Below, piece after piece: positions 1 through 43,982 of a DNA stretch of 43,982 nucleotides. The position numbers were made by a program, and so were the translations under genes. Where the stretch lies: NCBI GenBank assembly GCA_004283055.1, contig SHLP01000016.1, forward strand, positions 1-43,982, read 5' to 3'. This DNA comes from Deltaproteobacteria bacterium (GTDB lineage: Bacteria > Myxococcota_A > Polyangia > Polyangiales > Houyiibacteriaceae). Position 1 is the stretch's first letter. Every line of letters starts with the position of its first letter. The notes beneath the pieces are model-generated. The model did no database searches. It was given only the letters and a program-made list of their open reading frames with translations, and was not told the DNA's origin.

Positions 1-55
1 TGCAAGGCGCCCCGTTCGATGGAACCCCGTGACGCGTTTTTTCCGCGCCCCGGTA
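1..55. other. Non-coding edge after speE
   Basis: Short stretch after the leftward spermidine synthase stop. It contains a GC-rich segment around a run of six T at about 39-44, which could form a weak hairpin. I cannot support a terminator or a gene here. Confidence 0.3.
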
Positions 56-895
56 TTAGAGCTTTAGCGCGCGTTTGACGTAGTTCGGTAGGGCGAAGAT
101 CGCTTGGTGTACCTCTTCGTTGTACGCCTTGGACGCTTCCACGATCGCCTCTTGCCGGTCTCGAATCGCGCGTAGCGGCTCGCCCGTATCCGAGCACCAG
201 GTCCAGCTCCAGGTGCCTGTTCCATAGAGCGGCACCGGACCCAGATACGGATGTACCTCGGGGAATAGCTTGCGGAGCCGGTGCTGCGTTTCGACGAAGA
301 GGTCCATCATCAGCAGCGGAGATTCGCTTTGGAGCGCCATCACTCCCCCGGGCCTGAGCATGCGTTTGCAGCCGGCGTAAAAACCATCGTCGAAGAGAGC
401 CGCACCGGGACCGATGGGATCGGTTCCGTCGAGCAGGATGACGTCATACTTTTCGTCGTTGCTCTGCGTGACGTACTCCCGTCCATCGATGAAACGGAGG
501 TCGAGGCGCGGGTCGCTCCATGCGGTTCCAATGCCGGGAAGGTACTCCTTCGAAACGTCGACGACCATTTGGTCGATCTCAATCATCACGCATTGCTTCA
601 CCTCGGTATGACGAAGCACCTCTCGCACCGTCCCGCCGTCACCGCCGCCGATGACCAGTACTCTCGCGATGCTCCGCGCCGTACACAGGCCGGGCTGTGC
701 GAGCATCTCGTGATAGAGGAACTCGTCGTATTCGCTGGTCATGAACACCTTGTCGATGATCAGCACCCGTCCGAAGCCGACCGTGTCGATCACCTCGACG
801 TGCTGGAAGGCGCTTTGTCCCGAGAAGAGCGTTTCTTTGACCCGGAGCCCGAGTCGGGTGTGGTCATCGAGGGTTTCGTCGTACCAAAGGCCCAT
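56..895 (-). CDS. speE: Spermidine synthase (polyamine aminopropyltransferase)
   Basis: Transfers an aminopropyl group from decarboxylated S-adenosylmethionine to putrescine, giving spermidine in the cytosol. The 279-residue product has the family N-terminus (WYDET at 4-8), the nucleotide-binding loop GGGDGGTVRE at 83-92, and the active-site segment LLDGTDPIGP around 154-163 with Asp156 and Asp159. Length is normal for bacterial SpeE. The open frame continues about 80 codons upstream, but that part is Ser/Arg-rich and overlaps the neighbouring hydrolase gene, so the ATG at 895 is chosen. It lies 10 bp after the MBL-fold gene on the same strand, so the two may be cotranscribed. Exact polyamine specificity is not shown by sequence. 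Confidence 0.93.
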   Translation of the reverse strand: MGLWYDETLDDHTRLGLRVKETLFSGQSAFQHVEVIDTVGFGRVLIIDKVFMTSEYDEFLYHEMLAQPGLCTARSIARVLVIGGGDGGTVREVLRHTEVKQCVMIEIDQMVVDVSKEYLPGIGTAWSDPRLDLRFIDGREYVTQSNDEKYDVILLDGTDPIGPGAALFDDGFYAGCKRMLRPGGVMALQSESPLLMMDLFVETQHRLRKLFPEVHPYLGPVPLYGTGTWSWTWCSDTGEPLRAIRDRQEAIVEASKAYNEEVHQAIFALPNYVKRALKL

Positions 896-905
896 GCTTT
901 CCTCG

Positions 906-1694
906 CTAGAGCCGCAGCTGCATTTGGGGCTCGAGCATGGGCCCGAGCTCGAGCGGCTTTCGTTGCTGCGCAAGCAAGAGCTCGGTGCCTCGATGGCCGA
1001 GCGCCGCCTCGGCAGAGCTGCGCGCAAGCCGAGGGGTGTTGTTGGTTTCGGACAAATGCATGAGAACGACGCGCTTTGGCGTGGTTCGAAGCCCTGCCAG
1101 CAAGTCCGAGGCCTGCCCGTTCGACAGATGCCCATGTGAGCCGCCGACTCGTCGTTTGAGCATCGCGGGGTAGGGGCCCTGGGCGAGCATGTCCGGGTCG
1201 TGGTTGCTCTCGAGTAGAAGGGTTTCGCACTCGGCGACGAACGCCGCGAGCCCTTTGGGAGCGTGCCCGAGATCGGTGACTAGGCCAACGCTGCTCGCCT
1301 TCGTTTCGAATCGGAGTGCGATCTGAGGAACATCGTGCGGGATGGGAAGCGAGTGAACGGTGATGTCCCCGAGAACGAAACGCTTACCGGTTTTGAACGT
1401 TTGGGCGTGCGCTGCAGGCCGAAGGCGTATCGATGGCATGGTCGCTTCGCTGGCAAGGACCGGGCAGCGCAGACGCGTCGAATAGGTTGACGCATGCATC
1501 GCGTGGTCGCTGTGGCTGTGGGTCACGATGACCGCGGCAACGTTCCTCGGGGCCTCCCGCCCGATCGATTCGAAGCGCTGAACGAGCCTGCGGTGCGACA
1601 GACCGGCATCGACCAGGACAGACGTTGTCCTGGACTCCAGCAGGGCCGCGTTCCCCTCGCTTCCGCTACCTAAGATGGTAACCCGCACCGCCAA
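906..1694 (-). CDS. MBL-fold metallo-hydrolase (YycJ/WalJ-like)
   Basis: Metallo-beta-lactamase-fold protein of about 262 residues. It opens with the typical strand ending LGSGSEGNA (8-17) and carries the metal-binding motif HSHSDH at 59-64. Later motifs include LVTDLGH and LLLESNHD, and the arrangement matches the YycJ/WalJ branch of small cytosolic hydrolases, some of which are nucleases. The substrate is unknown. The frame begins with TTG at 1694; a GTG two codons downstream (1688) is an equally good start and gives a more typical N-terminus. It is divergent from hemH, with about 75 bp between them in which I see no convincing promoter, and sits directly upstream of speE. Confidence 0.85.
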   Translation of the reverse strand: MAVRVTILGSGSEGNAALLESRTTSVLVDAGLSHRRLVQRFESIGREAPRNVAAVIVTHSHSDHAMHASTYSTRLRCPVLASEATMPSIRLRPAAHAQTFKTGKRFVLGDITVHSLPIPHDVPQIALRFETKASSVGLVTDLGHAPKGLAAFVAECETLLLESNHDPDMLAQGPYPAMLKRRVGGSHGHLSNGQASDLLAGLRTTPKRVVLMHLSETNNTPRLARSSAEAALGHRGTELLLAQQRKPLELGPMLEPQMQLRL

Positions 1695-1768
1695 GCTAGA
1701 GCACAGCTGCGTTCGCTTGGCAATAGTCTTGACTTGCCACCGGGGGTTTTAGGCGCGAGAGTTCCGGC

Positions 1769-2815
1769 GTGGGCGATACGGATTTGGAGTACGACAGCAT
1801 TCTCGTGGTGTCTTTCGGAGGACCGGAGCAACGTGCAGACGTCATGCCTTTTCTCGAGAACGTTGTGCGGGGCAAGAACGTCCCGCCAGAGCGGCTCAAG
1901 GAGGTCGCGGAACACTACAATCACTTCGAGGGCAAGAGCCCGATCAACGATCAGAACAGAGCACTGATCGCGGCCCTCGAAGAGGAGCTTCGCAAGAGCG
2001 ACATCGACCTGCCGATCTACTGGGGCAATCGCAACTGGGACCCCTACATCCTCGACGCCCTTCGGGAGATGCGCTCCGACGGGAAGAAGCGAGCGCTGGC
2101 GTTCGTCACCTCGGCGTACAGCAGTTACAGCGGATGCCGGCAGTACCGGGAGAGCATCGAGGAAGCTCGAAAGGAGCTCGGGGACGGCGCACCGGTCGTG
2201 GACAAGCTCCGGGTCTTCTACAACCACCCCGGCTTCGTAGAGGCCAACGTCGAATGCCTACTCGCCGCGCTCGAGACGCTTCCGAAAGAGCGCCGGGAAT
2301 CGGCGCGCGTTGCTTTCAGCGCGCACAGCATTCCCGTGTCCATGGCGGAGAACTGCGACTACGCCGAGCAGATCGAAGAAACGGCGCGGCTGGTTGCCGA
2401 AGGCGCACGTCACGATCGCTGGCAGCTCGTCTACCAAAGCCGAAGCGGCCCACCCCGTGTTCCTTGGCTCGGCCCGGACATCCTCGAGCACCTCGATGCG
2501 CTTGCGCAGATCAACACCCACGACGTGGTGGTTGCACCTATCGGCTTCATTTCAGACCACATGGAGGTCGTCTGGGACCTCGACCACGAGGCGCGTGACC
2601 ACGCGAGCGAGCTTGGAATCACCCTCACCCGCGCACCCACCGTAGGCACGCACCCTGCCTTCGTCGCCATGATTCGCGAGCTCATCGAGGAGCGGCTCGG
2701 CAGGGTCAGCGTTCGTCAAGCACTGGGCAAGCGCGGCCCTTCTCACGACGTCTGCCCGCCGGACTGCTGCCAGTACCAGCCGCGTGGCTCCCGGCCGGCG
2801 CAGCCCGCTGCTTAG
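1769..2815 (+). CDS. hemH: Ferrochelatase, probable [2Fe-2S] type
   Basis: Inserts Fe(II) into a porphyrin in the last steps of haem synthesis. The 348-residue protein begins with GTG. The catalytic histidine lies in FSAHSIP (His185), and the region SAYSSYSGCRQYRE (115-128) is characteristic. Cys123 plus Cys329, Cys333 and Cys334 in the C-terminal CPPDCC give the one-internal, three-C-terminal pattern known for [2Fe-2S] ferrochelatases of mycobacteria and myxobacteria. Protoporphyrin or coproporphyrin as substrate cannot be decided by eye. The gene stands alone, divergent from the MBL-fold gene and convergent with the crotonase gene 9 bp downstream. Confidence 0.93.
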   Translation: MGDTDLEYDSILVVSFGGPEQRADVMPFLENVVRGKNVPPERLKEVAEHYNHFEGKSPINDQNRALIAALEEELRKSDIDLPIYWGNRNWDPYILDALREMRSDGKKRALAFVTSAYSSYSGCRQYRESIEEARKELGDGAPVVDKLRVFYNHPGFVEANVECLLAALETLPKERRESARVAFSAHSIPVSMAENCDYAEQIEETARLVAEGARHDRWQLVYQSRSGPPRVPWLGPDILEHLDALAQINTHDVVVAPIGFISDHMEVVWDLDHEARDHASELGITLTRAPTVGTHPAFVAMIRELIEERLGRVSVRQALGKRGPSHDVCPPDCCQYQPRGSRPAQPAA

Positions 2816-2824
2816 GGGCGCTCG

Positions 2825-3619
2825 TCACTCCGGGTTTTTGAAGTCGGGATCGCGCTTCATCATGTTCGCTTGGACCGCCTCCATTTGATTGGGGCTGCCC
2901 AGCAGGCTGACCTGAAGCGCCGTCTCGAGCTTGAGCGCGTCGGCACGCGACATCTTGGGCGCGTCCCGAAGAAGCGCCTTGCCTGCCCGGATGGCGTGGG
3001 GCGATTTGGTCGCAATCAACTTCGCGGTTTCGAGCGCATCTGCGAGCGGGTCCTCGGAGACCTTGGTTGCGAGCCCGAGCGAAAGAGCTTCGGTCCCGGA
3101 AATGATTCGACCGGTGAACGTGAGCTCTTTTGCAACGTCGAGCGGGACCACCTCCAGCATGGTCTGCGTGATGCTCATGTCTGGAATCAATCCCCATTTG
3201 ATCTCCATGACCGAGAACTGCGAATCGGCCGTGACGTAGCGAAGGTCGGCGCCGAGGGCAATTTGGAGCCCACCCCCGAAGGCAAAGCCATGGATCGCCG
3301 CGATGACGGGGACCTGGACCTCCTGCCAAATCCAGCCCGCCCGTTGCGCCATGTTGGCGGGGCTCTCTTCGCTTCGCGACAAGAGCTTTTGCATTAGATC
3401 GGGCGACCCCATGAACGAGCCGAAATCGAGCCCGGCACAAAAGGCCTTGCCTTCACCGTGGAGCACGACTGCGCGAACGCTCTTGTCGGCGATGATGCGC
3501 TCGCCGGTGCTGATGAGCGCTTCGAACATCTCTGCGTCCAGCGCGTTGCGCTTTTCGGGACGCGCCATGCGAACGGTAGCGACGTGGTTGTCGATGCTGA
3601 GTTGAATTCGTTCGGACAT
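2825..3619 (-). CDS. Enoyl-CoA hydratase/isomerase family protein (crotonase)
   Basis: Crotonase-fold acyl-CoA enzyme of 264 residues. It has the early PEKRNALD motif, the first oxyanion-hole strand GKAFCAGLDFGSF, the second HGFAFGGGLQIALGADLRY (each in normal spacing), and an active-site segment MEIKWGLIPDMS in which Glu and Asp replace the two Glu of classical hydratases. That pattern occurs in hydratases and isomerases of unknown substrate, so the reaction is not assigned. It is not MenB: the dihydroxynaphthoyl-CoA synthase motifs are absent. An AGGAG ribosome site precedes the ATG. It is the last gene of a leftward run and begins 8 bp after purU. Confidence 0.88.
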   Translation of the reverse strand: MSERIQLSIDNHVATVRMARPEKRNALDAEMFEALISTGERIIADKSVRAVVLHGEGKAFCAGLDFGSFMGSPDLMQKLLSRSEESPANMAQRAGWIWQEVQVPVIAAIHGFAFGGGLQIALGADLRYVTADSQFSVMEIKWGLIPDMSITQTMLEVVPLDVAKELTFTGRIISGTEALSLGLATKVSEDPLADALETAKLIATKSPHAIRAGKALLRDAPKMSRADALKLETALQVSLLGSPNQMEAVQANMMKRDPDFKNPE

Positions 3620-3627
3620 GTAGGCTC

Positions 3628-4482
3628 CTAGGTGAAAACGACCGTTTTGTTGTCGTAGACGAGAATACGGTCGTCGAGGTGCCAGCGCACCGCACGCCCG
3701 AGTACCACTTTTTCGAGGTCGCGGCCCTTGCGAACCAAGTCTTGCACGGAGTCCCGGTGTGAACAGCGGACGACGTCCTGTTCGATGATTGGGCCCTCGT
3801 CCAAGTCTGCCGTGGCATAGTGGGCCGTTGCGCCGATCAGCTTGACGCCTCGTTCGAAAGCCCGGTGGTACGGCTTACTCCCCATGAACGCCGGTAGGAA
3901 CGAATGGTGAATGTTGATCACCTGCCCGTCATAGGCCCCGAGGAAGTCATCGCTGAGAATCTGCATGTATCGAGCGAGCACGACGAGATCGACCCCCTCG
4001 CCCTTCAGCAAGTCGAGCGCCGCGCGCTCTTGCGCGGGCTTCGTTTCCTTGCTGATCGGCAAATGATGGAAGGGGACCTCGAACTGCTCGGCCACGGGAC
4101 GGAGGTCTTCGTGGTTGCTGATGATCATCGCGAACTCGGTCGCGAGCTCTCCGGCGCGCTGGCGCAAGAGGAGGTCGTAGAGACAATGATCGTACTTCGA
4201 GACGAAGATCACGGTTCGAAAGCGATTCTTGCCATCGGCGATGCGCCAGCTCATGGAGAAGCGGTCGGCTACTTCCGAGACCGCCGTCTCCAAGCTCCGC
4301 CGATCGGTGTGCAGCTCGGACATATCGAACCTGATGCGTTGGAAGAACTGGCCCGCGACGGGATCGGTGTGCTGGTCGGCGTCGAGGATGTTCGCGCCGT
4401 GGCCGTAGAGGACCTGCGCCAGGGCTGCGACGAGGCCTTTGCGATCGGGGCAGCAGACGAGCAGCGTTGCGGTTTGTTCCAC
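3628..4482 (-). CDS. purU: Formyltetrahydrofolate deformylase
   Basis: Hydrolyses 10-formyl-tetrahydrofolate to formate and tetrahydrofolate, balancing one-carbon pools and supplying formate for purine synthesis. The 284-residue protein has an N-terminal ACT regulatory domain (CCPDRKGLVAALAQ at about 10-23, then GANILDADQHTD) and a C-terminal formyltransferase fold. Visible catalytic elements are the Asn-region IISNHEDL, the histidine of NIHHSFLP, and the aspartate of ATADLDEGPIIEQDV. Length matches the family. The start is GTG. It lies in a leftward group between the DUF445 gene (about 48 bp upstream) and the crotonase gene. Confidence 0.94.
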   Translation of the reverse strand: MEQTATLLVCCPDRKGLVAALAQVLYGHGANILDADQHTDPVAGQFFQRIRFDMSELHTDRRSLETAVSEVADRFSMSWRIADGKNRFRTVIFVSKYDHCLYDLLLRQRAGELATEFAMIISNHEDLRPVAEQFEVPFHHLPISKETKPAQERAALDLLKGEGVDLVVLARYMQILSDDFLGAYDGQVINIHHSFLPAFMGSKPYHRAFERGVKLIGATAHYATADLDEGPIIEQDVVRCSHRDSVQDLVRKGRDLEKVVLGRAVRWHLDDRILVYDNKTVVFT

Positions 4483-4530
4483 GGTCGCAGGTGTAGCCGT
4501 TGAGCGAGCGTTCGGCCAGCGCTCCCGCGC

Positions 4531-5769
4531 CTAGCGGCTGAGACGGTCCATTGCGTCGCCGAAGATGAAGACCAGCTGCAGCACGCCTGCAATGGTGCCC
4601 AATATGGCCCCCGCGGCGATGAGCTTCCACTCGTCTTGCTGAAATGCAGGCCTGAGAACCCCCTCGTAGCTTTCGCGGTCGAGCGCTTTCATCCTGCGTT
4701 CGAGCTCCCCTCGGAGATCCACGGATTCGCCGGCGAATGTATGAAAGAACCCGCCCGGCTTCGGCCATTCAGTCTGAATCCGCTCGAGAAGCTCGGCTCG
4801 AAGGGCAGGCCGCTTCTCTTCGGGCAAGACGAGAGCAGCCATCGGGTGCGACTCGTATTTCGAGATCAACTCCCCGATACGACGCTCGACGATCCGGTCC
4901 ATGTGCGCCGCCCCCTCGCTCTCCATCACCGTCGCCACGATGTTGTCGGCGTTCAGCACCCGTGTTGCCACCGTGCGCCCGAAGGCCTCGGCGACCTCTG
5001 ACTGCCTCTTGTGAAACAGCCCCTGTATGGTCAGCGGACCGATCTTCACGGGCTCGCGCGGCGCAAACACCAGCTTGATGGCGATCCAGTTGGTCAGGTA
5101 GCCCACGAAGAAGCCGGCTGCGGGAAGGATCCAGGGCGCAGGGTAGAGGACCCAGATGACCATCTGGAAAAGGCCAAACAGAAAGCCGAAGTAAAGCCCG
5201 GATCGCTCGATGAACTTGAACTCCTTGCGACCCACCTCGAAGAACATCTCGCCCATCAGCTCTTTGTGGCGCTCGATCGCCTCGAGCACGGTCCGCTCGA
5301 TGTCCATGATCTTGTCGATGTCATCGGCCATGTCCATGGCGATGGCGCGCGAGACGTCGATCACTTCGGCCCGCACCTGCTGCCGGACTTTGTTCTGCAT
5401 GAATTCGCCGGCGTTCTCCCACATGGCCCTGGCGTGCTTGTTCGCAACCTCGTCGATCACCTGTTCGGTCACATCGTCGATGACCGCGCCGAGCTTTCCG
5501 GCGAACGACTCGGCGCTGAAGGTTTCGTCGAAAAGCTCCCGGAGAGACAGAAGCTTTTGGGTGATGAGCGTGTTCGAAACGGTGGCAAGCCGGAGCGCGT
5601 TCGCTGGGATGACACCTTGCCAGCCGAGGTACGGTGGAATGCCGACGAACTCGACCGGCTTAAACATCATCTTGATGGCGACCACGTTCGTGAACCAGCC
5701 CACCAAGGAGCTGATCGCCGGGATCAGGAGAACGATCCAGTTGTCTTGAATGCGAGTCAGCAGCTCCAT
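4531..5769 (-). CDS. DUF445 family membrane protein
   Basis: Inner-membrane protein of 412 residues with a DUF445 architecture. An N-terminal hydrophobic segment leads into GWFTNVVAIKMMFKP, and a second copy of the same signature, GYLTNWIAIKLVFAP, occurs near the middle after two further hydrophobic stretches. A last membrane segment sits at the extreme C-terminus, and long amphipathic helical regions lie between. The duplicated G-x-x-TN-x-x-AIK-x-x-F-x-P signature is the basis of the call. Function is unknown. The frame extends to a TTG at 5778, but the ATG at 5769 is preferred. It follows the Nudix gene by about 25 bp on the same strand. Confidence 0.85.
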   Translation of the reverse strand: MELLTRIQDNWIVLLIPAISSLVGWFTNVVAIKMMFKPVEFVGIPPYLGWQGVIPANALRLATVSNTLITQKLLSLRELFDETFSAESFAGKLGAVIDDVTEQVIDEVANKHARAMWENAGEFMQNKVRQQVRAEVIDVSRAIAMDMADDIDKIMDIERTVLEAIERHKELMGEMFFEVGRKEFKFIERSGLYFGFLFGLFQMVIWVLYPAPWILPAAGFFVGYLTNWIAIKLVFAPREPVKIGPLTIQGLFHKRQSEVAEAFGRTVATRVLNADNIVATVMESEGAAHMDRIVERRIGELISKYESHPMAALVLPEEKRPALRAELLERIQTEWPKPGGFFHTFAGESVDLRGELERRMKALDRESYEGVLRPAFQQDEWKLIAAGAILGTIAGVLQLVFIFGDAMDRLSR

Positions 5770-5794
5770 CGGGATCAATGCTCGGTCGAAGAAC

Positions 5795-6325
5795 TCACGG
5801 GGAGTGGAGGTGCATCCAATAGAGCAGCAGTGCGATCGTCTTGGCGTCCTCGATGTGACCGTCTTTGATCATATCGCGGACTTGCCATTGGGGAATCGGG
5901 AACACTTCGATTTCCTCGTCGTGGTCGAGCGATTGAGCGCTCTGCTCGAGGTCGGTTGCCAAGAACCCGTGCATGCGTTCGTTGAGGATCCCTGGTGATG
6001 CAAAAAAATCCGTGAGTGGAACGAGGGTTCCGGCTCGGTAGCCGGTTTCCTCCTCCACTTCGCGCGCAGCACACGCCGAGGGTGCTTCCCCGGCTTCGAG
6101 CGTACCGGCTGGCAGCTCCCACAGAACCTTGCCAACCGTGTGGCGAACGTTGCGAATCAAGACGACACGGCCGTCGTCCAAGAGGGGAAGAATGACGGCT
6201 GCGCCTCGATGTTCGATCACGTCGCGAACGACGTCGGAGCCGCCCTGACCTTCGAAGGTCACACGCGCCACATCGAACAAAGGACCCGAGTACAGCAGCT
6301 CACGCGATTTCATGGCGCGCATCAT
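5795..6325 (-). CDS. Nudix hydrolase (ADP-ribose pyrophosphatase-like)
   Basis: Cytosolic Nudix enzyme of 176 residues, probably cleaving ADP-ribose or a related nucleoside diphosphate. The complete Nudix box G-x5-E-x7-REVEEETG is visible at about 74-96, preceded by LWELPAGTLE, which is typical of the ADP-ribose pyrophosphatase branch. The loop DFFASPGILNERMHGFLA after the box also fits that branch. Two ATG codons begin the frame, with a third at residue 5; no strong ribosome site separates them. It is the first gene of the leftward Nudix-DUF445-purU-crotonase run. Exact substrate is inferred, not shown. Confidence 0.88.
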   Translation of the reverse strand: MMRAMKSRELLYSGPLFDVARVTFEGQGGSDVVRDVIEHRGAAVILPLLDDGRVVLIRNVRHTVGKVLWELPAGTLEAGEAPSACAAREVEEETGYRAGTLVPLTDFFASPGILNERMHGFLATDLEQSAQSLDHDEEIEVFPIPQWQVRDMIKDGHIEDAKTIALLLYWMHLHSP

Positions 6326-6384
6326 GGCCGACTTTTCGATGGGTTACACGTCAATTTGACTGGATCGCGGGGGATCGCCATTGT

Positions 6385-7857
6385 GTGGGCGTGCGGCTCG
6401 GGAATCTATGGGGTTCGCCGTTGGCGATCGTGTCGTTGGGCTTGGCGCTGGCCGGCGTTTGGACGCTTGCCTACGGCGCGTCGACGACGTCGGCCGATAC
6501 CTCTCCGAGGACGCCTGCGGCCATCGGCGAGGCCGGCGCCCTCAGACCGAATCGCTCCGAGGAGCGCATGGGGCCCAAGCTCCTCGAGCCGCCGCCGAGC
6601 GATGCGCTCGGCCTCGACATTGCCATCGAAGACCGAGATGGGAAGTCGATGAAGGCATTGCATCGAGCCCTCGCTCGGGCGGCCGCGGGCGAAGGCCAGG
6701 CCCGGCTTCTGGTCTACGGCGCATCGCACGTCGCCAGCGATCTGTTCACGGGTCACATCCGCCGCGAGCTTCAGACTCGCTACGGTGACGCAGGCCACGG
6801 CTTCGTCCTTCCCGTACACCCTTGGCGCACCTATCGGCATCGGGACATCAACATCGAAAGCGACGGCATGCGCTGGGAGACGCAGCGCATTCGAGTCGGC
6901 GATGCGGAGGTCGAGCGCGTCGGTCTCGCCGGAATCGCGATGATGAGCCGGCGCGCTGGTTCGTTCGGCGCGGTGTACACTGCGAAAGAGGGTGAGTATG
7001 GGCGAACCGCAGGTTTCTTCGAGCTGTACTACAAGCAGCATCCTCGCGGCGGCGACCTCGACGTCTTCATCGACGGCCGCAAGGCACGTCGTATCTCTAC
7101 GCGCGCGAGGAAGGTCTCGCCGGGCTACGCCACTTTTCGTCTCCCCGACGCGGCTCATCGATTCGAGATTCGCACCGTAAGCAAACGGCCTGTATGGGTG
7201 TATGGCCTCGTGGTCGAGCGCGACCAGCCCGGGGTGGTCGTCGATACTCTGGGCATCAACGGCTCGCGGGCGCGCTATCAGCTACTTTGGGACGACGAGG
7301 TGTATCGAGAGCACCTTCAAAGGCGAAAGCCTGACCTCGTCGTGCTGGCCTACGGAACGAACGAAAGCGGCGACGAATCCCCTCTCGAGGACTACGAGCG
7401 TGACTTGCGCGCGGTGCTCGAACGGATGCGCAGCGCGGTGCCGGACGCGTCATGTCTCTTGATCGGTCCGTCGGATCGACCGATGCAAGTGGAAGAACGG
7501 GTGTTTGAAGACCGTGAGCGAACCGCGCGGCTGATCCAGGTACAGCATCGGCTCGCCCTCGAGCAGGGCTGCGGCTTCTTCGACCTCGTGGCCTTCCAAG
7601 GCGGCGCGCTATCGATGGTGCACTGGGCGGCAAATGATCCGGCGTATGCGGCGCAAGATCACATTCACTACACGCGCGTAGGTTATCAGCGCTTGGGGGA
7701 GGTGTTGCTCTCCGCGCTGCTCGAAGGGATGCCTCCGTCCGGCGAGTCAGTCGAGTCTACTGAGTCGAGTGAGTCAGACGCATCGGCCGGCTCCGCGCTT
7801 GGCGTCGAAGGGTCCGTAGATGCGGGCACCGTCGTCGAAGGCGCCTTGGAGAGATAG
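6385..7857 (+). CDS. SGNH-hydrolase-like secreted or anchored protein, copy 1
   Basis: Protein of 490 residues with an N-terminal hydrophobic anchor or signal (about 12-32) and an SGNH-type domain. The nucleophile block reads YGAS (Ser114) rather than GDS, block III is YGTNES (Asn326), and the final dyad is DHIH (425-428), so Ser, Asn and Asp-His are kept while the usual Asp of GDS is Ala. It is clearly paralogous to the gene on the other strand at 7686-9341: both have R(Y/F)GDAGHGFVL and (F)E-QQ/KQ-HPRGG blocks. Likely role is O-acetyl or acyl transfer on a surface polysaccharide with the nearby MBOAT protein. The start is GTG. The C-terminal tail is Ser/Glu-rich and overlaps the convergent gene by 172 bp. 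Confidence 0.75.
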   Translation: MGVRLGNLWGSPLAIVSLGLALAGVWTLAYGASTTSADTSPRTPAAIGEAGALRPNRSEERMGPKLLEPPPSDALGLDIAIEDRDGKSMKALHRALARAAAGEGQARLLVYGASHVASDLFTGHIRRELQTRYGDAGHGFVLPVHPWRTYRHRDINIESDGMRWETQRIRVGDAEVERVGLAGIAMMSRRAGSFGAVYTAKEGEYGRTAGFFELYYKQHPRGGDLDVFIDGRKARRISTRARKVSPGYATFRLPDAAHRFEIRTVSKRPVWVYGLVVERDQPGVVVDTLGINGSRARYQLLWDDEVYREHLQRRKPDLVVLAYGTNESGDESPLEDYERDLRAVLERMRSAVPDASCLLIGPSDRPMQVEERVFEDRERTARLIQVQHRLALEQGCGFFDLVAFQGGALSMVHWAANDPAYAAQDHIHYTRVGYQRLGEVLLSALLEGMPPSGESVESTESSESDASAGSALGVEGSVDAGTVVEGALER

Positions 7858-9341
7858 CGCGCAAAGCCGGCGAGGATGGCTTTGTAAAACATGTTGCCGA
7901 TGATCTCGTAGCCAGCTGGCGTGGCATGGCGGAAGTCGCCCATTGCGAGCCTCGGTCGCGCCTTGTACCAGCGTCGCATCGCATCCTCACCTCCCATCGC
8001 CCGCCAGGTATCGTAGAACGCGCACCCGGAATCGGTCGCGGCCCTCCGCTGTGCCGCGACGATCAGTGGGATGGTGGGTAGCGTGCGAATTCGACCACGG
8101 GTGCGTCGCGCCTGGTCGAGCGGCGCAAAAACCAGGCAAGCGAGGTCTTCACGCCCTTGTCGCATTCGACGCAAGACTTTCATGTAGTCCTCGTAGAACA
8201 TTTGCTCCGTTCGGTCGTCGCTCGCCTCGTTTCCTCCGAAGCCCAAGACGATGAGGTTGGTGCCACGCTGCTCGAGCTGGCGCCGGATGTGCGTCTCGTC
8301 GAAGTTGAGCAATCGATTCGCCCGCGCTCCGACGAGGCCGAGGGAGTCGTAGACCACACCGGGACCATCGCGCTCCATCACCACGCCGTAGAAGCTCACG
8401 GGGCCGCCGCGCTGGTAGCGAAGCTCAATCGAGTGCGGCCCATCGGGAACTTCGATCGAGAAGACGCCATCGCCGGGCAAATCCGCTTTCGTGGATACGA
8501 TTTCGCGGTCCTCGCGGTCGACTCGAACGGAGAACTTTCCTCCGCGCGGCTGCTGCTCGAAGAAGATATCGAAGCGCGACGCCTTTTTCCCGACGGCGCC
8601 CCGCCTAGCCGTGCCGATGCGTGCCCACGAGCCTCGCATGGCCGTCGACTGCACTCCGCCATATCCGTAGCGGCCGTGGCGATCCTGTCGGCGCACGACT
8701 TCGCGTAGCTCCCAGGCTTCGGGATTGGACGATTGCACGACACCCCGATGCTTGTAAGGAATGAACCCTTTTGCCGCGAGAACGAAGCCGTGACCCGCGT
8801 CACCAAAACGCGCCTGCAGGTTCTGACGCACCGTCGACGTGATCAGGTCTGTAGCGATGCTCGAGTCGCCGTAGTGCCCGACGCGGGTGATGGCGCCCTC
8901 ATCGCCGCGCGCAGTCCTCTCCAGGGCCTCGTAAAACGCACGCATGCCCCGCCCGGTCGGGTCCTCGATCTGAACCGATATCCCCGAATACTCGGCGGGC
9001 TCGATCGCGATCTCTTCTTCTGCCGCTCGCGGCGGAGCGATGATCGGCTTGGTTCCTAGGTTTGCGGCTACGGTTTCTCCGACCGCCTCGGCGAGGCGCT
9101 TGGTGCCCGAGCCCTCGCCTGCCGTCGCGCGGTAAGAGCCACCGTGACCGGCGAAGGCGGGGATTTCGCCCCATCGCTTGAACAGCCGGACGATCGGAAC
9201 GTCCTCTTCGCTGGGAATCCAAGGTCTGAGCGATTGGATCGGAGGGATCAAGTACGTCAGCATGCACGCCGCCAACATGAACACGACGACCGTGACTAGG
9301 TGGCGTAGCGGAGTGAGACGTTCTTGGTTTGCTTGGGTCAT
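7686..9341 (-). CDS. SGNH-hydrolase-like anchored protein, copy 2
   Basis: Protein of 551 residues with one N-terminal membrane segment (about 12-33) and a periplasmic SGNH-type domain: GDSS (Ser160), FGGNEAS (Asn371) and DFRH (469-472). This copy keeps the classical GDS. The real start is the ATG at 9341; the frame runs upstream, but those codons lie in the MBOAT gene. Its ATG overlaps the MBOAT stop by one base (TGATG), so the two are translationally coupled and probably act together, as AlgI-type acyltransferases do with AlgX/AlgJ-type SGNH partners. After the fold, a Ser/Asp-rich tail of about 50 residues is encoded antisense to the end of copy 1. Confidence 0.78.
   Translation of the reverse strand: MTQANQERLTPLRHLVTVVVFMLAACMLTYLIPPIQSLRPWIPSEEDVPIVRLFKRWGEIPAFAGHGGSYRATAGEGSGTKRLAEAVGETVAANLGTKPIIAPPRAAEEEIAIEPAEYSGISVQIEDPTGRGMRAFYEALERTARGDEGAITRVGHYGDSSIATDLITSTVRQNLQARFGDAGHGFVLAAKGFIPYKHRGVVQSSNPEAWELREVVRRQDRHGRYGYGGVQSTAMRGSWARIGTARRGAVGKKASRFDIFFEQQPRGGKFSVRVDREDREIVSTKADLPGDGVFSIEVPDGPHSIELRYQRGGPVSFYGVVMERDGPGVVYDSLGLVGARANRLLNFDETHIRRQLEQRGTNLIVLGFGGNEASDDRTEQMFYEDYMKVLRRMRQGREDLACLVFAPLDQARRTRGRIRTLPTIPLIVAAQRRAATDSGCAFYDTWRAMGGEDAMRRWYKARPRLAMGDFRHATPAGYEIIGNMFYKAILAGFARYLSKAPSTTVPASTDPSTPSAEPADASDSLDSVDSTDSPDGGIPSSSAESNTSPKR
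7744..7779. repeat. GAGTC/GACTC-rich repeat read on both strands
   Basis: Tract of repeated GAGTC units with a few substitutions. On the plus strand it is read as GAG-TCN, giving Glu-Ser repeats in copy 1. On the minus strand the same bases are read as GAC-TCN, giving Asp-Ser repeats in copy 2. It lies inside the antisense overlap of the two convergent genes. Confidence 0.75.
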
Positions 9342-10780
9342 CAGAATTGGAAATAGATGTACGGAACGACTTCGCTCGTCGCTACCACGCTCAGCGCGAA
9401 GCCGACCACGGCGAGTGCGATGCCCTGTGCGGGTGCGGGCATCAATTTGAAGCGGAGCTCGATCGATTCGAACCAACGCTTCGGACTGTAGTGGGCCAGA
9501 AAAGTCACGATCAGCATCGCCCAGACGCCGAGCGAGATCTGGGCGACTGAGAAGGTCCCCGACCCGAGCCGGGCGGTCACGTCCGCGGCGTTCTGCAGGC
9601 TCGTCGCCCTGAAGAGAATGCGTGAAAAAACGACGAACTGCAGAGCCCAAAACACTTTGAAAGCATGAACCTGCCAGCTGTCGACGGTGTCGCGGCTGCG
9701 GCCGGACCGTCTGTAGAAGAATCGGTGAACCACCATCGCCATCGACTGGAGGATTGCGTAGAACACGAAGGTCCAAGATGCGCCGTGCCAGATGCCGATC
9801 AGAAACATGGTGAGCCAGAGGTTCCAGTAGGCGCGGATTGGACCGCCACGGGAGCCGCCCAACGGGAAGTAGAGGTAGTCACGGAGCCAAGTGGAGAGCG
9901 TCATGTGCCAACGGCGCCAGAACTCCGCGGGGCTCGCGGACTGGTAGGGGCGGTCGAAGTTTCTCGGAAGCTCGAGCCCCATCAGTTTCGCCGAGCCGCG
10001 CGCGACGTCGGTGTAGCCAGAGAAGTCGCAGTAGATCTGCATCGTGAAACCGTAGAGCGCGATCACGACCTCGGCCCCGCTGTACAGCTCCGGCTGATCA
10101 AAAATTCGGTCGACCAAGTTGACCGAGAGGTAGTCGGCGATGGCGACCTTTTTGACCATTCCCGTTGCGATGAGGAAGAGCCCCTGCGTGACCTGATCAT
10201 CCCGAAGCGTGATTTTGCGCTGTAGTTGAGGCAGCAGCTGTGAAGCACGGACGATGGGCCCGGCGACCAGCTGGGGGAAGTACGTCACGAAGAAAGCGAA
10301 CTGGAAGAAGTTGCGGGTCGGCTCGAGCTTGCCTCGGTAGATGTCGATCGTGTAGCTGAGCGTCTGAAACGTATAGAAGGAGATGCCTACCGGGAGCAGA
10401 ACGTCGAGGAATGGCGGGTCTGGGATCTCGATGCCGAAAAAGAGCGCCAGCACGTCCGCGGTCGCCTGCGAGGCGAAGTTGAAATACTTGAAAAGCCCGA
10501 GGAGCCCGAGGTTGGAAACCAGGCTGACGATGAGCCAGCGCTTTCGGCCCCTCTGGCTTTCCGTGGCGTGGATCCGAAGGCCAACGAAGTAGTCGATGAC
10601 CGTTGAACCGAGGATCAGAACGATATAGGCGGGGTGCCATGCCATGTAGAAGAGGCATGACGCCACGAAGATGAAGATGATCCGCAGCTGGGCATGGCGA
10701 GCTAGTAGCCAGAACCCCGTGACGGCAATGCCCAGGAAGAGAATGTAGTCGAGGCTATTGAAGAGCACGGGTCCCCTCAC
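9341..10780 (-). CDS. MBOAT family O-acyltransferase (AlgI-like)
   Basis: Polytopic inner-membrane acyltransferase of 479 residues that should move acyl groups (usually acetyl) across the membrane for polysaccharide or lipid modification. Family signatures are GISFYTFQTLSYTID, MQIYCDFSGYTDVARG, FWRRWHMTLSTWLRDYLY and the conserved-histidine motif GIWHGASW. About ten or more hydrophobic segments are visible and the length is usual for AlgI. It begins with GTG at 10780; an in-frame GTG at 10768 would give the more typical N-terminus LFNSLDY. It overlaps the downstream SGNH gene by one base. The polymer modified is unknown. Confidence 0.92.
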   Translation of the reverse strand: MRGPVLFNSLDYILFLGIAVTGFWLLARHAQLRIIFIFVASCLFYMAWHPAYIVLILGSTVIDYFVGLRIHATESQRGRKRWLIVSLVSNLGLLGLFKYFNFASQATADVLALFFGIEIPDPPFLDVLLPVGISFYTFQTLSYTIDIYRGKLEPTRNFFQFAFFVTYFPQLVAGPIVRASQLLPQLQRKITLRDDQVTQGLFLIATGMVKKVAIADYLSVNLVDRIFDQPELYSGAEVVIALYGFTMQIYCDFSGYTDVARGSAKLMGLELPRNFDRPYQSASPAEFWRRWHMTLSTWLRDYLYFPLGGSRGGPIRAYWNLWLTMFLIGIWHGASWTFVFYAILQSMAMVVHRFFYRRSGRSRDTVDSWQVHAFKVFWALQFVVFSRILFRATSLQNAADVTARLGSGTFSVAQISLGVWAMLIVTFLAHYSPKRWFESIELRFKLMPAPAQGIALAVVGFALSVVATSEVVPYIYFQF

Positions 10781-10879
10781 CCTGCGGGAGTGCGCCCGGT
10801 TCTAGCCGCAGGCCGCCCTGCACGCTAGCTGCTTGACGGAGGCCCCGCTTCGACCAAGCATCTGCGGCCGGAGGTCGGG

Positions 10880-11644
10880 ATGAAGATTGCTGGTTCAGTA
10901 GCCTTGGTGACGGGTGGCGCTTCTGGCTTGGGCGAGGCGACGGTGCGCAAGCTCGTGGGTCAAGGGGGGCGGGCGGTGATTGTCGATCTCAACGCCGACC
11001 GGGGAAAGAAGCTCGCCGCGGAGCTCGGCGACGCGGCGACCTACGCGCAGGCGGACGTCAGCAACGCGGAGGAAGTCCAAGCGGCGGTCGACCAGGCGAC
11101 GTCGATGGGGACCCTCCGCGCCGCGATCAGCTGCGCCGGGATCGGATTCGGCATGCGGACGGTTGGGAAGGACGGCACGCCTCACGACCTCGGCGTCTTT
11201 CAGAAGGTCGTTTCGGTCAATCTCATCGGCACGTTCAACGTGCTCCGCCTCGCCGCTTCGGCCATGGCGAAAAACGAGCCCGATGACGGGGAGCGGGGCG
11301 TCGTCATCAATACGGCCTCGGTGGCTGCCTTCGACGGCCAGATCGGGCAAGTCGCGTACTCGGCGTCGAAGGGCGGAATCGTGGGGCTGACGCTGCCGGC
11401 TGCACGCGATCTCTCCAAAGCGCAGATTCGCGTCGTGACGATAGCCCCGGGAACGTTCGACACGCCCTTGCTGGCCTCGCTTCCCGACGAGATGCGGGTA
11501 GCGCTTGCCGCGACGATCCCGCACCCCAGTCGGCTCGGACGCCCCGAGGAGTTTGGCGCGCTCGCCTGCCACATCGTCGAAAACAGCTACCTCAACGGCG
11601 AAGTCATTCGTCTCGACGGCTCCATTCGGATGGCGCCGCGCTAG
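10880..11644 (+). CDS. Short-chain dehydrogenase (3-hydroxyacyl-CoA dehydrogenase type 2-like)
   Basis: NAD(P)-dependent oxidoreductase of 254 residues with a Rossmann fold. The cofactor loop is TGGASGLG at 11-18, and an Asp in IVDLN (Asp36) favours NAD over NADP. Catalytic residues are Asn114, Ser147, Tyr160 and Lys164 in AYSASKGG. The C-terminal part, with [10 protein letters not shown] and LGRPEEFG, resembles type 2 3-hydroxyacyl-CoA dehydrogenases (HSD10 group), which act in fatty-acid or branched-chain acyl-CoA oxidation. It is divergent from the MBOAT gene with about 100 bp between them and precedes the MATE gene by 35 bp. Confidence 0.88.
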
Positions 11645-11679
11645 CTTGCCGCCGTACGCGACAGTTTTAGAGTCCGGCC

Positions 11680-13044
11680 GTGGCTGACGCGGCGCAAGCA
11701 GAGGTGCACCTCCTCGGCGTGCCGTTGCCGCGGAGGCGCAGGATACTTGGGCTCGCGCTTCCGATCATCGGCGGAATGCTTTCGCAGAATGTGCTCAACC
11801 TCGTCGACACCGCGATGGTTGGCACCCTGGGCGACGCGGCTCTCGCCGGCGTAGGTCTCGGCGGCTTTGCAAATTTTCTCTTCTCCGCCTTCATCTTGGG
11901 CCTCTCCGCGGGCGTCCAGGCCATGGCCGCGCGTCGCGTCGGGGAAGGGCGGCTCAGCGAAACGGCGATCCCGCTGAACGGGGGCCTGCTGCTTGCTCTG
12001 ATCATCGCCGTCCCTTGGTCAGCGACCCTGATTGCGCTCGCGCCCGAGTACTTCCCAGTGCTGACGAGCGATATGGCTGTCGTCGATCAAGGCGTGCCCT
12101 ACCTTCGGGCCCGGCTCTTCGCGATGTTCGCGATGGGGATGAACTTCGCGTTCCGCGGCTATTGGAACGCAGTCGACAAGTCGATCCTCTACATGCGGAC
12201 GCTCATCACGATGCACGTCGTGAACATCTTCCTCAACTGGGTGCTGATCTTCGGAAACCTCGGCGCGCCGGAGCTCGGGGCGACGGGCGCCGGTCTGGCG
12301 TCGGCCATCGCAACCGTGTTTGGAACAGCCTCCTATTTCGTGCTCGGTCGCAGCTACGCGCGCGACGCCGGATTTCTTCACGGGTTGCCCGACCGGGCTA
12401 CGATGACGACGATGATTCGACTGGCCGCACCCGCTGGCCTTCAGCAGTTCTTTTTCGCGGCGGGTATGACGGTCTTCCTCATGCTCGTCGCCCGCATGGG
12501 GACGCCCGAGCTCGCGGCGACCAAAGTGATCATCGATCTCATGCTCGTCGGCATCCTGCCTGGAATCGGCTTCGGGCTGGCTGCGGCGTCGCTCGCCGGG
12601 CAAGCGCTTGGTCGGAATGATCCCGACGATGCCGAACGCTGGGGATGGGATGTCACCAAGATGGCGATCGTGGTCGTTGGTGCGCTCAGCGTCCCCGCGG
12701 TGCTGCTGCCCCAATGGATCCTGAGCGGCTTCATCCACGAGCCGGCGACGCTCGAGCTCGCGAAGAGCCCGCTTCGGCTCGTCGCAGCGTTTCTGTTCTT
12801 CGATGCCGTCGGGATGGTCTTGATGAACGCGCTGATGGGAGCGGGTGACGTCAAGCGCGTGATGTTCATCGCCACCGGCTTTCAGTGGCTGATCTTCTTG
12901 CCGCTCGTCTACCTATTCGGTCCCGTGATGGGCCTTGGGCTCGTGGTGGTGTTCGCCGTTCAGGTGGTTTACCGCGGCCTGCAGTCGATCACGTTTGCGC
13001 TGATGTGGAAGCGTGGGCGCTGGCAGTCGATCGCGCTTCACTGA
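11680..13044 (+). CDS. MATE family efflux transporter
   Basis: Inner-membrane protein of 454 residues with about twelve hydrophobic segments, predicted to export cationic or hydrophobic compounds using an ion gradient. The opening LALPIIGGMLSQNVLNLVDTAMVGTLGDAAL is typical of the first MATE repeat (only the pattern is cited), and the second half repeats it with LAAPAGLQQF and GFGLAAASLAGQALG. The start is GTG. It follows the SDR gene on the same strand and converges with a small leftward gene. Substrate cannot be inferred. Confidence 0.92.
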   Translation: MADAAQAEVHLLGVPLPRRRRILGLALPIIGGMLSQNVLNLVDTAMVGTLGDAALAGVGLGGFANFLFSAFILGLSAGVQAMAARRVGEGRLSETAIPLNGGLLLALIIAVPWSATLIALAPEYFPVLTSDMAVVDQGVPYLRARLFAMFAMGMNFAFRGYWNAVDKSILYMRTLITMHVVNIFLNWVLIFGNLGAPELGATGAGLASAIATVFGTASYFVLGRSYARDAGFLHGLPDRATMTTMIRLAAPAGLQQFFFAAGMTVFLMLVARMGTPELAATKVIIDLMLVGILPGIGFGLAAASLAGQALGRNDPDDAERWGWDVTKMAIVVVGALSVPAVLLPQWILSGFIHEPATLELAKSPLRLVAAFLFFDAVGMVLMNALMGAGDVKRVMFIATGFQWLIFLPLVYLFGPVMGLGLVVVFAVQVVYRGLQSITFALMWKRGRWQSIALH

Positions 13045-13081
13045 CCATCGGGCGCGTGTGTCCGGGGCTCTTCGTCGCGCC

Positions 13082-13438
13082 TCATTCGACGGGGTCACCC
13101 GTCGTCCGGTCGAGCGTCATCCAGGGCGTCCCGGCAATCTGCACCTCGATGACCTCTTCGCTGACCGTAAGGGTGGGTTTGCTCGTGAGGCTGCCCAAGT
13201 CGGCCCGCCAGAGCTCTTTGCCCGAGCCGACGTCCGTGGCGATGACCACGCCAGGGTCGCCCGCCAGCGCTTCGTAGAGAACGCCCTCGCTCAGAACAGA
13301 TGCGCGTTCAGCCTCCGTCTGGATACGGCTGTTCTTCTCCAGGCGAGTCGCGCCAAACCATGCGGCGAGGCCGGCGGCTAGAACCAGCGCCAACATCACC
13401 CCGACGACTCGCTTTCCAGACTTGTCCTCTTCGGTCAC
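13082..13438 (-). CDS. Small membrane-anchored protein with one PQQ-like repeat
   Basis: Unrecognised protein of 118 residues. A short charged N-terminus is followed by one membrane helix (about 11-28) and an exported domain. That domain contains VIATDVGSGKELWRADLG, which looks like one blade of a PQQ-type propeller, though one blade cannot make a propeller. The start is GTG. It is the last of three leftward genes, 31 bp after the four-helix membrane protein, and may serve the same electron-transfer or envelope function. No family assigned. Confidence 0.6.
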   Translation of the reverse strand: MTEEDKSGKRVVGVMLALVLAAGLAAWFGATRLEKNSRIQTEAERASVLSEGVLYEALAGDPGVVIATDVGSGKELWRADLGSLTSKPTLTVSEEVIEVQIAGTPWMTLDRTTGDPVE

Positions 13439-13469
13439 GGCTGGTTCTTAGCACGCTCGTCTGCTGTGC

Positions 13470-14018
13470 CTAGCGGCGCCACATCTCCCAAATCGGCGCG
13501 ACGCTCATCACCAGGTAACTCGCGAGTAGAAGAAGCCCGGATAGCGCATAGGCCGCCAACGAGCCCGCGTAGTCATGCGCGACGAGCCAGGGGGCGGCGA
13601 TGTGTAGTGCGGTCCCGAAGGAACCGATCGCGACCCACGCGACCTTCAACGGCTTCCGCGCTCGGGAGAGCATGTACATGTGGCTGAGGATGAGCAGGTA
13701 CACCGGCATCGAGAACAGGTGGAAGTGCGTGATCTCCAGAAGCTTCCGGCGGGGCATCGGTTCGAACGCGGCTAGGGCCTCTCCGCCCGGGGGAATCACG
13801 AGCGCGGGGCCTCCTTCGACCTCGGTCTCATCCACGGGCGGCGCTTCGCCTCCGTAGTAGCCATCCGCACCGCTCAGATCGATACCGACCATGTCGTGCG
13901 TCAACGCGACCGTAAGCGCCAAGCCGAGCAGCGTGAACACGAGGAACACCGTGTAGACGGCGCGAGCGCCGAGGGGTAGGGCGCGGAGCCTGCCGGAAGG
14001 TCGGGTGAAATCCTGCAT
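13470..14018 (-). CDS. Four-helix membrane protein with His-rich helix
   Basis: Unrecognised integral membrane protein of 182 residues. Helix 1 (about 19-40) is followed by a periplasmic Gly/Glu-rich loop containing GADGYYGGEAPP, then three more helices. Helix 2 begins ITHFHLFSMPVYLLILSHMYML, with three histidines that could bind haem or metal, and helix 3 and its flank carry a further histidine pair in LHIAAPWLVAHDY. The gene starts 8 bp after the FMN-binding gene, so the two are likely cotranscribed and may form a membrane flavin-haem electron-transfer pair. Function is inference. Confidence 0.7.
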   Translation of the reverse strand: MQDFTRPSGRLRALPLGARAVYTVFLVFTLLGLALTVALTHDMVGIDLSGADGYYGGEAPPVDETEVEGGPALVIPPGGEALAAFEPMPRRKLLEITHFHLFSMPVYLLILSHMYMLSRARKPLKVAWVAIGSFGTALHIAAPWLVAHDYAGSLAAYALSGLLLLASYLVMSVAPIWEMWRR

Positions 14019-14026
14019 GGTTCGAG

Positions 14027-14587
14027 CTATGACGACGAGAGCACGGCGTCATGCAGTAGCACAGTCGCCCGCTTCACTGCTTTGGCCATCGCATGCGCAG
14101 AGAGGGTGGCACCGGAGATGATGTCGATGTCGTGTCCCGGTCGAAAGCCGCTTGCAGCTTGCCTTCCAACGAACTGCTCGCGGAAGCGCTTGGAGCGAAT
14201 GCCTTCGCCGTAAGGCTCGCGGTACGCAACCACCTCGACCCGGGTTACTCGGCCCTCGCCGTCGAAGAACGTCGCAAAGTCGATGTACTCGTGCTGACCG
14301 ATCTCACGGTCGAAAAGGGCGTACCCGTCGACACGGCTGCCCGAGTGCGCAACGTAGAAGATGAACTCTCCTCTTTCGAGCTTTTGGCCCAGGCGCTTCT
14401 CGAGGCCCTCGCGATCGGTCTCAGATAGCTCGATGCGCTCGAAGTCGACGAGCTCCGACTCGCGGAACTGCTCGGCGAGAAGACCCCGGACGCTGAAGTA
14501 GACCTGCGCACGGCCGGTTGCGGCCAAGCCGGCGCCGAAGAGCGCAAGAACGAAGATCCAGGCTGCCTTGTTGAAAACGCTTTTCAT
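14027..14587 (-). CDS. FMN-binding domain protein (flavinylated type)
   Basis: Exported protein of 186 residues with an N-terminal hydrophobic segment (about 8-25) and a C-terminal FMN-binding domain related to NqrC/RnfG/NosR. The covalent flavinylation motif SGAT occurs in DIISGATLSAHAM near the C-terminus, in which the Thr is the expected FMN acceptor; attachment would need an ApbE enzyme, not seen here. The ATG at 14587 is chosen because it places the hydrophobic signal at the N-terminus; the frame extends another 19 codons. It heads a leftward operon with a four-helix protein and a small anchored protein. A perfect inverted repeat surrounds the start codon. Confidence 0.82.
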   Translation of the reverse strand: MKSVFNKAAWIFVLALFGAGLAATGRAQVYFSVRGLLAEQFRESELVDFERIELSETDREGLEKRLGQKLERGEFIFYVAHSGSRVDGYALFDREIGQHEYIDFATFFDGEGRVTRVEVVAYREPYGEGIRSKRFREQFVGRQAASGFRPGHDIDIISGATLSAHAMAKAVKRATVLLHDAVLSSS

Positions 14588-14600
14588 CTTCGTTTTCAAC
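14570..14600 (-). promoter_or_regulatory. Inverted repeat around a start codon, containing a Fur-like box
   Basis: Perfect 10-base arms (GTTGAAAACG at 14570-14579 and CGTTTTCAAC at 14591-14600) enclose 11 bases that contain the ATG of the FMN-binding gene. As RNA this would place the start codon in a loop. Within it, TGAAAACGCTTTTCA (14572-14586) has the arms TGAAAA-N3-TTTTCA, the same as the site at 23822-23836. It could be a protein operator, an mRNA hairpin, or both; which one is not decided by sequence. Confidence 0.5.
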
Positions 14601-14639
14601 GATACGGGCAGCGCAGATGGCCTGCAAGTCGAAATTCTG

Positions 14640-14652
14640 CGCAAAATTTGCG
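14640..14652. promoter_or_regulatory. Short palindrome in divergent intergenic region
   Basis: CGCAAA-A-TTTGCG, a perfect 6-1-6 palindrome, lies in the 233-bp space between the leftward FMN-binding gene and the rightward sigma-factor operon, followed by a short T run. It may be an operator. Nothing else coding is supported in this space; no clear sigma-type promoter was recognised. Confidence 0.3.
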
Positions 14653-14820
14653 GTTTTTGTGGCCCGATACCGCCTAGTTCGTTCCCGCGCTGTCGGGGCT
14701 CTGTCGAATTCAGTCCGATCCCTGAATCCTTTTCACCGCTCGAGGGCTCTCCAGAGATGTCCCCCCGGAGTGCCCGCGAATGAGCGCTGGAGCTGGGGTC
14801 ATGGAAAAAGGAGTCTTGTC

Positions 14821-15054
14821 ATGAGTGCGTTCTTTCCGCGAAACGAACATGCCGTAGACCGCGTGATCCGCGTGGTCCTTGGGCTCGGCCTTCTGTCACT
14901 GGTATGGATCGGGCCACAGACAGCCTGGGGCTGGGTGGGTCTCGTTCCCTTGGTCACCGGCTTGGCGGGTCGCTGCCCGCTCTACAGGATCTTCGGAATC
15001 TCGACATGCTCGATCGGCACCCAAAAGACGAATCAACCCCCGACCCAGATTTGA
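14821..15054 (+). CDS. DUF2892 family inner-membrane protein
   Basis: Small protein of 77 residues with two membrane helices, matching the YgaP-type transmembrane domain (DUF2892). Its N-terminus FPRNEHAVDRVIRVVLG and the end of the second helix, LAGRCPLYRIFGISTC, are the recognisable family features, with the two conserved cysteines. A strong AAGGAG site lies about 7 bases before the ATG. It opens the sigma/anti-sigma operon and overlaps the start of the sigma-factor gene. Role unknown; some relatives sit next to rhodanese or sulfur-redox proteins. Confidence 0.85.
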   Translation: MSAFFPRNEHAVDRVIRVVLGLGLLSLVWIGPQTAWGWVGLVPLVTGLAGRCPLYRIFGISTCSIGTQKTNQPPTQI

Positions 15055-15611
15055 TGGCACGAGCCGCCGCTGGAGACCGCCGCGCGTTCGAGCTTCTGGT
15101 CGAGCGTCACGCGGCGGCGGTTCTTCGGTTGGCGACCGCTGTCACCGATGATCGGGCAAGTGCCGAAGATGTCCTGCAACAAACCTTTCTATCTGCTTAT
15201 CGCAATGCAGCGAGCTTTCGTGCGGAAGCGTCTGCCCGAAGTTGGCTTCTCACCATCGCGCGGAATGCGGCATATCGGCTCGGCGCAAAACGAGGTCGCG
15301 AGGACTTGATGGACGAGCCGCTGATGACACTCGGCCGGGAGGCCGGTTGGGGCAGCGACAACCCGGAGACGCTGGCGATTGCCGCGCAGCGGAGAGACAC
15401 GCTGACCAGGGCGCTTCAGACCTTGACGCCCGGCGATCGAGAGGTTCTGATCCTGCGAGACATCGAAGGTTTGAGCGGGCAAGAAGCCGCGGAAGTCCTG
15501 GCTATCACGGGTGCGGCCCTCAAGAGCCGCTTGCATCGCGCACGGCTTCGGCTTGCCGGAGTGCTACGCGTCAGCACAGAAATCAAGCTCACCGGCGCGG
15601 AAGGAGGCTAG
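15006..15611 (+). CDS. ECF (group IV) RNA polymerase sigma factor
   Basis: Alternative sigma factor of about 201 residues. Region 2 is visible as AGDRRAFELLVERH and DRASAEDVLQQTFLSAYRN; region 4 as LTPGDREVLILRDIEGLSGQEAAEVL with the recognition helix ALKSRLHRARLRL. The ATG at 15006 is chosen because it keeps the DPDLMARAAAGD lead-in usual for the family; it overlaps the DUF2892 gene by 49 bases. A second ATG at 15054 overlaps the DUF2892 stop by one base and would give a product 16 residues shorter. The anti-sigma gene follows by 2 bp. Confidence 0.92.
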   Translation: MLDRHPKDESTPDPDLMARAAAGDRRAFELLVERHAAAVLRLATAVTDDRASAEDVLQQTFLSAYRNAASFRAEASARSWLLTIARNAAYRLGAKRGREDLMDEPLMTLGREAGWGSDNPETLAIAAQRRDTLTRALQTLTPGDREVLILRDIEGLSGQEAAEVLAITGAALKSRLHRARLRLAGVLRVSTEIKLTGAEGG

Positions 15612-15613
15612 CG

Positions 15614-15877
15614 ATGAAGGAACGGAACGTGGGCGGTCTACGTTGTTCGGAAGTCCTCGCAGCTCTGAGCGAGTACGTGGATGGCGAGCTCGACCGATCG
15701 ATGGTCGACAAAGTGGAAAACCACCTCCTGGGCTGCCCCAACTGCGAACGTTTCGGTCGAAACTTCGGATCGATGGTCGTTTCACTGCGGAAGGAGTCCC
15801 AACAAAGCCCGGAGGCGGAGCTCGAAGTCATGTCGCGATTGCTCGAGCGACTGCGCAGCGCCAAAACGGAAGCCTGA
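15614..15877 (+). CDS. Zinc-finger anti-sigma factor (zf-HC2)
   Basis: Cytosolic protein of 87 residues expected to bind and silence the sigma factor encoded just upstream. It has the ZAS-type motif: an early Cys in LRCSEVL, then HLLGCPNC, giving H-x3-C-x2-C, with the typical EYVDGELD between them. No membrane helix follows, so this is a soluble, possibly redox-sensing, anti-sigma factor. The ribosome site AAGGAGG (15601-15607) lies at the end of the sigma gene. The signal it senses is unknown; zinc-cysteine versions often respond to thiol oxidation. Confidence 0.9.
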   Translation: MKERNVGGLRCSEVLAALSEYVDGELDRSMVDKVENHLLGCPNCERFGRNFGSMVVSLRKESQQSPEAELEVMSRLLERLRSAKTEA

Positions 15878-15884
15878 AGATCGC

Positions 15885-16592
15885 ATGCGCGTTCGACTGA
15901 CCCTGGTCGCAGCCACAATCTGCATCACCGTCTGGCTCTTCGCGAGCGGCACCTACGCATCGCTCGATCCCGAAGCGATGCGCACATGGTTGCAGCAGGC
16001 GGGCGCCCTGGGCGGGGTTCTGTTCATTTCGGCCTACTGTGTGCTTCAGCCCCTGGGGGTCCGGAGCCTTTTGTTCTTGCTGACCGCGCCCTTGATTTGG
16101 GACCCTGCGACCGCCTTTGCACTGAGCTGGGCGGGCACCTTGGCGGCGTCGATCGCAGCGTTTGGGTTTGCGCGCTTCGTCGCCCGCGAATGGGTACAGC
16201 GGCGCCTGCCGCCCGGCATTCGCCGATTGGACGAGCGTTTAACGTCGCGGGGGCTGCGGACGGTTCTTCTACTGCGTCTTCTCTTCTTTACCGCCCCCAC
16301 CCTCCAATTTGCGCTCGGCGTGTCGCGCGTGAGGCTAGGCGCCTTCGTGACGGGCACCTTCTTCGGAGTCGTTCCCTTCACCGCATTGATGACTTTGCTC
16401 GGCGCTCAAATCAACGCCTGGCTCGCCGCGCATCCCATTTCGACCTGGCCTTGGGATCGATTTGGTCCTCTCATACTCGTGACCATCGTCGTAATTCTGG
16501 CTGCTGCTTTCGTTTTGATTCGAAAGTGGCAAGGCAAGCTATCGTTCGCAGAAAGCGGTCGCGTGAATCCGAACCTGGAGCAAGTCCCATGA
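15885..16592 (+). CDS. TVP38/TMEM64 (DedA-superfamily) membrane protein
   Basis: Integral membrane protein of 235 residues of the TVP38/SNARE-associated (VTT) family. After a first helix (about 5-22), the family core runs from GVLFISAYCVLQPLGVRS through AGTLAASIAAFGFARFVAREWV to LRLLFFTAPTLQFALGVSRV and FFGVVPFTALM. A last helix and a short charged tail end the protein. Relatives are linked to membrane lipid or small-molecule transport; a precise role is not known. The gene starts 7 bp after the anti-sigma gene and overlaps the next gene by four bases (ATGA), so it belongs to the sigma operon. Confidence 0.85.
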   Translation: MRVRLTLVAATICITVWLFASGTYASLDPEAMRTWLQQAGALGGVLFISAYCVLQPLGVRSLLFLLTAPLIWDPATAFALSWAGTLAASIAAFGFARFVAREWVQRRLPPGIRRLDERLTSRGLRTVLLLRLLFFTAPTLQFALGVSRVRLGAFVTGTFFGVVPFTALMTLLGAQINAWLAAHPISTWPWDRFGPLILVTIVVILAAAFVLIRKWQGKLSFAESGRVNPNLEQVP

Positions 16593-17185
16593 ACGCATCC
16601 TCTCGACATCTGCCACTTCGATCGATTTGCTGGCTTTTCGCCTTCGGGATTCTCCTGTCTGCGCAACCCGCATCTGCTGAGGCCTCCTGCAATCGACGCG
16701 AGGCGCCCGGCCTTTTCGTCGATCTCTTCGGAAGCGCTCGGATCTACCCGAATGCCGACGCTGCGCTGATCGGCTTTGCCACCGGAGCCGTTTGGCGGCC
16801 GACGGACAAATGTCTTCACATTGCAGGCGAAGGCTTTGCTCGCTTCGGCCGCCGAACGATCGGCGCTGATGAACAAACGATGAGAACGGCCGGCGGCGCG
16901 ATTGGCGCGCTCTGGGGCAACGGAGACCCGGACCAGTGGTTCGGCGCCGGCGCGATGTTCGACCTCGGTTGGGCGCGAGTGGCCGCGCGCAGCGACTTCG
17001 TGATGAGCGGCTATGTTCGGGGGCTTCTCTATTGGCGGCTTCGGAAGGAGTTTTGGATCGGGCTGGACGCGCGCGTTGGCCACGTCATCGTTCCGGTGAG
17101 CGTGGACGGCGTCGGTATCAAGGGGCCTCTCATCGGGCTTGGGATTGGAGCCATGTGGGGCGAGGGGGCCTATGGATCGAATTGA
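16589..17185 (+). CDS. Exported protein of unknown family
   Basis: Unrecognised protein of 198 residues with a clear signal peptide (LLSAQPASA, cleavage near residue 32). The mature part is Gly/Ala-rich with alternating hydrophobic residues, such as GLFVDLFGSARIYP, GAGAMFDLGW and GYVRGLLYWRL, consistent with a small outer-membrane beta-barrel. It overlaps the TVP38 gene by four bases and the next lipoprotein gene by 14 bases, so it is embedded in the sigma operon. No family is assigned. Confidence 0.7.
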   Translation: MNASSRHLPLRSICWLFAFGILLSAQPASAEASCNRREAPGLFVDLFGSARIYPNADAALIGFATGAVWRPTDKCLHIAGEGFARFGRRTIGADEQTMRTAGGAIGALWGNGDPDQWFGAGAMFDLGWARVAARSDFVMSGYVRGLLYWRLRKEFWIGLDARVGHVIVPVSVDGVGIKGPLIGLGIGAMWGEGAYGSN

Positions 17186-18041
17186 GGGATCCTCGCCGCG
17201 CCATCGTTCTGCGCTGGCTGGCCTGCTGATCTTCGGCTTCGCGCTGGCGTCGGGTTGCACGGGCGTTCTTCAGAACCTCGGGGCGCGATGGGTCACCGGA
17301 AAGATCGCCGCAGTCTTCGACCTCGATGACGAGCAGCGGATGGCCACCCGTGCAGCAGTCGACCGCACGATCGCCAGCGCCCCTGAAGTCCTGGGACCAC
17401 GACTCGAGCTCTTGGTCGCGACGGTCGATCGCGCGCTAGCCAAGGGCATGACCGAAAAGAAAGTGCTCGTCATCGAACGTCAGGTCGACATCCTCATGGA
17501 CAAGGCGGTTTCTTGGATTCTCGATGAGGCGGCGCCCATTTTGGCCACGCTGAGTGATGAGCAAATCGATCACGCTGAGCGTGAGCTCGACGAACGGCTT
17601 CAGGAAACGCGCGACGAGCTCAATGCGCCCGAGGAAGAGCGGCTCCAAAGCCGTCAGGAGAAGTTCATCGAGGCCATCGAGAAATGGTCTGGGAGATTGA
17701 GCGACGCGCAGGAGAAGCAGATTCGTTCATTCGTGGTATCCATGCCCGATGAGGCGCCCGACCGGCTTCGAGCCGACGAGAAGCGCCTCGCCGCGATCGC
17801 CGACCGAATGCGAAATCACCCCGGGGCGCCCGTGATTCGCGATCTCCTGTGGACCGCGTGGACCCAACGCGAAGATTGGGGCCCAGGCACTCGGTCCGCC
17901 GAAGAGCGTCGGGCTGACGGCCGCAAGACGCTTCTCTTCGTATTCGATTTGCTCGATTCCAAGCAGCGGGATCACATGAGCGAGCGCCTTCACGAATTGC
18001 ACGAGATGGTGAAGCGCGTGATGGGAATGGACGAAGCGTAG
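17172..18041 (+). CDS. Lipoprotein, DUF6279-like
   Basis: Protein of 289 residues with a lipoprotein signal ending FALASGC (lipobox Cys about residue 30). The mature part is almost wholly helical and charged, with repeated Asp/Glu/Arg-rich stretches, and resembles the DUF6279 lipoproteins; that family call is from memory and moderate. The ATG at 17172 is chosen because it gives a normal lipoprotein signal. It overlaps the previous gene by 14 bases and ends 2 bp before the AhpD-like gene. It may sit in the outer-membrane inner leaflet. Function unknown. Confidence 0.68.
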   Translation: MDRIEGSSPRHRSALAGLLIFGFALASGCTGVLQNLGARWVTGKIAAVFDLDDEQRMATRAAVDRTIASAPEVLGPRLELLVATVDRALAKGMTEKKVLVIERQVDILMDKAVSWILDEAAPILATLSDEQIDHAERELDERLQETRDELNAPEEERLQSRQEKFIEAIEKWSGRLSDAQEKQIRSFVVSMPDEAPDRLRADEKRLAAIADRMRNHPGAPVIRDLLWTAWTQREDWGPGTRSAEERRADGRKTLLFVFDLLDSKQRDHMSERLHELHEMVKRVMGMDEA

Positions 18042-18043
18042 CG

Positions 18044-18667
18044 ATGGCGCTCGGTTCCTCAGCTCCTGTCCCAAGCGTCTACAAGGTCCCCGAGCTCGTA
18101 AAGGACCTCCGGTTTGTCATGACGCGCGTGCCTGCGCTCTGGGCGATCTGGATCGGAGGCCGCCTGCCTCGGGCTTTGCGCGAACAGATCATCGTTGCCG
18201 TAGCCCAGGTCAATGCGTGCAGGATGTGCGAGCACGCCCATACTCGAATGGCACTCGAAGCCGGAGTGTCCGATGCGGAGCTCGCGGCGCTCGAGAGGAT
18301 GGACGAGAGCGCGTTCGATCGACGAGCTTGGTTGGCGATCGCGCATGCGAGAGAGCGGACTCGAGCAGAGTTCGCCCCCGCCCTCAGAGGCGCCTCGGAG
18401 CAAGGGCTGAGCGAGGCGCTGGGCGCTCAAACGCTCCGCGACGTCGAGGACGTAGCCCGCGCGATGACGGTGGCGAATCGCATCGCAAATACGCTGAATG
18501 CGCTTCCCGATCGCTGGCGCGGGAGCCCTGTGCCCGGAAGCCGTCTTCTCGACGAGCTGGTCATCAACCTCGTGTTCCTGCCCGGCGCCTGGCTGGGTAC
18601 GCTCGTCGCTGCCGCCCGCCAGCGGAAATCCCCTTTTGCGGTGTGGCGCCAAGCGCGGGGTCGCTAG
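18044..18667 (+). CDS. Carboxymuconolactone decarboxylase/AhpD-like protein
   Basis: Protein of 207 residues with the alkylhydroperoxidase D-type core. LREQIIVAVAQVNACRMCEHAH contains the redox motif C-x2-C-x3-H (Cys59, Cys62, His66) and the preceding Glu47. This arrangement supports a thiol-dependent peroxidase or peroxide-handling role. The second half repeats the domain loosely. As the last close-packed gene of the sigma operon (2 bp after the lipoprotein gene), it suggests the sigma factor answers an oxidative or thiol signal. That link is inference. Confidence 0.85.
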   Translation: MALGSSAPVPSVYKVPELVKDLRFVMTRVPALWAIWIGGRLPRALREQIIVAVAQVNACRMCEHAHTRMALEAGVSDAELAALERMDESAFDRRAWLAIAHARERTRAEFAPALRGASEQGLSEALGAQTLRDVEDVARAMTVANRIANTLNALPDRWRGSPVPGSRLLDELVINLVFLPGAWLGTLVAAARQRKSPFAVWRQARGR

Positions 18668-18746
18668 AGCGTTCGTTGTCGCCGTTGATTCTCGCCGGCT
18701 CTCTGGACAGGCGGACCTGCCCGACTCAAGTACCCTGCCTGAGAAC

Positions 18747-19637
18747 ATGCGGACTCCCCGGCAAGCTGACGAAGCGGCGTATGGCAAGCGATTGCGGCGT
18801 GCCACCTACGCGTCCTTGGCCACGGCTCTCGTCCTGATCGGGGTCAAGCTGCTCGCCTGGCTCTGGACGGGTTCCGTCAGCATCCTGGCATCCCTAATAG
18901 ATTCCCTGATGGACAGCATTGCATCGGCGGTCAATTTGGTGGCCGTTCGGTATTCGCTCATGCCGCCCGATGCCGAGCACCGCTTCGGCCACGGCAAGGC
19001 GGAGCCGCTCGCGGGGCTGGGGCAGGCTGGCTTCGTTTGCGGCTCTGCGGTGTTCTTGTTGTTTCATGCCATCGATCGGCTGCGTTTCCCGCGGCCCTTG
19101 CGCGACGTCGAGGTTGGCGTCGCCGTGATGGTGTTTTCGATCCTGGTGACCGCCGTTCTGCTGACGCTCCAGCGCAGCGTGATTCGACAGACCGACTCCA
19201 CGGCCATTCGTGCGGACGCCCTGCACTATGCGACCGACCTCCTCACGAACCTCGCAGTGATCGCCGGGCTCGGCTTGGCCGCGCTTGGTTGGGCGTGGGC
19301 AGACTCGGTGTTCGCCATCGGAATCGCTGCGTACATCTTCTACAGCGCCTTCCGAATTGGCTCCGACGCGTTCCAGCAGCTGATGGATCACGAGCTCGAG
19401 CCCGAAGTTCAGCGAACGATCTTAGCGATTGCTGCGCAGCATCCAGATGTGCTCGGCGTTCACGACCTTCGCACGCGCCGATCGGGCCGACTCCGATTCG
19501 TTCAACTTCATCTAGAGCTCGATGACGAATTGCCATTGACCCGAGCCCATGCTGTGGCCGACGAGGTCGAAGAGCGCATCCGGGCGCTCCTGCCGGATGC
19601 ACAGGTGCTGATTCACCAGGATCCGGTGAAGGCTTGA
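18747..19637 (+). CDS. Cation diffusion facilitator (FieF-like)
   Basis: Inner-membrane metal exporter of 296 residues with six predicted helices and a C-terminal cytosolic metal-sensing domain. The transport site is of the DD-HD type seen in FieF: D52 and D56 in IDSLMDS, H160 and D164 in HYATD. The family segment HRFGHGKAEPLAGL follows helix 2. Likely substrates are Fe(II) or Zn(II). The frame is open further upstream but that part overlaps the AhpD-like gene; the ATG at 18747 gives the normal family length. It follows the sigma operon by 79 bp and may share its transcript. Confidence 0.9.
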   Translation: MRTPRQADEAAYGKRLRRATYASLATALVLIGVKLLAWLWTGSVSILASLIDSLMDSIASAVNLVAVRYSLMPPDAEHRFGHGKAEPLAGLGQAGFVCGSAVFLLFHAIDRLRFPRPLRDVEVGVAVMVFSILVTAVLLTLQRSVIRQTDSTAIRADALHYATDLLTNLAVIAGLGLAALGWAWADSVFAIGIAAYIFYSAFRIGSDAFQQLMDHELEPEVQRTILAIAAQHPDVLGVHDLRTRRSGRLRFVQLHLELDDELPLTRAHAVADEVEERIRALLPDAQVLIHQDPVKA

Positions 19638-19690
19638 AACATCTTCGCGGCTCGCGCATAGGCCAGGTCATGAGTGAAAGAAAACAGTCC

Positions 19691-20272
19691 ATGAAGCGAT
19701 TGCTTCGCAACGCGCTCGGCGCGGCGCTCGGGGTTCTTTGGGTCAGCTCGACGGCTCTCGCGGCCTTTTCGCCCCTCGAGCTGGACACCGTTCACAGCAA
19801 GGTGGGCTTCACCGCGGCAACGGTGCTGTTTGACGTTGACGGTGCGTTCGAGAAATTCAGCGTCAGCATCGATGGCGATCCGAGCAAGCCGGAGACCGTC
19901 AAAGTGGAGGCCAACATCGAGGTCGCCTCGCTCAACACGAACAACGGGAAGCGGGACAAGCACCTCAAGAGCCCGGATTTCTTTGACGCTGCCAAGTATC
20001 CCATGATCCGATTCGCCTCGACGGGCGTGAAGAAGCAAGGGGGTCAATTGGTGGTGACGGGCAACCTGACGATGCACGGCGTGTCGAAGTTGGTCAGCAT
20101 TCCCTTCAAGGTCGCCAGGGGGAAGAACGGCGCCGGGGTCGATACGACCACTTACAAGGGCAGACTGACGCTCGATCGCAACGACTACGGGGTCGGCACC
20201 GAGAGCATCGCCGCGAAGATTAGCCTCGAAGACGAAGTCGAGGTCAAGCTGCTATTCGTCACGTTCCAGTAG
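19691..20272 (+). CDS. YceI family periplasmic protein
   Basis: Exported protein of 193 residues with a signal peptide ending near STALAA and a YceI lipocalin-like domain. Recognisable parts are LDTVHSKVGFTA, KSPDFFDAAKYPMIRF, TGNLTMHGVSK and LDRNDYGVG. Family members bind polyprenyl-type lipids such as isoprenoid quinone relatives. The ATG at 19691 is preferred because it begins a normal signal (MKRLLRN); an in-frame ATG at 19670 is possible. It lies 53 bp after the cation facilitator and ends 5 bp from the convergent outer-membrane protein gene. Confidence 0.9.
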   Translation: MKRLLRNALGAALGVLWVSSTALAAFSPLELDTVHSKVGFTAATVLFDVDGAFEKFSVSIDGDPSKPETVKVEANIEVASLNTNNGKRDKHLKSPDFFDAAKYPMIRFASTGVKKQGGQLVVTGNLTMHGVSKLVSIPFKVARGKNGAGVDTTTYKGRLTLDRNDYGVGTESIAAKISLEDEVEVKLLFVTFQ

Positions 20273-20277
20273 GCAGC

Positions 20278-21411
20278 TCAGAACGCATCGACGCCGAGGC
20301 CTACGAAGCCCGAGAAATGTGGGTTGTCGAGTAGCCAACTCGTCGGGAACGCCCAGCCGAGTCGCGCATAGACCTGCCAGCGGCCCCAGCGAAGATCGGT
20401 GAATAGGGCGAGACCCCCTATGCCGCCGAAGTCACTGAGCAGCCCCTGACGGCGCGGGTCGTTGATGGTGCCGCCGGCGACCAGCAGGCCGAGCTCTTGT
20501 GGTTTGCCCTTCTTGGGTCGGACGTGACCGCTGAGCTGCGCGAGCGCGAGGCGCTCCGAGATACTGGCCGACCATGGCAAGCCGGGGACGACGACGACGT
20601 AAGGGTTCATGCCCCCGACCCGCAGGCGCGTGAGGTCATCTTGAAACCAGCCCCAGTTGAAGGTTTCCTGAAGCTCCAGCCGGAAGTAGTCCCCCGTCTG
20701 CCAGCCCGCGCGCAGCCATTGGTTGAGAGTCCAGATCGCCTTGCTGGGATCGTTTCGGTCGGGCTGAGCAGTCACGAATCCCCACGGGCGCGCCTCGGAG
20801 CGCACGTCGACTCCCACCGATGCGCCGACGGCGACCCCTTGAATCCGCGGGAAGAGCTTGGATGCGCGGTACTCCTCGCCGGGCGAATCGATGTTCCAGT
20901 AGATGTAACTGAGTCGCGGCTCGAAGACCACGGTGTTGGCAGGAAGGAAATAGCCCGGTGGGTAGTCCTTGTTGCCGCCGAAGAACCAGTACCGAACGTT
21001 GGTGAGCACCTCGAGCGTTTGGTGGTCTGCGAAGTGCCACTGAAGCTTCGGCAGCAGGGCCACGTAGCTCGCGTTGAATCCCAGGTCCGAGCGACGAAGA
21101 CCTTGCTGGTAGTAGTAGCGGAGCAGCCCAGCGAAGAACACTTCGCCGCGAAGAGCGACGGAAAGCTCGAAGTCCTCGCCTAACGGAATGCGTTCGATCT
21201 CCAGATGGATGGTGTCGGTGTTGAACAGAAGGCGGACATCGCCCTTTCCGACTTTGTCTTCGCCGGTCGCCTCGAAGAGGACGAATCCGAAGCCAGTCAC
21301 CTCAGGCAAGAAAGCAAAGTCCGCGCCGCCCGCAGCGGAGCCGTGCCAGCCATCCGCATGAGCGGTCGAGGCAAGTAGAGTCGATGCCAGGAAGGCCGAG
21401 AAAATTCGCAT
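20278..21411 (-). CDS. Outer-membrane beta-barrel protein, unknown family
   Basis: Protein of 377 residues with a signal peptide ending TAHA (about residue 19) and a mature part of many short amphipathic strands rich in Trp, Tyr and Phe, for example LEVLTNVRYWFFGG and LRWGRWQVYARLGWAF. The last residue is Phe, as in most barrel proteins assembled by the BAM machinery. I see no plug, TonB box or enzyme motif. A substrate is not evident. It is leftward and follows the DUF2231 gene by 49 bp on the same strand. Confidence 0.65.
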   Translation of the reverse strand: MRIFSAFLASTLLASTAHADGWHGSAAGGADFAFLPEVTGFGFVLFEATGEDKVGKGDVRLLFNTDTIHLEIERIPLGEDFELSVALRGEVFFAGLLRYYYQQGLRRSDLGFNASYVALLPKLQWHFADHQTLEVLTNVRYWFFGGNKDYPPGYFLPANTVVFEPRLSYIYWNIDSPGEEYRASKLFPRIQGVAVGASVGVDVRSEARPWGFVTAQPDRNDPSKAIWTLNQWLRAGWQTGDYFRLELQETFNWGWFQDDLTRLRVGGMNPYVVVVPGLPWSASISERLALAQLSGHVRPKKGKPQELGLLVAGGTINDPRRQGLLSDFGGIGGLALFTDLRWGRWQVYARLGWAFPTSWLLDNPHFSGFVGLGVDAF

Positions 21412-21460
21412 GGATGGACCTTTCCGTACTCGTCAAGGCATGCCGTATCGGGTACCAGAG

Positions 21461-21985
21461 CTAGTCGCTGTCACCGTCCTCGACATCGTCACCAGTAACG
21501 ATGTCGCCACGGATAGCTCCACGATCACGGACCACGTAAACATGTGCTGCACCGTACTCATAGACGAGCCTCCCGCCGGCCTCCCCCGTGCTGTACCCCA
21601 ATCCGAAGACGACCAGAGTGCCCAAGAATCCGCTGAGCAAGAGAGCCTGACGGGAGCGGCCATTGGGGAGAACGAACGCCACGGTCATGAGCAGCAGGAC
21701 CGCGCCGCTAGCCCAGACGAAGGCCTCGGCGGCCTCCTCATGGGTCTCGATGTGTTTTTCGGCGACCACCTGCTCGACCCGCTCTTCTTCTGTCTCTCCA
21801 GTATTCATCGCCAGCGCGCCCGACCCGACCAGCACGGCTTGCAGCGCGAACACGAGCACCCAGCTACGGCGGTCCAACCATCCGCGCCACCAGGCGAGTA
21901 GAACTCCACCCGTCACAAAAGGCATCAGCACGGCCAAGGCCATCGGTAGGTGAACGAGCTTCGGATGAAAGAGGAGTTGGTCCAT
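21461..21985 (-). CDS. DUF2231 family membrane protein
   Basis: Integral membrane protein of 174 residues with four helices. The family hallmark HPKLVHLPMAL lies at the N-terminus (7-17), followed by GETEEERVE and HEEAAEAF in the loop between helices 2 and 3, and STGEAGGRLVYEYGAAH after helix 4. Conserved histidines suggest haem or metal binding, which is inference. The ATG at 21985 is chosen because it starts the family domain; upstream codons in the frame belong to the antisense regulator remnant. The acidic tail ends EDGDSD. Confidence 0.82.
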   Translation of the reverse strand: MDQLLFHPKLVHLPMALAVLMPFVTGGVLLAWWRGWLDRRSWVLVFALQAVLVGSGALAMNTGETEEERVEQVVAEKHIETHEEAAEAFVWASGAVLLLMTVAFVLPNGRSRQALLLSGFLGTLVVFGLGYSTGEAGGRLVYEYGAAHVYVVRDRGAIRGDIVTGDDVEDGDSD

Positions 21986-22025
21986 GGCTGTCCTTCCCAG
22001 TTCGAAGGTGTAGCCGCGCGATCGA

Positions 22026-22416
22026 GTATCGGCCACCCGTACCGGGGCTCTGCTTACCTTTCTCGCTGTTGGCCTTTTGGCGGCGATCGACGTCGAGGCC
22101 GACTTGAGGGACGGAGCCGCGCTGGCACATGTGGCTGCCGAAGGCGGAGTCCTAATCCTGGCGTTGCTTGGCTCCATCCTCATGACGAGACGGCTCGTGC
22201 TCATGATGCGACACGCGAACGCCGTTCAGACAGAGGCACTCGCCCTGGCTGGGGAATTGGAGGTGACCCGCGCCGAGGCGAGCTGGTGGAAAAGTGAAGG
22301 GCGACTTGTCCGGCCGGCACGACCTGGCGGCATTCTTCCTCGAAGACTTGATGCTTCCCATCGAGACCGAAGAGACGCTAACCCGGGACAAACGGTCGTC
22401 CGGCACCGAGGCCTGA
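22026..22416 (+). pseudogene. Remnant of a LuxR-type membrane regulator lacking its HTH core
   Basis: This fills most of a 463-bp stretch with no intact gene. One frame (about 22026-22295) encodes a two-helix N-terminus and the coiled linker, including LTFLAVGLLAAIDVEADL, LILALLGSILMTRRL and GELEVTRAEASWWKSE. A second frame (about 22297-22416, shifted by one base) encodes the C-terminal end DLSGRHDLAAFFLEDLMLP. In intact relatives about 65-70 residues holding the LuxR DNA-binding helices lie between these parts (family knowledge). Here the two ends almost touch, and no ATG or GTG start is left in the first frame. An internal deletion plus decay is the simplest reading. Confidence 0.72.
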
Positions 22417-22448
22417 GCGGTGGGATCTGGAGCGCGCTCGTCGTACGG

Positions 22449-23798
22449 CTAAAACATGTAGCCCATGCCTACATTCCAGCGATTGACGATCGCACCGCTG
22501 GACGGGCGTTCGTACTGGTAGTCAAACTTGAAGACGACCTGCGCAATTGGCCGGTAGCTCAAGCCGATGGTGGGCACCACGAAAGCCGGCAAGTTGAAGT
22601 CCGGGTCCGCCTCTCGGAAGGTCGTGTCGTAGTAGTCCACGCGCACGAAGGGCACCAGCGCCATCTCGGTATCCACGTAGTAGAGAACGTTGTAGCCAAG
22701 CTCCCCGTACACGCCGAAGATGTTCGAGCCGACGTCGCTGGTCGCTTCCGTTTCGCCCGCAGGGATTTCGCGAAGCTCGGCTGTGTTGCTGACGTGGAAA
22801 TACGCGATCAGGAATCTAGACTCGAAGCCCTTGCGGAGGATGCGCCAATCGCCGGAGGCCCCGCTGACTTTAACGTTGACGTCCGGGAGCTGGCGAGGCC
22901 CTGCCAGGCCGAAATACGGCGACACGCCGAGCACCATGCCGAGCACGGGCTCCCATTCCGCACGGCCGACGAATGCCGGCCCGTTGAGCTCCGCCTGGGT
23001 GATCTTGAGACGGCCGCCGCGGAGGCCGCTCCTGCCAGAGAAGCCACTCGCGTCGAGGCCGCTCAAGATATAGAGCTCGTAGCGAAACCTGTCGTTGGGC
23101 TGGCCCCAGATGCCGATCCCGCCCTCTCGCCATGTCGTTGGGATGATCACGCGGTCGACCGTTGGGCGCTCGACGCCGTTGAAGATCGGCGGCTCGTGCC
23201 ATTGGTTGATGATGCCCATCGGCACCAGGATCGCACCGGTTCGCAGGTAGAGCGCGGTGCTCGAGCCCTTGAGAAGTCGCCAGTCGAGCATGGCCTGCTC
23301 GATCTGCACCGACCCAGGAATCGCCACGCCGTCGCTGTTGGCGACGAACGCGTGTTCGAGCTCCACTTCGGAGTAGAAACTGAAGCGGTCGTTGAAGCGG
23401 TGGGCGAAAAAGATGACGAAACGATGGAAGTCCAAGATGGAGCTGAAGCTGTCGTCCTTGGGTTTCACCATGTTCAGGTGAAGCTCGCCGTAGCCGCCGA
23501 TGGTGGTCCTCTGCTCCCGGCGCAAGCGCCCTTGCTGCATGCCGCGCAGGGGGTCGATTTCGACGCGGTATTGCCCCGCATTGGCCTGCGTGTTGTCGAC
23601 CTCCCCAGGCGCCAAGATCAGCGCAGGCCCGTCCGCCCGGGCGTCAGCGTCAGTGCCAGTGTCAGCGTCAGTGTCAGTGTCAGTGTCCGGGGAGGGTGCG
23701 GCGCCCTGCGCGCCGGCGGTCGCTGCGTCCCATCCGATCAGCCCGATGACGAGGCACCCAGCCACCACCAGTTTTCCGTGTTTACATTCACGACCCAT
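22449..23798 (-). CDS. Porin-like outer-membrane protein
   Basis: Protein of 449 residues with a signal peptide (cleavage near TAGA, about residue 30) and a low-complexity Asp-Thr stretch at the mature N-terminus. The barrel carries GGYGELHLNM, FHRFVIFFAHRFNDRFSFYSEVELEHAF and AMLDWRLL, resembling phosphate-selective-porin-like or DcaP-like families, and the last residue is Phe. The ATG at 23798 is chosen: an AAGGTGAGG ribosome site precedes it and it starts a normal signal, whereas the frame's upstream codons cover the operator region. A perfect Fur-box-like palindrome lies 22 bp before the ATG, so iron control is likely. Substrate unknown. Confidence 0.78.
   Translation of the reverse strand: MGRECKHGKLVVAGCLVIGLIGWDAATAGAQGAAPSPDTDTDTDADTGTDADARADGPALILAPGEVDNTQANAGQYRVEIDPLRGMQQGRLRREQRTTIGGYGELHLNMVKPKDDSFSSILDFHRFVIFFAHRFNDRFSFYSEVELEHAFVANSDGVAIPGSVQIEQAMLDWRLLKGSSTALYLRTGAILVPMGIINQWHEPPIFNGVERPTVDRVIIPTTWREGGIGIWGQPNDRFRYELYILSGLDASGFSGRSGLRGGRLKITQAELNGPAFVGRAEWEPVLGMVLGVSPYFGLAGPRQLPDVNVKVSGASGDWRILRKGFESRFLIAYFHVSNTAELREIPAGETEATSDVGSNIFGVYGELGYNVLYYVDTEMALVPFVRVDYYDTTFREADPDFNLPAFVVPTIGLSYRPIAQVVFKFDYQYERPSSGAIVNRWNVGMGYMF
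23643..23684. repeat. Hexanucleotide repeat in porin-like gene
   Basis: Seven tandem hexamers of GTCAGT and close variants (GTCAGC, GCCAGT). On the minus strand they encode the dipeptides Asp-Thr, Asp-Ala and one Gly-Thr at the mature N-terminus of the porin-like protein. Because each unit is six bases, length changes by slippage would keep the frame. Confidence 0.85.
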
Positions 23799-23820
23799 TT
23801 CGACCCTCACCTTCTTGCAA

Positions 23821-23837
23821 ATGAAAATGATTTTCAT
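23821..23837. promoter_or_regulatory. Fur-box-like perfect palindrome
   Basis: ATGAAAATGATTTTCAT, an exact 8-1-8 palindrome. The inner 15 bases (23822-23836) fit the 7-1-7 Fur consensus TGATAATnATTATCA with two mismatches. It lies 22 bp before the start codon of the leftward porin-like gene and 137 bp before the rightward propeller lipoprotein, so it could control either; proximity favours the porin. Confidence 0.68.
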
Positions 23838-23847
23838 CTTCACTAGC

Positions 23848-23871
23848 AGCCTGCAACAAAGGTGCAAGGCT
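23848..23871. promoter_or_regulatory. Imperfect dyad beside the Fur-like box
   Basis: AGCC-TGCA and TGCA-(A)-GGCT flank a 7-base centre, giving a dyad with one bulged base, 10 bp from the Fur-like palindrome in the same divergent intergenic space. It may be a second operator; no factor can be named. Confidence 0.3.
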
Positions 23872-23974
23872 GATCCCAATGGCACAGGCTGGCTCAGTGC
23901 TTATTTTGAAATCGTTAGGTTTTTGGCCAGGCACGGCGTTTGCTTCGGGATAGAGGTGAACCAGGAGGAAGAGG

Positions 23975-26095
23975 ATGCGGAAATTCACCGGGATGCTTTG
24001 CTTGGCGCTGATCGGCGGCGCGATTGGCTGCTCCACCACCAGCCCAGAGGTGACTCAGTACGAGGCTGCCCTGAGACAGGCGACGAGCTGCGAAGACGTG
24101 CTCGATGCGGTTCAACAAGACGCAATCGCCAAGGTGGATCTCGAGCTCGAGTCGTTCATCAACCAGGAGTACTACAACCGCTGGGGCGGTCCGTTCGAAG
24201 GCGACGTCGCGCTCGGTGGCGGTTTCGGTGGCACTGGCGGGTCGGCTTCCCCGACGGCGGACGGTGACAACGGAGCCGAGGCGCCGACCGGGTTCTCAGA
24301 CACCAACCGACAGGTCGGCGATGTCGACGAGGCCGACATCGTCAAGGTCGGCGATGATGGTCGCAAGCTCTTCGTGATTCGCGGCAACGGGTTCTACGAG
24401 TTCGATTCCTGGCCGGCATCCCAGATGTCCAAAGTCGCCGACCTCGAAATCGAAGGCGGCGCCATCGAGATGTTTGTCGAAGGTGACCGCGCCGTGGTGT
24501 TCTCCAATGCGTATGGCGTCGAAGCCCTGGACGACGGCGACCTCTGCCAAGGTTACTACGGCGGGGGCCCCGAGCCTGCGCTGGCTGACATCGACGGCTA
24601 CTACTACTGCGGCCGTTCATTCGTGAAGATCACGATCATCGACCTGAGCGGCGAGACGCCCGAGGCGCTGCGCGAGGTCTACGTGGATGGCTGGTACACC
24701 TCTTCGCGCCGGCATGACAGCATCGTGCGTGCCGTCGTGCAGAGCAGCATGCAGCGACCCGGCACAGTCCCCCATCTCTACGACTTCGTCTATAATGCCG
24801 AGTCTTACCCGGAGACTCGCGAGGCAGAGATCCTGCTTGCCCAGGCCTGGGCGGTGAAAGCCAAAGAGGCGATTGCTGCGACTGTGCTCGAGGACTGGGT
24901 GCCGGTCTGGGGCGAGCGTGTGGATGGCGAAATTCAAGAGCAGCCGGTTCAGTGCGCCGACTTCTATTCGCCTGCGCCGGGCCTCACGAACTACGGGCTC
25001 ACGCAAATCGTCGGTCTCGACATCGAGAGCGACAGCAGCACCCAAATCACGTCGATTCTCGGCCAGGCGAGCCAGGTCTACGCCAATGGCGAGGCGATGG
25101 TGCTCACTCAGCCGGATTGGACCTTCTTCGAGCGCGGCGTCAACAGCGACCGCACCGCCGTGCATCGCTTCGCGGTCTCGTTCGATCAGCAACGGACCCC
25201 CTATCAAGGCTCGGGCTTCGTTCAGGGGATCGTCAACGATCAGTTCTCGATCGACGAGCGCGACGGCATCATCCGGATTGCAACGACGAGGACCACCTGG
25301 GCCGACCAGAATGTCGGTGCGGTGGCCCCGGACATCTGGGTTCCGCCGACGACCGACAACCTCGTCAGCACGCTGAGGCTCGACGGCAACGCGCTCGAGC
25401 TCGCGGGCTCGACGCCCCCTCTTGCAGAGGGCGAGCGGATTTTCTCGGCTAGGTTCATCGGAGACCTCGCTTACATCGTGACCTTCCGTCAGGTCGACCC
25501 GCTGTTCGCGATCGACCTCGGCGATCCCGAAAGCCCAAAGGTGCTCGGCGAGCTCAAGATTCCAGGTTTCAGCGACTACATGCACCCGCTCGGCGACGGC
25601 CATCTTCTGACGATCGGTCGCGATATCGACGAAGTGACCCAGAGAGACAACGGCACCGCCCTTCAGATCTTCGACGTATCGGATCCGGTCAATCCCTCGC
25701 TCGCGCACAAGGCGCTAGTCGGTGAGGGCTACTCCGAGGCGAATCACAACCACAAGGCGTTCAACTTCTACGCCGACAAGGGGCTACTCGCGTTTCCGTT
25801 CGTCTCCTACCAGGGCAACTTCTCGAGCACGCTCGAGCTTTGGGACGTGAGCGCCACCGACGGCTTTAGCCGACGCGGTGCGGTCGACCATTCCGACCTG
25901 GTGCTCGACGACTGCGGCGGCGTTCCGTACCCGGTCGAAGAGTTCTACTACCAGTGCGGCTACCAGCCGCAGATCAGCCGCGGCGTCTTCATCAGCGGCG
26001 ATGACCAAGAGTTCATCTACTCGATCAGCCACGGCGGCGTCCGAGTCCACGACGTAGACGACCTCAGCACCCCCGTCGCCACCGCGACATACTAG
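23975..26095 (+). CDS. Beta-propeller lipoprotein (Beta_propel family)
   Basis: Large exported protein of 706 residues. The signal ends in a lipobox, AIGC, with Cys19 as the lipidated residue, followed by a Ser/Thr-rich linker and a Gly-rich stretch (about 76-90). The signature DTNRQVGDVDEADIVKVG is typical of the secreted Beta_propel family; many propeller-like strand repeats follow, including LVSTLRLDG and VTFRQVDPLFAIDL. Eight or more cysteines in the mature part may form disulfides. A strong AGGAGGAAGAGG site precedes the ATG. Function of the family is unknown. It is divergent from the porin-like gene across a region with a Fur-like box. Confidence 0.85.
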   Translation: MRKFTGMLCLALIGGAIGCSTTSPEVTQYEAALRQATSCEDVLDAVQQDAIAKVDLELESFINQEYYNRWGGPFEGDVALGGGFGGTGGSASPTADGDNGAEAPTGFSDTNRQVGDVDEADIVKVGDDGRKLFVIRGNGFYEFDSWPASQMSKVADLEIEGGAIEMFVEGDRAVVFSNAYGVEALDDGDLCQGYYGGGPEPALADIDGYYYCGRSFVKITIIDLSGETPEALREVYVDGWYTSSRRHDSIVRAVVQSSMQRPGTVPHLYDFVYNAESYPETREAEILLAQAWAVKAKEAIAATVLEDWVPVWGERVDGEIQEQPVQCADFYSPAPGLTNYGLTQIVGLDIESDSSTQITSILGQASQVYANGEAMVLTQPDWTFFERGVNSDRTAVHRFAVSFDQQRTPYQGSGFVQGIVNDQFSIDERDGIIRIATTRTTWADQNVGAVAPDIWVPPTTDNLVSTLRLDGNALELAGSTPPLAEGERIFSARFIGDLAYIVTFRQVDPLFAIDLGDPESPKVLGELKIPGFSDYMHPLGDGHLLTIGRDIDEVTQRDNGTALQIFDVSDPVNPSLAHKALVGEGYSEANHNHKAFNFYADKGLLAFPFVSYQGNFSSTLELWDVSATDGFSRRGAVDHSDLVLDDCGGVPYPVEEFYYQCGYQPQISRGVFISGDDQEFIYSISHGGVRVHDVDDLSTPVATATY

Positions 26096-26147
26096 GGGGA
26101 CACGCTCGGCCTCAAAAAGCACTGCGTTCTCGTAGGCTTAGGGTCCA

Positions 26148-26187
26148 CACCGCGAAAATCCGCATCCCGTGTGCGGTTTTCGCGGTG
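26148..26187. terminator. Long hairpin between convergent genes
   Basis: CACCGCGAAAA at 26148 onward and TTTTCGCGGTG ending at 26187, with inner CCGCA/TGCGG arms and one bulged base, form a 16-17 pair stem with a 7-base loop. It lies between the ends of the rightward propeller gene and the leftward pterin dehydratase gene, where a bidirectional terminator is expected. There is no long T run after the stem. Confidence 0.6.
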
Positions 26188-26203
26188 CTCGTGTGCGGCC
26201 TCG

Positions 26204-26491
26204 TCAGCCGAGCCGGCTCAGCTCGTCCATCTTCGAGGCCAGCTTCATGTCGAGCTCGGTTAGGCCGCCGGCGTCATGCGTGCTGAGCTCGACCTCGACC
26301 GTCGCCCAGACGTTCCGCCACTCGGGATGGTGATTCATGCTCTCGGCCACGAGCGCAATGCTGCTCATCCAGCCGAACGCCTCAACGAAGTCTTTGAAGC
26401 GAAACACACGACGGATGCGGTCCGTCCCGAGCTCCCAGTTCGGGAGAGCCTTCATGTGCTTTGCGATCTCCTCGTCGGATAGTTTGTTCAT
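26204..26491 (-). CDS. phhB: Pterin-4a-carbinolamine dehydratase
   Basis: Small enzyme of 95 residues that dehydrates 4a-hydroxytetrahydrobiopterin, recycling the pterin cofactor of aromatic amino-acid hydroxylases. The family motif is complete: MNHHPEW (about 52-58), then VELSTHDAGGLTELD. Length is typical. It is the last gene of a leftward group, starting 2 bp after the ABC-F gene. No hydroxylase gene is nearby, so a role in another pterin pathway cannot be excluded. Confidence 0.94.
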   Translation of the reverse strand: MNKLSDEEIAKHMKALPNWELGTDRIRRVFRFKDFVEAFGWMSSIALVAESMNHHPEWRNVWATVEVELSTHDAGGLTELDMKLASKMDELSRLG

Positions 26492-26493
26492 AC

Positions 26494-28482
26494 TCAGCCC
26501 TCCATCGATTTTAGCTCACTTCGGAGCTGTTCCAGCCTCTCGTTCGATTCGGTCCATTCGTCAAAAGCGCGGTTCAGCTCCTGCTGTGCCGTCCGCGCCT
26601 CCTGCAGTAGCCTATCGCGGAGCTCGGGCTCGTCGTACACCTCGGGCTTGCTAAGCTCTTGATTGTGCTCGGCGACCGTCTTTTCGAGGGTCGCAATCAA
26701 TCGTTCGAGCTCCCCAACCCGCTTCTCCAACGGCTTCACGCCTTGATTCTGCTTCGCTCGAAGCTCAGCTTCTTTTCGTCGCTGTTCCTTTCGAGCTTGA
26801 CGACTTCGTTTTTGAGCCACCGGCTTGATCGCGGCCTCCGTCGCTGGAGTCACCTCCCGCTGCTGACAGGACCAGATGTAGTCGTCGAGGGTACCCGGAT
26901 AGTTCTCGACGCCACCGTCGTGGACGACCCAAAGCTTGGTCGCGAGACGTCGGATGAACGAGCGATTGTGGCTGACGAAGAGGAGAGTGCCGTCGTAGGT
27001 GCTCAGCGCGTCGGTGAGCGCTTCAGTGGTCTGAAGGTCGAGGTGGTTGGTCGGTTCGTCCATCAGCAGCACATTCCCAGGGCGAACGAGGATCTTGGCA
27101 AGCGCCACGCGCGCCCGCTCACCGCCGGAGAGCACGGAGACGCGTTTGTCGATCGCTCGTTCACCAAACAGCATCGCGCCGAGCACTTTGCGGACGCCCT
27201 CCATGCTCGTGCCATCGCTGCTGTAGGCGACCTCCTCGAGCACCGTACGCTTTAGATCGAGGGCCTCTGCATGATGCTGGGCAAAATACCGGACGTTCGA
27301 GCGCCCAGGCAGGTGCACTCGCCCCCCGGATGCATCGATTTCCCCTGCCAAGATTTTGAGCAGCGTCGTCTTGCCGGCGCCGTTTGGACCGACGATCGCG
27401 ATACGATCGCCTCGCTCCACGGCGAGTGTCACGTGCTCGAAGACGCGATGCTTGCCAAACGACTTGCAGAGGTCATCCACACGCATCGGCGTACGCGCAC
27501 CGCGATCGGTTGCGGGAAACGAAAAACGAACTTCTCGATTGGAAGCATGCAGCTCCACCGTGTCCATCTTCTCGAGCTTGCGAACGCGGCTTTGAACCTG
27601 AGCAGCCTTGCTGGCTTTCGCACGGAAACGTCGCACGAACTGCTCGAGATGTTCCTTTTCCTTTTGGAGGTTCTTCGCTCGGTTCTCGAGAAGCTGTCGC
27701 TCTTCCTCACGCTGCAGGAGGTACCGCTCGTAGTTCCCTCGAAACGTTCGAATGCCCTCCGGTTCGAAGCTGAGCACCCGGTTGACCTGCTCGTTCAGAA
27801 ACTCCCGGTCATGCGAGACCAGAAACAGGGCCTGGTCGTAGTCGCTCAAGAACTTCGAGAACCACGCAACCGATGGCATGTCCAGGTGGTTTGTCGGCTC
27901 GTCGAGGAGCAGCAGTCCGGGCCTCTGAAACAAGAGCGACGCCAACACGGCGCGCATCTTCCAGCCACCGCTGAGCTCGGAGAGGAGGCGTCGGTGGTCT
28001 TCTTGGGTGAAGCCGAGGCCATGCAAGATCCTTTTGGCATCGTGCTCCGAGAATTGCGCATCCAGCTGTGCGATTCGTTCGTGAAGCTCCGCTACGGAGC
28101 TCGCCACGGCGACCAGCTCATCGTGGTTGGAGTGGCTGTCGTGCTCGAGCTCGGCCAACCGGGCTTCGTTCTGCTCGAGCTCCGCCCGGAGCTCTGGCCT
28201 GCCGGGCACACTGTCGTAAACGAACGTCAGGACCTGAGCATTCGGGAAGGAAGTGATCTCCTGGGGCAAGAAGCCGACCCGCACTCCCGGCAGCAGTTTC
28301 ACGGCGCCGGCGTCGGGCTCGAGCTTGCCCGCCAGAAGGCGGAACAAGCTGGATTTGCCCGAACCATTCGGGCCCACCAGACCGATGTGATCGCCCTGGT
28401 GCACCTGGAGAGACAGCCCGTCGAAAAGGGTGTCCCCCCCAAGCGCGAGCGAAACGTCGTTGACGGAGGCGAGTGTCGTCAA
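26494..28482 (-). CDS. ABC-F family ATPase (Uup/YheS-like)
   Basis: Soluble tandem ABC ATPase of 662 residues with no membrane segments, acting on ribosomes in known relatives. Domain 1 has Walker A GPNGSGKSS (about 38-46), signature LSGGW and Walker B LLLDEPTNHLD. The linker (about 240-330) is Arg/Lys/Glu-rich. Domain 2 has GPNGAGKTT, LSGGE and LLMDEPTNHLD. The C-terminus (about 560-662) is a long charged coiled coil as in Uup and YheS. It starts with TTG and overlaps the upstream hydrolase-OsmC stop (TTGA). Which ABC-F subgroup it belongs to needs a tree. Confidence 0.92.
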   Translation of the reverse strand: MTTLASVNDVSLALGGDTLFDGLSLQVHQGDHIGLVGPNGSGKSSLFRLLAGKLEPDAGAVKLLPGVRVGFLPQEITSFPNAQVLTFVYDSVPGRPELRAELEQNEARLAELEHDSHSNHDELVAVASSVAELHERIAQLDAQFSEHDAKRILHGLGFTQEDHRRLLSELSGGWKMRAVLASLLFQRPGLLLLDEPTNHLDMPSVAWFSKFLSDYDQALFLVSHDREFLNEQVNRVLSFEPEGIRTFRGNYERYLLQREEERQLLENRAKNLQKEKEHLEQFVRRFRAKASKAAQVQSRVRKLEKMDTVELHASNREVRFSFPATDRGARTPMRVDDLCKSFGKHRVFEHVTLAVERGDRIAIVGPNGAGKTTLLKILAGEIDASGGRVHLPGRSNVRYFAQHHAEALDLKRTVLEEVAYSSDGTSMEGVRKVLGAMLFGERAIDKRVSVLSGGERARVALAKILVRPGNVLLMDEPTNHLDLQTTEALTDALSTYDGTLLFVSHNRSFIRRLATKLWVVHDGGVENYPGTLDDYIWSCQQREVTPATEAAIKPVAQKRSRQARKEQRRKEAELRAKQNQGVKPLEKRVGELERLIATLEKTVAEHNQELSKPEVYDEPELRDRLLQEARTAQQELNRAFDEWTESNERLEQLRSELKSMEG

Positions 28483-29573
28483 GCGAGCTCCGAGCGAATC
28501 TTGATTTCGTTGAGCAGGGTTCGATGCACAGGGCAGCGCGCCGATATCGCAAGAAGCCGATCGCGTTGTTCGACGCTGAGGTTGCCCTCGAGCTCGAGCT
28601 TCTTCTCAATCACATCGATCATTCCGGTGTCTTTGTCGCAGTCCTCGCAGTCTTTTGCATGAACGCGATCGTGGCGCAGGGTGACCCGTACGGCTTCGAG
28701 AGGCCACTCCTTGCGACCTGCGTACATCTTCAACGTCATCGAGGTGCATGCGCCGAGCCCCGCGAGCAAAAGCTCGTAAGGGTTGGGGCCAAGATCGCTG
28801 CCCCCTTTGTCGACGGGTTCATCGGCTGCGAACGTCAGATGGCGTGCCTGAATTCGCTGCAAGAAACCGCTCGTCGACCCTTCGACGACGACCTCACCCT
28901 CTGGAGTGTCCTCTGGGATCTCTTCGGTTGCTTCATCGGGCAAGTAGCGCCCCGCCCAGGCCGCTAGAACCTCCGCAACGTACCGCGCATCGCGTCGACG
29001 TCCGAGCAAGTGATCGGCCCGGTCCAGCGATACGAAGCTCTTGGGATGACGGGCGGCTTCGTAGATCAGGCGCGCGTTGTCGATTGCCACGACCTCGTCC
29101 TGCGGAGAGTGAAAGACCACCAGGGCCTTCCGGATGCGGCCGATTTCCTCAGCGTGCTCGGGTTCGAACGGGGCACCAATCGTTGCCACACCGGCCGCGT
29201 CTGGGATCTGTCCGGCTGCGGCGAGAGCCGCCGCGCCCCCGAGGCTATGCCCAACCACGAGCAACGGTACCGGGTATCGAGCACGCAAGGCGCCTGCCGC
29301 AGCAATGATGTCGGCGACATCGTGAGCGAGTGTCGTGCTGTCGAACACTCCCTCACTCTCGCCCAATCCCGCGAAGTCGAATCGAAGGGTTGCGATCCCC
29401 TTCTCAGCGAGAGCCGAGGAGACGTACCTTGCTGCTCTGCTGTCCTTCGAGCAGGTGAAGCAATGTGCGAACACCGCGCAGGCAACGGGCCTCGTAGCCG
29501 GCAGGTGCAGTCTGCCTGCAAGCGACTGTCCATTGCCGCCGGGAAAATCGAGCCTTTCGACATCCGTCGTCAT
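28479..29573 (-). CDS. Alpha/beta-hydrolase fused to OsmC domain
   Basis: Bifunctional protein of 364 residues. The N-terminal half is an alpha/beta hydrolase with the nucleophile elbow GHSLGG (about 108-113), Asp in SPQDEV and His in RADHLL. The C-terminal half (about 230-364) is an OsmC/Ohr-type domain with ACTSMTLKMYA and CPVHRTL, placing two redox cysteines. Such fusions are known in several bacteria and may combine esterase and hydroperoxide reduction. A GGAGG ribosome site lies 5 bases before the ATG. Overlap with the ABC-F gene shows they share an mRNA. Confidence 0.9.
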   Translation of the reverse strand: MTTDVERLDFPGGNGQSLAGRLHLPATRPVACAVFAHCFTCSKDSRAARYVSSALAEKGIATLRFDFAGLGESEGVFDSTTLAHDVADIIAAAGALRARYPVPLLVVGHSLGGAAALAAAGQIPDAAGVATIGAPFEPEHAEEIGRIRKALVVFHSPQDEVVAIDNARLIYEAARHPKSFVSLDRADHLLGRRRDARYVAEVLAAWAGRYLPDEATEEIPEDTPEGEVVVEGSTSGFLQRIQARHLTFAADEPVDKGGSDLGPNPYELLLAGLGACTSMTLKMYAGRKEWPLEAVRVTLRHDRVHAKDCEDCDKDTGMIDVIEKKLELEGNLSVEQRDRLLAISARCPVHRTLLNEIKIRSELA

Positions 29574-29630
29574 ACATCCTCCGAACGTGGAATGTACAAC
29601 GTCTACGCGAAGGCGTTAGCTGGCGGCCGC

Positions 29631-30788
29631 CTACTCCGCGGCTTCGAGGTAATCCACGCCTTCGGGGGGATCGTAGCCGAACTCCTCGAAGACCTCGCGC
29701 AGCTCCTGGGAGACCTCCTCGCGGCTGATGCCGAAGAAATCGAGCTCGTAGTTTCGAGGGCTTTCGTACTCGTGATGGGCGCGGACGGCTTCGTCGAGCT
29801 TGGCCTCGAACGCATCGCTGACCGGCATTCCTAGCCGGCCGTAGAGGCCTAGGATGGTCTTTTTCGGGTCCCCGATCAGATCCTCGTAACGGATCACGAT
29901 GAACTGTTCGTCGGGGATCTCCCTTCGGCACTCGAGTGCGTATCGATAGTAGTCGTAGCCGAGCCGTTTGAGAGCCTGGATCTCCTCGCCGTCGGGGCGG
30001 ATGCTCGGGGAGTGCGCCTTCCATGCCTGGTAGAACATGTTCAAAAACGATGGCAGGCAATCGTGCGGGTCGCGAACCAAGTACACGAACACCGCGTCGG
30101 GGAACTTTTCGTAAACCGAACGCACACGTGTCGAGAAAAACACGTTCTTGTTCAAGAAGCGCTTTCCGCCCGCTTCGAAGACATGACGCTTGATCGTGTT
30201 CTCGTAAGACTCCAAAAAGGCGCGCCGCTCTTCGGGGGGCTGACGGTCCACCCAGGTCTGGCTCGGCATGTCTTCGATGAACGGAAACAGCAGACCCGTG
30301 GCCGGCGAGGTCAGATTCCAAAGGAGCGTGCACACGTCTTCTTCGGCCTGGCCGAGGCTGATGTGGTGGACTCCCTGCCATCGGCTCTCGAGCGGCGCGT
30401 TGAAAAAGTCGTAGGCGCGTTCGAGCACCGAGCCCACTCGGGTCTCGGCAAGCGCAATCAGCCGCTTGAACGTCCTGGTCGCGGTCACCGCGGGAAAAAT
30501 CGTCTGGTAAAGCTTCACCGTCGTGAAGACCTCGTCGTCCATGCTGATCAGTCGGTGGGCGAGGGTGGTGCCGCTTCGAGGATTGGCAAAGACGAACACA
30601 GGCCGCTCAACCTTCTGCTCGTGGTACTCCGGGCAAACGAGCTCGTCGAGGGCGCGGAAAGCCACCGCCGTTTGGCGGAGCCCCAGCACAATCGGAGCTA
30701 CCCAAGCAGTCGTCACCAGACGACCGACGGTTGGTTTCTTGAACAGAACCTTTCCGATTTCGCGAAGGCCGCGTTTGTTGATGTACAT
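29631..30788 (-). CDS. Sulfotransferase
   Basis: PAPS-dependent sulfotransferase-like protein of 385 residues. The 5'-phosphosulfate loop is FANPRSGTT (68-75 region) and the 3'-phosphate region is VYLVRDPHDCLPSFLNMF, with the usual Arg and Ser. The N-terminal about 40 residues contain a mildly hydrophobic stretch that could associate with a membrane. The ATG at 30788 is chosen over an upstream in-frame codon at 30830. Acceptor unknown; lipids and polysaccharides are both possible. It is leftward and separate from the ilvD gene by about 130 bp. Confidence 0.85.
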   Translation of the reverse strand: MYINKRGLREIGKVLFKKPTVGRLVTTAWVAPIVLGLRQTAVAFRALDELVCPEYHEQKVERPVFVFANPRSGTTLAHRLISMDDEVFTTVKLYQTIFPAVTATRTFKRLIALAETRVGSVLERAYDFFNAPLESRWQGVHHISLGQAEEDVCTLLWNLTSPATGLLFPFIEDMPSQTWVDRQPPEERRAFLESYENTIKRHVFEAGGKRFLNKNVFFSTRVRSVYEKFPDAVFVYLVRDPHDCLPSFLNMFYQAWKAHSPSIRPDGEEIQALKRLGYDYYRYALECRREIPDEQFIVIRYEDLIGDPKKTILGLYGRLGMPVSDAFEAKLDEAVRAHHEYESPRNYELDFFGISREEVSQELREVFEEFGYDPPEGVDYLEAAE

Positions 30789-30898
30789 GGTCGTTCCCCT
30801 GAAGCAGGTGTCTGACTTGCCCACCTTCACTCTAAGGTCGAACCACGTAATTGTTGGAAAAACCGGGCCAGCAGTGCCCGCGCCTGGTCGAACGGTGC

Positions 30899-30917
30899 CC
30901 GGTTCGCAGTGAACCGG
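30899..30917 (-). terminator. Hairpin directly after ilvD
   Basis: CCGGTTC (30899-30905) and GAACCGG (30911-30917) form a perfect 7-pair stem with a 5-base loop, just 3 bases past the ilvD stop on the leftward strand. No T run follows, so an intrinsic terminator is only likely, not certain. The rest of the 132-bp gap to the sulfotransferase gene shows nothing I can assign. Confidence 0.45.
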
Positions 30918-30920
30918 TTT

Positions 30921-32603
30921 CTATTCGTCCGTCACGCAGCCTTCGGACGCCGATTTCACATTTTTGATGTACTTGTAAAGGGTGCCACGCCGTGCCTTGA
31001 GCTCTGGCGCGTTCCAGGCGGCTCGGCGTTGACCGAGCTCGCTTCCGCTCACCTCGAGATCGATGACGCGCTTCTTCGCATCGATGGCGATGATGTCGCC
31101 ATCGCGCACCAAGGCGATCGGTCCGCCCTCCTGGGCCTCAGGCGTGATGTGTCCGATGATGAAGCCGTGGGACCCGCCCGAAAACCGACCATCGGTGATC
31201 AGGGCGACGTCTTGACCGAGACCCGCTCCCATGATGACCGAGGTCGGTGACAGCATTTCGGGCATGCCGGGTCCGCCTTTCGGTCCCTCGTAGCGAATGA
31301 CCACGACATCCCCTTTGCCGATGTCGTTGCGTTCCATCGCCGCCAGCATGTCCTCTTCGCAGTCGAAGACTTTCGCCGGACCCTTGAACTGATAGCCCTC
31401 TTTGCCGGTGATCTTGGCGACCGAGCCATCGGGGGCGAGGCTCCCGCGAAGAATCGTCAGGTGTCCGGTCTCTTTGATCGGCCTATCCCAAGGATGGATG
31501 ACATCCTGCCCCTCGGTCAGGTCGGGAAGCTCGGCGAGATTCTCGGCGAGGGTCTGGCCGGTCACCGTGAGGCAGTCACCGTGAAGCGCGCCGTGCTCGA
31601 GAAGATAGCGCAGGACGGCTGGCGTCCCCCCAACCGCGTGCAGATCCTCCATCACGTACTGCCCGCTTGGCTTGAGGTCGGCGAGGAACGGGACCCGATC
31701 GCTGACGGTTTGGAAATCGTCGATCGTCAGGGGGACATCGACCGAGCGCGCCATCGCAACCAGGTGCAGGACCGCGTTGGTCGAGCCTCCAAGGGCCATG
31801 ATCGTCACCATGGCGTTCTCAAAAGCCTCGCGCGTCATGATGTCGCGAGGCTTGATGTCTTTTTCGAGCAGGAGCTTGATCGCCTTTCCGGCACGTAGGC
31901 ATTCCTCCTGCTTTTGCGGGTCTTCCGCGGGGGTTGAGGAGCTGTACGGCAGAGACATGCCCATCGCCTCGATCGCCGATGCCATGGTGTTGGCCGTATA
32001 CATGCCGCCGCACGCGCCCGCTCCGGGGCAGGCGTGCTCGATGATGTCGAGCCGCTTGTTTTCGTCTATCGCGTTTGCGAGCAGCGCTCCGTACGACTGA
32101 AACGCGGAGACCACGTCCAGCTTCTCGCCGTCTCTTCCACGACCCGCCCGAATCGTTCCTCCGTAGATCATGAGGGCAGGGCGATTGAGACGGCCGATTG
32201 CGATCATGCAACCGGGCATGTTTTTGTCGCAACCTGGAATTGAGATGTTGGCGTCGTACCACTGAGCCGCCATGACGGTTTCGATCGAGTCTGCGATCAA
32301 GTCCCGCGACTGAAGCGAGTAGCTCATGCCGTCGGTGCCCATCGAGATCCCGTCCGAGACGCCGATGGTGTTGAAGCGCATCCCCACGAGGCCCGCGTCG
32401 ACGACTCCTTGCTTCACGACGGCAGCCAAGTCGTTCAGGTGCATGTTGCAGCTGTTGCCCTCGTACCAGACCGCTGAAATGCCGACTTCCGCTTTGTCCA
32501 GGTCAGCGCGGCTGAGGCCGGTCGCGTGCAGCATCGCCTGGGACGCGCCCTGCGAGGCGGGTTGGGTGATCCTGCTGCTGTACTTGTTGATTTTTCTGCT
32601 CAT
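30921..32603 (-). CDS. ilvD: Dihydroxy-acid dehydratase
   Basis: Dehydrates 2,3-dihydroxy acids to 2-oxo acids in valine, leucine, isoleucine and pantothenate synthesis. The 560-residue protein shows all cluster ligands: Cys52 (GNSCNMH), Cys125 ([10 protein letters not shown]) and Cys198 ([16 protein letters not shown]), and the C-terminal TDGRFSGG motif. Length fits the family. The ATG at 32603 gives the usual N-terminus; the frame extends 7 codons upstream. Divergent from the regulator gene at 32724, with an inverted-repeat operator between them. The other ilv genes are not in the window. Confidence 0.95.
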
Positions 32604-32688
32604 CTGGGCTGCGGAGTCTAGCACCGGGAAACCCGGCAGACGCCAGGGAGACCGTTGACTTGACCCACCCCCGCCCCGGTCCTACGAC

Positions 32689-32708
32689 TGTTCAGGAAAA
32701 TTTGAACA
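32689..32708. promoter_or_regulatory. Inverted repeat operator candidate
   Basis: TGTTCA and TGAACA (6-base perfect arms) are separated by 8 bases, a spacing typical of a dimeric winged-helix regulator. It lies 15 bp before the TTG start of the GbsR/MarR-type gene, so self-regulation is likely. Divergent ilvD starts 85 bp away. Confidence 0.5.
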
Positions 32709-32723
32709 AATCGGATCGCCGTA

Positions 32724-33299
32724 TTGTCCACAGCCGCCGCAAAACAACAAGAACCCAGTGATTCTCAGCCCTTATGGCGCGAGGCCGAGCTTCGTTCGGC
32801 CGATGCCATGGGTCGTCTGATGGAGTTCTGGGGTTTCCGCCGACACATGGGGCGTCTCTGGACCATCCTTTACCTTTCGCCCGAGCCGCTGACCACGGCC
32901 GAGCTCTCCGAGACCCTTCGGCTCAGCAGCAGCGCGGTTAGCCTATCGCTGGGCGAGCTAGTTCGCTGGGGCGCAGTCCGCAAGACCTGGCGCCCGGGCG
33001 AGCGCAGAGACTTCTATCAGGCCGAGAGCAACGTCTGGAAGCTCCTTCGCCGAGTCTACGAACGACGCGAGCTCAACCTCGTCAGGGAGGCGTCGGACGC
33101 GTTTCGCGACGCGCAGCGCTTTCTCGACGAGGCACGCGACCAGCTCACCGGCCCTGACCGCAAGCGCGTCGACTACATGCGCAAGCGCGTGGCGAGGTTG
33201 AGTGCGCTTACGCGGACCGGTGAGCGCCTCATCGGACTGCTCATCGCAGGCCGCCCGTTCAATCCAGCCGACCTGAGCTCCACGGAAGAAGAACAATGA
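32724..33299 (+). CDS. GbsR/MarR-type transcriptional regulator
   Basis: Winged-helix regulator of about 191 residues. The family N-terminus MGRLMEFWGFRRHMGRLW (about 29-46) is followed by the HTH segment PLTTAELSETLRLSSSAVSLSLGELVRWGAV and a wing with TWRPGERRDFY; the second half is helical and likely dimerises. The start is TTG: a stop codon 21 bases upstream excludes a longer frame, and the first internal ATG (32808) would cut into the domain. It is directly upstream of the prenyl/menaquinone operon and may control it or ilvD; the effector is unknown. Confidence 0.83.
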   Translation: MSTAAAKQQEPSDSQPLWREAELRSADAMGRLMEFWGFRRHMGRLWTILYLSPEPLTTAELSETLRLSSSAVSLSLGELVRWGAVRKTWRPGERRDFYQAESNVWKLLRRVYERRELNLVREASDAFRDAQRFLDEARDQLTGPDRKRVDYMRKRVARLSALTRTGERLIGLLIAGRPFNPADLSSTEEEQ

Positions 33300-33330
33300 T
33301 GCAGCGAGAGTCACTCATTGGAGGCTTGGC

Positions 33331-34401
33331 ATGTCGTTGATCGCAGCGGTTCGATCCGAGGCGTCCTCCGACGTGCTCACCAGCCTGCAGGCCGTCTGCG
33401 ACTCGCAGGGGCTCGGCGACCTTTCTGCGCACTTGGCCGATCTCGCCGATTTGGTGAGCTGGGATATGGCCGCGCTCGAGAAGGGCATCCAGGATCTTCC
33501 GGGCGGCGAGAGCTTGGTTCACAAGAGCGCACACCACCTGCTCGAGATTGCAGGAAAGCGGCTTCGTCCGATGTGTGTTGTCCTGGCGTCGCGTCTCGGC
33601 AGCGGCCTCGACGAAAAGACCCGTGAATTCGGGGTCGCGGTCGAGCTGGTGCACTGCGCCACCCTCCTGCACGACGATGTCGTGGACGCAGGCGATCAGC
33701 GTCGCGGCGTGCCTGCTGCGCGCACGCTCTACGGCAATGCGGCTTCGATTTTCGCAGGGGATTGGCTGCTCGTCGACGCGCTTCGTCGCGTCCGCGCGGC
33801 GGAAATGCCGGACGTGCTCGTTCGCTTGCTGGACATCATCGATCAGATGATCTTCGCGGAGGCCATCCAACTCGAAAACCGGGGTCGAATCGATGCGCGC
33901 ATGCGAACGTACATGCAAGTCGTCGAGGGCAAGACGGCGGCCCTGTTCCGCTGGGCGATGTTCGCCGGCGCCCGCGCGGGCGGTCTCGATTCTCGAGCTT
34001 GCGAGGCGCTCGAGCAGTACGGCCTCCACCTAGGGATTGCGTTTCAGCTGATCGACGACCATCTCGACTACGCCGGCGACGGTTCGACCATCGGGAAATC
34101 ACCCTTCACCGACCTTCGTGAGGGCAAGATGACGCATCCGGTGATCGTGGCTCTCGAGCGAGACCCTTCACTTCGATCAGTTCTCGAGGACCTGGTCTTG
34201 AGCCCCGTCGACGAAGTCCCTGACGTCGCAAAGTCGCGACTGCTTTCCGCGCTTCGTCATACGGGAGCGCTCGAATCCACGCGCGAGCTAGCGATTCGCA
34301 AGGCCGAGGAGGCCTGCTTGGCCTTGAGCGAGGTGCCCGAAAGCAGGGCGCGAGAAGCATTGATTACGGTGGCGCGCGCCACGGTTCACCGGGAGTCCTA
34401 G
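33331..34401 (+). CDS. Polyprenyl diphosphate synthase
   Basis: Long-chain trans-prenyl transferase of 356 residues that builds the side chain for menaquinone. It has the first aspartate-rich motif LLHDDVVDAGDQRRG (DDVVD 115-119) and the second IDDHLDYAG (DDHLD 242-246). The region ELVHCATLLHDDVVD is typical of IspB/HepT-type synthases for C35-C40 products; chain length cannot be set by eye. It follows the regulator gene by 31 bp and precedes HMG-CoA reductase by 24 bp, opening the menaquinone gene run. Confidence 0.92.
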   Translation: MSLIAAVRSEASSDVLTSLQAVCDSQGLGDLSAHLADLADLVSWDMAALEKGIQDLPGGESLVHKSAHHLLEIAGKRLRPMCVVLASRLGSGLDEKTREFGVAVELVHCATLLHDDVVDAGDQRRGVPAARTLYGNAASIFAGDWLLVDALRRVRAAEMPDVLVRLLDIIDQMIFAEAIQLENRGRIDARMRTYMQVVEGKTAALFRWAMFAGARAGGLDSRACEALEQYGLHLGIAFQLIDDHLDYAGDGSTIGKSPFTDLREGKMTHPVIVALERDPSLRSVLEDLVLSPVDEVPDVAKSRLLSALRHTGALESTRELAIRKAEEACLALSEVPESRAREALITVARATVHRES

Positions 34402-34425
34402 GGAGCAACGAGGAAAGAGTCATCG

Positions 34426-35640
34426 ATGTCCAAGCAACCACCAACCGTGACGAGTCGCATCCCGGGGTTCTATCGAGAGCACGTCGAACAGCGGCTCAAA
34501 ACCATGCTCGATACGGGCCTGCTCTCCGAGGATTCGGTTCGCCATTTACAGGATGGGGGGCGGCTCACGCTCGAGGTCGCCGATCGCATGAGCGAGAATG
34601 TGATCGGAGTCCATGGCTTGCCGCTTGCCATCGCGCTCAACTTCCGGGTGAACAGTAACGATGTCCTCGTGCCGATGTCGGTAGAAGAACCTTCGGTCGT
34701 CGCGGCAGCATCGAACGCTGCTCGTCAGGTTCGGATGACTGGCGGCTTCTTTGGTGAAGCCACGCCGCCCATCATGACGACGCAGGTTCAATTCGACGAA
34801 GTCCCGAATCCTCAGGAGGCGAAGCTCCGCGTCGAAGCGCAACGCGATCTCATTTTTCAGATCGCCGACGAAGCAATCCCCGGAATGGTGAGCCGCGGAG
34901 GCGGTTGCCGCGACCTCGACGTACGGGTGCTCGACGAAGACGAAGGCATATTGGTCGTCCATCTTTACGTCGACGTCGGTGATGCCATGGGGGCCAACGT
35001 CGTTGACGCCGTCGCCGAGGCCGTGGCGCCGCGGATTCACGAGCTGACCGGCGGCAGCGTGGGCTTGCGAATACTGAGCAACTTGCCGCTGCGTCGACGG
35101 ATCAAGGTGCTTTGCGATGTCAGCGTCGATGCCCTGGGCGGTCCGGAGCTAGCGGACGGAATCGTGAAAGCCAGCCGCTTCGCAGAGCTCGACCCCTTCC
35201 GCGCCGTGACGCACAACAAAGGCGTGATGAACGGCATCGATGCCGTCGCTCTTGCGATGGGGCAGGACTGGCGTTCGATCGAAGCGGGCGCACACGCCTT
35301 TGCAGCCGTGACGGGCACCTACAAACCCCTGGTGGTCTGGCGCCGAACGGAGAGCGGTATTCGTGGCAAGCTCGACATGCCGATGGCGGTCGGTACAGTC
35401 GGTGGCTCCACACGGGTCCATCGCGGCGTCCGCGCGAGCTTCGAGCTCATGGGCATCCACAATGCGGGTGAGTTGGCAATCGTCATGGGGGCCGCCGGTA
35501 TGGCATCCAACCTCGCTGCGCTCCGCGCCCTTGCGGGAGAGGGCATTCAGCGAGGACACATGCGTCTCCACTCTCGCAAACAAGAGGTTCAAGAGAACGC
35601 ACGGCTTCAGGCGAAGAAGCTCGAACGAGGTGCTCAGTGA
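34426..35640 (+). CDS. mvaA: Hydroxymethylglutaryl-CoA reductase, class II
   Basis: Reduces HMG-CoA to mevalonate (or the reverse in degradative relatives). The 404-residue protein has class II signatures: ENVIGVHGLPLAIA (57-70), EEPSVVAAAS (87-96), GDAMGANVVDAV (185-196), HNKGVMNGIDAV (Lys265) and Asp281. A His of GHMRLH (378 or 382) fits the C-terminal flap, but the flap region is shorter than in the Pseudomonas mevalonii enzyme of about 428 residues. An AGGAAAG ribosome site lies before the ATG. Its place between prenyl synthase and menG suggests it feeds isoprenoid supply. It overlaps menG by 4 bases. Confidence 0.93.
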   Translation: MSKQPPTVTSRIPGFYREHVEQRLKTMLDTGLLSEDSVRHLQDGGRLTLEVADRMSENVIGVHGLPLAIALNFRVNSNDVLVPMSVEEPSVVAAASNAARQVRMTGGFFGEATPPIMTTQVQFDEVPNPQEAKLRVEAQRDLIFQIADEAIPGMVSRGGGCRDLDVRVLDEDEGILVVHLYVDVGDAMGANVVDAVAEAVAPRIHELTGGSVGLRILSNLPLRRRIKVLCDVSVDALGGPELADGIVKASRFAELDPFRAVTHNKGVMNGIDAVALAMGQDWRSIEAGAHAFAAVTGTYKPLVVWRRTESGIRGKLDMPMAVGTVGGSTRVHRGVRASFELMGIHNAGELAIVMGAAGMASNLAALRALAGEGIQRGHMRLHSRKQEVQENARLQAKKLERGAQ

Positions 35641-36380
35641 GCGAAGCGGTCCACCCCGGATCCGGCGAGATGTTCGATCAAATCGCGGGTCGGTACGACA
35701 TGTTGAACCGGCTCATGTCGATGGGCATTGATCAGTCCTGGCGTCGCAAGACGGTCGCCGCGCTGAGCTTGCCTCCGAATGCTCGGGTTTTGGATCTTGC
35801 CACCGGGACCGGCGATCTCGCACTCATGATCGCCCGGATTCACCCCGACGCGGAGGTTGTCGGCAGCGATCCATCGGGCCGCATGCTCGAGGTCGGCGTT
35901 GAGAAGGTGGCGCGCAGCGGTGTTTCCGATCGGGTTCAACTCGAGCTCGGTGACGCGCAGGCGCTTCCCTACGAAACGGATTCATTCGACGGCTGCTGTA
36001 TCGCCTTCGGCATTCGTAATGTTCCCAATCGCAATGCCGCGCTTGCGGAGATGGCGCGGGTGACCAAGCCAAAGGGACGCGTTGCGGTGCTCGAGCTGGG
36101 TGAGCCAAGCGTGGGCTGGCTGAGCCCGATCGCACGATTCCACGTTCGAAAGATCATCCCGAGGCTCGGAGGCATGCTGTCGGGCTCGCGCGAGTACAAG
36201 TACCTGCAGGAGTCCATCGCCGCGTTTCCCAACGCCTCCGCATTTGCCGAGCAGATGCGGACGGCCGGGCTCGACGTGCTCGAAGTGAAGCCGCTGACCT
36301 TTGGCGCGTGCAACTTGTTCGTCGCAGAGCCCCGCGTTCCCGAGGCTTCATCGGCACAGGCTCAGGGGGCCGCATCGTGA
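35637..36380 (+). CDS. menG: Demethylmenaquinone methyltransferase
   Basis: Methylates demethylmenaquinone (UbiE/MenG family), the last menaquinone step. The 247-residue protein has MFDQIAGRYDMLNRLMSMGIDQSWRR at the N-terminus (only the pattern is cited), the SAM-binding VLDLATGTGDLA, and the family segment FGIRNVPNRNAALAEMARV followed by SREYKYLQESIAAFP. The start is GTG in a 4-base GTGA overlap with the HMG-CoA reductase stop, and its own stop overlaps the GTG of menF. A ubiquinone role is less likely, as the surrounding genes are all menaquinone. Confidence 0.94.
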   Translation: MSEAVHPGSGEMFDQIAGRYDMLNRLMSMGIDQSWRRKTVAALSLPPNARVLDLATGTGDLALMIARIHPDAEVVGSDPSGRMLEVGVEKVARSGVSDRVQLELGDAQALPYETDSFDGCCIAFGIRNVPNRNAALAEMARVTKPKGRVAVLELGEPSVGWLSPIARFHVRKIIPRLGGMLSGSREYKYLQESIAAFPNASAFAEQMRTAGLDVLEVKPLTFGACNLFVAEPRVPEASSAQAQGAAS

Positions 36381-37732
36381 GGTCGCAGAGCGCGGCGTTT
36401 GCGTTCGAAGGCGCGCCGAGCAGGGATGCCTCTCGGAGATTCCTCGAGCAGGCGCTCGACGGCCGTGCTGCCCAGGGCGCTCACCTAATCGTGACGGTGC
36501 CTGCGCCTGTCGCTCGGCCGGATGCCCTGCTGCGCGCCTTCCCGCGCGAAGCGAGCATTCTTTGGGACCCGCCGCAGAGCGCAGCGTGCTCCGGCCTCGG
36601 CGTGGCAACGACTTTGGCACCGGATGCGCAATCGATCGGCGAGTTCTTCGACGGCACCGAGCACCTTGCACACGAGTCGAGCCCGGCGCCCCGCGTCTTT
36701 GGCGGTGCTTCGTTCGCACCCGGCGCGGCGCGGCAACCCCCCTGGGAAGGCTTCGGCGACGGCCTGATGCTCTTACCGACCTGGACGTATCAGGTAAACG
36801 AGCGCGCTTCGCTCTCGTTCGCCGTCTGCGAGTCTGAAAGCCCAGACGCCCGGCGGGTGCTCGAAGTCTTCGACGCCATCTGGGATAGCCTGGAGCGCCC
36901 GATCGGGGTGATCCCACCTCCCGTCTCGGTGCGCCGCATCGACGAAGCCGACCGTCACACCTGGTCGCGCCAAGTCGATGAAATCCGCCGCGAGATCAAA
37001 AAAGGGTCGGTCGACAAGATCGTTGCCGCGCGGCACTGCGTCGTCGAGCTCGAGACCGGGGCCGGTTCACTCGATGTTCTCAAACGCCTCGAGGGGCGTT
37101 TCCCTGGCTGTACTCGGTTCGCGATCTGGCGCGGCGATGCCGCCTTCCTCGGCGCGACTCCCGAGCTGCTCATCTCGCGCAGTGGTCTTTCCGTCTTGAG
37201 CGAGGCTCTCGCCGGGTCCACCGCACACGGTGACGCTGCGCGCATGATGGCAAGCTCGAAAGAGCGAGAGGAGCATAAGCTGGTGGTCCAGGCGATTCTT
37301 CGCGCGCTCGGGCCGTTCTGCGACTCGCTTCGCTCGGCGCCGGAGCCGAGGCTGCGCGAGCTTCCAAACCTCTTGCACATGCAGACGCCCATCGAGGGGC
37401 GTCTTCGTGAGCCGACGCACGTCCTAGCCCTGGTCGAAGCGCTGCATCCCACGCCCGCCGTGGGAGGTGTTCCGACCCGCGAGGCAGTTCAATGGATCGT
37501 CGAACGCGAGGCGCTCGGCCGCGGTTGGTATAGCGCCCCGGTCGGCTGGACCGACGCTGAAGGGGATGGCGAATTCGTCGTCGCTCTGCGCTCCGGACTG
37601 CTCCGCGACGGAAAGGCCTGGGTCTACGCTGGCGCCGGGATCATGGCCGACTCCGATCCTGACGCCGAGTACGCGGAAACCGAGCTCAAGATGCAGGCGC
37701 TTTTGGGAGCGCTCCATGGGGACGGCCGCTGA
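36377..37732 (+). CDS. menF: Isochorismate synthase
   Basis: Converts chorismate to isochorismate, the first committed menaquinone step. The 451-residue protein begins with GTG (36377) overlapping the menG stop. The C-terminal chorismate-binding domain shows KIVAARHCVVEL, FLGATPELLIS, EALAGSTAHG, LHMQTPIEGRL, LHPTPAVGGVP, GWYSAPVGW and the end VYAGAGIMADSDPDAEYAETELK. The N-terminal about 190 residues are weakly conserved, as usual. The stop overlaps the menD start by 17 bases. A salicylate-synthase function is unlikely given the operon. Confidence 0.93.
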   Translation: MRSQSAAFAFEGAPSRDASRRFLEQALDGRAAQGAHLIVTVPAPVARPDALLRAFPREASILWDPPQSAACSGLGVATTLAPDAQSIGEFFDGTEHLAHESSPAPRVFGGASFAPGAARQPPWEGFGDGLMLLPTWTYQVNERASLSFAVCESESPDARRVLEVFDAIWDSLERPIGVIPPPVSVRRIDEADRHTWSRQVDEIRREIKKGSVDKIVAARHCVVELETGAGSLDVLKRLEGRFPGCTRFAIWRGDAAFLGATPELLISRSGLSVLSEALAGSTAHGDAARMMASSKEREEHKLVVQAILRALGPFCDSLRSAPEPRLRELPNLLHMQTPIEGRLREPTHVLALVEALHPTPAVGGVPTREAVQWIVEREALGRGWYSAPVGWTDAEGDGEFVVALRSGLLRDGKAWVYAGAGIMADSDPDAEYAETELKMQALLGALHGDGR

Positions 37733-39500
37733 GCTACAAACCGCCTGGGCGACGCTCGTCATCGAGAGCTTCGTCCAAGCGGGCGTCACGGACGCCATCA
37801 TAAGCCCAGGGTCGAGGTCCACCCCCTTCGTCATCGCCGCCCTAGAGAATGAAGCGTTGGACTGTACCAGCGCCCTCGATGAACGCTCGGCTGCGCACTT
37901 CGCGCTCGGACAGGCGCGCCGCACCCTGCGGCCTTCACTCCTTTTGTGCACGTCCGGAAGCGCGCCTGCCAACTACTTCCCCGCCATTGTCGAGGCGAGT
38001 GAGGGCGGAGTCCCGGTCATCGTGCTTTCCGCGGATCGCCCACCCGAGCTTCGCGGCTGCGGCGCAAACCAGACCACCGACCAGCTTGGTTTGTACGGGA
38101 ACAAAGTCCGCTTCTTCGCGGACCTCGGCGAGCCGCGTGACGACGCCGCGAGCCTGCGCGCCCTCAGGCGGCTCGTTGCACAGGCGGTTTCCGAGGCGCT
38201 CGGGGTCAAGCCAGGGCCTGTGCACCTCAACGCGCAGGCCCGAAGGCCCTTGGAGCCCGTCCTAGCGAGCGATGAGACCCAAGCGCGCGTCGACGCCATT
38301 TTGGACGAGCCGCTGACGCAGATGTATCGCGCCCGACCGCTCGATCCAAAGCTGGTCGAGCACGTTTCCCCTTTGGTCCTCGACGCTGTGATCGACGCCT
38401 TCGGCCAGGCCGAACGCCCGGTGATTCTTTGTGGTCCCGCCGATTTGCGAAGCGCGATGTTCGTGGACGCGCTCGATCGACTGGCTGAGCGCACCGGCGC
38501 TCCGGTGCTCGCAGAAAGTACGAGCCAGTTTCGATGCTGGGCGGAGTCGAGAGCGCTCGGTGGGTTCGACACGATCTGGCAAACGGCCAGCGGAAGGTCG
38601 ATGTGCCTTCCAGACTTCGTTTTGCAACTCGGCGCAAGTCCGATTTCGAAAGGCTGGGAGAAGCTTTCGACGGCCCGTCGGATTCGCCGCATCGTCGTGC
38701 ATCCTTGGCAGTGGGCGGATCCTAGCTCCACCGCCGAGGCGCTTGTCCAAGCCGATATCGGGTCCTTCCTCGCCGCGCTCTGCGAGTCGGAGCTCGAGCC
38801 TGCCCGAGGCGATGAGGACTTCGTTGCCGGCTTCGAGTGGGCGGAGTCGGCGGTATGGGACGAAGTGTCGGCTATCCTGGCTCGAGCAGGCGATGGGCTC
38901 ACTCAGGCCGGCGCCGCCCGCACGGTGCTCGATGCCGTTCCTGACCCCAGCGTCCTGGTCCTAGGCAACAGTCTCCCGATCCGTGACGTAGATCGATGGG
39001 TACCCCCCAGCAAGAAGCTCTTGGCCGTTTGTTCCCAGCGCGGCGTGAGTGGAATCGACGGCGTGGTATCCGGAGCCGCCGGCGTTGCGTCGTTGGTAGA
39101 TGGAGCGACCACCTTGTTCATCGGGGATGTCAGTTTCCTGCACGACCTCAACGGCCTTCAACTCGCCTCCGCCGTTCGCGGTCCGATCGTGATCGTCGTA
39201 GTCAACAACGGGGGCGGCCGGATCTTCGATCAGCTGCCGATTGCGCACGACGGCAAGGAGGCCTGGCTCCCCTATTTCACGACGCCCCACGATGCCGACT
39301 TGGAGTGTGCGGCTCAGATTTACGGCTGCGCGTTTCAGAGCGTGGACACCGTGAGCGGGCTCCGTGAGGCCCTCGCGCAGGCGTACGCTCAACGAGGCTG
39401 CACCGTGATCGAGGCGATTGTGCCGCCTCAGAGCGCGCTGCATCAAGGGCGCGACCTCGTCGCCCGCGTCGAACGCGCGCTGCAGCGCGAGGCGTCTTGA
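37716..39500 (+). CDS. menD: SEPHCHC synthase (MenD)
   Basis: Thiamine-diphosphate enzyme that adds decarboxylated 2-oxoglutarate to isochorismate. The 594-residue protein has SPGSRSTPFVIAA at the N-terminal (about 30-42), CTSGSAPANYFPAIVEA, SADRPPELRGCGANQTTDQ and the C-terminal cofactor-binding GDVSFLHDLNGL with VVNNGGGRIFDQLP, all standard MenD blocks. The ATG at 37716 lies within the end of menF; the frame is open upstream but antisense-like in content. The stop overlaps the menH ATG by one base (TGATG). Confidence 0.95.
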   Translation: MGTAAELQTAWATLVIESFVQAGVTDAIISPGSRSTPFVIAALENEALDCTSALDERSAAHFALGQARRTLRPSLLLCTSGSAPANYFPAIVEASEGGVPVIVLSADRPPELRGCGANQTTDQLGLYGNKVRFFADLGEPRDDAASLRALRRLVAQAVSEALGVKPGPVHLNAQARRPLEPVLASDETQARVDAILDEPLTQMYRARPLDPKLVEHVSPLVLDAVIDAFGQAERPVILCGPADLRSAMFVDALDRLAERTGAPVLAESTSQFRCWAESRALGGFDTIWQTASGRSMCLPDFVLQLGASPISKGWEKLSTARRIRRIVVHPWQWADPSSTAEALVQADIGSFLAALCESELEPARGDEDFVAGFEWAESAVWDEVSAILARAGDGLTQAGAARTVLDAVPDPSVLVLGNSLPIRDVDRWVPPSKKLLAVCSQRGVSGIDGVVSGAAGVASLVDGATTLFIGDVSFLHDLNGLQLASAVRGPIVIVVVNNGGGRIFDQLPIAHDGKEAWLPYFTTPHDADLECAAQIYGCAFQSVDTVSGLREALAQAYAQRGCTVIEAIVPPQSALHQGRDLVARVERALQREAS

Positions 39501-40249
39501 TGTGGACATTGCTCCACGGTTTCACCGGCTCGCCCGAGAGCTACACCCGAATCGTCCGTCACCTCGGCATCGAGGGGCGAGCTCTCATTCCCTCGTTGAC
39601 CGGCCACGGCGACGACTGGCGCAGCAGAGCGGCCGGCTCATTCGAAGGCGAGGTCACGCGACTCCTCGCCTTGCATTCCGAGGTTGAGCGCCCCCGTCTC
39701 CTTTGTGGATATTCCTTGGGCGCGCGCGTTGCGCTAGGGCTCCTGTGCCGCGCACCGGAGCTGTTCGACGCTGCGCTGCTGATCGGGCTCCACCCGGGGC
39801 TCGATTCGCCGACCGCCCGGGAGGAGCGTCGCGCGCTCGACGCCCGCCGCGCTCGCCTGCTTCGGGAGCGCGGGCTTGCGGCTTTCATCACGGAATGGGA
39901 AGCGCTTCCCCTCTTCGCGAGCCAGCGAGGCCTCCCGACGGATCTGCTGGACGAGCAGCGCGGGCACCGTCTCGCGCACGATCCCGAGGGCTTGGCTCGC
40001 TCGCTCGAGGTTCTGGGATTGGCCGAGATGCCCGACTATCGTCTAGCGATGGCTTCGCTAAAAGTCCCGATCACGCTCTTGACCGGTTCGCTCGACCCCA
40101 AGTTCTCGAAGATGGCCAACGAGCTCGCGGGCCAAAACGTTCACATTCGGGCGCAGCGAGTCGACGGCGTAGGGCACAACGTCTTGCTCGAAGCACCGTC
40201 GAACGTTGCCACTGCGCTCGCGGCCATGGCGGAGCTCGCGCAGCGATGA
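39500..40249 (+). CDS. menH: SHCHC synthase (MenH)
   Basis: Alpha/beta-hydrolase-fold enzyme that eliminates pyruvate from SEPHCHC. The 249-residue protein opens with WTLLHGFTGSPESY, has the nucleophile elbow CGYSLGARVAL (Ser about 74) and a conserved His near the end in VDGVGHNVLLEAP. The ATG at 39500 overlaps menD's stop; a TTG one codon earlier is not needed. It overlaps the menA start by 4 bases. Assignment rests on both fold and operon position. Confidence 0.9.
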   Translation: MWTLLHGFTGSPESYTRIVRHLGIEGRALIPSLTGHGDDWRSRAAGSFEGEVTRLLALHSEVERPRLLCGYSLGARVALGLLCRAPELFDAALLIGLHPGLDSPTAREERRALDARRARLLRERGLAAFITEWEALPLFASQRGLPTDLLDEQRGHRLAHDPEGLARSLEVLGLAEMPDYRLAMASLKVPITLLTGSLDPKFSKMANELAGQNVHIRAQRVDGVGHNVLLEAPSNVATALAAMAELAQR

Positions 40250-41136
40250 GCAACGTTGTTCCGGGCTCGACCGGCGCATGGATGCTCGCTGCTCGCCCGG
40301 CCACGCTCACGGCGGCGTTTGCCCCTGTAGCGGTTGGGACAGCGTGTGCGTGGAGCGTGGGTGGCTTTCGCTGGGACGCTGCGCTCGCAGCGCTCATCGG
40401 TGCGTTCTTGATCCAAATAGCGACGAACTTCGCAAACGACATGTACGACTTCCAAAAAGGAGCCGATACCGAGGCGCGGCTTGGACCCACGCGCGCGGCG
40501 CAGGCCGGTCTTCTGAGCGGGGCAGAGCTTCGTCGGGGAATCATCGTTTCCTTTGGGATGGCGCTGGGAACGGGCCTCTACCTGACCTGGATCGCCGGTC
40601 CCTTGGTCGTCGTCATCGGCCTGGCGTCGATGGCTGCCGGTCTTGCTTATACTGGGGGTCCTTTTCCACTGGCGTACAACGGCCTAGGTGATGTTTTCGT
40701 GATGGCGTTTTTCGGTTTCGTGGCGGTCTGCGGTACCGCGTTCGTCCAAGCGCTGTACGTTCCAGATATCGCCTGGCTTGCTTCGATTCCGATCGGCGCT
40801 CTAGCAACGGGGATCCTCGTCGTGAACAACGTCCGGGATTTCGAAGGCGACCGTCGGGCAGGCAAGACGACGATCGTCGCTCGATTTGGCAGGTCGGTCG
40901 GCGTCCAGGAGTACGCGCTGCTCTTGTTCGCGTCCTACGCAACGCCCGTCGGCATGTACGTTCTCGGTTGGAGCAGCGTCTGGATCGGCCTTCCTTGGCT
41001 CACGCTCCCATGGGCTTTCCGTCTGTTCCGATCGGTCAAGCACGATCGTGGAATCGCTCTCAATCAAACCCTCGCCGGCACGGCAAAGCTCTTGTCGGCG
41101 TTTGGGGTTCTTCTCGGAGTTGGGATCGTTCTATGA
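40246..41136 (+). CDS. menA: 1,4-dihydroxy-2-naphthoate prenyltransferase
   Basis: UbiA-type membrane prenyltransferase of 296 residues that attaches the polyprenyl chain to DHNA. About eight to nine hydrophobic segments are present. The first Asp-rich motif is NFANDMYDFQKGADT (N-D-x2-D-x4-D pattern) and the second is NNVRDFEGDRRAGKTT. The opening WMLAARPATLTAAFAPVAVG is typical of MenA. It uses an ATGA overlap with menH and another with menC. The tail length depends on the synthase at 33331. Confidence 0.94.
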   Translation: MSNVVPGSTGAWMLAARPATLTAAFAPVAVGTACAWSVGGFRWDAALAALIGAFLIQIATNFANDMYDFQKGADTEARLGPTRAAQAGLLSGAELRRGIIVSFGMALGTGLYLTWIAGPLVVVIGLASMAAGLAYTGGPFPLAYNGLGDVFVMAFFGFVAVCGTAFVQALYVPDIAWLASIPIGALATGILVVNNVRDFEGDRRAGKTTIVARFGRSVGVQEYALLLFASYATPVGMYVLGWSSVWIGLPWLTLPWAFRLFRSVKHDRGIALNQTLAGTAKLLSAFGVLLGVGIVL

Positions 41137-42206
41137 CCGACCTCCACGCCCAGATCGACGTCTTGGAGGGCGAGCTCTCGAACGCGCTCGTCGGCGGTGC
41201 CGAAGGCATTTCGAAACGGGTCTTTGCGGTGCTTCGGCTCACGCGCAGCGACGGGACGACGGGGCTCGGAGAGGCATCGCCGTTGCCTCAGTACTCGTCG
41301 GACTCGATCGCAGAGGTGACGAGGGAGCTGCAGCGTCTGGCGGATCAACCCGTCGTCGTCGACCCGCTCGCAAGCCCCTTGCAAATTCTGCTCGAGGCGT
41401 TCGCGGTGCATCCGCTGCGCGAAGTTTCATCGCGCTTTGCGCTCGAGACGGCCTTGCTCGATTGGCTCGGCCATACGCGCGGTGAGCCCGTCCATCGGGT
41501 TCTCGGAGGCGACGCCGAACGCGCGACTGTTCCGATCGCGGACCTCGTCATGACCGCGGAGTCCTCTTCATGGGAGGCGAGCACGGATGCGCTGCTTGCC
41601 GACGGTGCAACGCACGTGAAGCTCAAGCTCGGAGCCGACCTGGACCGCGAGATCGACGCCCTTCGGGCGATTCGAAAGGCCCACCCGAAGCTTCCCCTCC
41701 GAGTCGATGGGAATCGTCGGATTTCGATCGACGCGCTCAGAGAGCAGGCCGCAGCGCTCGAAGCGCTGGAGCTAGAGCTCATCGAAGAACCCGTGGCACC
41801 CGAGCACTGGCCGAGCGCTTTGGGTCTCCCCTTGCCGTTTGCGCTCGATGAGACGCTTCGCGACGCCGCGCTCTCGCAACGGCTACTCGAAAGTGGCCAG
41901 ATCGCTGCAGTGGTCATCAAGCCCATGGTTCTGGGCGGACTCCGGGCTTCGTTCGAGATCGCCGAGCAGGCGGCGACACATGGCGCCCGGTATCTCGTTT
42001 CGCATACCTTCGATGGTCCGATCGCGCGAGCGATGACGGCGGAGCTGGCCCTTGCGCTGCAAACCGAGCCCGCAGCAGGCCTAGGCGAGCATCCAGCGCT
42101 CGATCTCTGGCCTCCGCACCGGACCGCCGCAATTCGAGATCGGCAGATCATTTCGCACAGCGTGCCGGGATTGGGTCTCGTGTTCGAAGAGGAACCCGAT
42201 GCATGA
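41133..42206 (+). CDS. menC: o-Succinylbenzoate synthase
   Basis: Enolase-superfamily dehydratase of 357 residues making o-succinylbenzoate from SHCHC. Catalytic and metal residues are visible in order: the KxK motif in HVKLKLGA, Asp in LRVDGNRR, Glu in LIEEPVAPE, Asp in FALDETL and Lys in VVIKPMVLGG. The N-terminal capping domain ends at about residue 120. ATG overlaps menA's stop by 4 bases, and its own end overlaps menE by 8 bases. Confidence 0.94.
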   Translation: MTDLHAQIDVLEGELSNALVGGAEGISKRVFAVLRLTRSDGTTGLGEASPLPQYSSDSIAEVTRELQRLADQPVVVDPLASPLQILLEAFAVHPLREVSSRFALETALLDWLGHTRGEPVHRVLGGDAERATVPIADLVMTAESSSWEASTDALLADGATHVKLKLGADLDREIDALRAIRKAHPKLPLRVDGNRRISIDALREQAAALEALELELIEEPVAPEHWPSALGLPLPFALDETLRDAALSQRLLESGQIAAVVIKPMVLGGLRASFEIAEQAATHGARYLVSHTFDGPIARAMTAELALALQTEPAAGLGEHPALDLWPPHRTAAIRDRQIISHSVPGLGLVFEEEPDA

Positions 42207-43578
42207 GCTGAGCGTGCTCGCCGCAGCGGTCGAGGACCCGGATCGCGACTGCGTCATCGACAACGGCCGAGTGTGGTCGTACACGGAGATCGCCGTACGC
42301 GTGCGCACAGCCATGGCTTCTCTCGTCGCCCGCGGAGTGAAGCCCGGCGAACCCGTTGCGATCACGCCACGAGTGGATCTCGACTCGATCATCTGGTTGT
42401 ACGCGCTCTTCGAGCTTGCTGCTCCGGCAGTGCTACTCCACCCGGGGCTCCGCGATCGCGAACGGGCGGCTGCTCTGAGGGAGGCGCAGCCGGCGCATCT
42501 CATCGACGGCCGAGTTCCGAATGACGGGCCTGCCGAGCCCGTCGCTCCGCAGGCGTCGGTCCCCGCCGAGCAGACCCTGGTGATCGCCTTCACGTCGGGG
42601 TCGAGCGGACCGGCTCGCGGCGTTCGACTTTCCCAGCGGGCGTTCATCGCATCGGAAGCTGCGCACGCATCGAATCTCGGCTGGTGTCCCGAGGACCGTT
42701 GGCTCCTTTGCATGCCGCCTGCTCACGTCGGCGGGCTGTCCATCGTCACTCGCTCGCTGATCGCGAGGCGCTGCATCGTATTGGGCCCAAGTCCATTTGA
42801 TGCGCGCGAGCTGAGTCGTCGGATGATCGACGATGGTGTAACGCTTCTGAGCGTCGTGCCCACGATGCTTCGCCGCTTGCTGCTTCTCGAAGATCCTGCT
42901 TGGACGCCGACGCGCGAGCTTCGTGCCGTCTTGGTGGGAGGCGCGCCGTTTCCTGACGAGCTTCGCAAACAAGCCGCGAAGCGGTGTATCCCGACGCTCG
43001 CAACCTATGGATGCACCGAGGCCTGCTCACAAGTGACGACGCAAAGGCGGGAGCAGAGCGGGCAGCCCGGCTCGGGTACCGTTCTGTCTGGCGTCGAGGC
43101 TCGAATCGAAGACGACGAAATCCAAATTCGTGGCGACGTGCTGATGGACGGCTACCTCGATCAGAGTGGCAACGGCGATCACTGGACGCCTGACGGTTGG
43201 TTCCGAAGCGGCGACTACGGCTGCTTTCTACCGGACGGGCAGCTGTGGGTGGGCGGCCGTCGCGACGATCTCATCGTCACGGGCGGTGAAAACGTCGCAC
43301 CCCGCGAGGTTGAAGCATGGCTCGAGACCGTTCCGGGAGTTGAATCCGCCTGTGTTTTCTCACTACCGCATCCGGACTGGGGCGAAGAAGTCGTCGCGGC
43401 TCTCGTCGTCGATTCGGGTCAGTACAGCCTCCAAGGCCTCCGCGGCCGGCTCGAGGAAGGGCTCGCTCGCTACAAACATCCCAAGCGCATCTGCGTGCTC
43501 GATGCGCTACCGCTCAACCGCTCGGGAAAAATTGATCGCGTAGCGGTGAAGGCACGATGCGCGGGTAGGTTAGTTTGA
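42199..43578 (+). CDS. menE: o-Succinylbenzoate-CoA ligase
   Basis: Acyl-adenylate-forming ligase of 459 residues activating o-succinylbenzoate with CoA. The P-loop is FTSGSSGPARGVRLS (about 130-144), followed by YGCTEACSQVTT, the hinge FRSGDYG, GRRDDLIVTGGENVAPREVE and the catalytic Lys in LNRSGKIDR near the C-terminus. Length is typical. It is the last men gene in the run. MenB, which uses its product, is not in the window. Confidence 0.94.
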   Translation: MHELSVLAAAVEDPDRDCVIDNGRVWSYTEIAVRVRTAMASLVARGVKPGEPVAITPRVDLDSIIWLYALFELAAPAVLLHPGLRDRERAAALREAQPAHLIDGRVPNDGPAEPVAPQASVPAEQTLVIAFTSGSSGPARGVRLSQRAFIASEAAHASNLGWCPEDRWLLCMPPAHVGGLSIVTRSLIARRCIVLGPSPFDARELSRRMIDDGVTLLSVVPTMLRRLLLLEDPAWTPTRELRAVLVGGAPFPDELRKQAAKRCIPTLATYGCTEACSQVTTQRREQSGQPGSGTVLSGVEARIEDDEIQIRGDVLMDGYLDQSGNGDHWTPDGWFRSGDYGCFLPDGQLWVGGRRDDLIVTGGENVAPREVEAWLETVPGVESACVFSLPHPDWGEEVVAALVVDSGQYSLQGLRGRLEEGLARYKHPKRICVLDALPLNRSGKIDRVAVKARCAGRLV

Positions 43579-43607
43579 ATTCCAGCGCTCGGTGGGTTGC
43601 TGAAGTC

Positions 43608-43616
43608 TGCTAGAAT
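43608..43616 (+). promoter_or_regulatory. Extended -10 promoter candidate
   Basis: TGCTAGAAT gives a TG-N-TAGAAT extended -10 element 21 bp before the ATG of the prolyl isomerase gene, in the 59-bp gap after menE. No clear -35 is needed for such promoters and none is seen. It would let the last gene be expressed apart from the men operon. Confidence 0.4.
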
Positions 43617-43637
43617 GCCGCCTTCAGGGAGACGAAT

Positions 43638-43958
43638 ATGGCAGATCAGATCAACGCATCGCACATCCTTCTCATGTACGCCGGCTCGGAGCGGTCCTCG
43701 GCGACCCGCAGCAAAGCAGACGCGCAGACCCAAATCGCCGACATCGAGAAACAGCTTCGAGACGGCGCGGACTTTGCCGCTCTTGCGCGTCAGCATTCCG
43801 ACTGCGGGTCGGCGCAATCAGGCGGTGACCTCGGTGGCTTCGGTCGCGGACAGATGGTGAAGGGCTTCGAAGATGCGGCGTTCGCGCTCGACGTGGGAGA
43901 CACGAGCGCAGTCGTAGAGACGCCGTTTGGTTTTCACATCATTCACCGAACTGGCTAG
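43638..43958 (+). CDS. Parvulin-type peptidyl-prolyl isomerase
   Basis: Small PpiC-like rotamase of 106 residues, the size of a free-standing parvulin, with no signal peptide, so probably cytosolic. Family blocks are INASHILLMY, DFAALARQHSDCGSAQSGGDLGGFGRGQMV, FEDAAFALDVGDTS and the end TPFGFHIIHRTG, in which the active-site His and Cys positions are kept. A short insertion, GSERSSATRSK, follows the first strand and is longer than in E. coli PpiC. A GGGAG ribosome site lies about 7 bases before the ATG. Confidence 0.94.
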   Translation: MADQINASHILLMYAGSERSSATRSKADAQTQIADIEKQLRDGADFAALARQHSDCGSAQSGGDLGGFGRGQMVKGFEDAAFALDVGDTSAVVETPFGFHIIHRTG

Positions 43959-43982
43959 CACCATTCGGACGCACCGAACTGG

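Follow-up and report, generated by a model that had tools for sequence, protein, structure and literature searches.

A long convergent overlap between two paralogous SGNH genes, conserved across a bacterial genus

In the window, the 43,982-nt stretch of DNA analysed here (contig 267 in an assembly of 4.3 Mb and 293 contigs, from uncultured myxobacteria-like bacteria with Myxococcales MAGs, including SG8_38, as nearest named relatives), two paralogous genes for SGNH proteins, P and M, converge, and their 3' ends share exactly 172 bp. We observed directly the overlap itself, its phase, its conservation, the change of its length in threes, the mapping that the genetic code imposes on it and the positions of its stop codons. 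These observations are probably best explained by a conserved mutual read-through that followed the loss of both stop codons, the two tails being tolerated linkers. An earlier note on this DNA had already placed the overlap at its exact coordinates (7686-7857). The features considered are as follows.

6385..7857, + strand: gene P, SGNH hydrolase with an N-terminal membrane anchor and a predicted Ape1-like fold, 490 aa (ORF)
7675..7719 (codons), + strand: last SGNH helix of P, residues 431-445, mostly inside the overlap (AF2 secondary structure)
7686..7857, both strands: convergent coding overlap, 172 bp, phase 123:213 (codon-by-codon reading)
7688-7686 and 7685-7683, - strand: tandem stops of M, TGA followed by an in-frame TAA, antisense of the P Gln435 and Tyr434 codons
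7744..7775, both strands: GAGTC-type 9-bp imperfect tandem repeat, 3.6 copies (TRF period 9, score 34, weak)
7855-7857, + strand: stop of P, TAG, antisense of the M Tyr496 codon (7856-7854) plus the preceding base
7686..9341, - strand: gene M, paralogous SGNH protein with an N-terminal anchor and a predicted Ape1-like fold, 551 aa (ORF, start at 9341)
9341..10780, - strand: MBOAT O-acyltransferase (PatA/DltB type), in one operon with M (PF03062, E=7e-26)

The two SGNH genes and their surroundings

Both proteins match PF13472 (E=2e-18 for P and E=7e-10 for M) and contain complete SGNH domains, in which the Ser, Asn and Asp-x-x-His positions are invariant (35-36 sequences). At the nucleophile, residues 112-115 of P read Gly-Ala-Ser-His in place of the usual Gly-Asp-Ser, a substitution that is invariant in 36 sequences, and M retains the Gly-Asp-Ser motif. 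P and M are ~33% identical and form two separate clades that span the order. From this tree, the duplication that produced them is judged to be ancient and to predate the overlap, which is younger. The convergent duplication proposed in the earlier note was rejected as a recent event, because P and M belong to separate old clades.

Comparison of the predicted structures with Foldseek returned Ape1 (4k3u) as the best match for the AF2 model of P (E=2.6e-25, TMt 0.83) and the same structure for that of M (E=1.8e-22, TMt 0.85), and both models also matched 8gkd/8gld. Furthermore, both matched CBM35/CBM6 modules, pointing to an SGNH fold with an inserted CBM35-like domain, and sequence profiles linked P and M to Ape1 with E=7e-39 and 5e-23, respectively. 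The cores of P and M thus resemble Ape1 peptidoglycan O-acetylesterases in profile and predicted fold, and both proteins are predicted to be anchored on the periplasmic side.

In genus members, the MBOAT gene immediately precedes M, and the same holds for nearly every locus of the family and order that has sufficient flanking sequence. In the window, the two genes meet in a TGATG stop/start junction, and M likely starts at the ATG that overlaps the MBOAT stop (9341) rather than at the first start of the ORF (9776). The MBOAT protein scored 165 bits against TIGR04091 (DltB), below the equivalog cutoff of 375 bits. Together, MBOAT (9341-10780), M and P have the look of a locus for O-acetylation of peptidoglycan or of a polysaccharide. 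The closest known gene order is that of the patA-patB-ape1 loci of Neisseria and Campylobacter (PMC6174289), in which an MBOAT gene likewise stands directly ahead of one SGNH gene and another SGNH gene adjoins; here, however, the second SGNH gene is convergent instead of lying downstream on the same strand, and both SGNH proteins appear Ape1-like, the best PDB matches of the M model being Ape1 and not a transferase.

Geometry and conservation of the overlap

In phase 123:213 (notation of PMC2174442), the first codon position of P lies opposite the second of M and the second opposite the first, so that the third positions pair wobble on wobble. The TAG of P faces a Tyr codon of M in all 16 genus genomes; the residue itself, Tyr496 in the window, is Tyr in 16/16 genus members and Trp, His or Phe elsewhere. 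Conversely, the stop of M is located opposite P Tyr434-Gln435 in 15 of the 16 genomes and is a TGA in 13 of them. Where Arg replaces Gln435 (G004 and G007), the stop of M falls on the Tyr codon and is TAG or TAA, and where Glu follows the Tyr of P (GYE, in G001), M continues to the His of the DHIH motif of P, its tail being 7 codons longer. P Tyr434 is invariant in 36 sequences, and the residue after it is Gln (GYQ) in most genus members and Glu in many relatives. The Gln codon creates the TGA stop of M. Both genes therefore end only at stops supplied by core codons of the partner.

The earlier note had placed both tails beyond the conserved block, free to diverge. The tails do diverge strongly, but helix 431-445 is conserved in the alignment of P and lies largely within the overlap; the overlapping part of P is thus not wholly free tail. 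The last ~16 residues of M are the antisense of this conserved C-terminal core of P, namely its helix stretch. Terminators and promoters were looked for in the overlap and none was found, and an Rfam search of the window returned zero matches.

All 16 same-genus genomes with P and M on one contig carry the overlap, at 100-172 bp and in identical phase, with M proteins 71-87% identical to that of the window; comparison of these orthologous loci, as the note had proposed, revealed no genus member in which one frame stops before the overlap. On the tree, the free tail underwent at least 10 changes of length, all of them multiples of 3. Repeat-length changes hit both tails, always in threes, and the earlier suggestion that slippage would alter both proteins at once was borne out. 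One further locus (L062, G014:C1), from a single-contig genus member that is 66% complete, has a P that matches only partly before the open frame diverges, perhaps owing to a frameshift from read errors.

As a background for convergent overlaps, we used 400 kb of one sister genome (G016). Among the ~60 convergent pairs called there, the P/M overlap was the longest at 130 bp, followed by a doubtful one of 60 bp and another of 43 bp. A second genus of the family also has the overlap, in phase 123:213 and with lengths of 148 bp (G024) and 127 bp (G031), where it encodes Ala-Pro-Ser facing Gly-Asp-Ala with a repeat unlike that of the window. In G024 (L044:3232-3320), the two strands of a 15-bp repeat encode Gly-Asp-Ala and Ala-Pro-Ser, P being the Pro-rich strand, as it is in G031. 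The concatenated core tree did not place this genus as sister to the window's genus, and a single origin was recovered in 4% of 200 bootstraps, so that the overlap probably arose there independently. In outgroup loci with convergent P and M, the gene ends lie 25-174 bp apart (G041, G042, G048, G021 and G053), and G047 has an overlap of 38 bp in a phase that differs from 123:213. In other family members, P and M are in tandem (G022 and G030), kilobases apart (G023 and G025) or on separate contigs. On these sequence comparisons, we consider the overlap genuine, unusually long and genus-wide, beyond what chance would give.

Long convergent overlaps in other prokaryotes (PMC2174442; PMC2478687) likewise involve stop loss and genes that read into each other, and loss of stop codons fits the general phase statistics of convergent overlaps (PMC2174442). 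However, most reported cases are kept only in very close species, whereas the P/M overlap is kept across a genus. Moreover, unlike typical convergent overlaps, it is longer than any other in the 400 kb of the sister genome, and its phase is the rarest for convergent overlaps of at least 5 nt (18%; PMC2174442; PMC2478687).

Code mapping and selection on the tails

Read codon by codon, the tail of P is Glu/Ser-rich and that of M Ser/Asp-rich, just as the earlier note had described. The GAGTC-type tract indeed reads GAG-TCN (Glu-Ser) on the + strand and GAC-TC(N) (Asp-Ser) on the - strand, with the TRF repeat spanning 7744-7775 (7744-7779 in the note). A shorter version of this repeat is present in the near relative G005, and most other relatives lack it.

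In phase 123:213, antisense codons pair as TCN/GAN (Ser with Asp or Glu), CCN/GGN (Pro/Gly), ACN/GTN (Thr/Val) and GCN/GCN (Ala/Ala). A random Glu/Asp-Ser repeat gave 100% Ser, Asp and Glu in antisense in this phase only; the codon-on-codon phase gave Arg, Val, Ile, Leu, Phe and Gly plus stops, and the third phase a mixed set. Because TCN and GAN are mutually antisense in phase 123:213, the pairing of Glu-Ser with Asp-Ser is forced by the code and requires no extra coincidence. Co-evolution inferred from this match alone was accordingly rejected. In simulations that combined the amino acids of M with random synonymous codons, the P frame was always open and its composition near that observed. 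A leading frame was sought through the Pro/Gly and Thr/Val asymmetries and gave no clear answer in the window's genus, in which M has Pro at 0.110 versus Gly at 0.113 and Thr at 0.062 versus Val at 0.024.

When 18 tails from relatives lacking this overlap were translated in that antisense phase, stops occurred at 0.0036 per codon and 16 of the 18 were fully open; these tails are also as low-complexity in antisense as the overlapping ones. Stop-free frames were therefore rejected as proof of dual coding: non-overlapping tails are equally open. On the same grounds, the co-evolved antisense tails invoked in the earlier note are not needed to account for the locus.

In the free overlap, sister genomes (six pairs) differed by 0.19 per codon at positions 1 and 2 and by 0.37 at position 3, slower positions 1 and 2 being a result favoured by alignment on the P protein; in the cores (eight pairs), the corresponding values were 0.05-0.08 and 0.34-0.37. 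Such rates suggest that the free overlap is constrained weakly at most. M-twofold wobble sites opposite the P helix had a transversion share of 0.69, versus 0.66 at fourfold sites, indicating no constraint there. Within the free overlap, P-twofold sites had a share of 0.31-0.40 versus 0.55-0.63, a signal from 7-9 independent changes that is not significant. In 7 clade representatives, AGY serine codons, each of which places Leu in the partner frame, make up 13% of serine codons in the M tail (p=0.008) and 6% in the P tail (p=0.003), compared with 30% in the cores; against the N-terminal linkers of the P and M proteins, the depletion had p=0.18 and 0.05. This hints that both tails avoid Leu and that selection may keep both frames polar. 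Both tails are predicted to be disordered, with AF2 pLDDT below 50 at residues 502-513 and 519-551 of M and 461-490 of P, and the cores are modelled confidently.

Competing explanations and significance

The overlap might be ascribed to an assembly or annotation artefact, in which a sequencing error or an overlooked stop lengthens one frame, and precedent is on the side of such caution: of 178 convergent overlaps longer than 60 bp in 338 genomes, 124 were 3'-end extensions and 54 possibly real, making most long overlaps in that survey misannotations (PMC2478687). Yet the matching overlap, phase and stop positions in 16 separate genus genomes and in a second genus refute this explanation, to which we assign hardly any probability. 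We also regard as improbable a coupling at the RNA level, whereby complementary mRNA 3' ends or polymerase collision would link the MBOAT-M operon to P in the manner of an excludon or a convergent switch. The analogy draws on comparable regulation in other systems (PMC7154746, PMC3134472), on the genus-wide overlap with neither a spacer nor a terminator-like site within it, and on the related proteins encoded, with an acyltransferase adjoining. In excludons and noncontiguous operons (PMC7154746), too, functionally related genes converge and would have complementary 3' ends, although in the present case the coding sequences themselves overlap. Against such coupling, the sequence and length of the tails vary freely and only multiples of three are kept, as expected for a reading frame rather than an RNA, and other family members have P and M in tandem, kilobases apart or on separate contigs.

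True dual coding, in which both acidic-Ser tails are functional (for example in wall binding or spacing) and both frames are under purifying selection at once, is somewhat less improbable than RNA coupling but still unlikely. The rarity of AGY serine codons in both frames, the fewer transversions at P-twofold sites and the fact that neither frame gained a stop in 16 genomes are all compatible with it; however, the wobble signal falls short of significance, the AGY depletion is weak relative to N-terminal linkers, the tails diverge strongly in sequence and length, and antisense openness comes nearly free in phase 123:213. Slightly more credible, though still doubtful, is a broader version, in which the overlap would be a maintained dual-coding device: the self-mirroring code would keep the tails of both O-acetylation enzymes disordered and acidic, and core codons of the partner, at or beside a Tyr codon, would serve as stops, so that the two lengths are locked and change jointly.

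We favour conserved mutual read-through. The ancestral state would have been two old convergent paralogous SGNH genes with a short spacer that carried both stops, and the genus ancestor would have lost this spacer, probably by one deletion. Each gene would then read into the antisense of its partner until it met a stop built into the partner's core: a TAY (Tyr) codon after a pyrimidine-ending codon always yields a stop in phase-123:213 antisense, and a Gln codon after T yields TGA. Between the cores lies a low-complexity stretch, predicted to be disordered, whose linker alphabet (Ala, Ser, Pro, Gly, Asp, Glu, Thr and Val) is largely self-mapping in the wobble-on-wobble phase; an acidic-Ser disordered tail on one strand gives the same kind on the other, with stops hardly ever arising. 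Because the alphabet is largely self-mapping, repeat slippage in threes resizes both tails and leaves both frames intact. The tails would be tolerated linkers, not a tuned pair. Counted against this reading are the avoidance of AGY codons, the slower positions 1 and 2 in the free overlap and the fact that none of the close relatives has escaped the overlap, although one mutation to a stop would be enough to cut either tail short.

Convergent overlaps that are both long and conserved are seldom seen and frequently put down to error. The 16 aligned orthologues, together with a second, probably independent case in the same family, provide a usable test set for two-frame selection. For matching low-complexity proteins on opposite strands, a code-mapping null should be applied before co-evolution is claimed. 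Acidic-Ser or Ala/Pro/Gly tails are a natural site for such overlaps, since in the wobble-on-wobble phase their linker alphabet is largely self-mapping and almost never generates stops.
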